DNA of 46,531 nucleotides from a virus, in the IMG/VR virus record IMGVR_UViG_3300033064_001379, positions 1-46,531 of that record; one strand, written 5' to 3'. A model generated the notes under the pieces. The model was not told the DNA's origin, did no database searches, and was given only the letters and a program-made list of their open reading frames with translations. The translations under genes and the position numbers were made by a program. Positions 1-46,531 of this stretch are shown one piece after another (the first letter of the stretch is position 1; every line of letters begins with the position of its first letter).

Positions 1-3000
1 ATAAAGACCTCCGAGAAGATCATCTATGCCCTGTTGGATAGTTGGTTTTACAGGCTCTCCGTCGCCGCTTGTTCCACCAGTCGGAGCCAATACAGTAGGC
101 TCAGGTCGTCCACCGCCTTCACCTCCTCCGGGCTCGCCCGTTTCAGCTTCCGGTCCTCCCACAGGAGATTCATCGCCGCCCGCACCCTCTGGCTCGTCTG
201 AAACAAGTCTCCCGCCCACGTTTCCGGAAACTCCCGATCCAGATTCAGGTGTTCCTCCTCGTGGTCTACGAACTGGTATAGGAGCGGCCTCGCTTCCTCC
301 GGATCCTCCATTATCAGGTCGTGTATCCGAAGTAACAGATGCTCCTTGTGGTCCCGAGGTTTCAGGCTCTTGGTTCCCTGCGGAACCTTCACCCCCAGAA
401 GTTCCGGTGGATACCCCTCCGGGTACAGCATCAGATCCGGGGCGGACTGATTGGTTGATTCGTTCGCCATTGAGTAACCCTCTCAACTCTTCAAATGAAT
501 CCACAAGCGGCGGAGCTTCAAATCCCGGATAGGCCAAGGTGGACCGCCCGCGACCGTCAATCACGATGACATCAACCGGGAACGCCGCGCCTTGGCGTTG
601 CCACATCGAACCATCGGTAACAAAATGATCAACTACATTGTAGTTGTCGTAGAGATATTTGTAAAAACCAGCGTGTTTGAAGCCACCGTATGAATTGCCT
701 GTACCGTCTCGGCCTCGCTTGGTTCCTATAAGGATAACAGCCTTGCCATCCTTTTTCAAGGATTCCAGAGATTTCAGGGCAATGGCGTGGTCGATCTCCT
801 CGGTCTTCTTAATTCCCGGGACGCCCTCAAACGTGGCGTTTCCCCCAGTTTCAGTTGTGACCTTCCCAAACGGCGGGTTCATTACGACAACATCTGTATC
901 TTCTTTGCCGAAAATGACGTTTGCGGCATTGAAATTGGAAGTGTCAAATCCGAGACGTTTCAAGCTGTCCAGACGCAGAGGATCAATCTCGTTGGCGGAA
1001 ACATCGTTTCTGTCCGGATCCGCCTCAATCAAAAGCGCGCCATGTCCAGCCGTGGGCTCAAGGATACTCTTCCCGGGCTCAATCTCAGCCAAACGCGAGG
1101 CGATGTACGCTAATGGGAGGGGAGTGCTAAATTGCTGCCTTGTGATCCGACGCGAAGACCGTGCTTCGAGACGCGGCATTTGCTCTTCATACAGCTTCCG
1201 GAGACGTTCAAACGTGGCATCTTCGCCGCCGCTCTGACGCTTGGCAATCTTGCGAGCGGCCATAACCGCGCCGAATTCAATAGCCTCGTTGGCAATCTCA
1301 GGATCGACTTCGCCGCCGACCAGATCGGAGATCTTCTTTCGGGCCTTGGTGATGGTGGAAAACGCAACACCGTCTGAAAAGTCCTTCTCAAAGGACTCGG
1401 CCAAACGATAAACATCCGGGCGCGCGGGGCTCCCGTATTCACCCGGGGCGTTCTCGGGGATCTCCTCAACACCCTTCGCAAGCTCGGGATAGTCCGCCAA
1501 CACCTCGTCGGGAACTGGCAATCCAGCTTCAATGGCATCCCGAACGAGAATCCGGTGGGGATATTCCCAGTTGAAAAGCCCGAAATGGTTATGATGCCCA
1601 CCGATAACCGTAAAGACATCCTTGCCCTTCTCGTCCTTGGTCATCTGGACAGGGCTATTTGTCATCGGATCAAAGCCAGCTTCGGCGTCGATAATGTGTT
1701 CGATCTCGTGACGCAGGGTGATGACGGTATCCTTCTCGCCGCGCCCTTGCCTCAATTCAAGGTCATATGAAACCTTGCCGTCATCAGCGACCTTGCGGCG
1801 GATCAGGCCGTTGGTTGTGGAAACGCCACCAGCCGTTGACCGGACGCCGTTCTTGACCGACTTGATCGTGACCTTTGGGAAACCATACTTTTTGGAATAA
1901 TGGTCAGCAATGCCTTGAAGGCTCTTCGTCCCTGCCTGATCGTAAATGCGCTGGACCGTGGAATCCCACATCAAAGCCCGGATCTTGTTTTTCGGGATCT
2001 GGTGGATCTCTTCCTTGGTCATCTGCCAAGGCTCTTTATCCCCGGCAACCTCAGGGGCGGGCTCGTCCCAGTTAAAGGCATTCCGGATATCGTCCTCAGA
2101 AAGTCCCTCCATTTCCGTTTTGAGATCTGATTCTCCGCCTTCGGGCGGCTCTGGCTGATCGCCGGCAACCGGGGCAACCGGCTCGCTCTCCACCTTTGGC
2201 TTTGTGGGGGGTGTCGAGGTAGGCTCGACGGGAGGCTCCGTGGGCTTCGGTTCCGGGGGTAGGGGCGTTTCCGGGGGTAGGGGCGTTTCCGGCTCTGGTT
2301 CCGGCTGCACCTCAGGCTCGGGTTCCGCACCCAGCATCGCGCCGGTTTCCGGATCAAAGAATTCCGGGCGGAAAGGCTTGGTCTGATCGCCGTCTTTCAG
2401 CCACGCCTTGAAATCATCCATGGAGATCTTCGTGATCATCCCAGCCCGCGCGGGGCCAGATCCATCGCTGAACGATCCGGCATAGGTTTGCTTGACCGTA
2501 TCCTCGTCTGGGAATCCGAGCATCACCTTATGCTCGTCAAACTTCTGGGATTCGGGATCAATCTGATCAATCACCCAGAGATCCGGGCTTCCGGGGTTTT
2601 CACCGAAATAGATATCAACCTGATCTCCATCGGCTCCCTCGGTGCGTTTGACATACCCATAGTGCGCGGGCATCTCGACGGACCATTTGGGCTCATATCC
2701 TTCCTTGCTCGCGCGGATTCCGCCCTTCGGCGTCTCAATGGAAATATCAAGGCCGCGCCACTGAACGTGACCCTTCTTATAATTCCCTGCCGCCTTTTGC
2801 GGATCCGTGGGCTCGGGCTCGGCTTCCCCTGCCGCCGCATCAATGGCCTCAGGTTCAGGATCGGGTGTAGTCGGAGCCTGAGGGGTTGCCGGCGCTGGCC
2901 CAGTGGGGGGAGGCGATCCCGGGCCTTCGCCACCCTCAGGCTCCTCGACCGGGGCCAAAGGCTCCGGTGTTTCTGTTGCTCCGGGGAGAACATCCGGATC

Positions 3001-4632
3001 AAGCGTTATTGGAGTCCCGGGGGGATATTGAGGTCCCGGTGGTGCGGGCGGGGGCTCATACAGAGCGCCCGGAGCGGGGGGAAGCGTGACAGGTGTTCCG
3101 CCCGGAGCGGCGGGCTCGGGAGTGAGGATGCCACCTTGCGGCGGGATCTCGACCGGGGGGATAACCTCAGGTGGGATCACTAGGCCCGTGTCAGGGTCGA
3201 TATTTGGAGGAGGTGTAGCCGCTCCCGGGGTTCCCACCCCACCCGGGGCCGTCGGAGGAACTTCGCCCTCTACGGGCTTCTGTGGGGCTGCAGCGGCATC
3301 TTCTGCTCCCGGCTCCTTCTGAATAGCTGGACCGGCCCCAGACATCGGACCAAGAATGCCGCCCGTCAGGAATCCGATTGCCATGTTATTGACAATCTCC
3401 ATCCACGTTTCATACGTGTTAAAGTCGATATCCGCCTTGTATGCCTGAGCCCACTTGGAGATGGCTTCCTGCATACCTTCGGTGATGCCTTCCGTCGTAG
3501 CGCCCTTCGCTATGCGCGCCGCTACGGTTTTGATCAAGCTCTTCTTGAGGGCGGCAACCGGAGCCTTTGTGAATGCTCCTATCAAAGAGCCAATACCAAC
3601 GATGTCGAGCGCGGCCATCGGAATAGCCGTCAAGGTGGCTGCATCGCCAATTTCTTTTTTCGTGACCTTACCGGATTTTAGCTCCTTTGCCAGCGTCTCC
3701 TTAAACCCCTCGTGGGCATCGCCAAGGTTCAGGATGTATGACGGTCCAGCCGCGCCAAACACCGCCCCATACGGGCTCTTGGTAATAGCCATACCGGCCA
3801 TGCCTGTTACCAGACTTGGCACGGTGGATGACAATCCTTGGCCCGCGCCATAGGCGGCGAAGTTTCCGAGGTCTTCAAAGAAGTTACCAATGGAATCCGT
3901 CCGGATATGCTCAAGGCCAGCAACCTTCGGAGCGTAATCCTTCATCTCCTCACGGCCATACGCCGCTATCTCGCTACCAAATACCGAGAGGTCTTCGATG
4001 CCGAGGGAATTGCCTATGGCTTCGAGGCTGCTGCCGAACATTAACGGATTTTGGGCAATCGAACCGCCGACGAAACCTTTATAAAGCTGGCCGTCTTCCT
4101 CTTCTTCTTCCGGGGCTTTCGCCGGGGCCTTATCAATATCGAATTGATCGAAGTAATTGCCGCCCGTGCTGGCGTCCGCAACCTGAATTTCACCAGACTG
4201 CACGGCCTGACCTTGGGCAACCGGAAGCAGGGACTTCAAATAGTTCTGTGTTTCGCGTGGAACACTGAGCGGATCTCGACCGTTGGCAATCCAATCATCA
4301 ACATTCCCCGGGCCCCAGTTATAGGCCATCAATGCCAATTCAGGATCACCGTCGAACTTGTTGGCCATGGCTCCGAGATAGTCTTTCAGGAAGCGGCGCG
4401 ATTCGACCGGATCTGTAGGATCAAGCAAGGGAGCAACCCCATAACCCGGATCCATCGCCGTCTGTGGCATGGCTTGGGCAAGCCCTACAGCACCAGCCGG
4501 GGAAACCGCGTTAGGATCCCCACGGCTTTCGATCTGGATAACCGAATCGGCAAGATCGTCGGACACCTCTGAGAGCTTCCCAGTAGTTCGGCTTTTCGCC
4601 AGCGCCGATTCAAGCTCGGTAAAGTAATTCAT
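1..4632 (-). CDS. Giant polyvalent virion/ejection protein (partial, C-terminus outside window)
   Basis: One minus-strand frame stays open from the ATG at 4632 to the window edge (at least 1,544 codons). Domains in order: a lytic transglycosylase (IESRGDPNAVSPAGAVGLAQ near residues 34-53, later MAYNWGPGN); a hydrophobic/amphipathic region; Pro/Glu/Gly linkers; an inorganic-pyrophosphatase-like domain (GADGDQVDIYFG near 666); a zinc metallopeptidase helix (HEIEH at about 975); and an adenine-methylase-like domain (LEPTAGHGALL near 1,191, NPPFGK at about 1,252); then another Gly/Glu-rich linker. This string of unrelated effector domains matches the 'polyvalent proteins' of phages, thought to be injected with DNA to open the cell wall and counter host defences. 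An AGGG ribosome site sits 8 nt before the start. It is the last visible gene of the virion operon. Function of the individual domains is inferred from motifs only. Confidence 0.85.
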   Translation of the reverse strand, partial: MNYFTELESALAKSRTTGKLSEVSDDLADSVIQIESRGDPNAVSPAGAVGLAQAMPQTAMDPGYGVAPLLDPTDPVESRRFLKDYLGAMANKFDGDPELALMAYNWGPGNVDDWIANGRDPLSVPRETQNYLKSLLPVAQGQAVQSGEIQVADASTGGNYFDQFDIDKAPAKAPEEEEEDGQLYKGFVGGSIAQNPLMFGSSLEAIGNSLGIEDLSVFGSEIAAYGREEMKDYAPKVAGLEHIRTDSIGNFFEDLGNFAAYGAGQGLSSTVPSLVTGMAGMAITKSPYGAVFGAAGPSYILNLGDAHEGFKETLAKELKSGKVTKKEIGDAATLTAIPMAALDIVGIGSLIGAFTKAPVAALKKSLIKTVAARIAKGATTEGITEGMQEAISKWAQAYKADIDFNTYETWMEIVNNMAIGFLTGGILGPMSGAGPAIQKEPGAEDAAAAPQKPVEGEVPPTAPGGVGTPGAATPPPNIDPDTGLVIPPEVIPPVEIPPQGGILTPEPAAPGGTPVTLPPAPGALYEPPPAPPGPQYPPGTPITLDPDVLPGATETPEPLAPVEEPEGGEGPGSPPPTGPAPATPQAPTTPDPEPEAIDAAAGEAEPEPTDPQKAAGNYKKGHVQWRGLDISIETPKGGIRASKEGYEPKWSVEMPAHYGYVKRTEGADGDQVDIYFGENPGSPDLWVIDQIDPESQKFDEHKVMLGFPDEDTVKQTYAGSFSDGSGPARAGMITKISMDDFKAWLKDGDQTKPFRPEFFDPETGAMLGAEPEPEVQPEPEPETPLPPETPLPPEPKPTEPPVEPTSTPPTKPKVESEPVAPVAGDQPEPPEGGESDLKTEMEGLSEDDIRNAFNWDEPAPEVAGDKEPWQMTKEEIHQIPKNKIRALMWDSTVQRIYDQAGTKSLQGIADHYSKKYGFPKVTIKSVKNGVRSTAGGVSTTNGLIRRKVADDGKVSYDLELRQGRGEKDTVITLRHEIEHIIDAEAGFDPMTNSPVQMTKDEKGKDVFTVIGGHHNHFGLFNWEYPHRILVRDAIEAGLPVPDEVLADYPELAKGVEEIPENAPGEYGSPARPDVYRLAESFEKDFSDGVAFSTITKARKKISDLVGGEVDPEIANEAIEFGAVMAARKIAKRQSGGEDATFERLRKLYEEQMPRLEARSSRRITRQQFSTPLPLAYIASRLAEIEPGKSILEPTAGHGALLIEADPDRNDVSANEIDPLRLDSLKRLGFDTSNFNAANVIFGKEDTDVVVMNPPFGKVTTETGGNATFEGVPGIKKTEEIDHAIALKSLESLKKDGKAVILIGTKRGRDGTGNSYGGFKHAGFYKYLYDNYNVVDHFVTDGSMWQRQGAAFPVDVIVIDGRGRSTLAYPGFEAPPLVDSFEELRGLLNGERINQSVRPGSDAVPGGVSTGTSGGEGSAGNQEPETSGPQGASVTSDTRPDNGGSGGSEAAPIPVRRPRGGTPESGSGVSGNVGGRLVSDEPEGAGGDESPVGGPEAETGEPGGGEGGGRPEPTVLAPTGGTSGDGEPVKPTIQQGIDDLLGGLY

Positions 4633-4638
4633 GCCACC

Positions 4639-6198
4639 CTACCTTTTGGTTCCCATTATAGCCTCGGCCATACCCTGTCCGTATTTCTTGTTGAAGTCGC
4701 CGGCCAAGCTCGGATTGCCGCGCAACGCTTTAATTGCCGCTGGCGGTGGGCCACTACCGCGCCTCGCGTTCTCATAGCCCGGAACTTCAAAATCAACGCG
4801 GAGCTTATGATCCATCTCCGCCTTGGTTTCAGGGTCCGCGCTGATATAAGCGATGGATTCGCGCAAGCCCTCTGAGGCTGCGGAGTAATACCGCATCTTC
4901 GCAACCTTCCCGGCCTCAGTCTTGATGTCGAGGCCAAGCTTCTTAATCGCGAGATCAGAGGCTTCGACCATGGCCTTCGTTTTGCGCTCAAGGGAAGCAA
5001 GATCCTTTGTCGCCGCAATGTCTTCACGTTTAACGGCGATGTCGTCTTGGTGATGACGCTCTTTCATCGCCGCCGCCGCCGTGGCCGAATCACGCTTTCG
5101 GATGCTGCCCATGGTTTTTCCACCGGCTTTTCCGATTGCGCCCATCAGGCCCGGACCTTGCTGCGCTCCCGCTGCGGGCTCACCAGCCGCCATGAGATTC
5201 AGGCCGAATTCCAAGAGGTTCTGGTAATGCTCGGGCTTGGACATGAACTCAGAGCCGAACATTCCGCCCTTATCAACTGCATCAGGGGCGGCGTTTGGGT
5301 CTGTCGTGGCTTGCGGGCCGACACCCGGAGGTGCGCCCCCCGACATATTAGGAATTCCCTTATTCATCGGAGCGCCGAAGAATGCCGGATCTGCCGGTGC
5401 TGGCGGTCCTGTCAATTGATCACCGATATCCCCGCTCGGAGGTGCTATCGGAGCCGTCCCGCCTTCCCAAGATGCCTCGAAAGGCATCGGCGCAACCGTC
5501 TGAGTTCCGCCGCCACCAGCGCCACCAGATCCCCCCCCGGGCATAGGCTGTCCGCCAGCCTTTATGGCTTCCCCAAATTTAGCCAACATCCGCCCTTGGT
5601 TTTGATCAATTGGTGCGGGCATTTGGTGCGGGCTAACTGGCGTCATCCCCGCCGTAGCAGGGCCTTCGCCGCCGCCGTCTACCGTCCCGGGCAGGGGCAT
5701 CGGAATCGGCATTGTCTCATTGCCGGGAGGCTGGAAACCCGGGGCGCTCATGTTTTCACCCGTTGGCATCCCGCCCCCGAGATTCATCGTTTCATTGCCC
5801 GGAGCTTTCGGCCTTACGATGTCTGCAAAATTTGCCATAGCTTCTGCAGAGGGACCTTGGCCTTGATCCATCGTTGCCGCCGCCCGCATACCGGAAGCGT
5901 CAACCGGGGTCTTTGGCGTAACCGCACCAACACCGGGGGCCTGTCCGATTTTCTTGATCTCGTCTGCCGCCGCCGCTTCCGGGGACGGCACACTTTTGAT
6001 CCTCATAAGGTATGCGGCAGTCACATCCCCTCTTTCTGCCAACTGCTGCAATTCCTCAATGGACTTATTTTGATATTTGGCAAACTGCTCCAAGGTAGGA
6101 GCGGCTGCAGGAGCGGCTGCGGGTTGTTGTCCACCACCGCGATTCATCCAAGCGTTAGCCGCGTAGCCCATGGGTGTGTTTAGTGAAGGACCGGCCAT
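4639..6198 (-). CDS. Probable virion-associated protein, Gly/Pro/Ala-rich
   Basis: This 519-aa protein has a low-complexity N-terminal half rich in Gly, Pro, Ala and Met, then a charged helical C-terminal part (residues about 320-519) likely to form coiled coils. I recognise no enzyme motif. A GGAG ribosome site precedes the ATG. It lies between the ejection-type protein at 6210-7088 and the giant transglycosylase/polyvalent protein, the place where podoviruses keep internal core or ejection proteins, so a role in the internal virion core is the best guess. The stop is 7 nt from the next start, so the two are translated from one message. Confidence 0.7.
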   Translation of the reverse strand: MAGPSLNTPMGYAANAWMNRGGGQQPAAAPAAAPTLEQFAKYQNKSIEELQQLAERGDVTAAYLMRIKSVPSPEAAAADEIKKIGQAPGVGAVTPKTPVDASGMRAAATMDQGQGPSAEAMANFADIVRPKAPGNETMNLGGGMPTGENMSAPGFQPPGNETMPIPMPLPGTVDGGGEGPATAGMTPVSPHQMPAPIDQNQGRMLAKFGEAIKAGGQPMPGGGSGGAGGGGTQTVAPMPFEASWEGGTAPIAPPSGDIGDQLTGPPAPADPAFFGAPMNKGIPNMSGGAPPGVGPQATTDPNAAPDAVDKGGMFGSEFMSKPEHYQNLLEFGLNLMAAGEPAAGAQQGPGLMGAIGKAGGKTMGSIRKRDSATAAAAMKERHHQDDIAVKREDIAATKDLASLERKTKAMVEASDLAIKKLGLDIKTEAGKVAKMRYYSAASEGLRESIAYISADPETKAEMDHKLRVDFEVPGYENARRGSGPPPAAIKALRGNPSLAGDFNKKYGQGMAEAIMGTKR

Positions 6199-6209
6199 AA
6201 TGAAACTCC

Positions 6210-7088
6210 TTAGAACGTGCCGCCCATGGCCCCATACCCGCCCATCAGAGCCCCGATACCGCCGAGATTCTGAGCGAAGGAATTAGGCATTGGAACGTAC
6301 TGTTGCCCGCTCGTGGTCTGAGTCTGAGCATACGGAACACCTTGCAGGATCGACGTAAGCCAATTCGTCTGTTCCTGCGGATAGTAAAATTGCTTCATAA
6401 AGTCATCGTAGGCCAGCGACAACTCCTGTTGCTCCGCCGCCTGTTTGGCAGATCCAACGTCCATCATCTTGCCGGCATCGCCGTAGCCAAGCTGCTGAAC
6501 CATCGGGGCCATACCGGCATAAGCCGCGCCGCCCTGCAGGGCTTGAGCCCGCTCGGTATTGCCTTGCTGCAATGCCTGTTGATACGCCTGTGACCGCATC
6601 TGGGCAGAGATGGTGGCGAGGTTGCGATCACGCGCCTCCTGAGCCTGTCCCTCAATCACCCCGCGCCGGTCTTCGTTCAGGTAAGAGCCTCGCGCCGACA
6701 TGTTCCCGGCCCGCTGGATCCGGTCCCGCTCGTACTGCCGGTTCAGATCCTCGGTGACATTGCCCATAACCTGATCGGTGTATGGATCCATATATTTTGC
6801 AATGTCGGCCTCTCCAACCGGAGCCGTCGCGCGATCAATGGAAGTCATCGCCTTGTTGAACGGCTGTTGCCATGATCCAGAAGCGTTCTTGATCATATCA
6901 AACGCTTGACTTGTCTCCGGAGAGAAGCCGGCAAGACGCGGCTGATCGCCATACAGCGGGAAATCACGCTTCGAGAGTTCCTTGCCGCCCTCGTAAAGCT
7001 CCTTACCGCCCTCTTTGACGTATTCAGGGATGTCGCTCGCAACCTTCTGAACGACGGTTCTGGATTCTGTCTGACCACCACCACACAT
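6210..7088 (-). CDS. Probable internal virion / ejection protein
   Basis: The 292-aa product starts MCGGGQ, is rich in Gln and Ala, and has a central helical section containing a PYTDQVMG..LNRQYERDR stretch followed by Gln/Ala-rich helices (about residues 100-200). Proteins of this composition, with a Gly-rich C-terminal tail, are frequent next to transglycosylase-containing ejection proteins in podoviruses. No catalytic motif is visible. A clear GGAGGG ribosome site lies 8 nt upstream of the ATG. Function is inferred from position and composition. Confidence 0.7.
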   Translation of the reverse strand: MCGGGQTESRTVVQKVASDIPEYVKEGGKELYEGGKELSKRDFPLYGDQPRLAGFSPETSQAFDMIKNASGSWQQPFNKAMTSIDRATAPVGEADIAKYMDPYTDQVMGNVTEDLNRQYERDRIQRAGNMSARGSYLNEDRRGVIEGQAQEARDRNLATISAQMRSQAYQQALQQGNTERAQALQGGAAYAGMAPMVQQLGYGDAGKMMDVGSAKQAAEQQELSLAYDDFMKQFYYPQEQTNWLTSILQGVPYAQTQTTSGQQYVPMPNSFAQNLGGIGALMGGYGAMGGTF

Positions 7089-7089
7089 T

Positions 7090-7521
7090 TTAATAACCCT
7101 CCACGAACATCTGGCCTATCGGAGCGCCGAATAAGCGCCTGAACAAGCCGTCTTTTCGTTCTGTCTCTTTCGGGGAGTGGACCCCGACCGCCAAAGGAAC
7201 ATCCAATTGAAGGGCTTTTTCTCTCAGCCCCTTTATGAGTTCTAAAACAACGGTCGATTTCCGATGTGCTGGGTGAACAAAAATCCAGTAGTCGCTCAAA
7301 TGAGCAAACTCAGAGTACCAGAATTCTTGCATCCCTGCACCAACACTTCCAACAAGCTTTCCATCGACCTCGAAAAGCAGCACCACGCCATCGGTGATGC
7401 ACGATTTGATTCGTCTCACCACCTTGATCGGTGACATGGGCGCAATCCCGTTTTCCCCATGCATGATCTTGAGGAGTTCGAAGATACGCTCGGTATCAGC
7501 TATGGTTGCTTTCCTGAGCAT
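7090..7521 (-). CDS. GNAT-family N-acetyltransferase
   Basis: This 143-aa protein has the GNAT layout: N-terminal LRKATIADTERIFELL, then a beta section (VLLFEVDGKLVGSVGAG), then WIFVHPAHRKSTVVLELI, the acetyl-CoA binding loop and helix, although the usual RGxG is replaced by RKST. The substrate is unknown. GNAT genes embedded between virion genes are common in podoviruses and may modify virion or host proteins. The ATG at 7521 overlaps the stop of the upstream gene (TGATG), so translation is coupled; the GTG one codon earlier is less likely. Confidence 0.8.
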   Translation of the reverse strand: MLRKATIADTERIFELLKIMHGENGIAPMSPIKVVRRIKSCITDGVVLLFEVDGKLVGSVGAGMQEFWYSEFAHLSDYWIFVHPAHRKSTVVLELIKGLREKALQLDVPLAVGVHSPKETERKDGLFRRLFGAPIGQMFVEGY

Positions 7522-8588
7522 CACAATCCCCAGTTTGCCCCAGATTCGTAATCTGCAGCGGCCTGAGCGCCGCTCTCAAATCCACCGCTCTCATAACCAC
7601 CTCCACCACCGCCCGGAGGAGGAGGCATTCCGCCGCCACCGCCACCGCCCGGGGGTGCTATGTTGGGAAGCGTCGGAGGGGCTGGTGAGAATTGCCCAAG
7701 GAATCCGGCTGGGGCCTGAGACATATTCCCGGGCTTACTCTGCGGCGGTCCAGACATGAAATTGGAAATCATATCAAGCATGTCTTTCGCGGTGAGGTTT
7801 GAGCCGGGATTAAAGTTGGGATCTTCTGCCCCACCATAAGGAGTCGCCGGTCTGGCCGCTATTTGAGGCACATTCTGCGGCCCAGCCTTCGCGATGTCCT
7901 CAATGGAGACTTCCATCTGGCGGGGCGTGATGCCAGAGAAGTTTGGATCTCCGACAAGACGGCCCTGATCATCCAAGGTCATTCCTTTGGTGTTTCCCCA
8001 AGCATCTACAGTCTGTTTTACTTCTCCCCTTGGGCCTGTTGATAAAGCCCGCCCAGCCCCAGTGTTTCCCACCCGATCAAAAACACCTGTGCCTTCTCCC
8101 GCCGTGTTCTTAACACCCCTGTTGGCATTATAAACATCAAGGCCAGTTCCAACCTCCCCCTGATACGGATCATCAACGAAAGGAACAAACGCCTTGGCGG
8201 CTTCCTTGCCGGCGATCTCCGGAAGGCCCAAAGACTTCCGCGCGTTGTCGGTCCAATCAATATTGTTGAGCTTGTCGTAGCCCGTCTTGGCGGTCGCTGC
8301 CCAGCCGAGAGGACCGGGAACCGCACTCGCAACCTTCTGCGCGCCGGTAATTTTTCTGAACTCGTCACCAAATCCCGTTCCGGGTGTTCCTGTCCCACCA
8401 CCACCGCCTTCGCCGCCGCCGCCTTCGTTGGGAGCCTGAGGAGCCGACGGGGGAATGATCACGGGAGCGGCGACACCCGGAACAGCCGGGGGCGCTCCAA
8501 AGATATCCTGCAGGGGATTCCCGAAGCCGTAATCCTGTTGGACGCCGCCCGCTTGATTGTAAGGCGAAGTATTAAACATGAGTGCCAT
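7521..8588 (-). CDS. Gly/Pro-rich probable virion protein
   Basis: A 355-aa product when started at the ATG at 8588, which has GAGGGCGG just upstream; a longer reading back to 8729 would overlap the tail-fibre gene and is rejected. Long Gly/Pro-rich tracts occur near residues 30-70 and again close to the C-terminus. No enzyme motif is visible. It sits between the tail fibre gene and a GNAT acetyltransferase in the virion operon, so a structural role is likely but unproven. Confidence 0.65.
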   Translation of the reverse strand: MALMFNTSPYNQAGGVQQDYGFGNPLQDIFGAPPAVPGVAAPVIIPPSAPQAPNEGGGGEGGGGGTGTPGTGFGDEFRKITGAQKVASAVPGPLGWAATAKTGYDKLNNIDWTDNARKSLGLPEIAGKEAAKAFVPFVDDPYQGEVGTGLDVYNANRGVKNTAGEGTGVFDRVGNTGAGRALSTGPRGEVKQTVDAWGNTKGMTLDDQGRLVGDPNFSGITPRQMEVSIEDIAKAGPQNVPQIAARPATPYGGAEDPNFNPGSNLTAKDMLDMISNFMSGPPQSKPGNMSQAPAGFLGQFSPAPPTLPNIAPPGGGGGGGMPPPPGGGGGGYESGGFESGAQAAADYESGANWGL

Positions 8589-8601
8589 TTTTCCGCCCTC
8601 T

Positions 8602-9744
8602 CTATTTCGTATATTCTGTGTAACTGCCGGGAGCGTCGATCTGGTAGTGGAAATCAACTCCCAATAGCGCCGCGTCTCCAACGTGTGTGTCGCCGCCGTC
8701 AGCGCCAAGCCGGGATAGTCTGCAAACAAGCATTGACGATAATTCTTTGCCGGTTCCGTCGATTGATGTCATTTCGTGAATCTGGTGCTTCCAAGCTGTG
8801 CCGTCGGCGGCATCTACCAAAGGAACCACCGTTGATGCTGGGAAAGTGGCTGAGATGTTGGCCCATTGATATTCGAGATCCCACATCACATTTCCGCCGT
8901 TTGTCGTAATCGGGCTCCAATGGATATGGGCTTCAAGGTCAGTCCCCTCCTTGTAGGAGTGGGGAAGCTGAACGGTGAAGTAGACATTTTCCTTTCTGGC
9001 ATCATCAAACCCCAAGACGACCAGATCGCCACCGTTGAACGTAATCCACCCCGGGGGGTTCGTCTGTCCAAGCTTTACTGCCGACATCGGAACCCGGATA
9101 TTATCCCAGAACGTGTCTTCGTAGAGGATATCACCCTGAAACAGCACATCGCCGGTCAGCGTTGATGTTCCATCAACAATGAGGTTCGTATCCGTGTCGA
9201 TATCACCGTCCGCGTGGATGGTCCCAGAGGCGTCGATATCGTTTACCGTCAGATCTCCGGTGACATCCAGATCACCGCCGATAGTCACATTCCCCGTGAA
9301 GGCTCCATAGATGTTGGTCGCGATATACTGGGTTCCGTTGTATTCGATCTCGACCTTCTGATAATCCTCAACGATGACGAAGTTTGCGCCGCCGTTCAGA
9401 TTCTTCGACGCGGATCCGTTGATGGTGATGTTGTTCGTGGACGCGGCCCCCGAGGAATCCTGAACGATAAACCGCTGCCCGAGGCGCGGGGTTTCCGGCA
9501 GGGTAAGCGTCACGGCCCCGGCAAAATTGACATCAACAACATCGTCCGTTTTCAGGATGGTGTAGGTGGCTGTAATAACCAACGTGACATGAAGGCTACG
9601 GCCCTGATCGGTGATCAGTTCGCTGTGGCTCTGCCACACGCCGTCGAGGCTCGCCATGAATTTCTCAAGGTAGCGCAGGATGTCGAGGCCCCACTGGCGG
9701 TCAAGACGCTCTCGCGGGCGCGGAACTGGGCCGGGATTTTTCAT
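8602..9744 (-). CDS. Tail fibre / receptor-binding protein
   Basis: The 380-aa protein begins with a short basic N-terminal segment that could dock to the tail. Residues about 55-140 form a beta domain, followed by repeated beta-helix-like steps (GNVTIGGDLDV, TGDLTVNDIDAS, GTIHADGDI), and a C-terminal beta-rich domain (from about residue 215) with a pattern resembling a carbohydrate-binding jelly roll. It overlaps the upstream tail gene by ATGA. The position next to the tail hub and the repeat architecture point to adsorption. The C-terminal domain probably sets host range; the ligand is unknown. Confidence 0.75.
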   Translation of the reverse strand: MKNPGPVPRPRERLDRQWGLDILRYLEKFMASLDGVWQSHSELITDQGRSLHVTLVITATYTILKTDDVVDVNFAGAVTLTLPETPRLGQRFIVQDSSGAASTNNITINGSASKNLNGGANFVIVEDYQKVEIEYNGTQYIATNIYGAFTGNVTIGGDLDVTGDLTVNDIDASGTIHADGDIDTDTNLIVDGTSTLTGDVLFQGDILYEDTFWDNIRVPMSAVKLGQTNPPGWITFNGGDLVVLGFDDARKENVYFTVQLPHSYKEGTDLEAHIHWSPITTNGGNVMWDLEYQWANISATFPASTVVPLVDAADGTAWKHQIHEMTSIDGTGKELSSMLVCRLSRLGADGGDTHVGDAALLGVDFHYQIDAPGSYTEYTK

Positions 9745-11486
9745 CTGTCACCATTCGGCTGGATGTCAAAGAGAAAGACACCAGCGCCCCAATCTGAGCC
9801 GACTTCGTTGCTTTCAATGCGATACTGAGCAATGCGCCCGGAAGCCATGCAGTCCACGGTTTCGGTCGCACTCGTGATTTCCGTCTCCCACTCCTCTACT
9901 GCCGTCGATTGCGGGTATTTCCGCGTCATAAATGAAACCTTGATCGTCCCGGTGAGGTTCTTGAAGTCTGGGACAATCTGGATGATGTCCATTAACTTCT
10001 GACCGTCACCGATCATAAACCCCGAGGATTCGATATACTCGTCCATGGCGCTGCCGTCGGCGTCTACGCCTGTCTCGTGGTTGTAGATATAGAGATCTGG
10101 TCCGGTCATAACCGGCTTACTGAATACCTCGGCGTCGATCCCCGCCGTGCGAGCAATCGTGCCGACATCCCATACCTTGTCGTTGTAATTATATTTCACA
10201 TAGTTGGTGTTTTCCGTCGCCGTGGGATACAGCCACCAGATCTCTTTGAAGAGGGAGTTTACGTGGCAATAGCACTTCGCCTTCTGCAGATCGGTGAGGT
10301 TATCGAAGACGAATTCCTTGATCTCGTCGGAATAGGGGATCGGCTGGACCGTGCCGTTGTACCAGAAGAAGTTCTCCTTCCCCATCCAGAAAACGTCACC
10401 GTAGACCTCACATGCGGCCTGAGGCCCAATGATGCCGGAAGCGCCGCCCGCAATCTGGTCAAACCCGAAGATGTCTTGCCCGCCGATATGCGTCATCGAC
10501 CATACCGCGCCGTCCGAGAACAGGATGTTGGTAGCCTTCGCGCGGACGCCCATAAGAAGCTCGGATCCTCCCGTGAGGACTCGGCTTCCCGCCGTAACCT
10601 GATCACTGGGGGTCCACACAGTATTATCGCTCTGATCACACCATTGAACTTTCATCTTCGAGCCACCAGCCCCGAGGACGACGAGATGCTGTTCGTCGGT
10701 CACGAAAACGAAGGTGTTGGACGTTGGGGCGTTTGCGAGGGTTGTGGCCCGCGTCGATGGCGTAAGCTCCCACTGATAGATACTGCCGCCGCGCGGGCAG
10801 AAGTTGATATATTGGCCCCACTGATCAATCGACCACGTTCTTGGGGGAAGGATGACAAACGTGGAACGTGGCGTATTGTATGTCCCTGCGCCAAAGGCCC
10901 CGACGCCGAAGCCCGTTCCTTGGCCCGCATCCTCGCGACCAATGCTGATTTCGTAGACATATGCGACCGTTCCGCCGCCGCCGTTGACCGTGCTTGTCGC
11001 GCTGGCAGAGTGGGTGACGGTGTAGGAGTTGGAATCCACCACCGTCAATTGATATTCACCGTCGAGCGTGATACCGCCCACGGCGCTCGCTCCCGATAAA
11101 TTAACAAAGTCGAGGCTCGACGCGCCATGGCTCGCATCATTGACCGTGACGACATCGCTGCCGTCTACCGTGTCAAACGGATTGGTAAGATTGCCGCTCG
11201 CGCGGACGGGCGTAATATCTGTCAGGGTGGCCCCGGCAAGGACGTAAAAATGCTTGTGCGTCCCGACGGCCAACCACGCGACATCGTTCCCGTCCTGCCA
11301 TGCAAAGAGGCCCCGGCATTTGCCGTCGAACTGGGAAGTAATGCGCTTCTCCCAGCCGCCGAGCTTCTGGGGTAAGCCATTGATAAACCGGATACGATCA
11401 GAATCCGTCCAGCGGGCGCGAGCCGCAAGAACGGTATCGTCCTTGTTGACGCCGGCTGCAATCTTGATGTCTTTCAAAAGGCCCAT
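9741..11486 (-). CDS. Tail/DNA-stabilisation protein (P22 gp10-like, beta-propeller type)
   Basis: This 581-aa protein starts with LARARWTDSDRIRF and a GGWEKR segment, features of a podovirus family usually described as packaged-DNA stabilisation or tail hub proteins. Beta-rich repeats follow through the whole length. It sits directly after the head-tail adaptor gene and before the tail fibre, matching the P22 order gp4-gp10. It is expected to close the portal channel after packaging. Assignment is from local motifs and synteny, not from an alignment. Confidence 0.7.
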   Translation of the reverse strand: MGLLKDIKIAAGVNKDDTVLAARARWTDSDRIRFINGLPQKLGGWEKRITSQFDGKCRGLFAWQDGNDVAWLAVGTHKHFYVLAGATLTDITPVRASGNLTNPFDTVDGSDVVTVNDASHGASSLDFVNLSGASAVGGITLDGEYQLTVVDSNSYTVTHSASATSTVNGGGGTVAYVYEISIGREDAGQGTGFGVGAFGAGTYNTPRSTFVILPPRTWSIDQWGQYINFCPRGGSIYQWELTPSTRATTLANAPTSNTFVFVTDEQHLVVLGAGGSKMKVQWCDQSDNTVWTPSDQVTAGSRVLTGGSELLMGVRAKATNILFSDGAVWSMTHIGGQDIFGFDQIAGGASGIIGPQAACEVYGDVFWMGKENFFWYNGTVQPIPYSDEIKEFVFDNLTDLQKAKCYCHVNSLFKEIWWLYPTATENTNYVKYNYNDKVWDVGTIARTAGIDAEVFSKPVMTGPDLYIYNHETGVDADGSAMDEYIESSGFMIGDGQKLMDIIQIVPDFKNLTGTIKVSFMTRKYPQSTAVEEWETEITSATETVDCMASGRIAQYRIESNEVGSDWGAGVFLFDIQPNGDR

Positions 11487-11497
11487 TTTCTGGTTCC

Positions 11498-12178
11498 TTA
11501 GTATCCGAAGTCGTATCCGTAACCGGAGTCACCCGGGATGGCCACCGCGAGATCGACACCCTGCAATTCCATGTCGCTCTCTTTGCTCGATTCGCTGATT
11601 TCACCCTCGGCCACCTTGAGCCAGTAAACCTTTTCCTGCGAATTTCTCAGCCACTCGTAAGAGAAGTAGGCGCATACCGCCAGCAGGAGGTGTGGATATT
11701 CGGTTGTCAGGAAGTTGGTTAAGTTGCTGCCCGAGAGCGCGGCGAGCGCCGAATAAAACATAAAGTCGTAGGGATATGCCTTGTCCACAATCGTTTCGAA
11801 GAGGATGTTTGAGGCGTCGGTTCCCCAGTATTGAGGCCGTCCGACGGTCTGAGCCCCGGCCCCGTCGTAATTGATGTTGTCACGAATGAAGTCGATGGTC
11901 TTGCGGGCCGGAAGGTGCTTCGCGGAAGTGGCACTCCCGGGGAACATAAGATGCAGGGGGCCGCGATAAGTGGTCGGCAATGTAATGGAGTTGGATGTAT
12001 CGGCTGTGAGCGTCCCAGTGGCTGTCGCCAACATCTGGCGCACACGAAGGCGCTCGTAGATCCACGCTTCCGCGTTTGTCAGGATGGTAGTTGAAGGCAC
12101 TTCCGAATGATTAACCCATTGCTTAATGGATCCGTCCACGGTCTTCGCGCCGACCAGATCTGTATAATTCAACGCCAT
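11498..12178 (-). CDS. Head-to-tail adaptor protein (gp4-like)
   Basis: The 226-aa product contains a mostly helical N-terminal part (NAEAWIYERLRVRQML), a central beta insertion (TLPTTYRGPLHL), and a C-terminal helical part with YPHLLLAVCAYFSYEWLRN, the arrangement seen in phage adaptor proteins that ring the portal exit. It lies immediately upstream of the gp10-like protein. A GGGG ribosome site precedes the ATG. The adaptor role is inferred from motif pattern and gene order. Confidence 0.75.
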   Translation of the reverse strand: MALNYTDLVGAKTVDGSIKQWVNHSEVPSTTILTNAEAWIYERLRVRQMLATATGTLTADTSNSITLPTTYRGPLHLMFPGSATSAKHLPARKTIDFIRDNINYDGAGAQTVGRPQYWGTDASNILFETIVDKAYPYDFMFYSALAALSGSNLTNFLTTEYPHLLLAVCAYFSYEWLRNSQEKVYWLKVAEGEISESSKESDMELQGVDLAVAIPGDSGYGYDFGY

Positions 12179-12181
12179 AAC

Positions 12182-12421
12182 TTAAACCCCTTTTGACGGT
12201 ACGCAGAAAGACCGAATTTGAGATATTGGCCCACCGCTTGCTTTCCACTTTAGATCAAAATCAAAACTCACCATCGGAACATCGTTGCTGCAAAGCTCTT
12301 GGGTTTGATATCCCGTATTCAATTGCAACGTTAAGCAACTATCTTCGTCAACCGTAAAACTCGATCCGTCAAACCCCGTGATCGGGCAAACCAAGAACCA
12401 CATAAACCAAATGGTGTTCAT
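12182..12421 (-). CDS. Small hypothetical protein
   Basis: A 79-aa protein with a hydrophobic, Trp/Phe-rich N-terminus (MNTIWFMWFLVCP) and five cysteines. The N-terminal segment could be a signal anchor but is short. It starts 4 nt after the stop of the glycosyltransferase gene and ends 4 nt before the adaptor gene, so it belongs to the operon. I do not recognise the family. Confidence 0.6.
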   Translation of the reverse strand: MNTIWFMWFLVCPITGFDGSSFTVDEDSCLTLQLNTGYQTQELCSNDVPMVSFDFDLKWKASGGPISQIRSFCVPSKGV

Positions 12422-12424
12422 AAT

Positions 12425-14002
12425 TCATCTCGCCGTTCCCATCCCAACCATGATCGCCTCGAAAACCGTCTTTGGTTCGATTGCCGCCGCGCATATTGAT
12501 GCTCCGGTCCCGGGATCTTCCGGGCAAAACTCTCGGGAATAATGCATCCTGTGGCACGGATAACAGGCTACGCTTTTCGGTTCGATTGCTTGGGTGTTTA
12601 ACCAGCCTTCCGTCAAATTCTTTTGAGAGGAGTGAGAGAGAAGAACCACTTTTGGTGTTTTCAGCATGGACGCGGAATTGAGTACCCCTGTTTCCGGCCC
12701 CACCACACAATCGGCAACTTCAAGGAAGGCCAGCGTTTCCCTGATATCCCATTTGCCGGACTTCAAGAATATACGGCGCTTGCCGTTGAAATGCTTTTTC
12801 AGTTTATTCACGAGCTTTGTCGGCGTCATCCCATCGGATTCCTCAGGAGGAATGTGCATGAACCTATGCGCCATCCCTTGGAGAATAGCCGCTTCAAGCA
12901 AACTGCTGCGGGCGTCTCCGACAAACACAATCTTGGCATCCGAATGCTCCAAGATCCACGCCGCGGCAATGTCACTCCATGGCCACGCCTTATGGACGCT
13001 GGATCCTGCCAAGCTCCATACGATGACCTTCTCGTTTCCGGCGATCTCGTCACGCCACGCCTTTGCTTCCTTTTGCTCTGCGGGCGTCGGATAGAAGCGG
13101 GGCTCGCGCACGAATGGAACCTCTGCAAGCTCGTGCTGGAATTCAAGATAGTTGATGTTCAGGATCTTGTGGCGGGCCTGTTTCGGCATATGGTAGGTGC
13201 GCCGCCCGGGAAGAGCGAGAAGGGTTCCCTCAACAGACTCGCTCAGATTAACAACCTTGTCATACTCTTTCCCGAGCGCCGCCCAATATTCCTGCAGCCG
13301 TTCGTCATTCGGAACCTGATCGGTGTCCTGAATAAGAAAGCCATCTACGTTGGGATCGTGCTTGAGGAGGTGTTCGCCACGCGGCGTAGTATTTACAATC
13401 ACGCGGTAGCCTTGCTCTTTGAGGCCCGGGAATATACTGGACGCTTGGATCATATCCCCGATGCCGCCGTACCTGATCACGAGGCATTTAGGCTCTTCCC
13501 CTGCATCTTGGTATGAGAAGGTGTGTTCGACGGCGCTGGTCTTTTTGTAGACTTGAATAAACCCATATTCATCGCCCTCGGTGCGGATCTGGTTGACTTC
13601 GAGATCCCAGCCAAAATGCTCTTCCATCAAGCTGGTGATGTCTTCCGGCTTGAAGTCATGCTTATGGTTTGGATATGCCGCATCGGATCCAACTCTGGGA
13701 TAGTGATTTTGGTGTGGAAGGTGGAGAACCAGATAGCCGCCATCCTTTATCTTCGCCCACCAGTTCTTGATCTCGCGGGCCGGATTCTCGACCGTGTTCA
13801 GGAAAAACGAGGAAAACACAAAATCAAGAGCCCCCTCTGCATAAACCTCTAACTGGTGTTCAACAAACACCGGCTTAAAATGGGGCCATGTCTGGCGTGG
13901 AAAATCACTCACCTCCACGCCTATTCCACGAGTGTAGGGAACAATCAAATGTTTGATCGCCTCAACCTCTTGTCCTGCAGACTTTCCGTGATCCCAAGTC
14001 AT
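12425..14002 (-). CDS. Fusion of SAM methyltransferase and GT9 (heptosyltransferase-like) glycosyltransferase
   Basis: The N-terminal third is a class I methyltransferase (IGVEVSDF, then LDFVFSSFFLNTVENP and GGYLVLHLPH, resembling the Methyltransf_11 post-motif). The rest is a GT9 ADP-heptose:LPS heptosyltransferase fold (LVIRYGGIGDMIQASS; IVWSLAGSSVHKAW; CVVGPETGVLNSAS). The start at 14002 forms an ATGA overlap with the upstream glycosyltransferase stop, and a GGAAGGGG site precedes it; a longer frame to 14062 is rejected. Together with its neighbour it probably modifies host lipopolysaccharide or virion glycans. Substrate is unknown. Confidence 0.85.
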   Translation of the reverse strand: MTWDHGKSAGQEVEAIKHLIVPYTRGIGVEVSDFPRQTWPHFKPVFVEHQLEVYAEGALDFVFSSFFLNTVENPAREIKNWWAKIKDGGYLVLHLPHQNHYPRVGSDAAYPNHKHDFKPEDITSLMEEHFGWDLEVNQIRTEGDEYGFIQVYKKTSAVEHTFSYQDAGEEPKCLVIRYGGIGDMIQASSIFPGLKEQGYRVIVNTTPRGEHLLKHDPNVDGFLIQDTDQVPNDERLQEYWAALGKEYDKVVNLSESVEGTLLALPGRRTYHMPKQARHKILNINYLEFQHELAEVPFVREPRFYPTPAEQKEAKAWRDEIAGNEKVIVWSLAGSSVHKAWPWSDIAAAWILEHSDAKIVFVGDARSSLLEAAILQGMAHRFMHIPPEESDGMTPTKLVNKLKKHFNGKRRIFLKSGKWDIRETLAFLEVADCVVGPETGVLNSASMLKTPKVVLLSHSSQKNLTEGWLNTQAIEPKSVACYPCHRMHYSREFCPEDPGTGASICAAAIEPKTVFEAIMVGMGTAR

Positions 14003-15177
14003 ATGACGCCATCCCCTTCCATGATGTTCAGAAGCGTCGAAACTGACTTCCCCCAACTCCATTTATGCCGGAAGCTCAATGAGTTTTGCTCCGCAACGGA
14101 TCTCACGGAATAATCGCTATAAACGCGCTCAAGAGCTTCAACGGCCTCTTCGACGCTACTTTCCCCCCATCCCTCAGTTCCCTCGTAATGAGAGGACGCC
14201 GGGACAGTATCTTGATCGTGTAAAATGATCGGGCCATCATCCAGCAAATCCAGATGCCCGGTGTTTCTGGATATGATCGTTGGGATCCCCATCCCGAGAC
14301 ATTCCATCGCCACCATGTTTGTCGAGGCTTCGCACCTGTTGGTAAACAGGGCAACATCGGCCTCGCGATATATCAGGGGCGTCGAAACGTGGGGCATCAA
14401 CTCAAGGACTTTGAAGCTGTCAGGGAGAAGCCCGTTGTCAGTAAACCAACCCTGAATATCAACCTTGCCGTCCAACTGTGTCGGATTCCCCTTCATGTGT
14501 CCGCCAAGGTCTAGCTCAGTCACCCAATCGGGCCAGCACGATTCACATGCGGCCAGCAAAAAGGCGTCATCGTGGCGCTCGTGGAATATCTTGAAGGCGG
14601 CGAGGGCGATGTCCTGTCCCTTTCTGAAAGACAATTGACCGCCGATAAAGACAACGAACCTGTCTCGCCAAACACCGCTCGGCGGCATGGGCATAAACAA
14701 GGTGTCGTCAATCCCTTGGTTCCACAGGCCAACGTTTTCGATGCCGTTATTCTTAAAGGTTTCCAGCCCCCAATTGCTCCCCGTGAGAATCCTCACTTGC
14801 TGGGATATGTCACGAGCGACCGGATGAAACTTCGTCGTCTCTGAATATGCGAGGCCGTAGGTTCTGCCGGGAGAGAAATAATGGGCGTTGCTCGTGACGC
14901 CGCCGTTTCCAATCGAAAGAAGGAGCGGTATATCAATCAGCGCCGCGCCGTTTTCCGGCATTTCGATTTGAGTGGCGAACTCGTCGCTCCGCCTTATGGT
15001 GCTTTCCATGAGGGCGGCGGTCATCGGACTGAAAATCGCGGTGTCGCTGGGTGGGAGCAACAAAGTGTCGATACCGTCCACATTCTCCAAACCCAAGGAC
15101 AAATGAATGGCAAGATTCCCCCACCCGCTGAAATCGCAAGGTTGCCAATCAATGCCTATGTGGACGGTATCTTTCAT
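13999..15177 (-). CDS. GT4-type glycosyltransferase
   Basis: The 392-aa protein follows the GT-B plan: an N-terminal acceptor domain (IGIDWQPCDFSGWGNLA), then a C-terminal nucleotide-sugar domain with FIGGQLSFRKGQDIALAAF, VDIQGWF, and RCEASTNMVAMECLGMGIP, which carries the GT4 acidic pair region. It is the first gene of a two-gene sugar block and is coupled by ATGA to the methyltransferase/GT9 fusion. Sugar transferases inside a virion operon suggest receptor masking or capsid glycosylation. Confidence 0.85.
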   Translation of the reverse strand: MKDTVHIGIDWQPCDFSGWGNLAIHLSLGLENVDGIDTLLLPPSDTAIFSPMTAALMESTIRRSDEFATQIEMPENGAALIDIPLLLSIGNGGVTSNAHYFSPGRTYGLAYSETTKFHPVARDISQQVRILTGSNWGLETFKNNGIENVGLWNQGIDDTLFMPMPPSGVWRDRFVVFIGGQLSFRKGQDIALAAFKIFHERHDDAFLLAACESCWPDWVTELDLGGHMKGNPTQLDGKVDIQGWFTDNGLLPDSFKVLELMPHVSTPLIYREADVALFTNRCEASTNMVAMECLGMGIPTIISRNTGHLDLLDDGPIILHDQDTVPASSHYEGTEGWGESSVEEAVEALERVYSDYSVRSVAEQNSLSFRHKWSWGKSVSTLLNIMEGDGVI

Positions 15178-15179
15178 TT

Positions 15180-15554
15180 TTACAGCGCCGCCTTGATCAT
15201 CGCTTGCATATCGCCCTTCGATGTCCCGACCGGAATTTTCTTGCCGCCTGTCACGGCCCCATAACGCGCCCTCAGTTGTTTCATCGTGACCTCCTCCAAC
15301 GGCTTGTTCTCGGGGAGGCTTCCATCCGCTCCGGGCTGTTCCGATGCTTCCGGAACATTCGGCTCGGATTCTTCAAAGTCGGCATCGACAATCTCTTCGA
15401 CAACTTCTTCGGTCGGCACTTCCTCAACATCTTCGGGAAGCGGCCTGATCATGTATCCGGCCCCATCATACCCGCGACCATCTTGCTCGTAGCGGATATC
15501 GGTAACCCCGTAGACCGTTCCGTAGGACTTTTTCCAATCAATCTTCTTAGCCAT
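15180..15554 (-). CDS. Acidic hypothetical protein
   Basis: A 124-aa protein with a Tyr/Gly-containing N-terminus, a very acidic middle (residues about 45-85, mostly Glu, Asp, Val, Pro) and a basic C-terminal helix pair (MKQLRARYGAV, KGDMQAMIKAAL) that looks like a SAP/Rho-N-type fold. A GGAAGG site lies upstream. Similar Glu-rich linker plus small helical tail proteins occur near phage capsid genes, but I cannot assign a function. Confidence 0.6.
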   Translation of the reverse strand: MAKKIDWKKSYGTVYGVTDIRYEQDGRGYDGAGYMIRPLPEDVEEVPTEEVVEEIVDADFEESEPNVPEASEQPGADGSLPENKPLEEVTMKQLRARYGAVTGGKKIPVGTSKGDMQAMIKAAL

Positions 15555-15570
15555 TTTTCATGTTCCTTCC

Positions 15571-15612
15571 GTAGAAAAGTGAGGGGAGGGAGGTTATCCC
15601 TCCCCTTCACAG
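15571..15612 (-). terminator. Hairpin, possible intrinsic terminator
   Basis: A near-perfect inverted repeat, GTGAGGGGAGGGAGG against CCTCCCTCCCCTTCAC, with a TTAT loop, lies between two minus-strand genes. On the minus strand it is followed by TTTTC. The T tract is short, so it may attenuate rather than stop transcription, separating abundant capsid-side messages from the sugar and tail genes. Confidence 0.55.
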
Positions 15613-15632
15613 GACTCATTGCCGGCGCTGGC

Positions 15633-15836
15633 TTACTTGAAGTGGAACGACTTGCCCTTGCTGGAACAGGTCGTATCGCCCTTCATGCCGCCGTCGTCGG
15701 TGTAACCCAACTCGTGAGAAAACGGGCCTTTCGGCGCGTCATTGAGTTCGGTCGATTTGTTGGGGTTTTTGGTCATCGCGGCTTTGACACCGCCCGGACC
15801 ATAGGGACCGCCACTTTTTGCTTTACCGTATTCCAT
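15633..15836 (-). CDS. Small hypothetical protein
   Basis: The 67-aa product is Gly/Lys-rich with a repeated small-residue pattern (KAKSGGPYGPGG; DDGGMKGDTTCSSKGK). A GGAG ribosome site sits upstream of the ATG. It is one of three small hydrophilic proteins in a row downstream of the capsid gene; no family recognised. Confidence 0.6.
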   Translation of the reverse strand: MEYGKAKSGGPYGPGGVKAAMTKNPNKSTELNDAPKGPFSHELGYTDDGGMKGDTTCSSKGKSFHFK

Positions 15837-15841
15837 AACAG

Positions 15842-16012
15842 TTACGCTCCTTTCTTCTTAAAGCCTGTCTTGAGGTCGGATTCGTCGCATTCCTGCAACG
15901 ACTTGTCGAGAGAATATCCCGGGCGGTACGAAGCGTCGGAATATCCTTCGCCGTCCATATCGGACGGCTTGTTGCGGGCCGACTTGTCAGCGCCGCTCTT
16001 TCCTTCGGCCAT
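15842..16012 (-). CDS. Small hydrophilic hypothetical protein
   Basis: A 56-aa frame beginning MAEGKSGADKSARNKPSD and ending FKKKGA, with GGAAAGGAAC before the ATG. It is charged and lacks hydrophobic segments. The tight packing (ends 6 nt before the next start, begins 4 nt after the previous stop) supports it as a real gene. Function unknown. Confidence 0.6.
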   Translation of the reverse strand: MAEGKSGADKSARNKPSDMDGEGYSDASYRPGYSLDKSLQECDESDLKTGFKKKGA

Positions 16013-16015
16013 GGC

Positions 16016-16309
16016 CTAGTTCCTTTCCACATCGGTTTTGTGAAGGGGGCGTCTGACAAAGCCGAATTCGCCAATATCCCCGTGCTTGCGGCGGAAACCA
16101 TCCGGTTCAATCATGCCGGCGTGGAGTGTCCCGCCTTCGACCCTTTCCATATCGCCATTCTCGTCCCACTCGTAGGCGATGGTGGGATCAAGCTTGCCCT
16201 CGTAGTTTCCCACGGGGGCGGCGTCAAAATGGCCGTCTTCGAGATCGCCGTCGCTGACATCAAGATAGCCAAGGTCAGCGTCTCCTAAGGTTTTTTTGGT
16301 ATCACTCAT
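16016..16309 (-). CDS. Acidic hypothetical protein
   Basis: The 97-aa product is acidic with a Gly/Asp-rich N-terminal half (LGDADLGYLDVSDGDLEDG). A GAGG site lies just upstream of the ATG. It belongs to the row of small proteins between the capsid and the sugar-transferase block. No motif identifies a function. Confidence 0.6.
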   Translation of the reverse strand: MSDTKKTLGDADLGYLDVSDGDLEDGHFDAAPVGNYEGKLDPTIAYEWDENGDMERVEGGTLHAGMIEPDGFRRKHGDIGEFGFVRRPLHKTDVERN

Positions 16310-16357
16310 ACCTCAATCCTCGTCTTTGCCGCCAACCATTGACGGCGATTACCCCGC

Positions 16358-17275
16358 TCAGGGCGGGGAATACTCAGCCCTTGGGAACTTCGGTTTTGTA
16401 TCCCCAAAGGCTTTGATCAGATGGGATGTCAAGCTGTCGCCATGAACAACAACCTTATGCCCCGGATATTCGTCAAAATACTCCAACATCTCGACCGCCT
16501 GAGACGCAAGCCCGGGCTCCGAGAAGAACGTCCGACCATCGTCGGTTTCAATGATTGTCCAATCACCGTCGGTCTGCATACCGACATCCTCAAGGACGCT
16601 CTCGTAAGCATAAGTCTTTCCGGTATCCGCATCGAAGCAACTGTCCATCGCGTAATATTCAACCCTGCGGAAACCGAGGATATAGGACATGCAGACGAAG
16701 CGAACGCCTACGGTGGATCCGCCCCACACATTCTGTGGAGGTGGATCCCGCACCAACCTTGCTTCCTCCTCGCCTTCGACTCCGCTCGGGGTGTGGGTGA
16801 TAATAACCCGCTTTCCTTTCAGGGCATCGAAGACCCCGGGCATACATTGCGTGGACACAAAATAGATTGTCCCGCTGTTGGCCCGGTCGAGAGATTGCTG
16901 AACGTATTTAAGGGGATCCATCAGGACGCAGCCCCACGGGATCACGCCATGGTCGAGAAGGTAATTATAGGTGAAGTTGCTGGTAAAGATATTAACCGAA
17001 GGATCTTTCGACCGTTCAATAATTTCATCAATGTGTTTTGGCAAAGAAGGACCGCCCGCAACAAATATTGCGGTGTTGTCGTGAGGAAGCACCGGCAGAA
17101 GAACGGGGAACCTCTGTCTGATATTGGTCTTCATGTGAGCCAACAATTCATCATCAGGGCGCGCGTTCTTATGCACGAAAACGGGTTTTACCCAGCTTCC
17201 ATCCTCGGAAGGGGCCGCGCCCCGAGAAGGGAGCGCGGCTTTTCCGATCAGCCCATTATGAGCTTTGGACTGCAT
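16358..17275 (-). CDS. DUF115 / MptE-like protein
   Basis: This protein (305 aa from the ATG at 17275) carries AIFVAGGPSLPKHI, the Rossmann-like glycine motif of the DUF115/6-hydroxymethylpterin pyrophosphokinase MptE-like family, plus VGVRFVCMSYILGFRRVEYYAMD. In bacteria, DUF115 proteins often accompany flagellin or surface glycosylation; in phages they travel with glycosyltransferases, as here. An earlier start up to 17407 overlaps the upstream gene and is unlikely; 17275 has AGGG at about -10. Its biochemical role is not established by sequence. Confidence 0.65.
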   Translation of the reverse strand: MQSKAHNGLIGKAALPSRGAAPSEDGSWVKPVFVHKNARPDDELLAHMKTNIRQRFPVLLPVLPHDNTAIFVAGGPSLPKHIDEIIERSKDPSVNIFTSNFTYNYLLDHGVIPWGCVLMDPLKYVQQSLDRANSGTIYFVSTQCMPGVFDALKGKRVIITHTPSGVEGEEEARLVRDPPPQNVWGGSTVGVRFVCMSYILGFRRVEYYAMDSCFDADTGKTYAYESVLEDVGMQTDGDWTIIETDDGRTFFSEPGLASQAVEMLEYFDEYPGHKVVVHGDSLTSHLIKAFGDTKPKFPRAEYSPP

Positions 17276-17630
17276 CAGGTTCGACCCTGTACTCATAGAT
17301 GACATCGCCGCTTCCGTCGGCAGCAACATCAAACTGAGTTGTAACCCTCGACAACGAGGCAAGAGCGGTGTCGCCCAAGTCAATCGACACGGTAGCTCCA
17401 ACGGCAAGAGTGCCGATGGAAACGGAGCCCACGCTGACCGCGCTCACAAAAACGCGGAAACGGCGGGCCACGTTGCTGGTCGTTACCGTGCAAACGAAGT
17501 GAGCGGCAACCAGCTTGGCCTTCTGGAACATGCGGAAAGGCGCGTAATCCGTTGCGCTTGCCGCCCCCACCGAGCCCGCAAACTCTTCGCGGGTGACGAT
17601 GACGTTCGGGTGATCATAACGAGTAGCCAT
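17256..17630 (-). CDS. Probable virion protein next to capsid (decoration candidate)
   Basis: A 124-aa, beta-rich protein with alternating small and hydrophobic residues (SVSIGTLAVGATVSIDLGD) directly downstream of the major capsid gene. Small beta proteins here are often capsid decoration or head-stabilising proteins. GAAAGGA precedes the ATG. No sequence motif proves this. Confidence 0.55.
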   Translation of the reverse strand: MATRYDHPNVIVTREEFAGSVGAASATDYAPFRMFQKAKLVAAHFVCTVTTSNVARRFRVFVSAVSVGSVSIGTLAVGATVSIDLGDTALASLSRVTTQFDVAADGSGDVIYEYRVEPDAVQSS

Positions 17631-17656
17631 GACCTGTATCCTTTCTTTCCCGGGGG

Positions 17657-19353
17657 TTAGCTTGCGCTATCCCACTTGACAACGCGGGTCTGAGCCGCCG
17701 CCGTCTGTGTGAGGCCATAGCCGAGGAGGGCGTACCAAGCGATGCCCTTTGAGCGACCGAAATCCGTCGGGATCTTGCCGCGCATTTCCTCGGGGATCAC
17801 GATGCCTTCGGCAACGGTATCCTCGCCAAAGAAGAACACCCAATCCGATTTGGCGTTGTCCCAAGCGTCGGCGGTCGAGGTCGAGGCATTCCAAGTCGTG
17901 GAATCGGCGGCACCGCCCTTGGGGATGTGCGTCTGCTCCACGAAACGGGTGTTCTCGTACCGACCAATTTCGCCGTTGTGGATCAACGTGAAGCCGGAAT
18001 CGGTGTACTGGTGGATCGTTTCAAGGTTGTTCTTGAAAGTCCGGAAGGTCGTCGGCCAGCCAACGGCAACATAGTCGTCGTTGACATACGGCGGGATATT
18101 CCGCTCCTTCATCAGATCCACGATGCTCTTCACGTGTTCCTTGCCCATAGCAAGGTTGTTCGTGATCGTCGCCGTGCCGTCGGTGGTCAGCGTGACCGCC
18201 GCCGTATCGGTTCCGCCCGTCGGCGCAACACGCAGCAAGCACGTGTTGAACTGAGCGTGCGAGTCGATATCGAACGACTTTTTCGCATCGTTTTTCAGAA
18301 CCTTGTGGATGATCTCGCGGATCGGCTGTTCCGAGAGGTCGTCCAGCTTACCGGAATACGGAACGCTGTTGCCGTATTCATCCACCGTCAGCGTGCCTTG
18401 CGTGATGGTGAATTTGGTTTCGGGCATCGTGGTCGTTTCGGTGAGCGTTCCACCCTGCGTTTCGACATCCGAATACACATTCCAGTGGAAGGTATCACCC
18501 TTACCGAGCATGTTGCCCTCAGGGTTGCGGGCCTTGGTGGCGTCTTTCGCGTCACAAAAATGCACACTGTTACCTCTGCAAATCATGCAGCGGGCCGATC
18601 ATTTCTGCCGACCTCTGTACGTCGCCGCACAGATCGGATCATATCATCTGGGAGAACCAGAGTTTTCCCAGCGCAACGTGTGATCTCTGAGGGGTCAGAG
18701 TACCAACGGGCTTCCTTATCAAATTCCGCCTTCAACTCAACAAAGGTTGGGTTGTTAACGTAATCTACCGCCAAAGTGTTGCCGCCTTTCGGCATCCCCT
18801 GAACAAACACGATCAGGTCGAGCAACGATTCAGCGAGGCTCCTCTTGTTGGCAAGGTAGGGGATTACCATTTCGAGCAATTTCCTACCTGATCCTTGGCT
18901 TGCTATTTCGATATTCATTACAGTTTTGTAAGCCTCACCATTTTTCCCGCGCTGCTTATGGATGCTGTAAAAAAACACGATGTTCCAACACGCATAGATT
19001 CTCGAAATCTTTTCGATCATCCTTACATCCGTGTTGTTTATCCGAATTTTGGGCCGGAAGTACGGCTTTCCATTCGGGCCGGGGCGTACTTGAACGTTAA
19101 GGTTTCCCTCACCGTCAATTATCCCCGCAAGCCAAGATAACTCGACTTCCCTGCGGATTGACTGCACCGATAAATTTTCACACTTTGGTATCATCGGATC
19201 CTCAGTTATTCCCGCATATAGTTGCGTTTTAATTCCGCCATTTTGTTAACGGAATTTCACCATCGGTTGGACGGCCATTCGAAGCTCAGTCGAGAGCTTG
19301 TCCGAATACATGTAGCCGCCATCGGAGTTTGTACCCCAAAGTTGACCAGCCAT
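17657..19353 (-). CDS. Major capsid protein, N4gp56 family, split by a group I intron
   Basis: Exon 1 is 19353-19249 (35 codons, MAGQLWGTN... to MVKFR) and exon 2 is 18562-17657. Joined, they read KFR-HFCDAKDA and give 336 aa, the usual length. The join restores the family pattern of a KFR-type motif followed by FCD, then KGDTFHWNVYSDV. Without splicing exon 1 ends in a TAA immediately after KFR. The C-terminal part contains FFFGEDTVAEGIVIPEE. GGAG/GAGG sites precede the start. It forms the capsid shell and lies directly downstream of the likely scaffold. Confidence 0.85.
18563..19248 (-). mobile_element. Group I self-splicing intron in the capsid gene
   Basis: The exon 1 end AATTCCGT can pair with GCGGAATT 9 nt into the intron, forming a P1 helix with the canonical U-G pair at the splice site. 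Just before that guide segment, AAAATG can pair with CATTTT, the first six bases of exon 2 (P10). The last intron base is G. These three features set both splice sites. A CAGAGATCACACG segment near 18690, inside the endonuclease frame, resembles the conserved P7 strand. Core helices P3-P8 were not folded. Confidence 0.85.
18583..19194 (-). CDS. LAGLIDADG homing endonuclease within the intron
   Basis: The 203-aa protein has ELSWLAGIIDGEGNL near residue 20, the first LAGLIDADG helix, and a LAEYL-like second half is not obvious, so it may be a single-motif (dimeric) or divergent enzyme. It would cut capsid alleles lacking the intron and promote intron homing. The start has GAGG upstream. The frame runs to within 20 nt of the 3' splice site, so its C-terminal codons overlap the ribozyme core. 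Confidence 0.85.
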   Translation of the reverse strand: MIPKCENLSVQSIRREVELSWLAGIIDGEGNLNVQVRPGPNGKPYFRPKIRINNTDVRMIEKISRIYACWNIVFFYSIHKQRGKNGEAYKTVMNIEIASQGSGRKLLEMVIPYLANKRSLAESLLDLIVFVQGMPKGGNTLAVDYVNNPTFVELKAEFDKEARWYSDPSEITRCAGKTLVLPDDMIRSVRRRTEVGRNDRPAA

Positions 19354-19377
19354 TGTTCCTCTTCTCCTTTGTTTGAG

Positions 19378-20454
19378 TCATCGGTTTTGCCCCCTTGCTT
19401 TTTGCATGTCCTCAATGGCGTTCCGATGCTTCTCAGTCTCGGTTTTTTGCCGGGGCTGTCTGTTGGAAGCTGCGGGAGCCCTTGATCCATGCGATGCAGG
19501 GACAGGAGTAGAGGCTTGACGCCGTGCTGCGCGTTGACCACCAAGGTCAACAACCACGGAGCCATCATCACCGGGATTGGGATCCGCGTCCCCGGAGTCC
19601 TCGGAGGGTGCGCCCGTCAGCGATTGCTTCCATTCGCGGACATAATCCCCAGTGGCCTTGAAAATCTCGGAGTAAGGGCGGCGGGGCCGTCCCTCACGAG
19701 CCGCAGATTCAATTTCGCTCTGTAGGAAAGATCGTCCGGTTTGTCCAGCAAGCGCCGAAAGGTGGCGGTCTCCAAGGATGTCCGAATAGTCGGATCCAAA
19801 GTCACGTAGTGCCTCGTTAAAATGAACCGTGTCGATGACTTGCGCCGCGATATCCTGAGGGTTCTCAGAAGTCCCGGTTGTCGCAAGCTTCTTCACGGTG
19901 TCTTCAAGTGCAGCGGCGGCTTCCTCTTGGTTGCCGTACTGCAATTTCTGGGCAAGGTCGTTATAATCGACCTCGCCATCACCGACCGGCTCTTCGCCGT
20001 CCGGATTATCTTCCGCAAAGCCGCCATCCCCCGAGGCCGCAATACGGTCATTTTCCATCTTTTCAACGTTGTCGAGAATCTTGGTCGCTTTCTCCAAGCG
20101 GGATTCGGCGGCTTCCTCTTTCTGGAAGCTACCCACCAAGCGGGAAAGCGGGACCGTCTCTTTGACGCCGTGCCGGTTGATGACCTCGTACATAGGCTCT
20201 TCCGGAGCGGCATCAACAGCCGGGGCATCGCCTTCGTAGGGATCACCCCCATCGACTTCCGGCTCGGGATCAGGTTCGGGATCGCCAGCCATGGCCATAT
20301 CCTCGTCAACCATCTCCACGGCAATCACATCGCGGCGAGACTGTGCAATATCTTCCAGCGCGGACGCGCGGCGATCAGCCGGCATCGGGCCCACGGGCTC
20401 TTCACTGAAATGCTCGTTCTCGCCTTCGGTTTTTTTCGTCGGTTTCTTAGCCAT
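19378..20454 (-). CDS. Probable scaffolding protein
   Basis: A 358-aa, highly acidic and helical protein with no enzyme motif, located immediately upstream of the major capsid gene and downstream of the portal, the standard place for a scaffold. Heptad-rich segments occur near residues 105-135 and 160-210; the C-terminus is basic (QKTETEKHRNAIED..), as expected for the capsid-binding helix of scaffolds. GAGGAG lies upstream of the ATG at 20454. Confidence 0.7.
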   Translation of the reverse strand: MAKKPTKKTEGENEHFSEEPVGPMPADRRASALEDIAQSRRDVIAVEMVDEDMAMAGDPEPDPEPEVDGGDPYEGDAPAVDAAPEEPMYEVINRHGVKETVPLSRLVGSFQKEEAAESRLEKATKILDNVEKMENDRIAASGDGGFAEDNPDGEEPVGDGEVDYNDLAQKLQYGNQEEAAAALEDTVKKLATTGTSENPQDIAAQVIDTVHFNEALRDFGSDYSDILGDRHLSALAGQTGRSFLQSEIESAAREGRPRRPYSEIFKATGDYVREWKQSLTGAPSEDSGDADPNPGDDGSVVVDLGGQRAARRQASTPVPASHGSRAPAASNRQPRQKTETEKHRNAIEDMQKARGQNR

Positions 20455-20758
20455 CGTCAAACTCCTCGTCTTCTGTCACTTCCGAATAATCATAATCGAG
20501 TCCCTGCTGGATCAACTCTTCCACCGAACTCAGGAACCACTCTAGGCGCTTGATCTTGTCCTGCGCCGCCGCTACCTCCCTCGGGTTGTTCGGATCAACA
20601 TCAACAAATTCATCCTTTGCTTCCATTGCTTCCGCTTTGAGGCGGACCATTAAAATTGCCCACCCTTCGCTCTGAGACATTTTGATCAGGGCCTCAAGGG
20701 CCGCGATCATCGCCTCAGGTTCGGTTACTTCCGCCGTCGGCTCCGTTGTTTCCGCCAT
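20447..20758 (-). CDS. Small acidic protein between portal and scaffold
   Basis: The 103-aa product is acidic and helical (IAALEALIKMSQSEG; AAAQDKIKRLEWFLSSVEEL) and likely a coiled coil. It overlaps the portal C-terminal codons by 44 nt and the scaffold start by 8 nt. Such overlap indicates translational coupling in the head operon. Function unknown. Confidence 0.65.
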   Translation of the reverse strand: MAETTEPTAEVTEPEAMIAALEALIKMSQSEGWAILMVRLKAEAMEAKDEFVDVDPNNPREVAAAQDKIKRLEWFLSSVEELIQQGLDYDYSEVTEDEEFDDG

Positions 20759-22985
20759 TTACCATTCCCCCTAACAAAGTCTGTCTGAAAGCGTCCATCT
20801 GGCGTTGGCGCTCATCATCGGCCTTCGCCCTGTCCGCGCGGAATGATGCCGCGCTGTCAAACATGGTCTTCTTCTGGTCTTGGGCCCCGCGGATCTTCTC
20901 TTTCTCAACAGCGCCCTGATTTTCGAGTTGCTGAACAAGGATCTTCGAGATCGCGGCGAGCTTGGCCGTCGCCACCCTGTTCTCGCGATCCGCTTCCCCG
21001 GATTCCAATTCCTGCTGCAACTGCTGGATCATGTCCATCGCCTCTTGCAGATCAGGATCAACGTCGAACTTGAAGAAACGGCTTCCGTCGCGGTATCCGA
21101 GGTTGCCGAAGATCTCTTTGATGATCTCTTCATCGTTCATAAATCTGGCAACGCGATCACCGAATATCTCACCGATGATCTTCGCCGCCGTGCTGATCTT
21201 GTTGAGGCGTTGCATGGGATCCGTCGCCCCGATTCCGACATTAACGCGAAGCAGGAGATCCTTTTCAAGGAGTTCGTCATCAATACGGTTGATGCCATAT
21301 TTGTGCCACAGTTCGGCATTTTCGCCGGCAAGGGTTATCAGAACGACATCATCCTCGAAGCGTTGTTCCAGCTTCATAATCTGGCGTAGCGTCGGCTCCG
21401 CCCAAGTCTCAACGAACGTTCTCAGATCAAGCTCAGAGATCAGATTGGCGGATCCGGAGAGCATTTCCATGCCGCCGACGGTTTCGTTGAGGTGGCGATT
21501 TGCCTGAACGGTCCCGGTGTTGAACTGCCCCGCAACATCGTCGTAGTCGATATTGATGCGGTTTTGCTCTTCGTAACTGGACTGGGTAACATCCCGGGTG
21601 TCGATGGTTTTCACATCGTCAACATCGTTGGCCAGCGTGATACTTCCGGAAACATTGCGGACAAGGCTCCGGAGATCCACTTGCCGTCCACGGCGCACAA
21701 TATACCTCTTGTTCAGGGCCAGCTTGACATTATCCAGACGGAGGTTGACCAGATCGTTGGCTTCCATCTGCAGTCCGGCAACGAGTTCTGGCTTGCCGGA
21801 AGTGTAGGTCTTATGGGTTTCGATGATCACGTTGCCCAGCGAGAACGGGCGCTCGCCCTCGTCACACTGGGGATAGACTTCCGTTAATGGCTTGGGATCC
21901 GAAAGCATCTCCTCTTCGCCCACGGTCCAGAACACCCAATCGCGTCCATTCCATCGGATAATGTTTTCGTGAACCCAGACGATGGAGAATTCGTCAATGG
22001 TCGAATCATCTTCCTTGGAATCTTCGCGATTACCCTCGCGCTGCTGTCTGGTGCTGTCCCAGCCTTGGCGCGTCGATGATTTTTTGAGGGCGGTGCGATC
22101 CACCGGGAGCCATTTGGGCTGGCCGGTCTTCGTATCCGTCATCCTCTGGCGCTCTTCCACCTCATGGACGTACATGGGATGGAGAACGATGATGTAAGGG
22201 CTTGTGGCGATGGGATCACGCCAATCAGCGGCGCGGTCGATACGGAAGTTTTCAATCGGGATCAGGTCGCACGCGGGGCGGTTTTCCACCACTTGCTCTT
22301 CGATAACTTCCCTGAGAATAGGATTGCCCTCGTCGCCCAGCATTGGCTGGCCGGTATTTTCGTCAATCTCAGGAACGTGTTTCTTTATTTTGATGGTGCG
22401 GTATTTCCAGTATTGCTTGGAAATCACCGTGCCGTACTTCTGGCCATCCTGAAACGCACCAACAACAGTTTGGAACCATCTGATTCCTTCGTTCGGGTGG
22501 GTGCTTGTCAGGCGGTGTTGAAGGAGATATTTGCCAATGTCGGAACTTGCATTCGAGCGGGAATCGTTCTTGTTCGCCGCGGTAACAGAGATAACATCCT
22601 CGTTTGAGAAGAATGAGGCGGCAACCTGAGCATCACCCATGCGGATCATGGCTCTGGTTTTTGGCCTGTAAAGTCTGGACTTGCCCTTGTAGGCGTCCGC
22701 GAAATACTTGCTCCCCGGCTGGTGTCGGCTCTGGAAGGCCCGCTCATTCTTCTCCCACTGGGAGCGCAAGCTGGAATCGAGATAGGAGGTGGAATCCTCG
22801 TAGGCATTCTTGGCGAGACCAAGCCAATCCGGATCTTCATCCAGATATGAATCCTCGGCAGCATCTTCCGGATCCATCCCGGGCGTGGCCAGCATGGCTT
22901 TTTGGACACTGCTTAGGCGATCAACGCTATCGCCCGTGCTGGCATCTTCGCCCGATGGCCCATATGGTGTTTTCTTCTTTACCAT
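20715..22985 (-). CDS. Portal protein (P22-like size)
   Basis: The 756-aa protein matches the large podovirus portal class: N-terminal region with YKGKSRLYRPKTRAMIR, a central RNIIETHKTYTSG-like wing (VIIETHKTYTSGKPELV), and a long C-terminal helical barrel rich in Gln and Arg. The size is close to the P22 portal (725 aa). It forms the dodecameric ring at the packaging vertex. It follows the terminase block and precedes the scaffold and capsid, the normal order. GGAG upstream of the ATG supports the start. Confidence 0.85.
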   Translation of the reverse strand: MVKKKTPYGPSGEDASTGDSVDRLSSVQKAMLATPGMDPEDAAEDSYLDEDPDWLGLAKNAYEDSTSYLDSSLRSQWEKNERAFQSRHQPGSKYFADAYKGKSRLYRPKTRAMIRMGDAQVAASFFSNEDVISVTAANKNDSRSNASSDIGKYLLQHRLTSTHPNEGIRWFQTVVGAFQDGQKYGTVISKQYWKYRTIKIKKHVPEIDENTGQPMLGDEGNPILREVIEEQVVENRPACDLIPIENFRIDRAADWRDPIATSPYIIVLHPMYVHEVEERQRMTDTKTGQPKWLPVDRTALKKSSTRQGWDSTRQQREGNREDSKEDDSTIDEFSIVWVHENIIRWNGRDWVFWTVGEEEMLSDPKPLTEVYPQCDEGERPFSLGNVIIETHKTYTSGKPELVAGLQMEANDLVNLRLDNVKLALNKRYIVRRGRQVDLRSLVRNVSGSITLANDVDDVKTIDTRDVTQSSYEEQNRINIDYDDVAGQFNTGTVQANRHLNETVGGMEMLSGSANLISELDLRTFVETWAEPTLRQIMKLEQRFEDDVVLITLAGENAELWHKYGINRIDDELLEKDLLLRVNVGIGATDPMQRLNKISTAAKIIGEIFGDRVARFMNDEEIIKEIFGNLGYRDGSRFFKFDVDPDLQEAMDMIQQLQQELESGEADRENRVATAKLAAISKILVQQLENQGAVEKEKIRGAQDQKKTMFDSAASFRADRAKADDERQRQMDAFRQTLLGGMVNGGNNGADGGSNRT

Positions 22986-22986
22986 A

Positions 22987-23358
22987 TCACATCTCCGGTT
23001 TCACGAGATGCATGTTCCGGCCCTCGAATTGCGCCGGATCCATTGCGCCACGCTTGGCGTTGTAGCGTTCCAGAAACTCGCCACCGCCCATTACCGTCTG
23101 CATTTTGATATCGTAGATATCTTTCCGCTTGATGTTGAATCCCATATTCCCCCGGGGATCCAAACTCACGTTCCGGATGATCACCACGCCCTGATTTGGC
23201 GGAACATCAACAAACCATTGATACCCCGGGTAGTTTTCATGCAGAGTGCGTCCGACCTCGGAACACAGAAGCTTATCAGCCTCGGAGTCTTCCGGATCGT
23301 CATAGATCAACACCGAGGCGTTGCCTTGCCGTTGAATTCCTGTCAGATCGACACTCAT
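22987..23358 (-). CDS. Hypothetical protein in packaging block
   Basis: A 123-aa protein from the ATG at 23358, which overlaps the previous stop by ATGA; a longer frame to 23433 is not needed. It has NYPGYQWFVDVPPNQGVVIIRNVSL and ends HLVKPEM. I do not recognise the family, but small proteins like this between TerL and portal are common in podoviruses. Confidence 0.65.
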   Translation of the reverse strand: MSVDLTGIQRQGNASVLIYDDPEDSEADKLLCSEVGRTLHENYPGYQWFVDVPPNQGVVIIRNVSLDPRGNMGFNIKRKDIYDIKMQTVMGGGEFLERYNAKRGAMDPAQFEGRNMHLVKPEM

Positions 23359-23507
23359 TCCACAATATCCTCTTCCACATCCGGAGTGGTCATGTCGGTG
23401 ATCAACTCGTTGCGCTGTTCGTCCGACATCCACTTGAACTCCCTTTTAGACACCGCGTATCCGATGGTGTCCTTTACCCGTTCGTAATCCTCGTCAAGCC
23501 GTGACAT
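23355..23507 (-). CDS. Small hypothetical protein
   Basis: A 50-aa frame (MSRLDEDYERVKDTIGYAV... to DVEEDIVE) linked on both sides by overlapping start/stop codons: TGATG with the upstream gene and ATGA with the downstream gene. That double coupling makes it very likely translated. Acidic, helical; no function recognised. Confidence 0.65.
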   Translation of the reverse strand: MSRLDEDYERVKDTIGYAVSKREFKWMSDEQRNELITDMTTPDVEEDIVE

Positions 23508-23686
23508 CACACACCGTCATCGTAGATTCCGCTATCGGGGCCACTGTCCCTGCGGAACTTGTTCCCCGAGAATTTGTAAGCCACTGGGTGAAGGTTCTCA
23601 TAATGGCGGTTTTCGCCACGATCAACCTTCTCTACCAGTTCGCGCCAATCAATTTGCCTGTCGCTTCTCGGTGTCGGTACGGCCAT
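23507..23686 (-). CDS. Small hypothetical protein
   Basis: A 59-aa frame starting MAVPTPRSDRQIDWRELV, following the terminase stop by 3 nt and overlapping the next start by TGATG. Charged and Arg/Asp-rich. No family recognised; operon context supports expression. Confidence 0.65.
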   Translation of the reverse strand: MAVPTPRSDRQIDWRELVEKVDRGENRHYENLHPVAYKFSGNKFRRDSGPDSGIYDDGV

Positions 23687-23689
23687 GAT

Positions 23690-26428
23690 CTATGTCCCAT
23701 CCACAAATTGTTCAGGCTCCATATGTCCGGAACGCTCGTCGTGGCCGTCTGGATAAACGACCGGAGCCACAGGATCCATATCGTAAATGCGCGACAAAGC
23801 ATCAAGGAAATCGTCGCGCGGGGCCATGGGAAAGAATATGAACTCTTCCAGAAACTTGGATAGAACGCTGTAAACGCGGCCATCCTCGTTAACCCTCGTA
23901 ATACCCTTGGCCACGAGATATTTTTGACCGCGAGAGATCGCGGTTTTTGCCGCCTTCGTTTTCAGGGGATCTATGGGGGTGGCCTTGCCTTCCTCGTCAA
24001 TCTCAATGACCTTCGGCAGGCGCAAGCGCCCCATACGGAAATCAGGCTCAAGCCGTTCAATCCTGTTTTCCTTGGAGGTGCGGCCCTCGTGCGGCCACTT
24101 CAACTCTTCCATCGGGAACGGGCAGTTTTCGATCTCCATGCGCTCTTCAAAATATTCAATGTCGGTTTGCATACCGAATTGCTCGTATCCGACGAAGACG
24201 GCCTGAACACCGGGATACCGGCTGTATTGCCGGTAAAGGTCGCGCACCGTTGTCCAGCGCTTCGAGAGCGGCATCCGGTGGCGGAGCCCGTCGATCAGAT
24301 ACTTGTTCCGATTGATGTCAATTGCTACAATGGCGATTGCTGTTTCATCAGAACCTTCGTTCTTCCCCTTGGAGGGGTCGATCATAATGTAAACGTTCAC
24401 CACCTTTGGCCTGATCGTCCAGAACTGCAAAAGCCTGACATCGAATGTCGTCTCCGCGCCGGCAATCGGGTTTAAGAGCATCTGTGCCGCAACGGTGGAC
24501 TTCGGCTGTTTGAGCTTGCGGTCCCATTCCTTCTGCGTAAGGAATATCGGCGTCCCGTCGAAGTCTCCGTTATGGGTGGCTGGGTGACGACGCTCCTCAA
24601 AAATACCGCGCTGCATCAACTGGCCATAGGTGTCGGCAAAGTGATAGCGCGTTCCGATGATCCACTGGCGTCCGCCGCGTTTCCCGAGATATTCAGACAG
24701 ATCGTAGGCTTCCGTTACCTTCTTGATCATATCCGGCGTGGTCACGCTCTTCTCGGTCACAACATCATCATAGACCCTGAGCGCATAGTGCTTGCCGGTG
24801 GGAAGGCCCTCAACCAGACCGGAAGCCTCGACCGTCGCTTCGCGCGGATTGGATTCGCGCTTGCAGATGATGCCGTTGTCTTCGGACCAGCGGGGGGATT
24901 GCTTCTTCGGGTTTTCGTATAGGATGTCGGGGAAAATTTCTTTGAGGAGTTCGTTGTCTTCAAACTCCATTTTGACTTGGATCAGGAACGACTTTGCCGC
25001 CTTGTTGTTGTGGGCGAAGATCCCGATTGTGACTTCCGGGTTTTTCAGGATCTCTTGGATCATCCCGGCGAACGTGATCACGGTGGAGTTGTGGGTTGTC
25101 ACCATATTGCGACCCGTCAAGTAGAGGCCATCTTCTCGGTCCACCTGAATACAGCGCATAGGCTCGGAAGGAACACGGCTACAGGCCACGATAAAGCGCC
25201 TTGGATTCGGTCTTTTGCCGTCCTTACATCTCTCCAACTTTCGAGGTAAACGAAATGGCGGAAAATCCTTGTAAGCTTGGAAGGACACTTGCCAAAATGG
25301 ATAGGGCTCTCCCTTATATTTTCCAACATGCCTTCTCTGTCTGGGCTTGAGGCCAAGGGTATGACATAGCTCAACGAAGCCTTCGACCAGACGATCATTC
25401 GTGTTCACGAAAGTCGCGGTCCCTCTGGTGTCGCAATGACCGTCTGTGTCCATTAAGCCCTGCAACAACGACAATCTTTGGTCGATAGATGCTCTAAGGT
25501 AGATCGCTGGGATATGTTTGTTTCCATTGCCCAAAACACCCAACGTTTCGAGTTCTGGCCTTAGCTCAACAATCCTACTGCATCTCGCGTTTCGCTTTGG
25601 TGATTTGTCGTGTCCAACTTCATATCCGGCGCTCTTGGCTTCTTCAAAAAACTCCGGATCTCCGCATGTAATATCAGAGTTTGCGGATGTCCCGTCACCC
25701 AACCATGCGCCCAAAACATATGGGTCAGCAGGGAGGTTTGCTTCCGGCATCTTGATAGGATCATTGACGCGAATAGCTAACCGACCATCACTTTTATGTC
25801 CGTGCTTCGCGATGTCTTCCGTTTTCATAACAACGGTTTCACGATAAAGACGCTTCGGCCCCGGCTTGTTGTAGGCCATAGGTATCCGTTTTCTTGTCCT
25901 TCTTTCAATCGGCCATAAGTGTTCGCCACCGCATTTGATTTTGAATCCGTCGTCAAACTCGATTTCATAACATTCAGCGTCGTCAACGATTTTGTTTAAC
26001 GCAACAACCTTGCAGACCTCACCATCCGGGCCGTAGATCTGATCCCCGGGAACCAGATCCCCGTGCTTTACCCAGCCACCCGGAGTTGGAGTAGGCTCAG
26101 AAAGCTTTTGCATTTTGTAATGCTCGCGAGCCCACATGTCGATATGATCGTCCGGATCAATCTCGACTTCCCTGCAGCGGGCATAGATCCAATCGTCCCG
26201 CGCGTCTGGTCGTCGCAATAAGCATGTGAGGAGCATGTAGCGGTCGTGGCGGGCGAGCCACCGGAGGGCCTGTCGGTCGTTTCTCTTGAAGGCTCCGCGA
26301 TAGATGGCCTCGCAAGCTTCTCTGGGCATAGCCCAAAGTAGCGCCTGATTGGGGTCAACCCCAGACGCTATCCCTGTCACCGTTATTGGTGACTCCTCTT
26401 CTGTTTTTTCGAGAGCGATTCCAGCCAT
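23690..26428 (-). CDS. Terminase large subunit with in-frame intein
   Basis: Without the intein the ATPase motif reads REHYK-STVITFAG, a known Walker A variant of this terminase class. Downstream are the Walker B region (LRVYDDVVTEKS), the coupling segment, and the nuclease domain (MIDPSKGKNEGSDETA and, near the C-terminus, RDDFLDALSRI). It translocates DNA into the prohead with the portal. The start is taken as the ATG at 26428; a TTG at 26440 is possible. The intein occupies residues about 106-447, so the mature enzyme is about 570 aa. Confidence 0.85.
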   Translation of the reverse strand: MAGIALEKTEEESPITVTGIASGVDPNQALLWAMPREACEAIYRGAFKRNDRQALRWLARHDRYMLLTCLLRRPDARDDWIYARCREVEIDPDDHIDMWAREHYKMQKLSEPTPTPGGWVKHGDLVPGDQIYGPDGEVCKVVALNKIVDDAECYEIEFDDGFKIKCGGEHLWPIERRTRKRIPMAYNKPGPKRLYRETVVMKTEDIAKHGHKSDGRLAIRVNDPIKMPEANLPADPYVLGAWLGDGTSANSDITCGDPEFFEEAKSAGYEVGHDKSPKRNARCSRIVELRPELETLGVLGNGNKHIPAIYLRASIDQRLSLLQGLMDTDGHCDTRGTATFVNTNDRLVEGFVELCHTLGLKPRQRRHVGKYKGEPYPFWQVSFQAYKDFPPFRLPRKLERCKDGKRPNPRRFIVACSRVPSEPMRCIQVDREDGLYLTGRNMVTTHNSTVITFAGMIQEILKNPEVTIGIFAHNNKAAKSFLIQVKMEFEDNELLKEIFPDILYENPKKQSPRWSEDNGIICKRESNPREATVEASGLVEGLPTGKHYALRVYDDVVTEKSVTTPDMIKKVTEAYDLSEYLGKRGGRQWIIGTRYHFADTYGQLMQRGIFEERRHPATHNGDFDGTPIFLTQKEWDRKLKQPKSTVAAQMLLNPIAGAETTFDVRLLQFWTIRPKVVNVYIMIDPSKGKNEGSDETAIAIVAIDINRNKYLIDGLRHRMPLSKRWTTVRDLYRQYSRYPGVQAVFVGYEQFGMQTDIEYFEERMEIENCPFPMEELKWPHEGRTSKENRIERLEPDFRMGRLRLPKVIEIDEEGKATPIDPLKTKAAKTAISRGQKYLVAKGITRVNEDGRVYSVLSKFLEEFIFFPMAPRDDFLDALSRIYDMDPVAPVVYPDGHDERSGHMEPEQFVDGT
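25088..26113 (-). mobile_element. Class 3 intein with LAGLIDADG endonuclease in TerL
   Basis: The element is 342 aa and interrupts Walker A between Lys and Ser. It starts with Met-Gln-Lys-Leu, so there is no N-terminal Cys/Ser nucleophile. It has the class 3 triplet: Trp two after the block B His (GGEHLWP), Cys in block F (MRCIQVDREDGLYL), and Thr before the terminal His-Asn (VTTHN), followed by Ser +1. Endonuclease helices VLGAWLGDG and LLQGLMDTDG are intact, so homing may be active. Confidence 0.85.
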
Positions 26429-26494
26429 CGCCTGACCCAATTTGTTGTATCAGACGCGGAGAGAATACGCAGATCAGGTGGGTTTGTCTATTTA

Positions 26495-26731
26495 TTAAAT
26501 CTTTCTTACGAGTTTATACCCGATAAAGCCATTCCCGCCCTTTATGGGAACTAGGTCCAATTCCGTTGCTTCCCGGGCCTTTGCGGCTATTTCGTGATGG
26601 GGCGCACCGCGTATAGCCATATCAAGAATATCGTCCATGATTATGCGAATAAGCTTTGCCTCTCGGTGTCGCATTATTGCCATAAAGTCCGGACCCACAT
26701 ATCGGTCGATAACCTCAAACCGATCAACCAT
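26495..26731 (-). CDS. Small hypothetical protein
   Basis: A 78-aa protein from the ATG at 26731, one base after the previous stop, with AGGG upstream; a longer frame to 26788 overlaps the neighbour. It is helical (LIRIIMDDILDMAIRG) with a basic C-terminal tail. It is the last small gene before TerL. Unknown function. Confidence 0.6.
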   Translation of the reverse strand: MVDRFEVIDRYVGPDFMAIMRHREAKLIRIIMDDILDMAIRGAPHHEIAAKAREATELDLVPIKGGNGFIGYKLVRKI

Positions 26732-26732
26732 G

Positions 26733-26975
26733 TCACGATACCCTGTGATAAGTGACGGCCCAGCCGTCGTCTCCGAACATCCGGGCAAACACGGTGTCGA
26801 TGCGATACTCGTACTTGACGCCCTTCTGTATCAGAATACGATCTGTGAAGATCAGCGCGGCGTCCCGATCGTCCTCGTCGCAGAAGACAAAGATGCCATC
26901 TACGCCGTTGATATGGAACTCCTGAGCGCCCATGCAGTCTGGGATATCGTGATGTTCGTGCATCGTGGTCATCAT
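26733..26975 (-). CDS. Small hypothetical protein
   Basis: An 80-aa protein starting at the ATG at 26975, which overlaps the previous stop by ATGA. It contains GVDGIFVFCDEDDRDAAL and is mostly beta. No family recognised. Confidence 0.6.
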   Translation of the reverse strand: MMTTMHEHHDIPDCMGAQEFHINGVDGIFVFCDEDDRDAALIFTDRILIQKGVKYEYRIDTVFARMFGDDGWAVTYHRVS

Positions 26976-27199
26976 TCCCCCCACCAAAACTTGTGTTTCA
27001 GCGTCTTCTCAACGGCCTCAACTCCTCCCTTGTGGGGATCAGGCCGATCATGTCTGCACCAGCCTCCCCTGTTGAAGCTTTCCTGACAAAGGATGACGAT
27101 GCCGCCCACGATCATAGCAGCAATAACGGTGAAGCCCACAGCCAGAGCAACGCCAATTCCCATAAGCTGGAAGGCCGTTAATTCAAAAATATATGTCAT
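26972..27199 (-). CDS. Small single-pass membrane protein
   Basis: A 75-aa protein (start 27199, ATGA overlap with the previous stop, AGGGGAAG upstream) with one clear transmembrane segment (GIGVALAVGFTVIAAMIVGG) and a soluble basic tail. A holin-like or other membrane role is possible but not shown by motif; pinholin-type lysis proteins have more segments. Confidence 0.65.
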   Translation of the reverse strand: MTYIFELTAFQLMGIGVALAVGFTVIAAMIVGGIVILCQESFNRGGWCRHDRPDPHKGGVEAVEKTLKHKFWWGE

Positions 27200-27576
27200 T
27201 TTGCTTCCCCTACCCATCTGGCATACTTTTTTGACATCCCGCACTTCTTGCAAACATGCGGGCGTCCACCGAACTGATGGAGACACCCCGAATCCTTACG
27301 TTTAAGGAGCCACGCCTTTAGGCCATGATCTGCATACAGTGTTTTCGTGGGTCGATAGCCCCTGCCATAAAGGGTGTCCATCCACACCGGCCTTATGGCA
27401 AGAGGGACATTATCAACCCTGTCCGCCAACTCCACGGTTTCCTCGGATAATCTAACGCCGGACCATTGCTTGGCTTCCTCCACCACCCTCGTATTGTGCA
27501 GGGCCCGCTTGAAGCGCCCATCCTTCACAACCCAGTACGACGGCCTGACCGATCTCAAAGCCTCGCGATGTGTCAT
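27196..27576 (-). CDS. Hypothetical protein with C-terminal zinc-binding motif
   Basis: The 126-aa protein starts at the ATG at 27576, which forms ATGA with the preceding stop. Near its C-terminus GCLHQFGGRPHVCKKCG could bind zinc through Cys/His. The body is charged and beta/alpha mixed (RPVWMDTLYGRGYRPTKTL). No family recognised. Confidence 0.6.
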   Translation of the reverse strand: MTHREALRSVRPSYWVVKDGRFKRALHNTRVVEEAKQWSGVRLSEETVELADRVDNVPLAIRPVWMDTLYGRGYRPTKTLYADHGLKAWLLKRKDSGCLHQFGGRPHVCKKCGMSKKYARWVGEAK

Positions 27577-28040
27577 GCGATCTGCCTCGCGATCAGAAGA
27601 TAGCCGTCGTTGAACATCTGGATCCTCTGCGTCTCGCTCGCCTCCGAAACCATCGGATTGGGAAGCTCCCACTGGGGATAGAAATCATCAAGATAAAACG
27701 TCGGAGAATAATACCAGCAGAAGCGATTGCCGCGCCCGTAATCACTGGAAACCGAACGGATCTCAAAAGGAATGCCGGACGGAAGGAACTCCGTGGCGCT
27801 CTCTTTCAAAAACAGGACAGCCTCCCGGCAGGCAAGCTCCATGGCCCCCTCGCGCTCGTAAACCGGCGTTGTGAAATCAGGGAAGATCCTGACCGCGGCC
27901 CCATACTCTGTCTTGCGGTTGAAATCATCGTACCAGAAATCGCCGCCGATCATCTCAAACTCTGCCGGCAACGATAGGGCCATCAGCGCAGATGCCGCGC
28001 CCGTGTGAAGAAACTTACGTCTCGAAATATCGACCGTCAT
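27573..28040 (-). CDS. Protein with twin-arginine (Tat) signal
   Basis: The 155-aa product begins MTVDISRRKFLHTG followed by ASALMALSLPAEF, a textbook Tat signal (SRRKFL, then a hydrophobic core and an Ala-rich end), implying export of the folded protein across the inner membrane. The mature part has no recognised enzyme motif (FWYDDFNRKTEY; PTFYLDDFYPQWELP). The ATG at 28040 has GAGG upstream; the earlier ATG at 28061 lacks a site. It is the first gene of the leftward virion operon. Confidence 0.7.
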   Translation of the reverse strand: MTVDISRRKFLHTGAASALMALSLPAEFEMIGGDFWYDDFNRKTEYGAAVRIFPDFTTPVYEREGAMELACREAVLFLKESATEFLPSGIPFEIRSVSSDYGRGNRFCWYYSPTFYLDDFYPQWELPNPMVSEASETQRIQMFNDGYLLIARQIA

Positions 28041-28098
28041 CTTTCTATGCCTCAAAAACATTAAAAGGAAGATGGTCGCTAATGTTTATTCGGATGAA

Positions 28099-28140
28099 TT
28101 GCATTTTCTGGCTGCAAAAGCGTAACACACTGTCGCAAGG
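28099..28140 (+). promoter_or_regulatory. Putative promoter of TIGR-like array 1, with shared operator
   Basis: TTGCAT (28099-28104), 18 nt, then TAACAC (28123-28128) points rightward into the array, which starts about 27 nt later. The same -35 hexamer is used ahead of the early operon and tas. On the minus strand, 28121-28138 reads TTGCGACAGTGTGTTACG, one of six copies of the shared 18-bp motif; this strand also faces the virion operon, so a divergent leftward promoter is plausible here. Confidence 0.5.
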
Positions 28141-28154
28141 ATAATCAATAAAAA

Positions 28155-28963
28155 AGCGCGCTCGGATAAAACGGGTGTCTGGATTACGGTGGCTCGCTTG
28201 AATTAACCGGATGTCTACGCTACGGCGGCTCGCTATTGACTATTGGGCGGCTCGGCTCTTTCGACGCGCTATCGTTTAATGGGTGCTTTGTATCAGACGG
28301 CTGAAATCACTCTTTCTTCTCGGTTGATATGTGGCTGAGTGGCACGCTTATGGAAGCAGGGTGCGGTTTGTGGATAAGACTCGCTAATTCTTGCGCGGGT
28401 GTCTTTGCTGAATTGGCGCGCTTATGGAACGCGGGTGATCATTATATGTCTCAACGCGCTTACTCACATCGGATGATGTTACTCATATCGGCGCGCTCGT
28501 GGTAGCCGGATGGTTTTTCTTAATTCACCGTGGCACGCTTCCTTCCATCGGGTGAATAGTTGATGACAGCCTCGCTTTCCATAATCGGGCGTCTCGTCTC
28601 GTTCGGCGCGCTTTTCCACAGCGGGTGAAATAAAAAAGGTGCGGCACGCATATAAGATCTCGGTAGAGGTTATCCGCTCTGGCGCGCTAATTCGATAGTG
28701 GGCGAAATTAAGTGCAATGGCTCGCTGCAACTGACTGGGTGTCTTGAACACGTTGGCACGCTTCGTCGAGCCGGATGACTTTGGTGCGTCAGCGCGCTTT
28801 GTCCCTACGGATGAATTGCCTAGATACGGCACGCTCATGTAAGTCGGGCGATATCTTGATTGGCGACACGCTTGTCCTTCGTGGGAGAAATATGAAGTGA
28901 AGGCGCGCTATTCACGAATGGGTGTCTGACGTATACCGGCGCGCTCGATCGTATCGGATGATT
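28155..28963 (+). repeat. TIGR-like array 1: about 22 guide units
   Basis: Edge boxes GGCDCGCT (8 nt) alternate with loop boxes around YGGRTGNNT (9 nt). Edges begin at 28155, 28191, 28227, 28263, 28299 (degenerate), 28341, 28378, 28415, 28453, 28490, 28532, 28569, 28605, 28643, 28681, 28719, 28755, 28791, 28828, 28865, 28902 and 28938. Most periods are 36-38 nt; two are 42. A regular unit is edge 8, spacer A 9, loop 9, spacer B 10. Examples of A and B: cggataaaa and ggattacggt; tgaattaac and acgctacggc; attgactat and cggctctttc; atcgtttaa and tgtatcagac; ttccataat and cgtctcgttc. All spacers differ. The 36-nt unit with two guide segments matches processed tigRNAs. Not CRISPR: the repeats are too short and come in two kinds. 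Confidence 0.85.
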
Positions 28964-29560
28964 TCTTTACAGTGACCAATTAAACATATCCGGAAAATAA
29001 AATAAATACCAGAAATTTTTTTGCCGAATTAAATGCGCTTAATGATTTTGGGCGAATGTACCTGTGTGGCAATTAATTAAATCATTTCACAGAGGGGAAA
29101 GCAAGGGGGGGACCATATGTAAGATCATTTAATTATAACCCCTTGACGCCAAACAGAAATTTAGGACGCTTCGTTCATCAAGAGGGCTTATCCTTTATGG
29201 CAAAAATAATAAATTAAAATTATGGGGGCAGTAAACATCCCTGCGAGTTCTCTTAATGAAGTCCCTTGACGCAAGCGGTGCGTCGAGACTTGGATCGCGT
29301 TCATATAAAGGTGCCGCCGTACCGCCTAATGCTGCGTTCATTTAATTTGTTGCGGCCTTGCATCCATGCCCTGACCGAAGCCACGAGGAAGAGCGTGCTG
29401 GATTGCTTGTGTTCGGTGGACGGGCCGCGCGCCCCCCCGGAAGTCCCCGCGACTATTCGTAGCAGGATCACGCATAATATGCATTGTGATAAATCAACAA
29501 TGGCTGATCTCTGCGCTTCCCGCCCCTTTCCATGATTATGAAACCCCTCCAACACCACAT
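28964..29560. other. Non-coding region downstream of array 1
   Basis: No frame here has a ribosome site and protein-like composition. It is AT-rich up to about 29240, with an inverted pair ttaattaaat (29073-29082) and atttaattat (29127-29136), and a 13-bp segment aattaattaaatc (29071-29083) that recurs at 30112-30124. Two ccttgacgc copies lie near 29140 and 29263. It may hold an array terminator, packaging site or replication element; nothing decides between these. Confidence 0.4.
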
Positions 29561-29567
29561 ATGGTGT

Positions 29568-30062
29568 CTAATGCTTCGTTTCTGTCGCTGCGGCGATCGC
29601 CGCCCCTGCCGCCGCCCCGATGTCTGTCCGGAGCCAATCAGGAGCCAGATCCGCTGGCTGGACCTTGAGACCGCCGCTGATGTCCACCTGAGCGCGATCA
29701 CCATACTTACTGGGAGCGAGGCGTCCCGCTGCCCATTTCAAGGTGTCAATCAAGACGCGATCAGCGTTTGCTCTCTTTGGGTCTGTGTTTCGAGCAATAT
29801 CAAGCGCTTCGGCAAAGAAACTGTCGGCTTGAGCCGACCGCGCCCGGGCGTAGCGCTCAAAGAACTGCTCTAACTCTTTAGAAGCTGTTCCGTCGTTCTT
29901 TTCGCCCTTTGTCAGCCATCCATAGATTGTTGCCTGATGTGGCATGTCTGTCATGCGGTTTATATCGGTCATTGTTTTACCGTTTGCGATCAGGGCGCAT
30001 ATTTTCATACCGAGTTCGGGAGTGAAGAGAGAAGGTCGTCCACCTTTTGATTTATCAGTCAT
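29568..30062 (-). CDS. Terminase small subunit (Sf6-like)
   Basis: The 164-aa protein has the Sf6-type TerS layout: GGRPSLFTPELGMKICALIA, a helix-turn-helix (MTDINRMTDMPHQATIYGWL), the FFERYARARSAQADSFFAE segment, then LKWAAGRLAPSKYGDR, and an Ala-rich tail. It binds the packaging start site and feeds TerL. Unusually, it is separated from TerL (26428) by the array, the Tat-protein gene and other small genes. Its promoter is probably within 30198-30250. Confidence 0.85.
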   Translation of the reverse strand: MTDKSKGGRPSLFTPELGMKICALIANGKTMTDINRMTDMPHQATIYGWLTKGEKNDGTASKELEQFFERYARARSAQADSFFAEALDIARNTDPKRANADRVLIDTLKWAAGRLAPSKYGDRAQVDISGGLKVQPADLAPDWLRTDIGAAAGAAIAAATETKH

Positions 30063-30197
30063 TTGATTTGTGTCCGGTCATTGGTGGTGTTTGTTTCTTC
30101 CAGATTAAATGAATTAATTAAATCCTGATTTCTTTTTTACAAGTGTGGGGAAGCTGTCTATGTATGAGACTGATATCCCCGAGGGATTATAAGGGGG

Positions 30198-30300
30198 AAG
30201 ATAGCACGGGTTGTTTTGTGTTTGTCAAGGGGGTTAACAGTGTGTTGCAGATAGGTGTTGCATTGTGTGCTACACTCTGTTAACATTATTGTTAATGGGG
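30198..30300. promoter_or_regulatory. Divergent promoter/operator region between TerS and the early operon
   Basis: Rightward: TTGCAT (30258-30263), 17 nt, TAACAT (30281-30286), a good promoter for the 30412 operon. Shared motif copies: plus strand 30267-30284 (GTGCTACACTCTGTTAAC, over the -10) and minus strand 30233-30250 (CTGCAACACACTGTTAAC). A perfect palindrome ttaacattattgttaa follows at 30280-30295. Leftward: TTGACA (complement of 30223-30228) with TATCTT after 19 nt is a weaker candidate for TerS. Confidence 0.6.
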
Positions 30301-30399
30301 CTCTGGGAATAGCTGATCTGGCACGATCCTCCGGCTTGGAGGTGGACCTACCCTAAAGATAATTATTATGTGCATTGGCTTTGATGAATCCCTCTAGCC
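30301..30399 (+). other. Leader of the early operon with a GC hairpin
   Basis: The transcribed leader holds CCTCC-ggctt-GGAGG near 30330-30344, a small stem-loop, followed by AT-rich sequence. No open frame with a ribosome site was seen. It could regulate translation of the first gene or be incidental. Confidence 0.35.
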
Positions 30400-30411
30400 T
30401 TGGAGTTTATC

Positions 30412-30657
30412 ATGGCAATCCAACATCACACGTTTAGCAATGGTGGGCATGTTGTCCATCGTCAAACAATGCCCGGTTCGCTCTGCCGGTTTAGTGTCTG
30501 GTACAACGACATGAACATGGTGCTGGACATCGAACGCATTGACAGACTGCACCGATCATATCCAGCGACCGCCGCGCAACGGGCATACTTTGAGCGGCAT
30601 CTGCCGGTTTGCATACTGCCGATACCGAAACGTAATGCTTGGGCAGATCGCGCCTAA
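30412..30657 (+). CDS. Small hypothetical early protein
   Basis: An 81-aa protein starting at the ATG at 30412, preceded by GGAG. It contains SLCRFSVWYNDMNMVLDIERIDR and is His-rich at the N-terminus. First gene of the rightward operon, followed by a CCCCC-TTCG-GGGGG stem-loop. No family recognised. Confidence 0.6.
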   Translation: MAIQHHTFSNGGHVVHRQTMPGSLCRFSVWYNDMNMVLDIERIDRLHRSYPATAAQRAYFERHLPVCILPIPKRNAWADRA

Positions 30658-30749
30658 ACCCCAACCTCTCCCCCTTCGGGGGGATTCTTTCAAGCCAATG
30701 CATCTGAATTTAGGTGAGCCTGTCTTTAACCTTAGAGGGAGTACCACCG

Positions 30750-31154
30750 ATGTTTAAGCCATTTCCGACTGAGACACCATGGGGCCGCGCCGATACCGTT
30801 GAACAGATTGCCGAGGGTATGTGGTTTTGCTCTACGCCTTCTCATGGCGGCGTTGCGCTTGACTTCAATCATGCTGAGCGCGTCCCTAACGACATCGTAC
30901 CATTTACCGGGGACCGTCGTTTCTGGGAAGAGGACTGCGACTGGGTTATTCCGCTGGCGTTGTTCCGCGATGAACTGCCGCCGAGCAAGCGCAACGATAT
31001 CGCATTGATCATGCGTTGCCTTGAGCATCATCCTATCGAAGCCCAGCAGGCCATCCATGCGGCGACCGACGGCGCATTGCTCTCCGAGATGATGGAGACG
31101 CCCGAGACACTGACCGACACCCTTCGGGCTGTCGGCTTCAACGTCCCTGCTTAA
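30750..31154 (+). CDS. DUF7007-like protein
   Basis: The 134-aa product begins FPTETPWGRADTVEQIAEG followed by MWFCSTPSHGGVAL, a pattern I associate with the DUF7007-type family found in phages and plasmids of Pseudomonadota. It also has WEEDCDWVIPLALF and an acidic C-terminal helix. Its function is unknown. AGAGGGAG lies upstream of the ATG. A hairpin (CCGCCacgtTGGCGG region) follows the gene. Confidence 0.65.
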   Translation: MFKPFPTETPWGRADTVEQIAEGMWFCSTPSHGGVALDFNHAERVPNDIVPFTGDRRFWEEDCDWVIPLALFRDELPPSKRNDIALIMRCLEHHPIEAQQAIHAATDGALLSEMMETPETLTDTLRAVGFNVPA

Positions 31155-31215
31155 CCTTCCAAGGGTCCGCCACGTTGGCGGGCTCGCCTAAATTCAGCAG
31201 AGAGAGGAGAGGACG

Positions 31216-31752
31216 ATGACCAAATCATTTGGTTTCTTAGTTGAGACAGTCAACGTTTACGGAACGGACAAGGTTCAGGCGCGCGTTATGGTCCGCGAGA
31301 GCGACCGTCAATCGCCGCTGAATCCGGGCTCCGATCCTTTTTACCATTGGCATGAGGGATGCCCCAAGGCTCTTGAGGGCTTGTTGTTCGACGGGCTCCG
31401 CTTGGAGTGCTGGTATTCTGATATGGGTACTGTTGTGCTGGTGGGCGGAACGACACCGGAATACATGGATGTTTATTCCATTGACGAGCGCAAGGCCGTT
31501 GCCATGGCCAAGACGTTGAAACGTGTCAATCGGGCGATCCAGAAAGCCGAGGCGAACGAGCCCGGAGATGCTTTCGTTGCAATGGCGAAGGCTTTGGGTC
31601 TGACCTTTGCGGTAACGCGAGTCAAGAATGACCGGAATGGATCATCCTACGAGGATTCGGATTGGTTCTTTTCGTCCATCGAATATGGCCGCAATGTTCT
31701 GCGGCGTATGATCGTTGATATCCATCCCCACAAGGATGAAGCCGCTGCGTGA
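31216..31752 (+). CDS. Hypothetical early protein
   Basis: A 178-aa protein with a beta-rich N-terminal half (FGFLVETVNVYGTDKVQARV; LVGGTTPEYMDVY) and a helical C-terminal half ending in an alanine-rich tail. The strong site GAGAGGAGAGG precedes the ATG. Followed by a GCCGGGG-CCCCGGC stem-loop. No family recognised. Confidence 0.6.
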   Translation: MTKSFGFLVETVNVYGTDKVQARVMVRESDRQSPLNPGSDPFYHWHEGCPKALEGLLFDGLRLECWYSDMGTVVLVGGTTPEYMDVYSIDERKAVAMAKTLKRVNRAIQKAEANEPGDAFVAMAKALGLTFAVTRVKNDRNGSSYEDSDWFFSSIEYGRNVLRRMIVDIHPHKDEAAA

Positions 31753-31818
31753 CATTTGCTCTGCCGGGGGTTGAGGATCCCCGGCATTGTTAATTTCACT
31801 GAGAGATGAGAGAGGACG

Positions 31819-32019
31819 ATGAAAACAAAGTGTGAAGACTGCCGGTACTTCGAGGAAAAGCCACCGGGCGCAGCGAGCGGCGAGTGCCGATACCATCCGC
31901 CGCGCGCGATTGCCAACGTAGGCAATGACGACCGGACCTTTAACCATACGGTCTGGCCTGAGGTTGTTCATTCTGATTGGTGCGCCCGAGGAACGCCCCA
32001 CGATCTATCCAACGGTTAA
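31819..32019 (+). CDS. Small Cys-rich protein (CxxC..C..C type)
   Basis: The 66-aa product has CEDCRYFEEKPPGAASGECRY, then PPRAIANVG and a terminal SDWCARG, four cysteines likely to bind zinc. It is a paralogue in pattern of the proteins at 42489-42713 and 45840-46103: an N-terminal CxxC, a middle Cys, a YPP or equivalent, and a final WC. Function unknown. Confidence 0.6.
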   Translation: MKTKCEDCRYFEEKPPGAASGECRYHPPRAIANVGNDDRTFNHTVWPEVVHSDWCARGTPHDLSNG

Positions 32020-32190
32020 ACCCCTAAACTGGGGGGAAACGGTCGAATTTGGCTGTTTCCCCATTTTTCCGACCGCTACAGAGCGTCGCACAGAGCCAAG
32101 TCGATGCATTTAGGTGTACGGGTAGCAGAGATAATGAAGGCCCTGAGCGGGCTTTTATTTTTTGTGCCACCACCAAAGGAGAGGAAGACC

Positions 32191-32835
32191 ATGTTTAAGA
32201 TTCAGACCAGATACTTGCTCGCGGCGTTGCCTTTCGTATCCACCGAGGAAACCCGCTACTATTTGACCGGTGTTCATTTTGAAACGCACAAGGACGGCGT
32301 TATTGTCGTTGCGACCGACGGACACGTAGCCTTCGCCGCACTCGACAACACCGGCAGCGCGCCAAGTGAATCCGCGATCTACCCACTGACCAAGGAATTG
32401 TTGGCAGCGTGTAAGGCCCAGCGACACGACGGTAGCGACCGCTACGCGCTGATCGACGGAAAACAATGGCAAGTCGGAGTTTATCGTGACGATGTTTTTG
32501 ATCCGCTGGCTATTGGCATGATCGAACCTATCGACGGAACGTTTCCAGATTGGCGGCGCATTGTCCCCAACGGTATGACGGGAAGCGCCGGGGGCGTGAC
32601 GTTTAACCCGAACCTGATGGTCCGCTTCGAGAAGGCCGCGAAGGCTTTGGGAGTTAATGGCTGCACGTTCCTGTTAAACGGTCCCACTGATCCGGCGCTG
32701 GTTGGCTTTGGGACTTCCGTCAAGGCTTTCGGTGTGTTGATGCCAATGCGGGGGCCTATTGGTGAAGACCCTGCGGGCTGGCTTCGCAAACCGAAAGCCA
32801 AGGCCAAGCCGAAGAAAGCCGCAAAAGCCGCTTAG
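32191..32835 (+). CDS. Sliding-clamp-like (DnaN-like) protein, short form
   Basis: The 214-aa protein has TRYYLTGVHFETHKDG followed by VVATDGHVAFAAL, the signature strand and DGH loop of bacterial beta clamps (aTDGhRLA), and a second domain-like segment (TFPDWRRIVPNG). It is far shorter than host DnaN (about 366 aa), so it would need three subunits or a different ring. C-terminal Lys/Ala tail is basic. AAAGGAGAGGAAG lies upstream of the ATG. A replication role fits the DnaB and initiator genes nearby. Confidence 0.65.
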   Translation: MFKIQTRYLLAALPFVSTEETRYYLTGVHFETHKDGVIVVATDGHVAFAALDNTGSAPSESAIYPLTKELLAACKAQRHDGSDRYALIDGKQWQVGVYRDDVFDPLAIGMIEPIDGTFPDWRRIVPNGMTGSAGGVTFNPNLMVRFEKAAKALGVNGCTFLLNGPTDPALVGFGTSVKAFGVLMPMRGPIGEDPAGWLRKPKAKAKPKKAAKAA

Positions 32836-32901
32836 TGATATCAACCTTGCGCCCCCTCAGGGGGGCGTCTTGTTGATACCACCAGAGAGAGGAAGAAAAC
32901 C

Positions 32902-33348
32902 ATGAAGACCTTTTTGATTGATCCGACCACCCGCAAGGTTTCCGAGGTTGACTACGACGGGGACTTTCGCAAGATCTACGAACTGATCGACTGCCGCATG
33001 TTTACGTGCGTCTATCCAAAGGGCTGGCCTGATGGTTCAGTTCTGTTTCTGGATGACGAGGGCCTGTTTGTCGAGGGGCAGACCTTTTTCATTCTCGAAG
33101 GATATCCCCAGCCGCTCGCCGGTAAGGCTCTGGTCATGGGGACGGACGAGGAAGGTGAGAGCATGGACGCGCCGGTTTCACTGGCTCTCCTTAAAACGCC
33201 CAACCTGATTCGCTGGTGTGATCGCAACACCGCCGCGCTGTATGCGAAGATGGGCTTCTTTGACACCACGGTCACGAGTTGGGATGGTGATGGTGGCGTT
33301 GCTGAGACGAAGAAACTCACCGACGGCGACAAACTTTTCAACGGGTGA
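32902..33348 (+). CDS. Hypothetical early protein (DUF3846-like)
   Basis: The 148-aa protein starts with a basic/acidic N-terminal beta region (DGDFRKIYELIDCRMFTCVY) and LFLDDEGLFVEGQ, somewhat like the DUF3846 phage family. The assignment is tentative. A GAGAGAGGAAG site precedes the ATG; a GCGCCCCCTCAGGGGGG stem-loop lies between it and the clamp gene. Confidence 0.55.
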   Translation: MKTFLIDPTTRKVSEVDYDGDFRKIYELIDCRMFTCVYPKGWPDGSVLFLDDEGLFVEGQTFFILEGYPQPLAGKALVMGTDEEGESMDAPVSLALLKTPNLIRWCDRNTAALYAKMGFFDTTVTSWDGDGGVAETKKLTDGDKLFNG

Positions 33349-33349
33349 T

Positions 33350-33382
33350 AATCCCCCTGCCGCCCAGAACGGGCGGTTTTGG
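33350..33382 (+). terminator. Stem-loop after the clamp/DUF3846 genes
   Basis: CCGCCC-agaa-CGGGCGG followed by TTTTGG on the plus strand resembles an intrinsic terminator with a short T tract. It lies just upstream of array 2, limiting read-through on the strand opposite to the array's inferred sense strand. Confidence 0.5.
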
Positions 33383-33422
33383 AATTACCACCGCCAATGA
33401 AGGGAAATCAACCGTCAATGCC

Positions 33423-33680
33423 GAGCGACCATATTTCAACCAATGCCGCGTAGCGAGCCAACGAGCTAGAGACACCCAGATTACCTAAGCGAGCCACGGC
33501 TCAAGACCTCACCCTAGTCCCACTAGCGAGCCACCTTTCTTCTTATTTCACCCGACGGGGACAAGCGAGCCATTACCCCCAACAACACCCACTAAAATAT
33601 AGCGCGCCGTAGATTTGTAGACACCCAATAACCGGAAGCGCGCCATCTTTTCCAAGACATCCAGTGAGAAGTAGCGACAA
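33423..33680 (-). repeat. TIGR-like array 2: about 7 guide units, opposite orientation
   Basis: Read on the minus strand, edges GGCGCGCT or GGCTCGCT lie at 33637-33644, 33601-33608, 33564-33571, 33525-33532, 33488-33495 and 33452-33459, with degenerate outer edges at 33673-33680 and 33423-33430. Loops (TGGGTGTCT, CGGGTGAAA and relatives) sit between them. Spacer A is 9 nt in every unit; spacer B is 10-13. Examples: acttctcac and tggaaaagat; tccggttat and acaaatctac; taggtaatc and ctagctcgtt. None matches array 1. No clear promoter is seen upstream on the minus strand; it may be driven from further right. Confidence 0.8.
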
Positions 33681-33699
33681 CACAACGAAAGGAAAGACC

Positions 33700-34329
33700 A
33701 TGACAGAGAAAACCGTTTCCTTGGCGTGTCCAAGCTGCGGAAATAACCAGAACTTTTCCGCCAAGTTTGCTTTGACCGTCACAATCAATCCAAGCGGCGA
33801 TTTTACCCCGCATTTCAACAGGCTTGACGAGTTGGCAGCAAGCGAAAGCATCGTCTGCGACGAGTGCGGATACAAGGCCACACCCATCGACTTTAAGCCT
33901 GATCCCAAGGAGGAGCGCTACGCCGATATCGAGGTTATGCTTGCTGAAAATTCGTCCCAGTATGCGAGCATCACCGTTTGCGGACCCGTTGATGATCCTG
34001 AAAAGTTAGAATCCATCATCGTAGATTGGATCGCGGACGGGGGGAATTGCATCCCGTGGGAAAACGGCGAAAACGACTTCGGCCTTCGCATTGTCGAAGC
34101 CAACTGTATGCGTCTCGCTGGCGGGACACAGCTACTTCAAAATGTCAGCCTCGATCCCGAGTATGACAAACTGTATGCGTCGGCTGATCTGGTGCGCGAT
34201 ATCGCCGCATCCAATGCGCCCTTGGTACACAGGTTTTACACGGACAAGGCCCGGGAGATCTTCCCTGAGCTAAATCCAAACAAGCCGAATCCGCTACCCG
34301 ATCCAGAGCCCCACTCTGAGGACGGGTAA
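33700..34329 (+). CDS. Zinc-ribbon hypothetical protein
   Basis: A 209-aa protein starting MTEKTVSLACPSCGNNQNF, with a second pair VCDECGYKATP near residue 55, so a four-Cys zinc ribbon split by a beta segment. The C-terminal part is mixed alpha/beta (DPEKLESIIVDWIADGGNC). AAAGGAAAG precedes the ATG. Last gene of the rightward early operon. Confidence 0.65.
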   Translation: MTEKTVSLACPSCGNNQNFSAKFALTVTINPSGDFTPHFNRLDELAASESIVCDECGYKATPIDFKPDPKEERYADIEVMLAENSSQYASITVCGPVDDPEKLESIIVDWIADGGNCIPWENGENDFGLRIVEANCMRLAGGTQLLQNVSLDPEYDKLYASADLVRDIAASNAPLVHRFYTDKAREIFPELNPNKPNPLPDPEPHSEDG

Positions 34330-34336
34330 CGGAAGA

Positions 34337-34370
34337 GAGGGGGAGCCTAACGGTTCCCCCTCTTTTTTTT
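34337..34370 (+). terminator. Rho-independent terminator
   Basis: An 11-bp stem, GAGGGGGAGCC with GGTTCCCCCTC, a TAAC loop, and eight T residues. It closes the rightward early operon and separates it from the leftward tas operon that ends at 34410. Confidence 0.9.
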
Positions 34371-34409
34371 GCGCTGGTTTTTGATGGATGGATAAAGGTT
34401 AGCGGCGAT

Positions 34410-35090
34410 CTATTTTAATTTATCTATATTCACGGGCTGGCAACAAAACGTCACGGCGACCACCCACGGGTTCAAGTCCCAGCCGTACCCGCGCTTGGCG
34501 TTTAGACCATCCCAAAGGAACATGAAAGCATCCCCCGCGCACACTTGCCCTTCAAAATCATCATCTTCGGTTCCGTTGAAATAGCGATCCTCTGTTATTT
34601 CACGATGGACACCGCCAGCACAATCAGCCCCGACGATAACATTTTGGTGCAGGATGCCTTCAGACAGCGCGTCAGCCTCTCTAATATCCTGCACCCGCTC
34701 AATCCTAACTTCGACAACGGTTAGGGTTAATCTCGATGCCCAGCGGGGCATGTGGATAGAGGGGCGCGGGTCTTGCTTTCCATCCGGCCAAACGTGCCGA
34801 GACGTTATCCCGTCTGCCACGTATTGAAGCATTCCGCCGCTGCGCGTGGTTGTCTCGCGCACCCAAAGCCTATCCCCAATGAGATAGGGCATTTTCTGAG
34901 TGAGGAGAAATTTTGGATCGTCTCGCCTCAAGCGGAATTGTGTCGGCCCCCCGGGCGCGGCATAGAGCCCGTCGAAATAAAACCCATTCCCAGCCGGTTG
35001 GAGCTTGATAATCCGTCGCGTTTGAAGCTTTCTGTCCTCAATAATCGCGCGGACCATGGGGCTGGAAAAAAGGATTGGTCGATCAACCAT
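34410..35090 (-). CDS. ASCH-domain-like phage protein
   Basis: The 226-aa protein has RPILFSSPMVRAIIEDRK, TRRIIKLQP, GDRLWVRE, PRWASRLTLTV and LWDGLNAKRGYGW, the hallmark blocks of a very common phage family containing an ASCH (RNA-binding-like) domain. Its role in phages is unproven. The start is the ATG at 35090 (AAGGGAAAA upstream). It is the last gene of the operon headed by tas. Confidence 0.8.
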   Translation of the reverse strand: MVDRPILFSSPMVRAIIEDRKLQTRRIIKLQPAGNGFYFDGLYAAPGGPTQFRLRRDDPKFLLTQKMPYLIGDRLWVRETTTRSGGMLQYVADGITSRHVWPDGKQDPRPSIHMPRWASRLTLTVVEVRIERVQDIREADALSEGILHQNVIVGADCAGGVHREITEDRYFNGTEDDDFEGQVCAGDAFMFLWDGLNAKRGYGWDLNPWVVAVTFCCQPVNIDKLK

Positions 35091-35091
35091 T

Positions 35092-35316
35092 TCATTTTCC
35101 CTTCCGCTGATCCAGCCGCAACAACCGCCGAACGTGATGAAGTCCCTCCGCAAACATTTCCTTCGTAGTCTCGGACCTTTTGGTTTTGTAAAAATTAACA
35201 GGCGTGTAATCGCCGGGGTCCAACTGCATTCCCCCCCAAGGCCACGTACTCCTGACGCCCTCTTTCAGACAGGCATTGCGCCGCGCGCCACGATAGGTGC
35301 TGCTATGTCTCGCCAT
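35092..35316 (-). CDS. Small basic hypothetical protein
   Basis: A 74-aa, strongly basic protein (MARHSSTYRGARRNACLK... RLLRLDQRKGK) that overlaps the preceding gene and ends 2 nt before the ASCH start. Basic character suggests nucleic-acid contact, but there is no motif. Confidence 0.6.
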   Translation of the reverse strand: MARHSSTYRGARRNACLKEGVRSTWPWGGMQLDPGDYTPVNFYKTKRSETTKEMFAEGLHHVRRLLRLDQRKGK

Positions 35317-35503
35317 TTTCCAATCCCCATTCAGATTTCAAATTCTGGTCAGCCGACCACTCGTGCCGCGCCTCTTTTGCGTTGTGGTTTTCGTTGCTTC
35401 TTTTATCAATGAACCGCCATGCTTCGGCATTTGTCGCAAAGGGTCCGAACGTCCATTCGCCGTCCTTCACAAACCATTCTCCGAGTTGCTTGACAGGTGT
35501 CAT
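35303..35503 (-). CDS. Small hypothetical protein
   Basis: A 66-aa protein starting at the ATG at 35503 (GAGGAAGAA upstream) with GEWFVKDGEWTFGPFATNAEA, a beta-hairpin-like pattern. The start overlaps the stop of the 36-aa frame upstream by ATGA. No family recognised. Confidence 0.6.
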   Translation of the reverse strand: MTPVKQLGEWFVKDGEWTFGPFATNAEAWRFIDKRSNENHNAKEARHEWSADQNLKSEWGLENGET

Positions 35504-35610
35504 TTCTTCCTCAAAAAACTCCGGTCGCGAAGGCATCGGCTATTCTTAGTCCCACCTAACTGGGCTACCCTCCACCGGATCTCCAACTCAAGGCTTTTTA
35601 TTCCAATCAT
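35500..35610 (-). CDS. Possible 36-aa basic protein downstream of tas
   Basis: A short frame, MIGIKSLELEIRWRVAQLGG then a basic tail, fills the gap between tas and the next gene and couples to it by ATGA. The ribosome site is weak (GGGG). It is supported mainly by packing. Confidence 0.4.
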   Translation of the reverse strand: MIGIKSLELEIRWRVAQLGGTKNSRCLRDRSFLRKK

Positions 35611-35632
35611 CGGAGCCCCGCCGCACTCCCAA

Positions 35633-36553
35633 CTATGCGGCTTTCTTGTGTTTCTTGCCGTGCTTGGCCTCGTTGTAAGGCGGCGCGACCACCAGACCTT
35701 CGAGCGGACGCCAAGCGTTATATAATGCAACAAGAAAACATTTGACCATGTAGCGTAAGGCCGCATTATGCCGTCGTCCCTTCGACCATTCCGGCGTCTT
35801 GCCGTCCTCGCGCAATCCCTGCTTCGACGGGTCCGTTTCGAGCCGGTGTTTGTAATCGTTGTAGATCGTGGAATATTTATTCTCCCCGGCCCGCAAAAAC
35901 GATGACGCGAGAACACCGATCAGCTTGGACTTGAGGAAAGGGTTGAACGTGATGCTGTTGCGCTTCTTGCGCTCGCCGTCGGCGGCATCATACTCGACTT
36001 CGATCTGGTGTTCCTTGCGCCGGGATCGCCCGCGTCCATCCTGAGCAACGTCCAGACCGGCATAGCGCCACAGGCTCGACGGATACTCGGCTTTGTGGAT
36101 ATCGAACTCGGAAAGGATGACACCGGCCATCGCGGGGCCGATCCCCTTCACGCCTTTCAGGAACTCGGTGTAGATCTCGAATTCCTCCAACACCTTACCC
36201 ATCCGGGCAAAGTGCGTGGATTCGGCGCGTTCGATCTCGGCATACTGGGCATACAGGCACAGTTCCGAGTATTCGGTGATGACTTCGAGGCCGTCGAACT
36301 TCGCAAACTGCCGGGGCGTCGGGATCTTGAATCCCTCGACAACGCCATCGGTGATGCGGGTATAGGCCAGACGCAGGACTTCCAAGATGTTCTTGGCTTC
36401 CTTGTCCAACTCCTCCTCGGACTGACCGGGGCCCTGCCCCAGCTTCGCCCGGAAGTTCGCGGCGATACGGTTGCCCATCTGGATCCGCAATTTTTGAAGA
36501 TCATAGGCGCTGCGAACGATGGTCCGCAGAACTTCACGCTTACTGTGACTCAT
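35633..36553 (-). CDS. Tas-like (Nop / IS110-C-terminal-like) protein without nuclease domain
   Basis: The 306-aa protein begins at the ATG at 36553 with AGGAAGG upstream. Residues about 5-130 are helical. Residues 133-150 (KGVKGIGPAMAGVILSEF) and 161-169 (LWRYAGLDV) are the helix-hairpin-helix and YAGLD signature of the IS110 transposase C-terminal domain. A basic loop (RGRSRRK, 174-180) follows, then the C-terminal helix (RRHNAALRYMVKCFLVALYN) and a Lys-rich tail. The DEDD RuvC-like N-terminal domain of IS110 transposases is absent, as are HNH motifs. The Nop domain of Tas proteins is structurally related to this IS110 region and binds box C/D-like guide RNAs. Two guide arrays nearby support a nuclease-less Tas, probably a programmable DNA binder. 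An automatic pipeline would call it a transposase. Confidence 0.85.
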   Translation of the reverse strand: MSHSKREVLRTIVRSAYDLQKLRIQMGNRIAANFRAKLGQGPGQSEEELDKEAKNILEVLRLAYTRITDGVVEGFKIPTPRQFAKFDGLEVITEYSELCLYAQYAEIERAESTHFARMGKVLEEFEIYTEFLKGVKGIGPAMAGVILSEFDIHKAEYPSSLWRYAGLDVAQDGRGRSRRKEHQIEVEYDAADGERKKRNSITFNPFLKSKLIGVLASSFLRAGENKYSTIYNDYKHRLETDPSKQGLREDGKTPEWSKGRRHNAALRYMVKCFLVALYNAWRPLEGLVVAPPYNEAKHGKKHKKAA

Positions 36554-36588
36554 GGATTTGATCCTTCCTATTAACATTGAACCTTGCC

Positions 36589-36616
36589 ATATTAACAGAA
36601 CGTCGCAGCAATGCAA
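36589..36616 (-). promoter_or_regulatory. tas promoter with shared operator
   Basis: On the minus strand TTGCAT (36616-36611), 16 nt, TAATAT (36594-36589) drives tas. The 18-bp motif CTGCGACGTTCTGTTAAT (36608-36591) covers the -10, so a bound protein would block it. The -35 hexamer is the same as for array 1 and the early operon. Confidence 0.65.
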
Positions 36617-36725
36617 ACTCTTTTTTTAGGGGTTTATCTTTACCCCAGAATGCCCCGTGCGGCGAAAATTTAGGGGGCAGGAGAGCCAAGTCGGTGTTTT
36701 TGGGTGGGGAAGTACCCCAAAACGC

Positions 36726-37673
36726 TTAAACGGGCTTAAAATCGCCCGGGGCTGGTTTTTCTCCCTCTTCCCCCGACATATGCCAAAGATACAAAGCTTG
36801 CTCAAATGGAGTCCGGTCTTTCCGATCAACCTCGCGGTGATCCTCCCCGGGCTCGACATCGTATTTGCCGTCAAAGATCTTCTCAAGGTTCTCGGGGTTC
36901 ATTATCCAATCAATCCCCATCCGGAAGTCTGATGTTTTGCCGGTCAGGAAGGGGGACATCGAAATCCTCAGGCACAGTTGTCGCCACTGGTCAAAATCGC
37001 CGTCGCAAAAATCATGGAAGGTGGTCGCTAATCGCGCTCTCCGTTTTATCGAAGTCTTCGTGATTTTATGAACCTTCGTATCCTGTAAAATCTCGTTCCA
37101 TATCCGAACCATTTCTTCCGACAAATCAGGAGCCCTTGGACCCTTTTTTCTCCCACTCGAATTTCCATGTTTTTCGGACATGGTATTTTCTTCTTTCTTA
37201 TCCTTGTTTTCTAAACCTTTCTTTAGTCTTGTCCCATTAAGTGTCCCATTAAGTGTCCCATCGCCCTCTAAATTTATTGTCCCATTATAATTTTCAAGGT
37301 TTTGGAAGGCATTGTATTTAATGACTTTTATCGTCGTTACAGGTGTCCCGTTTTTTTGATAGCTGAGTGTCCCATTAAGTGTCCCATTAAGTGTCCCACG
37401 ATGAATTGAGATCATCGCCTCATTTTCGAGCTTTTTTACGAACCTCTGGACGGTTGATTTTGACCATTTAAATTGATCCGCCATCCTCCTGATTGATGAA
37501 AAGAATTCCCCCCTATCTAAATTGATGGATCCGTATTTTGTTTCCACCTTGTGGGCTTTATATGCGGCCTGAGAAATCATCCACAGCCACGCCTCGCGTT
37601 CCGTAAATGCCTTGTCACGGAAAACGCGGTGCGTGAATACGCTGCGATCAATGATGATGTATCCGGACGCCAT
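36726..37673 (-). CDS. Replication initiator / helix-turn-helix replisome protein
   Basis: The 315-aa protein opens with a winged-helix domain (EAWLWMISQAAYKAHKVE; FSSIRRMADQFKWSKSTVQRF) typical of phage replication organiser proteins. A middle linker contains GTLNGTLNGTL-type repeats encoded by DNA iterons. The C-terminal domain (SEEMVRIWNEILQD; FLTGKTSDFRMGIDWIMNPEN) resembles the helicase-loading domain of lambda O/DnaD-type proteins. It ends where DnaB begins upstream in the same operon, fitting a loader/initiator. Confidence 0.75.
   Translation of the reverse strand: MASGYIIIDRSVFTHRVFRDKAFTEREAWLWMISQAAYKAHKVETKYGSINLDRGEFFSSIRRMADQFKWSKSTVQRFVKKLENEAMISIHRGTLNGTLNGTLSYQKNGTPVTTIKVIKYNAFQNLENYNGTINLEGDGTLNGTLNGTRLKKGLENKDKKEENTMSEKHGNSSGRKKGPRAPDLSEEMVRIWNEILQDTKVHKITKTSIKRRARLATTFHDFCDGDFDQWRQLCLRISMSPFLTGKTSDFRMGIDWIMNPENLEKIFDGKYDVEPGEDHREVDRKDRTPFEQALYLWHMSGEEGEKPAPGDFKPV
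37229..37402. repeat. Iteron array inside the initiator gene (candidate origin)
   Basis: A 12-bp iteron, GTGTCCCATTAA, occurs in tandem at 37229-37264 (three copies, outer ones slightly degenerate), singly at 37277-37288, partially at 37343, and in tandem again at 37367-37402 (three copies). The sequence between the clusters is AT-rich. This copies the lambda plan, with origin iterons within the initiator gene. Confidence 0.7.
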
Positions 37674-40313
37674 CTATTGCTTCCACATATCACCAAAGCG
37701 GACATGGGCTCCATCGAAGTGAAGCTTCACGGTCCCGGTTGGTCCCTGCCGCTGTTTGGCGACAATGAGTTCGGCTACGTTGGCGACTTCCGCCTTATGG
37801 CTCTCAAACCGTGAAAGGCGATCAGCGAAGGAATCCATTGTCTCGTTGGTTTTCTTTGTGGGGGGCTCCTCTCGGTCCATATAGTATTCTTCGCGATAGA
37901 CGAATATCACGAGATCAGCATCCTGTTCGATGGAGTTGTGGACGATAATACCGTTGGCAACGAAGTTGTGGGCGTCATCATCTACTTCTCTATCAAATAC
38001 CTCACCTATGCCCATTGGGGTGATGCTTTCCAAGCGATCCCACCAAATGGATGATGAGGTAAGCCAATCGAGATTAGTTTTACCCGCATCAATTTTTCCA
38101 AGAAATTTACTCAGGTCACTTTGGCTTATCCGTTTTTTTTGATCCCGATAACCAAGGGCGTTTTGGCTGATACCATTCTGGCGAGAAATTTCTATGAGTC
38201 TTTTTGACACCCACACACCAAGCCTGTTTCCGTGGTTTGAACCCTTGGCCGAACAATCCATCTCTTCTAACTTGCGGCCCTTCTCGCCCGTTAAACGCAA
38301 TGTTTTTCTAAGACGGCTTAGGGTTGGGTTATCTTGCACTTGGACCGTGAATATGGTGTGGTGGTGTTCGTGTTTTTTCTTTTTGTTTTCATCAATGTAA
38401 GCAACAATTCCGAGGCGCAGAAAACACCACAAAACTTGGTGGGCTAAGATTTTACTGCTCGTTGCAAATTTAACAGCGCTCCGTTGCGTGGTAAACAGCG
38501 GCACACTTCCATCAGTGTCAATAAGACCGCCTAATATTTCTGCAACCGAGTGATTATCGGCTGATTTCATAAACCAATCAGGAATGTACTTGTCGAATGA
38601 CTTTCTTCCCCAAAGGTCGTTCTCCCTCAGCCAATCCTTGCAGGGGTTTCCCGCCGACGTTCTTACCGGACCTGCCGTAATATCGTATTGCCAGACAGCC
38701 GCGCTGTGATGGTGATGGGGTCTTGGGGTTAACCCAAAAATGCGCTCCGTTTCTCTAACAAAATCATTTGCCAAAAGCTTGTCTGAACAAATGAATGAAG
38801 GGGATGAGAGGCCCAACATCGACCCATTCCCAAGCATCCAACCAATCCAACGGGCCTCTGAAATCCTCGTAGCCTTGGGGGGTTCCGGTATCTTTGCGGC
38901 CAAGGCTACGGCATGGTCACGGGTTATATTTTCAGCGGGAACCCAACCACGGTCAGTCAGAATAGGATGGTCCATAGTGCAATCAATAAACCGCCCCGTT
39001 TGAAGAGCAACCCTGATCAGTTTGCTCGGTCTTTTTACAAGATTTTTGGAATCTGCCATGACGACCACACTATCCTTGTTCAATACACTCACTAATTTAC
39101 GTGAGTTATCATTGTATTGAACACCCCTAGGCGTTGTCAATAATGTTGTCTCGCAAGACAGACACCCAGATTCCCTCAGATCAGACAATAGCGGTCGCTT
39201 GTTGTCACGTTGCTCGACGGCCCGCGAAAGCTGGGACAAAAGGATGACCTGAATATCCAACTCTTTCGCTAGGTTTTTCAGTTCCCGTGTGATCTCCGAT
39301 ATTTCTAATGTCCGCTGTCCCTTGTACCGGCTTTCCGCCTGTAGAAGCTGCAGATAATCAATGACAACGAGATCAAGCCCTATTGTCTTCTGCAAGCGCC
39401 GTGCGCGTGTCCGGATGTTTGAGACGGTCAGGGATGTTGAATCGTCAACCCGGATAAGGGAGTTTTTAAGCGCCCCTGTAGCCTCCATAAGGCCACCCCA
39501 TTCGACCGTTCCTATATCCCCGTCACGTAGTCGGGTAAGGCTTATGGATGATTGGTTGGCGATCAGACGATAGGCCAACTGTTTCTTGGTCATTTCGAGA
39601 CTGAACACCGCCGCGATCTTGCCCGCTTTTGTTATGTTCTGAGCGATGTTGACGGCAAGGGCTGTCTTTCCCATGGAGGGACGGCCAGCGACGACGGTCA
39701 GGATTCCCTTTTCCAAACCAGCGATCAGCTTGTCCAGATCATGGAAGCCCGTGGATAGACCAACAGTTTTTGTTTCGGATTTGAATTTGTCTTCGATCTC
39801 GGAGATTGCCTCATCAACAGCATCGTCAACCTCGGACAGTTCGCCGCGCTCGTCTTCCTTCAATAAAGAGAGAACCTGTTTTTCAAGCCAATCAACATCA
39901 TTGGCCGCATCTTTCTCAGGATCCGAGTCGTAGCACCGCTCAACCAGTTCCTCACCGAAGTCGATGATCTGGCGGCGCAGATACAGATCCTTGATGACCT
40001 TGGCATATTCGAGGGCGTTGAGCCGACCGACGGCAGAGCCCGCCAACTCCATCAGATATTTTGCGCCACCAACCTCCTCAAGAGCGTCCTGAGTTTCAAA
40101 GAATTCCCGTAATGTGACGGGATCTGCAGTCCGCCCTTTTTTTATAAGGCTCTCACAGGCTTGGTAAATCAGGCCGTTGGGACCGTAGGCGAAGCTCTCA
40201 GGCGATATTAGCTCCGGCAGATCATCCATCAATGCGTTGCGGACGAACAGCGCCCCCAGAAGCGCCTTCTCGGCCTCGACGTTGGCTGGGGGATTCTGGA
40301 GATCAAAGGACAT
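37674..40313 (-). CDS. dnaB: Replicative helicase DnaB with intein
   Basis: The extein matches DnaB: an N-terminal domain starting NPPANVEAEKALLGALF, Walker A GRPSMGKTALAV, FSLEMTKKQL, DLVVIDYLQLL and VILLSQLSRAVEQR, then after the intein SIEQDADLVIFVYREE. Spliced length is about 470 aa, standard. It unwinds the phage fork. GGAGGG precedes the ATG at 40313, 6 nt before it. Confidence 0.9.
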   Translation of the reverse strand: MSFDLQNPPANVEAEKALLGALFVRNALMDDLPELISPESFAYGPNGLIYQACESLIKKGRTADPVTLREFFETQDALEEVGGAKYLMELAGSAVGRLNALEYAKVIKDLYLRRQIIDFGEELVERCYDSDPEKDAANDVDWLEKQVLSLLKEDERGELSEVDDAVDEAISEIEDKFKSETKTVGLSTGFHDLDKLIAGLEKGILTVVAGRPSMGKTALAVNIAQNITKAGKIAAVFSLEMTKKQLAYRLIANQSSISLTRLRDGDIGTVEWGGLMEATGALKNSLIRVDDSTSLTVSNIRTRARRLQKTIGLDLVVIDYLQLLQAESRYKGQRTLEISEITRELKNLAKELDIQVILLSQLSRAVEQRDNKRPLLSDLRESGCLSCETTLLTTPRGVQYNDNSRKLVSVLNKDSVVVMADSKNLVKRPSKLIRVALQTGRFIDCTMDHPILTDRGWVPAENITRDHAVALAAKIPEPPKATRISEARWIGWMLGNGSMLGLSSPSFICSDKLLANDFVRETERIFGLTPRPHHHHSAAVWQYDITAGPVRTSAGNPCKDWLRENDLWGRKSFDKYIPDWFMKSADNHSVAEILGGLIDTDGSVPLFTTQRSAVKFATSSKILAHQVLWCFLRLGIVAYIDENKKKKHEHHHTIFTVQVQDNPTLSRLRKTLRLTGEKGRKLEEMDCSAKGSNHGNRLGVWVSKRLIEISRQNGISQNALGYRDQKKRISQSDLSKFLGKIDAGKTNLDWLTSSSIWWDRLESITPMGIGEVFDREVDDDAHNFVANGIIVHNSIEQDADLVIFVYREEYYMDREEPPTKKTNETMDSFADRLSRFESHKAEVANVAELIVAKQRQGPTGTVKLHFDGAHVRFGDMWKQ
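37935..39164 (-). mobile_element. Class 1 intein with LAGLIDADG endonuclease in DnaB
   Basis: The element is 410 aa, starts with Cys (CLSCETTLLTT) after LRESG and ends VVHN before Ser, so standard Cys1/Asn-terminal splicing. Block B has the TMDHPILT motif. Endonuclease helices WIGWMLGNG and ILGGLIDTDG are intact. The site, just before SIEQDADLV, is a known DnaB insertion position. Confidence 0.9.
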
Positions 40314-40887
40314 CACCATCCCTCCGGAAATCCTTGGAGTTCAGCCAGCTAATCGTTGTTGATTCCGTCCGGTGTCTCTCCCAGACAAACCAGCCGTGAT
40401 AGGTTTTGCCGCTGGGCCGTTTGCCGGTCCAGTTCCGGGGATACATGATCAGACGATTGGAAAACAGGTGAACACGGGTTGGCGGATTATCCTTAAAGAA
40501 GTTTTTATATCTCCGCTGTCCGCACAGCCACTCAACCCGCAAGAGGAAAGCCGCCTTCACCGGACCAAGGGAGAGGGCGTGTTCGATGATCTTTTCCGCA
40601 ATCTTATAAGGCGGGTTAGTGATGATGTTTGGAAACTCGACACCCCCTGTATTTAAGAAATCCCATCCCCCAAGAACATCGTATTTTGGGAGACCAAGAG
40701 GATCCCCGAATAGGGTTGATGCAAAAACATCCTTGGCATACCCGCAGCCACGCAGGGTGTCGGCCATCTCTCCACCACCCGCACACGGCTCCCAAATTTC
40801 TCCTCCAAAAGCCTCAACTGATAAAAGCGCCCTCGTCGCCTCCCTTGGTGTCACGTAGTCGTCATCTTCCGGCCTCGTGTGCGTCAT
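40303..40887 (-). CDS. DNA adenine-methylase-like protein
   Basis: This protein (194 aa from the ATG at 40887, GGGAGAGG upstream) has EPCAGGGEMADTL (SAM-binding motif I) and ITNPPYKIAE (motif IV, NPPY), typical of N6-adenine methylases. It may protect phage DNA from host restriction. The recognition site is unknown. It overlaps the RuvC-like gene and DnaB. Confidence 0.75.
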   Translation of the reverse strand: MTHTRPEDDDYVTPREATRALLSVEAFGGEIWEPCAGGGEMADTLRGCGYAKDVFASTLFGDPLGLPKYDVLGGWDFLNTGGVEFPNIITNPPYKIAEKIIEHALSLGPVKAAFLLRVEWLCGQRRYKNFFKDNPPTRVHLFSNRLIMYPRNWTGKRPSGKTYHGWFVWERHRTESTTISWLNSKDFRRDGDVL

Positions 40888-41377
40888 CGTCCTCTCCCCT
40901 AATCGTAATAAGACCCCAAGACAGGATCCCGAGAGCGTCAGCCTCGTTATCGTCCTTGGGGTTAAACCCCTGTTCAAGGGCCCATCGCTTGGATCTCTTC
41001 TTCCCCTCGGCGGACTTGTACCGCCCGTACCCGAGAATAAGCTTATGCCACGAAGACCTCGACACCTCCTTGCGCCTCACATTATGGGCATAACCCATGG
41101 CGTGCGAGACAAGGACGAGAGCCTTCACAACATCGCTAAACCCAGTTCTGCCGGGGAATGAGCCCAAGGGGCGTTCAATGACGAAATCCGTTACCTGATA
41201 GGTAACGATCATGTCACATATCCACTTTTCAAAAGTGAATACGAGCTTGCCAAAGTCTTCCTTCATCAACCCCGAAAGGTCATACACGCCGGAAGTTATG
41301 ACATCTCCGCTCTTGACCGCCCAGCCCGTTTTGCTGGAAATATCAAGAGCCAGCATTACCTTCTGTGCGGATTGCAT
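40862..41377 (-). CDS. RuvC-like Holliday junction resolvase
   Basis: The 171-aa protein has the three acidic RuvC-fold motifs: LALDISSKTGWA at the N-terminus, DFVIERP, and DDNEADALGIL near the C-terminus. Size fits phage RuvC-type resolvases, which trim branched DNA before packaging. GGGAG lies before the ATG at 41377. Confidence 0.75.
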   Translation of the reverse strand: MQSAQKVMLALDISSKTGWAVKSGDVITSGVYDLSGLMKEDFGKLVFTFEKWICDMIVTYQVTDFVIERPLGSFPGRTGFSDVVKALVLVSHAMGYAHNVRRKEVSRSSWHKLILGYGRYKSAEGKKRSKRWALEQGFNPKDDNEADALGILSWGLITIRGEDDDAHEAGR

Positions 41378-41873
41378 CTGGATCTCCCACGCTACGCATC
41401 GCGTCTGCCAATTCGGCCTGTCCCTCGGTCCAACCTTCGGCCCAAGCCTCGAAAAGCTCGGCCATCATCGGATCAATGGGATTGTCGGTTTCGTTTTCGC
41501 CGGCAACGCCAGATGCAAGGCCCAACTCCCGCGCTTCGTCAATCGTGACTAGGGGTTGTTCGGGGGGTTGTTCGGCTTCGTTGACGGCGCGCGGACTGAT
41601 CATGTCGGATTGCGACCAGATCCCGAGAATGTGGCAGTATTGCTCCAAGGCCCGCATGAAGTCTTGGGCATCCAGCGAAGTCTTCTTTTTCAAAGCCATC
41701 GCCTTCTTGAAGGCTTCCACATGGATATCGGCGTCCTTCACCAAATCCATGATGTCATTCATATGCTCGGATGCAGATGTCTTGTCCGCATCGGCAAGAG
41801 AATATTGGTGAGCGAGATCTTTGATCCTCTGGGAATCAACCCCGCCCATCACCGTCGTTTTCTTATCAGCCAT
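41343..41873 (-). CDS. Hypothetical DNA-metabolism-associated protein
   Basis: A 176-aa protein with a helical N-terminal half (DIMDLVKDADIHVEAFKKAM followed by ALKKK) that vaguely recalls GapR/DUF2312, and an acidic C-terminal half (MMAELFEAWAEGW). The GapR similarity is weak. AGAGG precedes the ATG. It lies upstream of the resolvase and shares its operon. Confidence 0.5.
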   Translation of the reverse strand: MADKKTTVMGGVDSQRIKDLAHQYSLADADKTSASEHMNDIMDLVKDADIHVEAFKKAMALKKKTSLDAQDFMRALEQYCHILGIWSQSDMISPRAVNEAEQPPEQPLVTIDEARELGLASGVAGENETDNPIDPMMAELFEAWAEGWTEGQAELADAMRSVGDPDAIRTEGNAGS

Positions 41874-41964
41874 GATTAACCTCTAAAAAAGGTGGGGCCG
41901 CTTTCAGGAGAGGATTTGAAAGCAGCCCCGAGTTTCAACAGGGAGGTTTATTCTTGATTTTGGT

Positions 41965-42034
41965 TGCGGGGGTCGGATTTGAACCGACGGCCTCGTGGTT
42001 ATGAGCCACGCTATCTACCACTGATATACCCCGC
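41965..42034 (-). tRNA. tRNA-Met (CAT anticodon), short acceptor
   Basis: On the minus strand the segment folds as a cloverleaf: acceptor GCGGGG/CCCCGC, D arm TATC-AGTGGTA-GATA, anticodon arm CGTGG-CTCATAA-CCACG, T arm GTCGG-TTCAAAT-CCGAC, discriminator A. The acceptor stem is 6 bp rather than 7, giving 70 nt. CAT means Met, or Ile if the C is modified to lysidine. No CCA is encoded. Confidence 0.85.
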
Positions 42035-42116
42035 GTCATGTCCTCTCCAAACACGAATAGGCGGACGCCCTGTGGTCAGGCTCATAAAGGCGCACAGAGC
42101 GTTAAGGGTATTACCC

Positions 42117-42362
42117 CTATCCTCCGCCTAACTTTTTCCGTTCAGCAATGTCGGCCATTGTTTTCAGGTTAATTCCCCTATACCCGCGTTTCTTGGCGGC
42201 GGAGATCACCCTGTTCCACCACTCGGGATTAATCCAATCCCGGTAGCCCCAAGCCCGAGCCGTCGCATGTTTGGTTTCACAGTCCTCACCCAACATCTTT
42301 GAGGAGGGCCAACAGGCGACGATCTCACTAAACGTCTGAAATTCGTAAATAATCTGTCCCAT
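42117..42362 (-). CDS. Small HTH transcription regulator (carph-isopro type)
   Basis: The 81-aa protein contains a Cro/CI-like helix-turn-helix (IVACWPSSKMLGEDCETKH then ATARAWGYRDWINPEWW and AAKKRGY), the pattern of the small phage regulators with the carph-isopro domain. It lies in a divergent arrangement with the recombination operon, as a repressor should. Its promoter, TTGACA-17-TTATCA, places transcription start at or next to the ATG, so the mRNA is probably leaderless; no ribosome site is visible. Confidence 0.7.
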   Translation of the reverse strand: MGQIIYEFQTFSEIVACWPSSKMLGEDCETKHATARAWGYRDWINPEWWNRVISAAKKRGYRGINLKTMADIAERKKLGGG

Positions 42363-42370
42363 GGCCGGGA

Positions 42371-42399
42371 TGATAACCAGCGGTCGCAGTAAATGTCAA
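42371..42399 (-). promoter_or_regulatory. Promoter of the HTH regulator, leaderless, with operator
   Basis: Minus strand TTGACA (42399-42394), 17 nt, TTATCA (42376-42371), followed after 8 nt by the ATG. The shared motif CTGCGACCGCTGGTTATC (42389-42372) covers the -10, suggesting self-regulation. Confidence 0.75.
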
Positions 42400-42418
42400 G
42401 GGGGTTTGTTGCAGCCTG

Positions 42419-42481
42419 TAGCATGGCTTTGCGACGATCTGTTAATTTTATCATTGACAATTTAATTGAAAAAACTATCCT
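42419..42481 (+). promoter_or_regulatory. Promoter(s) of the rightward recombination operon, with operator
   Basis: TTGACA (42454-42459), 16 nt, TATCCT (42476-42481) puts the start 7 nt later, at the ATG of 42489, again leaderless. The shared motif TTGCGACGATCTGTTAAT lies upstream at 42429-42446. A second, weaker TAGCAT-18-TAATTT promoter overlaps it at 42419-42448. Confidence 0.65.
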
Positions 42482-42488
42482 TGTGGGC

Positions 42489-42713
42489 ATGGAAGAATGT
42501 TCAAACTGCAAATTCATCAGGAAGCCGAATAAGGATGTTGGGAGCGGGTGGTGTCAACGATACCCGCCTAAAGTTGTTGTGGCGCAATACCCAAACCATG
42601 ACATGGCTCCGATTTATACCAGCGAACATCCTTGGGTAGACGGGGCGCATTGGTGTGGCGAGTTTAAGCACAGGATGCTTGTTCAGAGAGGAAATAAAAT
42701 TGAAGCACGTTAA
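42489..42713 (+). CDS. Small Cys-rich protein
   Basis: A 74-aa protein with ECSNCKFIRKPNKDVGSGWC, RYPPKVV, and AHWCGEF: the same four-Cys pattern as the 31819 protein, probably zinc-binding. First gene of the operon; no ribosome site, consistent with leaderless initiation. Confidence 0.65.
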   Translation: MEECSNCKFIRKPNKDVGSGWCQRYPPKVVVAQYPNHDMAPIYTSEHPWVDGAHWCGEFKHRMLVQRGNKIEAR

Positions 42714-42798
42714 GGAAGCCTTTGATTTTGTCACCGGCTTGATCTCCATGGCACTCGCCGTCGGTGTCGTTGTCTATATTGCCGGGGCTATTTTCTAA
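42700..42798 (+). CDS. 32-aa membrane protein, TTG start
   Basis: Begins TTG at 42700 with GAGAGGAAA 8 nt upstream, and reads KHVKEAFDFVTGLISMALAV followed by GVVVYIAGAIF: one hydrophobic segment. It overlaps the previous gene and stops one base before the next ATG, so it fills the operon exactly. Function unknown. Confidence 0.5.
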   Translation: MKHVKEAFDFVTGLISMALAVGVVVYIAGAIF

Positions 42799-43668
42799 AT
42801 GCTCGAATTTCTGGAAAACATGCATGACAAGATAACACTTCGGCCATCGTCTCTGCCGTCGTGGACCGACTGTGAGAGGCGCACCGCGGCAAATCTCTTC
42901 CGGCCCCTGATCACCGCTGCCGGCTTCACCATCAATTATAATCGGAACAATATCGGGGCCACCATCGGAACGGCCACCCACAAGGGCGCGTCCACGATGC
43001 TTGAGCATAAGATGAAGACGGGGGAGATAGGCCGTGAATCCGACGCTCAGGACGCTGCGCTTGCTGAATTTGATGAAGATCTCGAAGAAGGGGTTATGTG
43101 GGACGAGGTTACGGGCGGGCGGAACGAAGGCCAGAAACAAATCATCCGCATGGTCCACACCTACAAAGATCAGGTTGCTCCGAAGATCGAACCGATTGCC
43201 GTTGAGCAACGCCTGAACTGCGATCTTGGCGACGGATTCGTTATTTCCGGCCAAGCCGACGCTATTGTTATGGAGCCCGGGACGGTCAGGGATCTCAAGA
43301 CCGGCAAGATTAAACGGTCCAATGCATCCCAGATCGGGGCCTACTCTCTTATAAGGCGGGCTCCCGGTCGCGATATGGATATCCAAAAGCTCTTGGAGGA
43401 TTACATCCCGAGGGTCCGGATCTCGAAACCCCAGCCGCCAGCCGAGGAAATCTCCTATAATGTCCACGCTTCCGAGCAGGAGGCATTCGAGATCATCAAG
43501 GATATGAAATGGAAGCTTTCCAATTTCCTTGAGAGGCTGGCAAAACAGGATCATACAGCCCCGCCCGAATATGCGTTTCGGGCCAACCCGCAATCCATGC
43601 TTTGCTCGGATAAATACTGTCCGGTATTCGGTACGGATTTTTGTCGCTTACACAAAGGAGCTATTTGA
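42799..43668 (+). CDS. PD-(D/E)XK nuclease with Fe-S cluster (Cas4/RecB-like)
   Basis: The 289-aa protein has GQADAIVMEPGTVRDLKTGK, the D-x(n)-(D/E)xK nuclease core, and four cysteines in the AddB/Dna2/Cas4 arrangement: Cys25 and a C-terminal CSDKYCPVFGTDFC. Such enzymes resect DNA ends. It is followed by a probable annealing protein, so the two likely act as a RecE/RecT-type recombination pair. Confidence 0.8.
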   Translation: MLEFLENMHDKITLRPSSLPSWTDCERRTAANLFRPLITAAGFTINYNRNNIGATIGTATHKGASTMLEHKMKTGEIGRESDAQDAALAEFDEDLEEGVMWDEVTGGRNEGQKQIIRMVHTYKDQVAPKIEPIAVEQRLNCDLGDGFVISGQADAIVMEPGTVRDLKTGKIKRSNASQIGAYSLIRRAPGRDMDIQKLLEDYIPRVRISKPQPPAEEISYNVHASEQEAFEIIKDMKWKLSNFLERLAKQDHTAPPEYAFRANPQSMLCSDKYCPVFGTDFCRLHKGAI

Positions 43669-43670
43669 AA

Positions 43671-44843
43671 ATGGCAGAAGATCAGTTTGACGAGGCCCCG
43701 CCGCTGGGGATGCCCGGAAGGGATCACGAGAAACTTGGGGAGCAAGAAAGCGTAAGCGGATTCGCGGGGCAGTTGGTTACGCAACCCGCCGCGCCGTCTA
43801 CCTTCCAGACCCAAGGCTTTATGATGACGGCCAAGGCTGTCGAAGTTCACCGCAATCACCGCATGATCATGGCGAACCTGAAATCCTTGTGTGCCGCCAA
43901 CGGAGCCCGCTACGTCTACTCGTGGGAAGTCAAAGACAACCGGCGCAAGCGGAAAGTCACCATCGAAGGCCCCACGATCAAGATGGCGAACGATCTCGCG
44001 CGGATCTACGGCAACTGCTTCTCGGGCATTGTTGAGGTCAAGATCCATCCCACCCACTGGGAATATCTCGCCCTCTTCCTTGATCTGGAAACCGGCTACA
44101 ACACCACGCGCCCGTTCATGCAGCGCCGGAACCAGAGCGCCGGTATGAAGGACTCGGGCCGGGAAGAAGACATCGCCTTCCAGATTGGCGCGTCCAAGGC
44201 GATCAGGAACGTGACCGTCAACGCTCTCGGATCCTACGTGGATTACTGCATGGAGGAATCGAAAAAGAACCTTCTGGATTGGGTCACGGCCAACAAGGAT
44301 AAGGCCATCGCCTACGTCGAGGGGAAGGCGGTCGAATACAACATCCCCATGGTTTCCATTGAGGCCGTCCTTGGTCGCAAGAAAGCCCAGTGGACACCGC
44401 GCAACGTGGCCATGATCACCATGCAGCTTCGCTCCGTTGACGAGGGGATGGCGTCTGCAGATGACATGTTCCCGACGGCTGGCGATGCCGAGAAGATCCT
44501 GAAAGAAACTGACAGCAAGGAAAAGGCGGAGGACAAGCCTTCCGGCGAGGATAAAAAGCCCGTACCCGCCCAGACAACCATCGAAGCAGAGGCCGATAAA
44601 CCGGAAGCCGCCGCTGATCCTACTCCCGAGCCCGCGAAACGCAAACGCGGACGCCCACCCAAAGCTGAGACTGAGGCCAAGAAAGAAGCCGAGGCCGCAG
44701 CCGCCAAGGGAAAACCGGAAGTTCCCGCCGAAGAAGCCCCGGAGCCCGAACCCGAGGCCAACGAAGAGCCGCCAATTGATGACGGTGTTCCCGAAGAGTT
44801 GGCCGGCGAAGCCCCGTCCGACGAAGGGCTTGAGTTCGACTAA
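43671..44843 (+). CDS. Putative single-strand annealing / recombination protein
   Basis: A 390-aa protein. The first ~220 residues contain EGPTIKMANDLARIYGN, EYLALFLDLETGYN and IGASKAIRNVTVNALGSYV, resembling a phage recombination-protein family that sits beside RecB-like nucleases. The rest is a Glu/Pro/Ala-rich tail with an AT-hook (KRKRGRPPK) that could hold DNA. AAGGAG lies upstream of the ATG at 43671. Confidence 0.65.
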   Translation: MAEDQFDEAPPLGMPGRDHEKLGEQESVSGFAGQLVTQPAAPSTFQTQGFMMTAKAVEVHRNHRMIMANLKSLCAANGARYVYSWEVKDNRRKRKVTIEGPTIKMANDLARIYGNCFSGIVEVKIHPTHWEYLALFLDLETGYNTTRPFMQRRNQSAGMKDSGREEDIAFQIGASKAIRNVTVNALGSYVDYCMEESKKNLLDWVTANKDKAIAYVEGKAVEYNIPMVSIEAVLGRKKAQWTPRNVAMITMQLRSVDEGMASADDMFPTAGDAEKILKETDSKEKAEDKPSGEDKKPVPAQTTIEAEADKPEAAADPTPEPAKRKRGRPPKAETEAKKEAEAAAAKGKPEVPAEEAPEPEPEANEEPPIDDGVPEELAGEAPSDEGLEFD

Positions 44844-44851
44844 CATTTACG

Positions 44852-44886
44852 AGGGGGCGGTAAGGCCCGTCCCCTTTATTTTTTTA
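44852..44886 (+). terminator. Rho-independent terminator
   Basis: AGGGGGCGG-taagg-CCCGTCCCCT stem followed by TTATTTTTTT. It ends the nuclease/annealing transcript; downstream genes may need read-through. Confidence 0.75.
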
Positions 44887-44909
44887 TTACCCGACGAATG
44901 GAAGAGACA

Positions 44910-45218
44910 ATGGCCGACAAATGTCCTGAATGCGGATCGCCACCGGGAGAGTGCTGGTCACAGTCTGGGAGTATGGGGGGAAATCCATCGTGCTACAGGA
45001 AAAGGGCTATGATTGAACCATACGGTGAATACGAAATGGTTAACGGTGGAGTCGTCAACCGGCTGGTAGACGAAATCAAACGTCTGCGGGCCATCCTCAA
45101 CCCGTCTACGTGGACGAAGGCCCAGCGCGAGGCGTGGGCTCTATCTCTGCCTAACTCAAAAACTCAGGAAGCTTTCGACGCACTTATTGCAGCATCAGAA
45201 AAAGGACCGGAAGAATGA
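44910..45218 (+). CDS. Zinc-finger hypothetical protein
   Basis: A 102-aa protein starting MADKCPECGSPPGECWSQSG, with later Cys; then a helical section (RLVDEIKRLRAILN). GGAAGAG precedes the ATG at 44910. It couples by ATGA to the DnaQ gene. Confidence 0.6.
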   Translation: MADKCPECGSPPGECWSQSGSMGGNPSCYRKRAMIEPYGEYEMVNGGVVNRLVDEIKRLRAILNPSTWTKAQREAWALSLPNSKTQEAFDALIAASEKGPEE

Positions 45219-45838
45219 CCACTTTACTTTTCTTCGATACAGAGACAAACGGCCTCCCCATCTGGGACCGGCATTCTGATCACCCTGACCAGCCCCGGAT
45301 CGTTGAGTTGGCGGCTGTTCTGGCCGAGTTCGACGGCGAGAAGCTGATCGAATATTGCAGCATGTCCACCGTCATCAAACCCGACGGCTGGGGGATTCCT
45401 GATAATCTGGTTGAGATCCACGGGATCACCAATGACATCGCGGCAAAATACGGGATGCCCATCAAGACGGCCCTCGACGCCTTTATGGGGATGTGGGACC
45501 GCTGTAACATGCGCGTGGCCCACTCCGAGCCGTTTGACTGCCGGATGATCAGGGGCGAAACGATCCGCCTCTACGGTCGCGAGGTTGGAGATCTCTGGAA
45601 GGCCGGGGAATCCTTCGACACCATGCAGAAGTGCCGCCCCATCGTGAAGGCCCTGAACGCCAAGGGCAAGGTGAAGCCGCCGAAGCTCACGGAATGCTTT
45701 GAGTTTTTCACCGGCCACCCGATGACCGCGGCCCATGGCGCGCTCTCCGACGTTCAGGCTTGCATGACGGTCTACGAACACCTGACCATAGCGCTGGACG
45801 ATGCGGCGGCGAATAAGAACGATGATCTTATCGCCTAA
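45215..45838 (+). CDS. DnaQ-like 3'-5' exonuclease (DEDDh)
   Basis: The 207-aa protein has the three exonuclease motifs: LLFFDTETNGLP (Exo I, D and E), MRVAHSEPFDCRMI (Exo II), and HGALSDVQACM (Exo III, HxAxxD). It may proofread or trim DNA during replication and recombination. ATGA overlap with the upstream gene. Confidence 0.85.
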   Translation: MTTLLFFDTETNGLPIWDRHSDHPDQPRIVELAAVLAEFDGEKLIEYCSMSTVIKPDGWGIPDNLVEIHGITNDIAAKYGMPIKTALDAFMGMWDRCNMRVAHSEPFDCRMIRGETIRLYGREVGDLWKAGESFDTMQKCRPIVKALNAKGKVKPPKLTECFEFFTGHPMTAAHGALSDVQACMTVYEHLTIALDDAAANKNDDLIA

Positions 45839-45839
45839 A

Positions 45840-46103
45840 ATGTCCGTTGGAACATGCGCCGATTGCCGGTGGAATTTCGGTGCTGGCGATGACCTGTTCT
45901 GCTACGAGCCGCTTGTCGGGAACGAGGTTTCCCCCGGCGATACGTGCGAGGAATGGGAACCGTCACCTAACGATACACCGGGCCTTGATAAATGCCCCGG
46001 ATGCGGTGGACCCGCCGACAACGGGCATGATCGTGAGTTTCCGCCGAATCCGTATTACTGCACCAAGTGCCAAGCGTCCGTTTGTGGAAGGGAAATCCGA
46101 TGA
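45840..46103 (+). CDS. Cys-rich double zinc-ribbon protein
   Basis: An 87-aa protein from the ATG at 45840: N-terminal TCADCRWNFGAGDDLFCYE..GDTCEEW, then a CPGCGG..YYCTKC ribbon. The first half matches the Cys pattern of the 31819 and 42489 proteins. No ribosome site is obvious; coupling to DnaQ is likely. Confidence 0.55.
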   Translation: MSVGTCADCRWNFGAGDDLFCYEPLVGNEVSPGDTCEEWEPSPNDTPGLDKCPGCGGPADNGHDREFPPNPYYCTKCQASVCGREIR

Positions 46104-46315
46104 AACTTAAACCATGCCCGTTTTGTGGGAACACGCCCGACGAAGATAGCCACTACATTAATCAAGGAACCAAATGGGGCGGCATTCTTTGCTGCATACT
46201 GGGGCCAGAAGTTCGCACCAGCTACCAAAAGTGGCCGTATTTCAAGGAGGCTGCGATTAAGGAATGGAATACTCGCGCACCATTGTCCCTCAAAGACGAT
46301 AGCGGGCAGGATTAG
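46100..46315 (+). CDS. Lar-type restriction alleviation-like protein
   Basis: A 71-aa protein with LKPCPFCGNTPDED at the N-terminus and AAIKEWNTRAP near the C-terminus, the standard pattern of the Lar restriction-alleviation family (CPFCG..W..WNTR). It may lessen type I restriction. Coupled by ATGA to the upstream gene. Confidence 0.75.
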   Translation: MKLKPCPFCGNTPDEDSHYINQGTKWGGILCCILGPEVRTSYQKWPYFKEAAIKEWNTRAPLSLKDDSGQD

Positions 46316-46327
46316 GGGCTTTTCGGA

Positions 46328-46414
46328 ATGGCTAAACCATTGATCGCATTGAGTACGAAACCCTTGGGCGATTGCTGTTCGTTATCGTATGAGTTGGGTG
46401 TATCAAAATGCTGA
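46328..46414 (+). CDS. Possible 28-aa peptide
   Basis: A short frame, MAKPLIALSTKPLGDC..., overlapping the next start. No good ribosome site spacing; retained only because it fills the gap between coupled genes. Confidence 0.3.
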   Translation: MAKPLIALSTKPLGDCCSLSYELGVSKC

Positions 46415-46531
46415 TCGAAATTGAGTTTCAGGATGACGTTCCGATGGGCATGGCGAAGATACTGATTGCTGCCTTGCACGGTCACATTGACCTGTTCTGT
46501 ATGGCGGTGAAGATGAAGGTAACTTTCGAGG
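46408..46531 (+). CDS. Hypothetical protein (partial)
   Basis: Starts MLIEIEFQDDVPMGMAKILI and runs off the window. Beta strand then helix; too short to assign. Confidence 0.55.
   Translation, partial: MLIEIEFQDDVPMGMAKILIAALHGHIDLFCMAVKMKVTFE

What the first reader, a model, noticed from the sequence alone, without database searches (positions are those of the whole stretch)
28155..36553. TIGR-Tas-like RNA-guided system in a phage genome
Two arrays of alternating 8-nt and 9-nt boxes with 9-nt and about 10-nt variable segments, and a 36-nt basic unit, accompany a 306-aa protein whose C-terminal half resembles IS110 transposases but which has no nuclease. This is the combination reported for TIGR-Tas: arrays processed to 36-nt RNAs with two spacers, read by a Nop-domain protein. 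A nuclease-less version would be a programmable DNA binder, perhaps silencing host or rival-phage genes.
Basis: partly seen in the sequence, partly recalled or inferred. Interest (0 to 1): 0.96.

Follow-up and report, generated by a model that had tools for sequence, protein, structure and literature searches.

The report
Phage TIGR-TasA RNA-guided DNA binder
This phage carries a nuclease-free TIGR-Tas system, a recently described kind of RNA-guided DNA-binding machine; it is a genuine but ordinary member of that family, with an unusual layout in which two guide arrays sit away from the protein gene.

Summary
The finding is real, and it belongs to a kind already described in 2025 (TIGR-TasA, PMC12045711). 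The window has two guide arrays: about 21 units at 28156-28968 and 6 units at 33452-33678. The 36-nt unit is edge repeat AGCGNGCCR, 9-nt spacer A, loop repeat AGNNACCCR, 9-nt spacer B. Chance gives 0.01 such matches; 16 are present. The repeats are essentially those of Salicola phage CGphi29, whose array was shown experimentally to make 36-nt tigRNAs. The 306-aa protein is a nuclease-free Tas protein: its AlphaFold model matches solved TasH and TasR best. Across related arrays (about 4,400 units), edge positions covary specifically between the two ends of one unit (p about 6e-45), as expected if each unit becomes one RNA with paired ends. In 212 of 213 loci with both parts the nearest array is on the tas strand, median distance 35 nt; the window is the exception (opposite strand, 1,992 nt). 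No natural target was found in this genome or in 3.1 Mb of TIGR-phage DNA. A codon-wobble idea about spacers failed on more data.

The parts
28156..28968 (-). TIGR array 1, about 21 units (17 called automatically, about four more by eye in the stretches 28271-28348 and 28613-28688); the 3' end is a truncated edge repeat AGCGCGC (28156-28162) followed by TTTTTT
33452..33678 (+). TIGR array 2, 6 units and a truncated edge repeat AGCGAC (33673-33678), ending 21 nt before the start codon of the next plus-strand gene
35633..36553 (-). tasA gene, 306-aa nuclease-free Tas protein (helices 3-122, the presumed coiled coil; RNA-binding Nop/IS110-like part about 126-300; beta hairpin 184-200)
36558..36597 (.). 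two copies of a 19-21 nt repeat (TTGAACCTTGCCATATTAACA) just upstream of tasA, a possible operator
   Evidence: function not tested
36726..37673 (-). DnaD-like helicase loader / replication initiation gene upstream of tasA on the same strand (context, not part of the system)
37674..40319 (-). DnaB-like replicative helicase (context)

Best explanation
A TIGR-TasA system of a tailed phage. The two arrays are transcribed into precursor RNAs, which are cut in the middle of each edge repeat into RNAs of about 36 nt (half-edge, spacer A, loop repeat, spacer B, half-edge), whose two ends pair. A dimer of the 306-aa TasA protein binds one such RNA through the CC(A/G) box C and the AG box D, and the complex opens double-stranded DNA where spacer A pairs with one strand and spacer B with the other. 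As the protein has no nuclease, it would stay bound and bend or block the DNA: a programmable roadblock or repressor aimed at DNA other than the phage's own. Shown here: array anatomy, guide strand, end-pairing covariation, protein family and fold, absence of a recognised nuclease domain, absence of close self-targets. Inferred from the family (PMC12045711): transcription, processing, dimerisation, DNA binding. Not shown: targets and biological effect.
For: Array: 16 pattern matches against 0.01 expected. Same repeats as Salicola phage CGphi29 (AGCGAGCCA / AGACAACCA, downstream of tasH on the same strand, ending in a truncated edge and a terminator), the SpTIGR locus that gave 36-nt tigRNAs in PMC12045711. 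Protein: sequence match to TasR 9mty (E 9e-10) and TasH 21kl (E 1.4e-7); AlphaFold model pLDDT 84.9, pTM 0.79 with the 11 best PDB matches all TasH or TasR (E 5e-8 to 2e-5), then IS621. No HNH or RuvC domain by Pfam in it or in 23 relatives, and only helices plus isolated bridge residues in residues 3-122. Linkage: 232 tas homologues in the fetched loci, up to about 61% identical to the window's protein. Covariation: edge i position 6 = A goes with edge i+1 position 3 = T in 32 of 40 cases in 22 loci (background 79 of 3,988; p = 6e-45), and not at offset 0 or +2; position 7 / position 2 peaks at the same offset +1 (p = 1e-32). No self-target with at most 1 mismatch.
Against: Both arrays lie away from tasA (2.0 and 6.7 kb), and the nearest is on the opposite strand, unlike 212 of 213 loci. 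The array units are less regular than in most relatives (sixth-lowest share of exact 36-nt units among 174 loci with 10 or more units), so partial decay cannot be excluded. No promoter signal above chance and no expression data.
Confidence: 0.95

Rival explanations
1. The system is a decaying remnant: tasA is intact, but the arrays have drifted apart from it and lost regularity, so few or no guides are made.
For: Arrays detached and on other strands than in relatives; only 41% of called units are exactly 36 nt, sixth-lowest of 174 loci; some edge repeats carry departures such as AGCGAGGCT and AGCGCGTTG.
Against: Box C is kept in almost all units and the edge repeats of array 2 are all canonical. 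Other loci have equally irregular arrays, and 14 loci have arrays with no tas within the 3 kb or more held on either side, so neither feature is proof of decay. The tas ORF is full length and keeps the family's invariant residues.
Confidence: 0.12
2. A TIGR-TasA system whose guides regulate the phage's own genes rather than foreign DNA.
For: The two arrays lie in different gene blocks (plus-strand block and minus-strand late block), which would suit regulation; one guide (33601-33636) has a site with 2 mismatches and a 1-nt gap just upstream of the terminase small subunit start (window 30063).
Against: No site with 0 or 1 mismatch in the window or, for other TIGR phages, in their own held DNA; the 2-mismatch count for own loci (7) is not clearly above shuffled guides (2-5).
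Confidence: 0.08
3. The arrays are an IS110 bridge-RNA-like or other repeat unrelated to Tas, and the protein is an IS110-type transposase.
For: Pfam Transposase_20 hit; PHROG 4285 is labelled transposase.
Against: No DEDD catalytic domain found in the 306 aa; TasH/TasR are much better structural matches than IS621; the same arrays flank the homologues at a median 35 nt and match the CGphi29 TIGR array.
Confidence: 0.01

Closest known systems
TIGR-TasA (nuclease-free Tas with dual-repeat array; FpTIGR of Flavonifractor plautii, PMC12045711)
   Same: Solo Nop-type protein, dual-repeat array, 36-nt unit, 9-nt spacers, no nuclease.
   Different: Here there are two arrays detached from tasA, the nearest on the opposite strand; the repeat sequences belong to the AGCGNGCC type.
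SpTIGR-TasH of Salicola phage CGphi29 (HQ634153 / NC_020844; PDB 21kl, 9w02-9w04, 9vzx)
   Same: Edge and loop repeats essentially identical (AGCGAGCCA, AGACAACCA); detectable sequence and structural similarity of the protein.
   Different: TasH carries an N-terminal HNH nuclease (PMC12045711); its array follows tasH on the same strand. The paper counts 16 variable nt per guide for SpTIGR against 18 assigned here.
TIGR-TasR (PDB 9mty)
   Same: Same Nop fold, CCA box C and paired unit ends.
   Different: TasR has an N-terminal RuvC nuclease; its box D is UG, here AG.
IS110 family RNA-guided recombinases (IS621, PDB 8wt6) and box C/D Nop proteins
   Same: Shared RNA-binding fold.
   Different: Much weaker match (E 5e-3 and worse); no DEDD domain found, no K-turn RNA looked for or seen, arrays instead of a single bridge RNA.

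Membership tests
TIGR-Tas (dual-repeat) | Two alternating 8-12 nt repeats separated by 9-nt spacers, unit near 36 nt | tested here: met
   in the window units are 36-42 nt, 41% exactly 36 nt
TIGR-Tas (dual-repeat) | Box C (CCA) and box D motifs shared by edge and loop repeat | tested here: met
   Edge and loop both begin AG and end CC(A/G) in 3,238 clean units; box D is AG, not the UG of TasR
TIGR-Tas (dual-repeat) | Ends of one processed unit pair with each other (covariation between neighbouring edge repeats) | tested here: met
   peak at offset +1; tested on the arrays of the related loci, the window alone has too few variants
TIGR-Tas (dual-repeat) | Tas protein with Nop/IS110-type RNA-binding domain and coiled coil | tested here: met
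TIGR-Tas (dual-repeat) | tas gene adjacent to the array | tested here: inconclusive
   Met in the relatives (median 35 nt, same strand); in the window the arrays are 2.0 and 6.7 kb away
TIGR-Tas (dual-repeat) | Array ends in truncated edge repeat and terminator | tested here: inconclusive
   Truncated edge plus TTTTTT at 28150-28162 and truncated edge at 33673-33678, but no hairpin terminator called there
TIGR-Tas (dual-repeat) | 36-nt tigRNAs bound to the protein | not testable with these tools
   needs small-RNA sequencing
TasA (nuclease-free subtype) | No HNH or RuvC nuclease domain | tested here: met
   No such Pfam hit at E up to 1 in 24 proteins; residues 3-122 essentially helical in the model
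TasH | N-terminal HNH nuclease | tested here: not met
IS110 transposase | N-terminal DEDD (RuvC-like) catalytic domain | tested here: not met

The most novel reading that the evidence does not exclude
One TasA protein is supplied in trans by two arrays in two different transcription units, array 2 within the plus-strand gene block (next to replication-type genes) and array 1 at the head of the minus-strand late gene block, so that the phage uses different guide sets at different stages of infection.
Probability: 0.2. Interest if true: 0.6.

Novelty: new member of a known kind. Interest (0 to 1): 0.38.

Why it matters
TIGR-TasA is the commonest but least understood form of TIGR-Tas; its targets and its benefit to phages are open questions in the founding paper. 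This locus and the set collected here (about 300 array loci, 232 tas homologues, redundant contigs included) confirm the guide architecture by covariation at scale, show that the guides do not aim at their own phage, or at other TIGR phages more than chance, in the DNA I could search, and supply a case in which guide arrays must act in trans. The near-identical guides shared between related phages are material for a proper target search.

Tried and rejected
(1) Codon-wobble idea: near-duplicate guides in the first 2,909 units seemed to differ at positions 3 or 6 apart, suggesting coding targets (23 of 57 within-spacer distances divisible by 3). On 3,238 clean units it vanished (19 of 71, expected 25%). 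Rejected. (2) Guide targets in TIGR-phage DNA: an apparent excess at gap 0 (27 sites) was partly one guide hitting seven related contigs; counted per guide on 3.1 Mb it is 28 against 18-31 in shuffled guides. Rejected. (3) Targets in related Vibrio phage D279: nothing above chance. (4) Targets of two guides of a Sphaerochaeta MAG array, one in 139 genomes of its family and one in four MAGs: none. (5) A guide conserved in several related phage contigs searched in all IMG/VR: 21 hits in five unrelated phage groups with different gaps, about what chance gives by my estimate. (6) Spacer A resembling spacer B (palindromic targets): slight excess only, probably base composition, as the shuffle was not done within loci. 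(7) Single-sequence search of IMG/VR with the window protein found nothing; searching by array pattern worked. (8) A defence-system library had no match to the protein.

Full report
What is there. The window is a 46.5-kb virus record of IMG/VR with a tailed-phage gene set: large terminase, portal, major head protein (54% identical to that of phages of Vibrio crassostreae), DnaB-like helicase and a DnaD-like loader. Array 1 occupies 28156-28968 and array 2 33452-33678; the 306-aa protein is at 35633-36553 on the minus strand. The pattern edge-gap-CC-gap-edge occurs 16 times, only in the two arrays, where dinucleotide-preserving shuffles give 0.01.

Unit anatomy and strand. In 700 clean 36-nt units from related virus contigs the consensus is AGCG[A]GCC(A/G) - 9 nt - AGNNA(C)CC(A/G) - 9 nt. 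Both repeats end in CC(A/G), the box C of TIGR repeats (CCA in TasR; PMC12045711), and begin with AG in the place of box D (UG in TasR). The strand is confirmed twice: in 212 of 213 loci with both parts the nearest array reads AGCGNGCC on the strand of the tas gene, and in Salicola phage CGphi29, the experimentally studied SpTIGR locus, the array AGCGAGCCA/AGACAACCA follows tasH on its strand and ends in a truncated edge and a terminator (for the paper).

Covariation. If each unit is cut in the middle of the edge repeats, the 3' half of edge i and the 5' half of edge i+1 lie in one RNA. Edge position 6 = A is followed by position 3 = T in the next edge in 32 of 40 cases in 22 loci, against 79 of 3,988 otherwise (p = 6e-45); the association is absent within the same edge and at offset +2. 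Positions 7 and 2 give the same maximum at +1 (p = 1e-32), with a weaker background at other offsets that probably reflects relatedness. The caller allowed at most one departure per edge, which hides double changes within one edge but treats the other offsets alike. The paper reports the same pairing for TasR arrays; here it is shown for the AGCGNGCC type.

Protein. Pfam sees only the IS110-type Transposase_20 domain above its cut-off. Sequence comparison finds TasR (9mty) and TasH (21kl). The AlphaFold model from 24 homologues (pLDDT 84.9, pTM 0.79) matches TasH and TasR in its 11 best PDB hits and then IS621. No nuclease domain is recognised in any of the 24. It is therefore TasA by the definition of PMC12045711, which calls TasA the most common effector.

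Layout. Median distance between tas and nearest array is 35 nt in 213 loci; the window is the extreme (1,992 nt) and the only one with the nearest array on the opposite strand. Fourteen other loci have arrays with at least 3 kb held on both sides and no tas there, so detached arrays are not unique. The window's units are more irregular than most. Array 2 ends 21 nt before the start of a plus-strand gene (ATG at 33700), and array 1 lies between the terminase small subunit and the late genes, all on the minus strand. Trans action is thus needed; whether the two arrays are expressed at different times is open.

Targets. The target form A followed by the reverse complement of B was deduced from the paper's cleavage rule (8-nt 3' overhangs); the opposite order was also tested. 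No guide of the window, nor of the other loci, has a site with 0-1 mismatch in its own held DNA. Across 3,860 unique guides and 3.1 Mb of TIGR-phage DNA the number with such a site equals that of shuffled guides. Searches in a Vibrio phage, in Sphaerochaetaceae genomes and other MAGs, and for one conserved guide in all IMG/VR were negative. Many held contigs are partial and true hosts are unknown, so this limits but does not settle the question.

Array evolution. Guides recur between related phages and within one array with 1-3 changes (clean units: 90 pairs at 3 or fewer differences against 6-12 for re-paired guides), which points to inheritance and duplication of units with drift. A codon-like spacing of the changes seen at first did not hold.

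Verdict. Observation confirmed, interpretation supported, not new in kind. Interest is moderate: the locus is a clean TIGR-TasA member with an unusual layout, and the open questions (targets, benefit, timing) are those of the whole family.

Noticed in passing
window 41961-42035: tRNA-Met gene (CAT anticodon) on the minus strand, the only RNA family match in the window.
   Followed up: no
window 37230-37261 and 37366-37398: Two short tandem arrays of the 12-mer TGTCCCATTAAG inside the DnaD-like replication gene (36726-37673); such iterons may be the phage's replication origin.
   Followed up: no
window 36558-36597: Two copies of a 19-21 nt repeat directly upstream of tasA, possibly an operator.
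   Followed up: no
L055:5175-6128, L104:255-1196, L085:2165-3145, L078:5088-6218: Relatives of TasA carry different insertions around the beta hairpin that follows the GLDV motif: cysteine-pair (zinc-ribbon-like) inserts in three and an insert with a QIDHIEPISGN stretch, HNH-like by eye, in L078 (no Pfam HNH hit). The site may accept effector modules.
   Followed up: partly
L199, L111, L047, L082, L183, L205: Near-identical guide units at different places of one array (for example L199 units 0/14 and 4/16), suggesting growth by duplication and drift rather than by acquisition of new sequences.
   Followed up: partly
L236, L245, L116: Related phages share guides that differ by 0-3 nt while the repeats around them differ by up to 6 nt.
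   Followed up: partly
L389 (PP438412.1, Microcystis phage Mvi-JY20, record about 22090-22490): A TIGR array (edge TGCGAGCCA, loop CGAAACCCA) with a terminator, not listed as a feature, downstream of the CDS annotated as hypothetical protein XAI95461.1, a Tas relative of a phage with a known host.
   Followed up: partly
L286-L290: Homologous tas genes with arrays on contigs binned with Hydrogenedentota, Omnitrophota, Neomarinimicrobiota, Sphaerochaeta and Desulfobacterales MAGs, so the type is spread over phages of very different hosts if the binning is right.
   Followed up: partly
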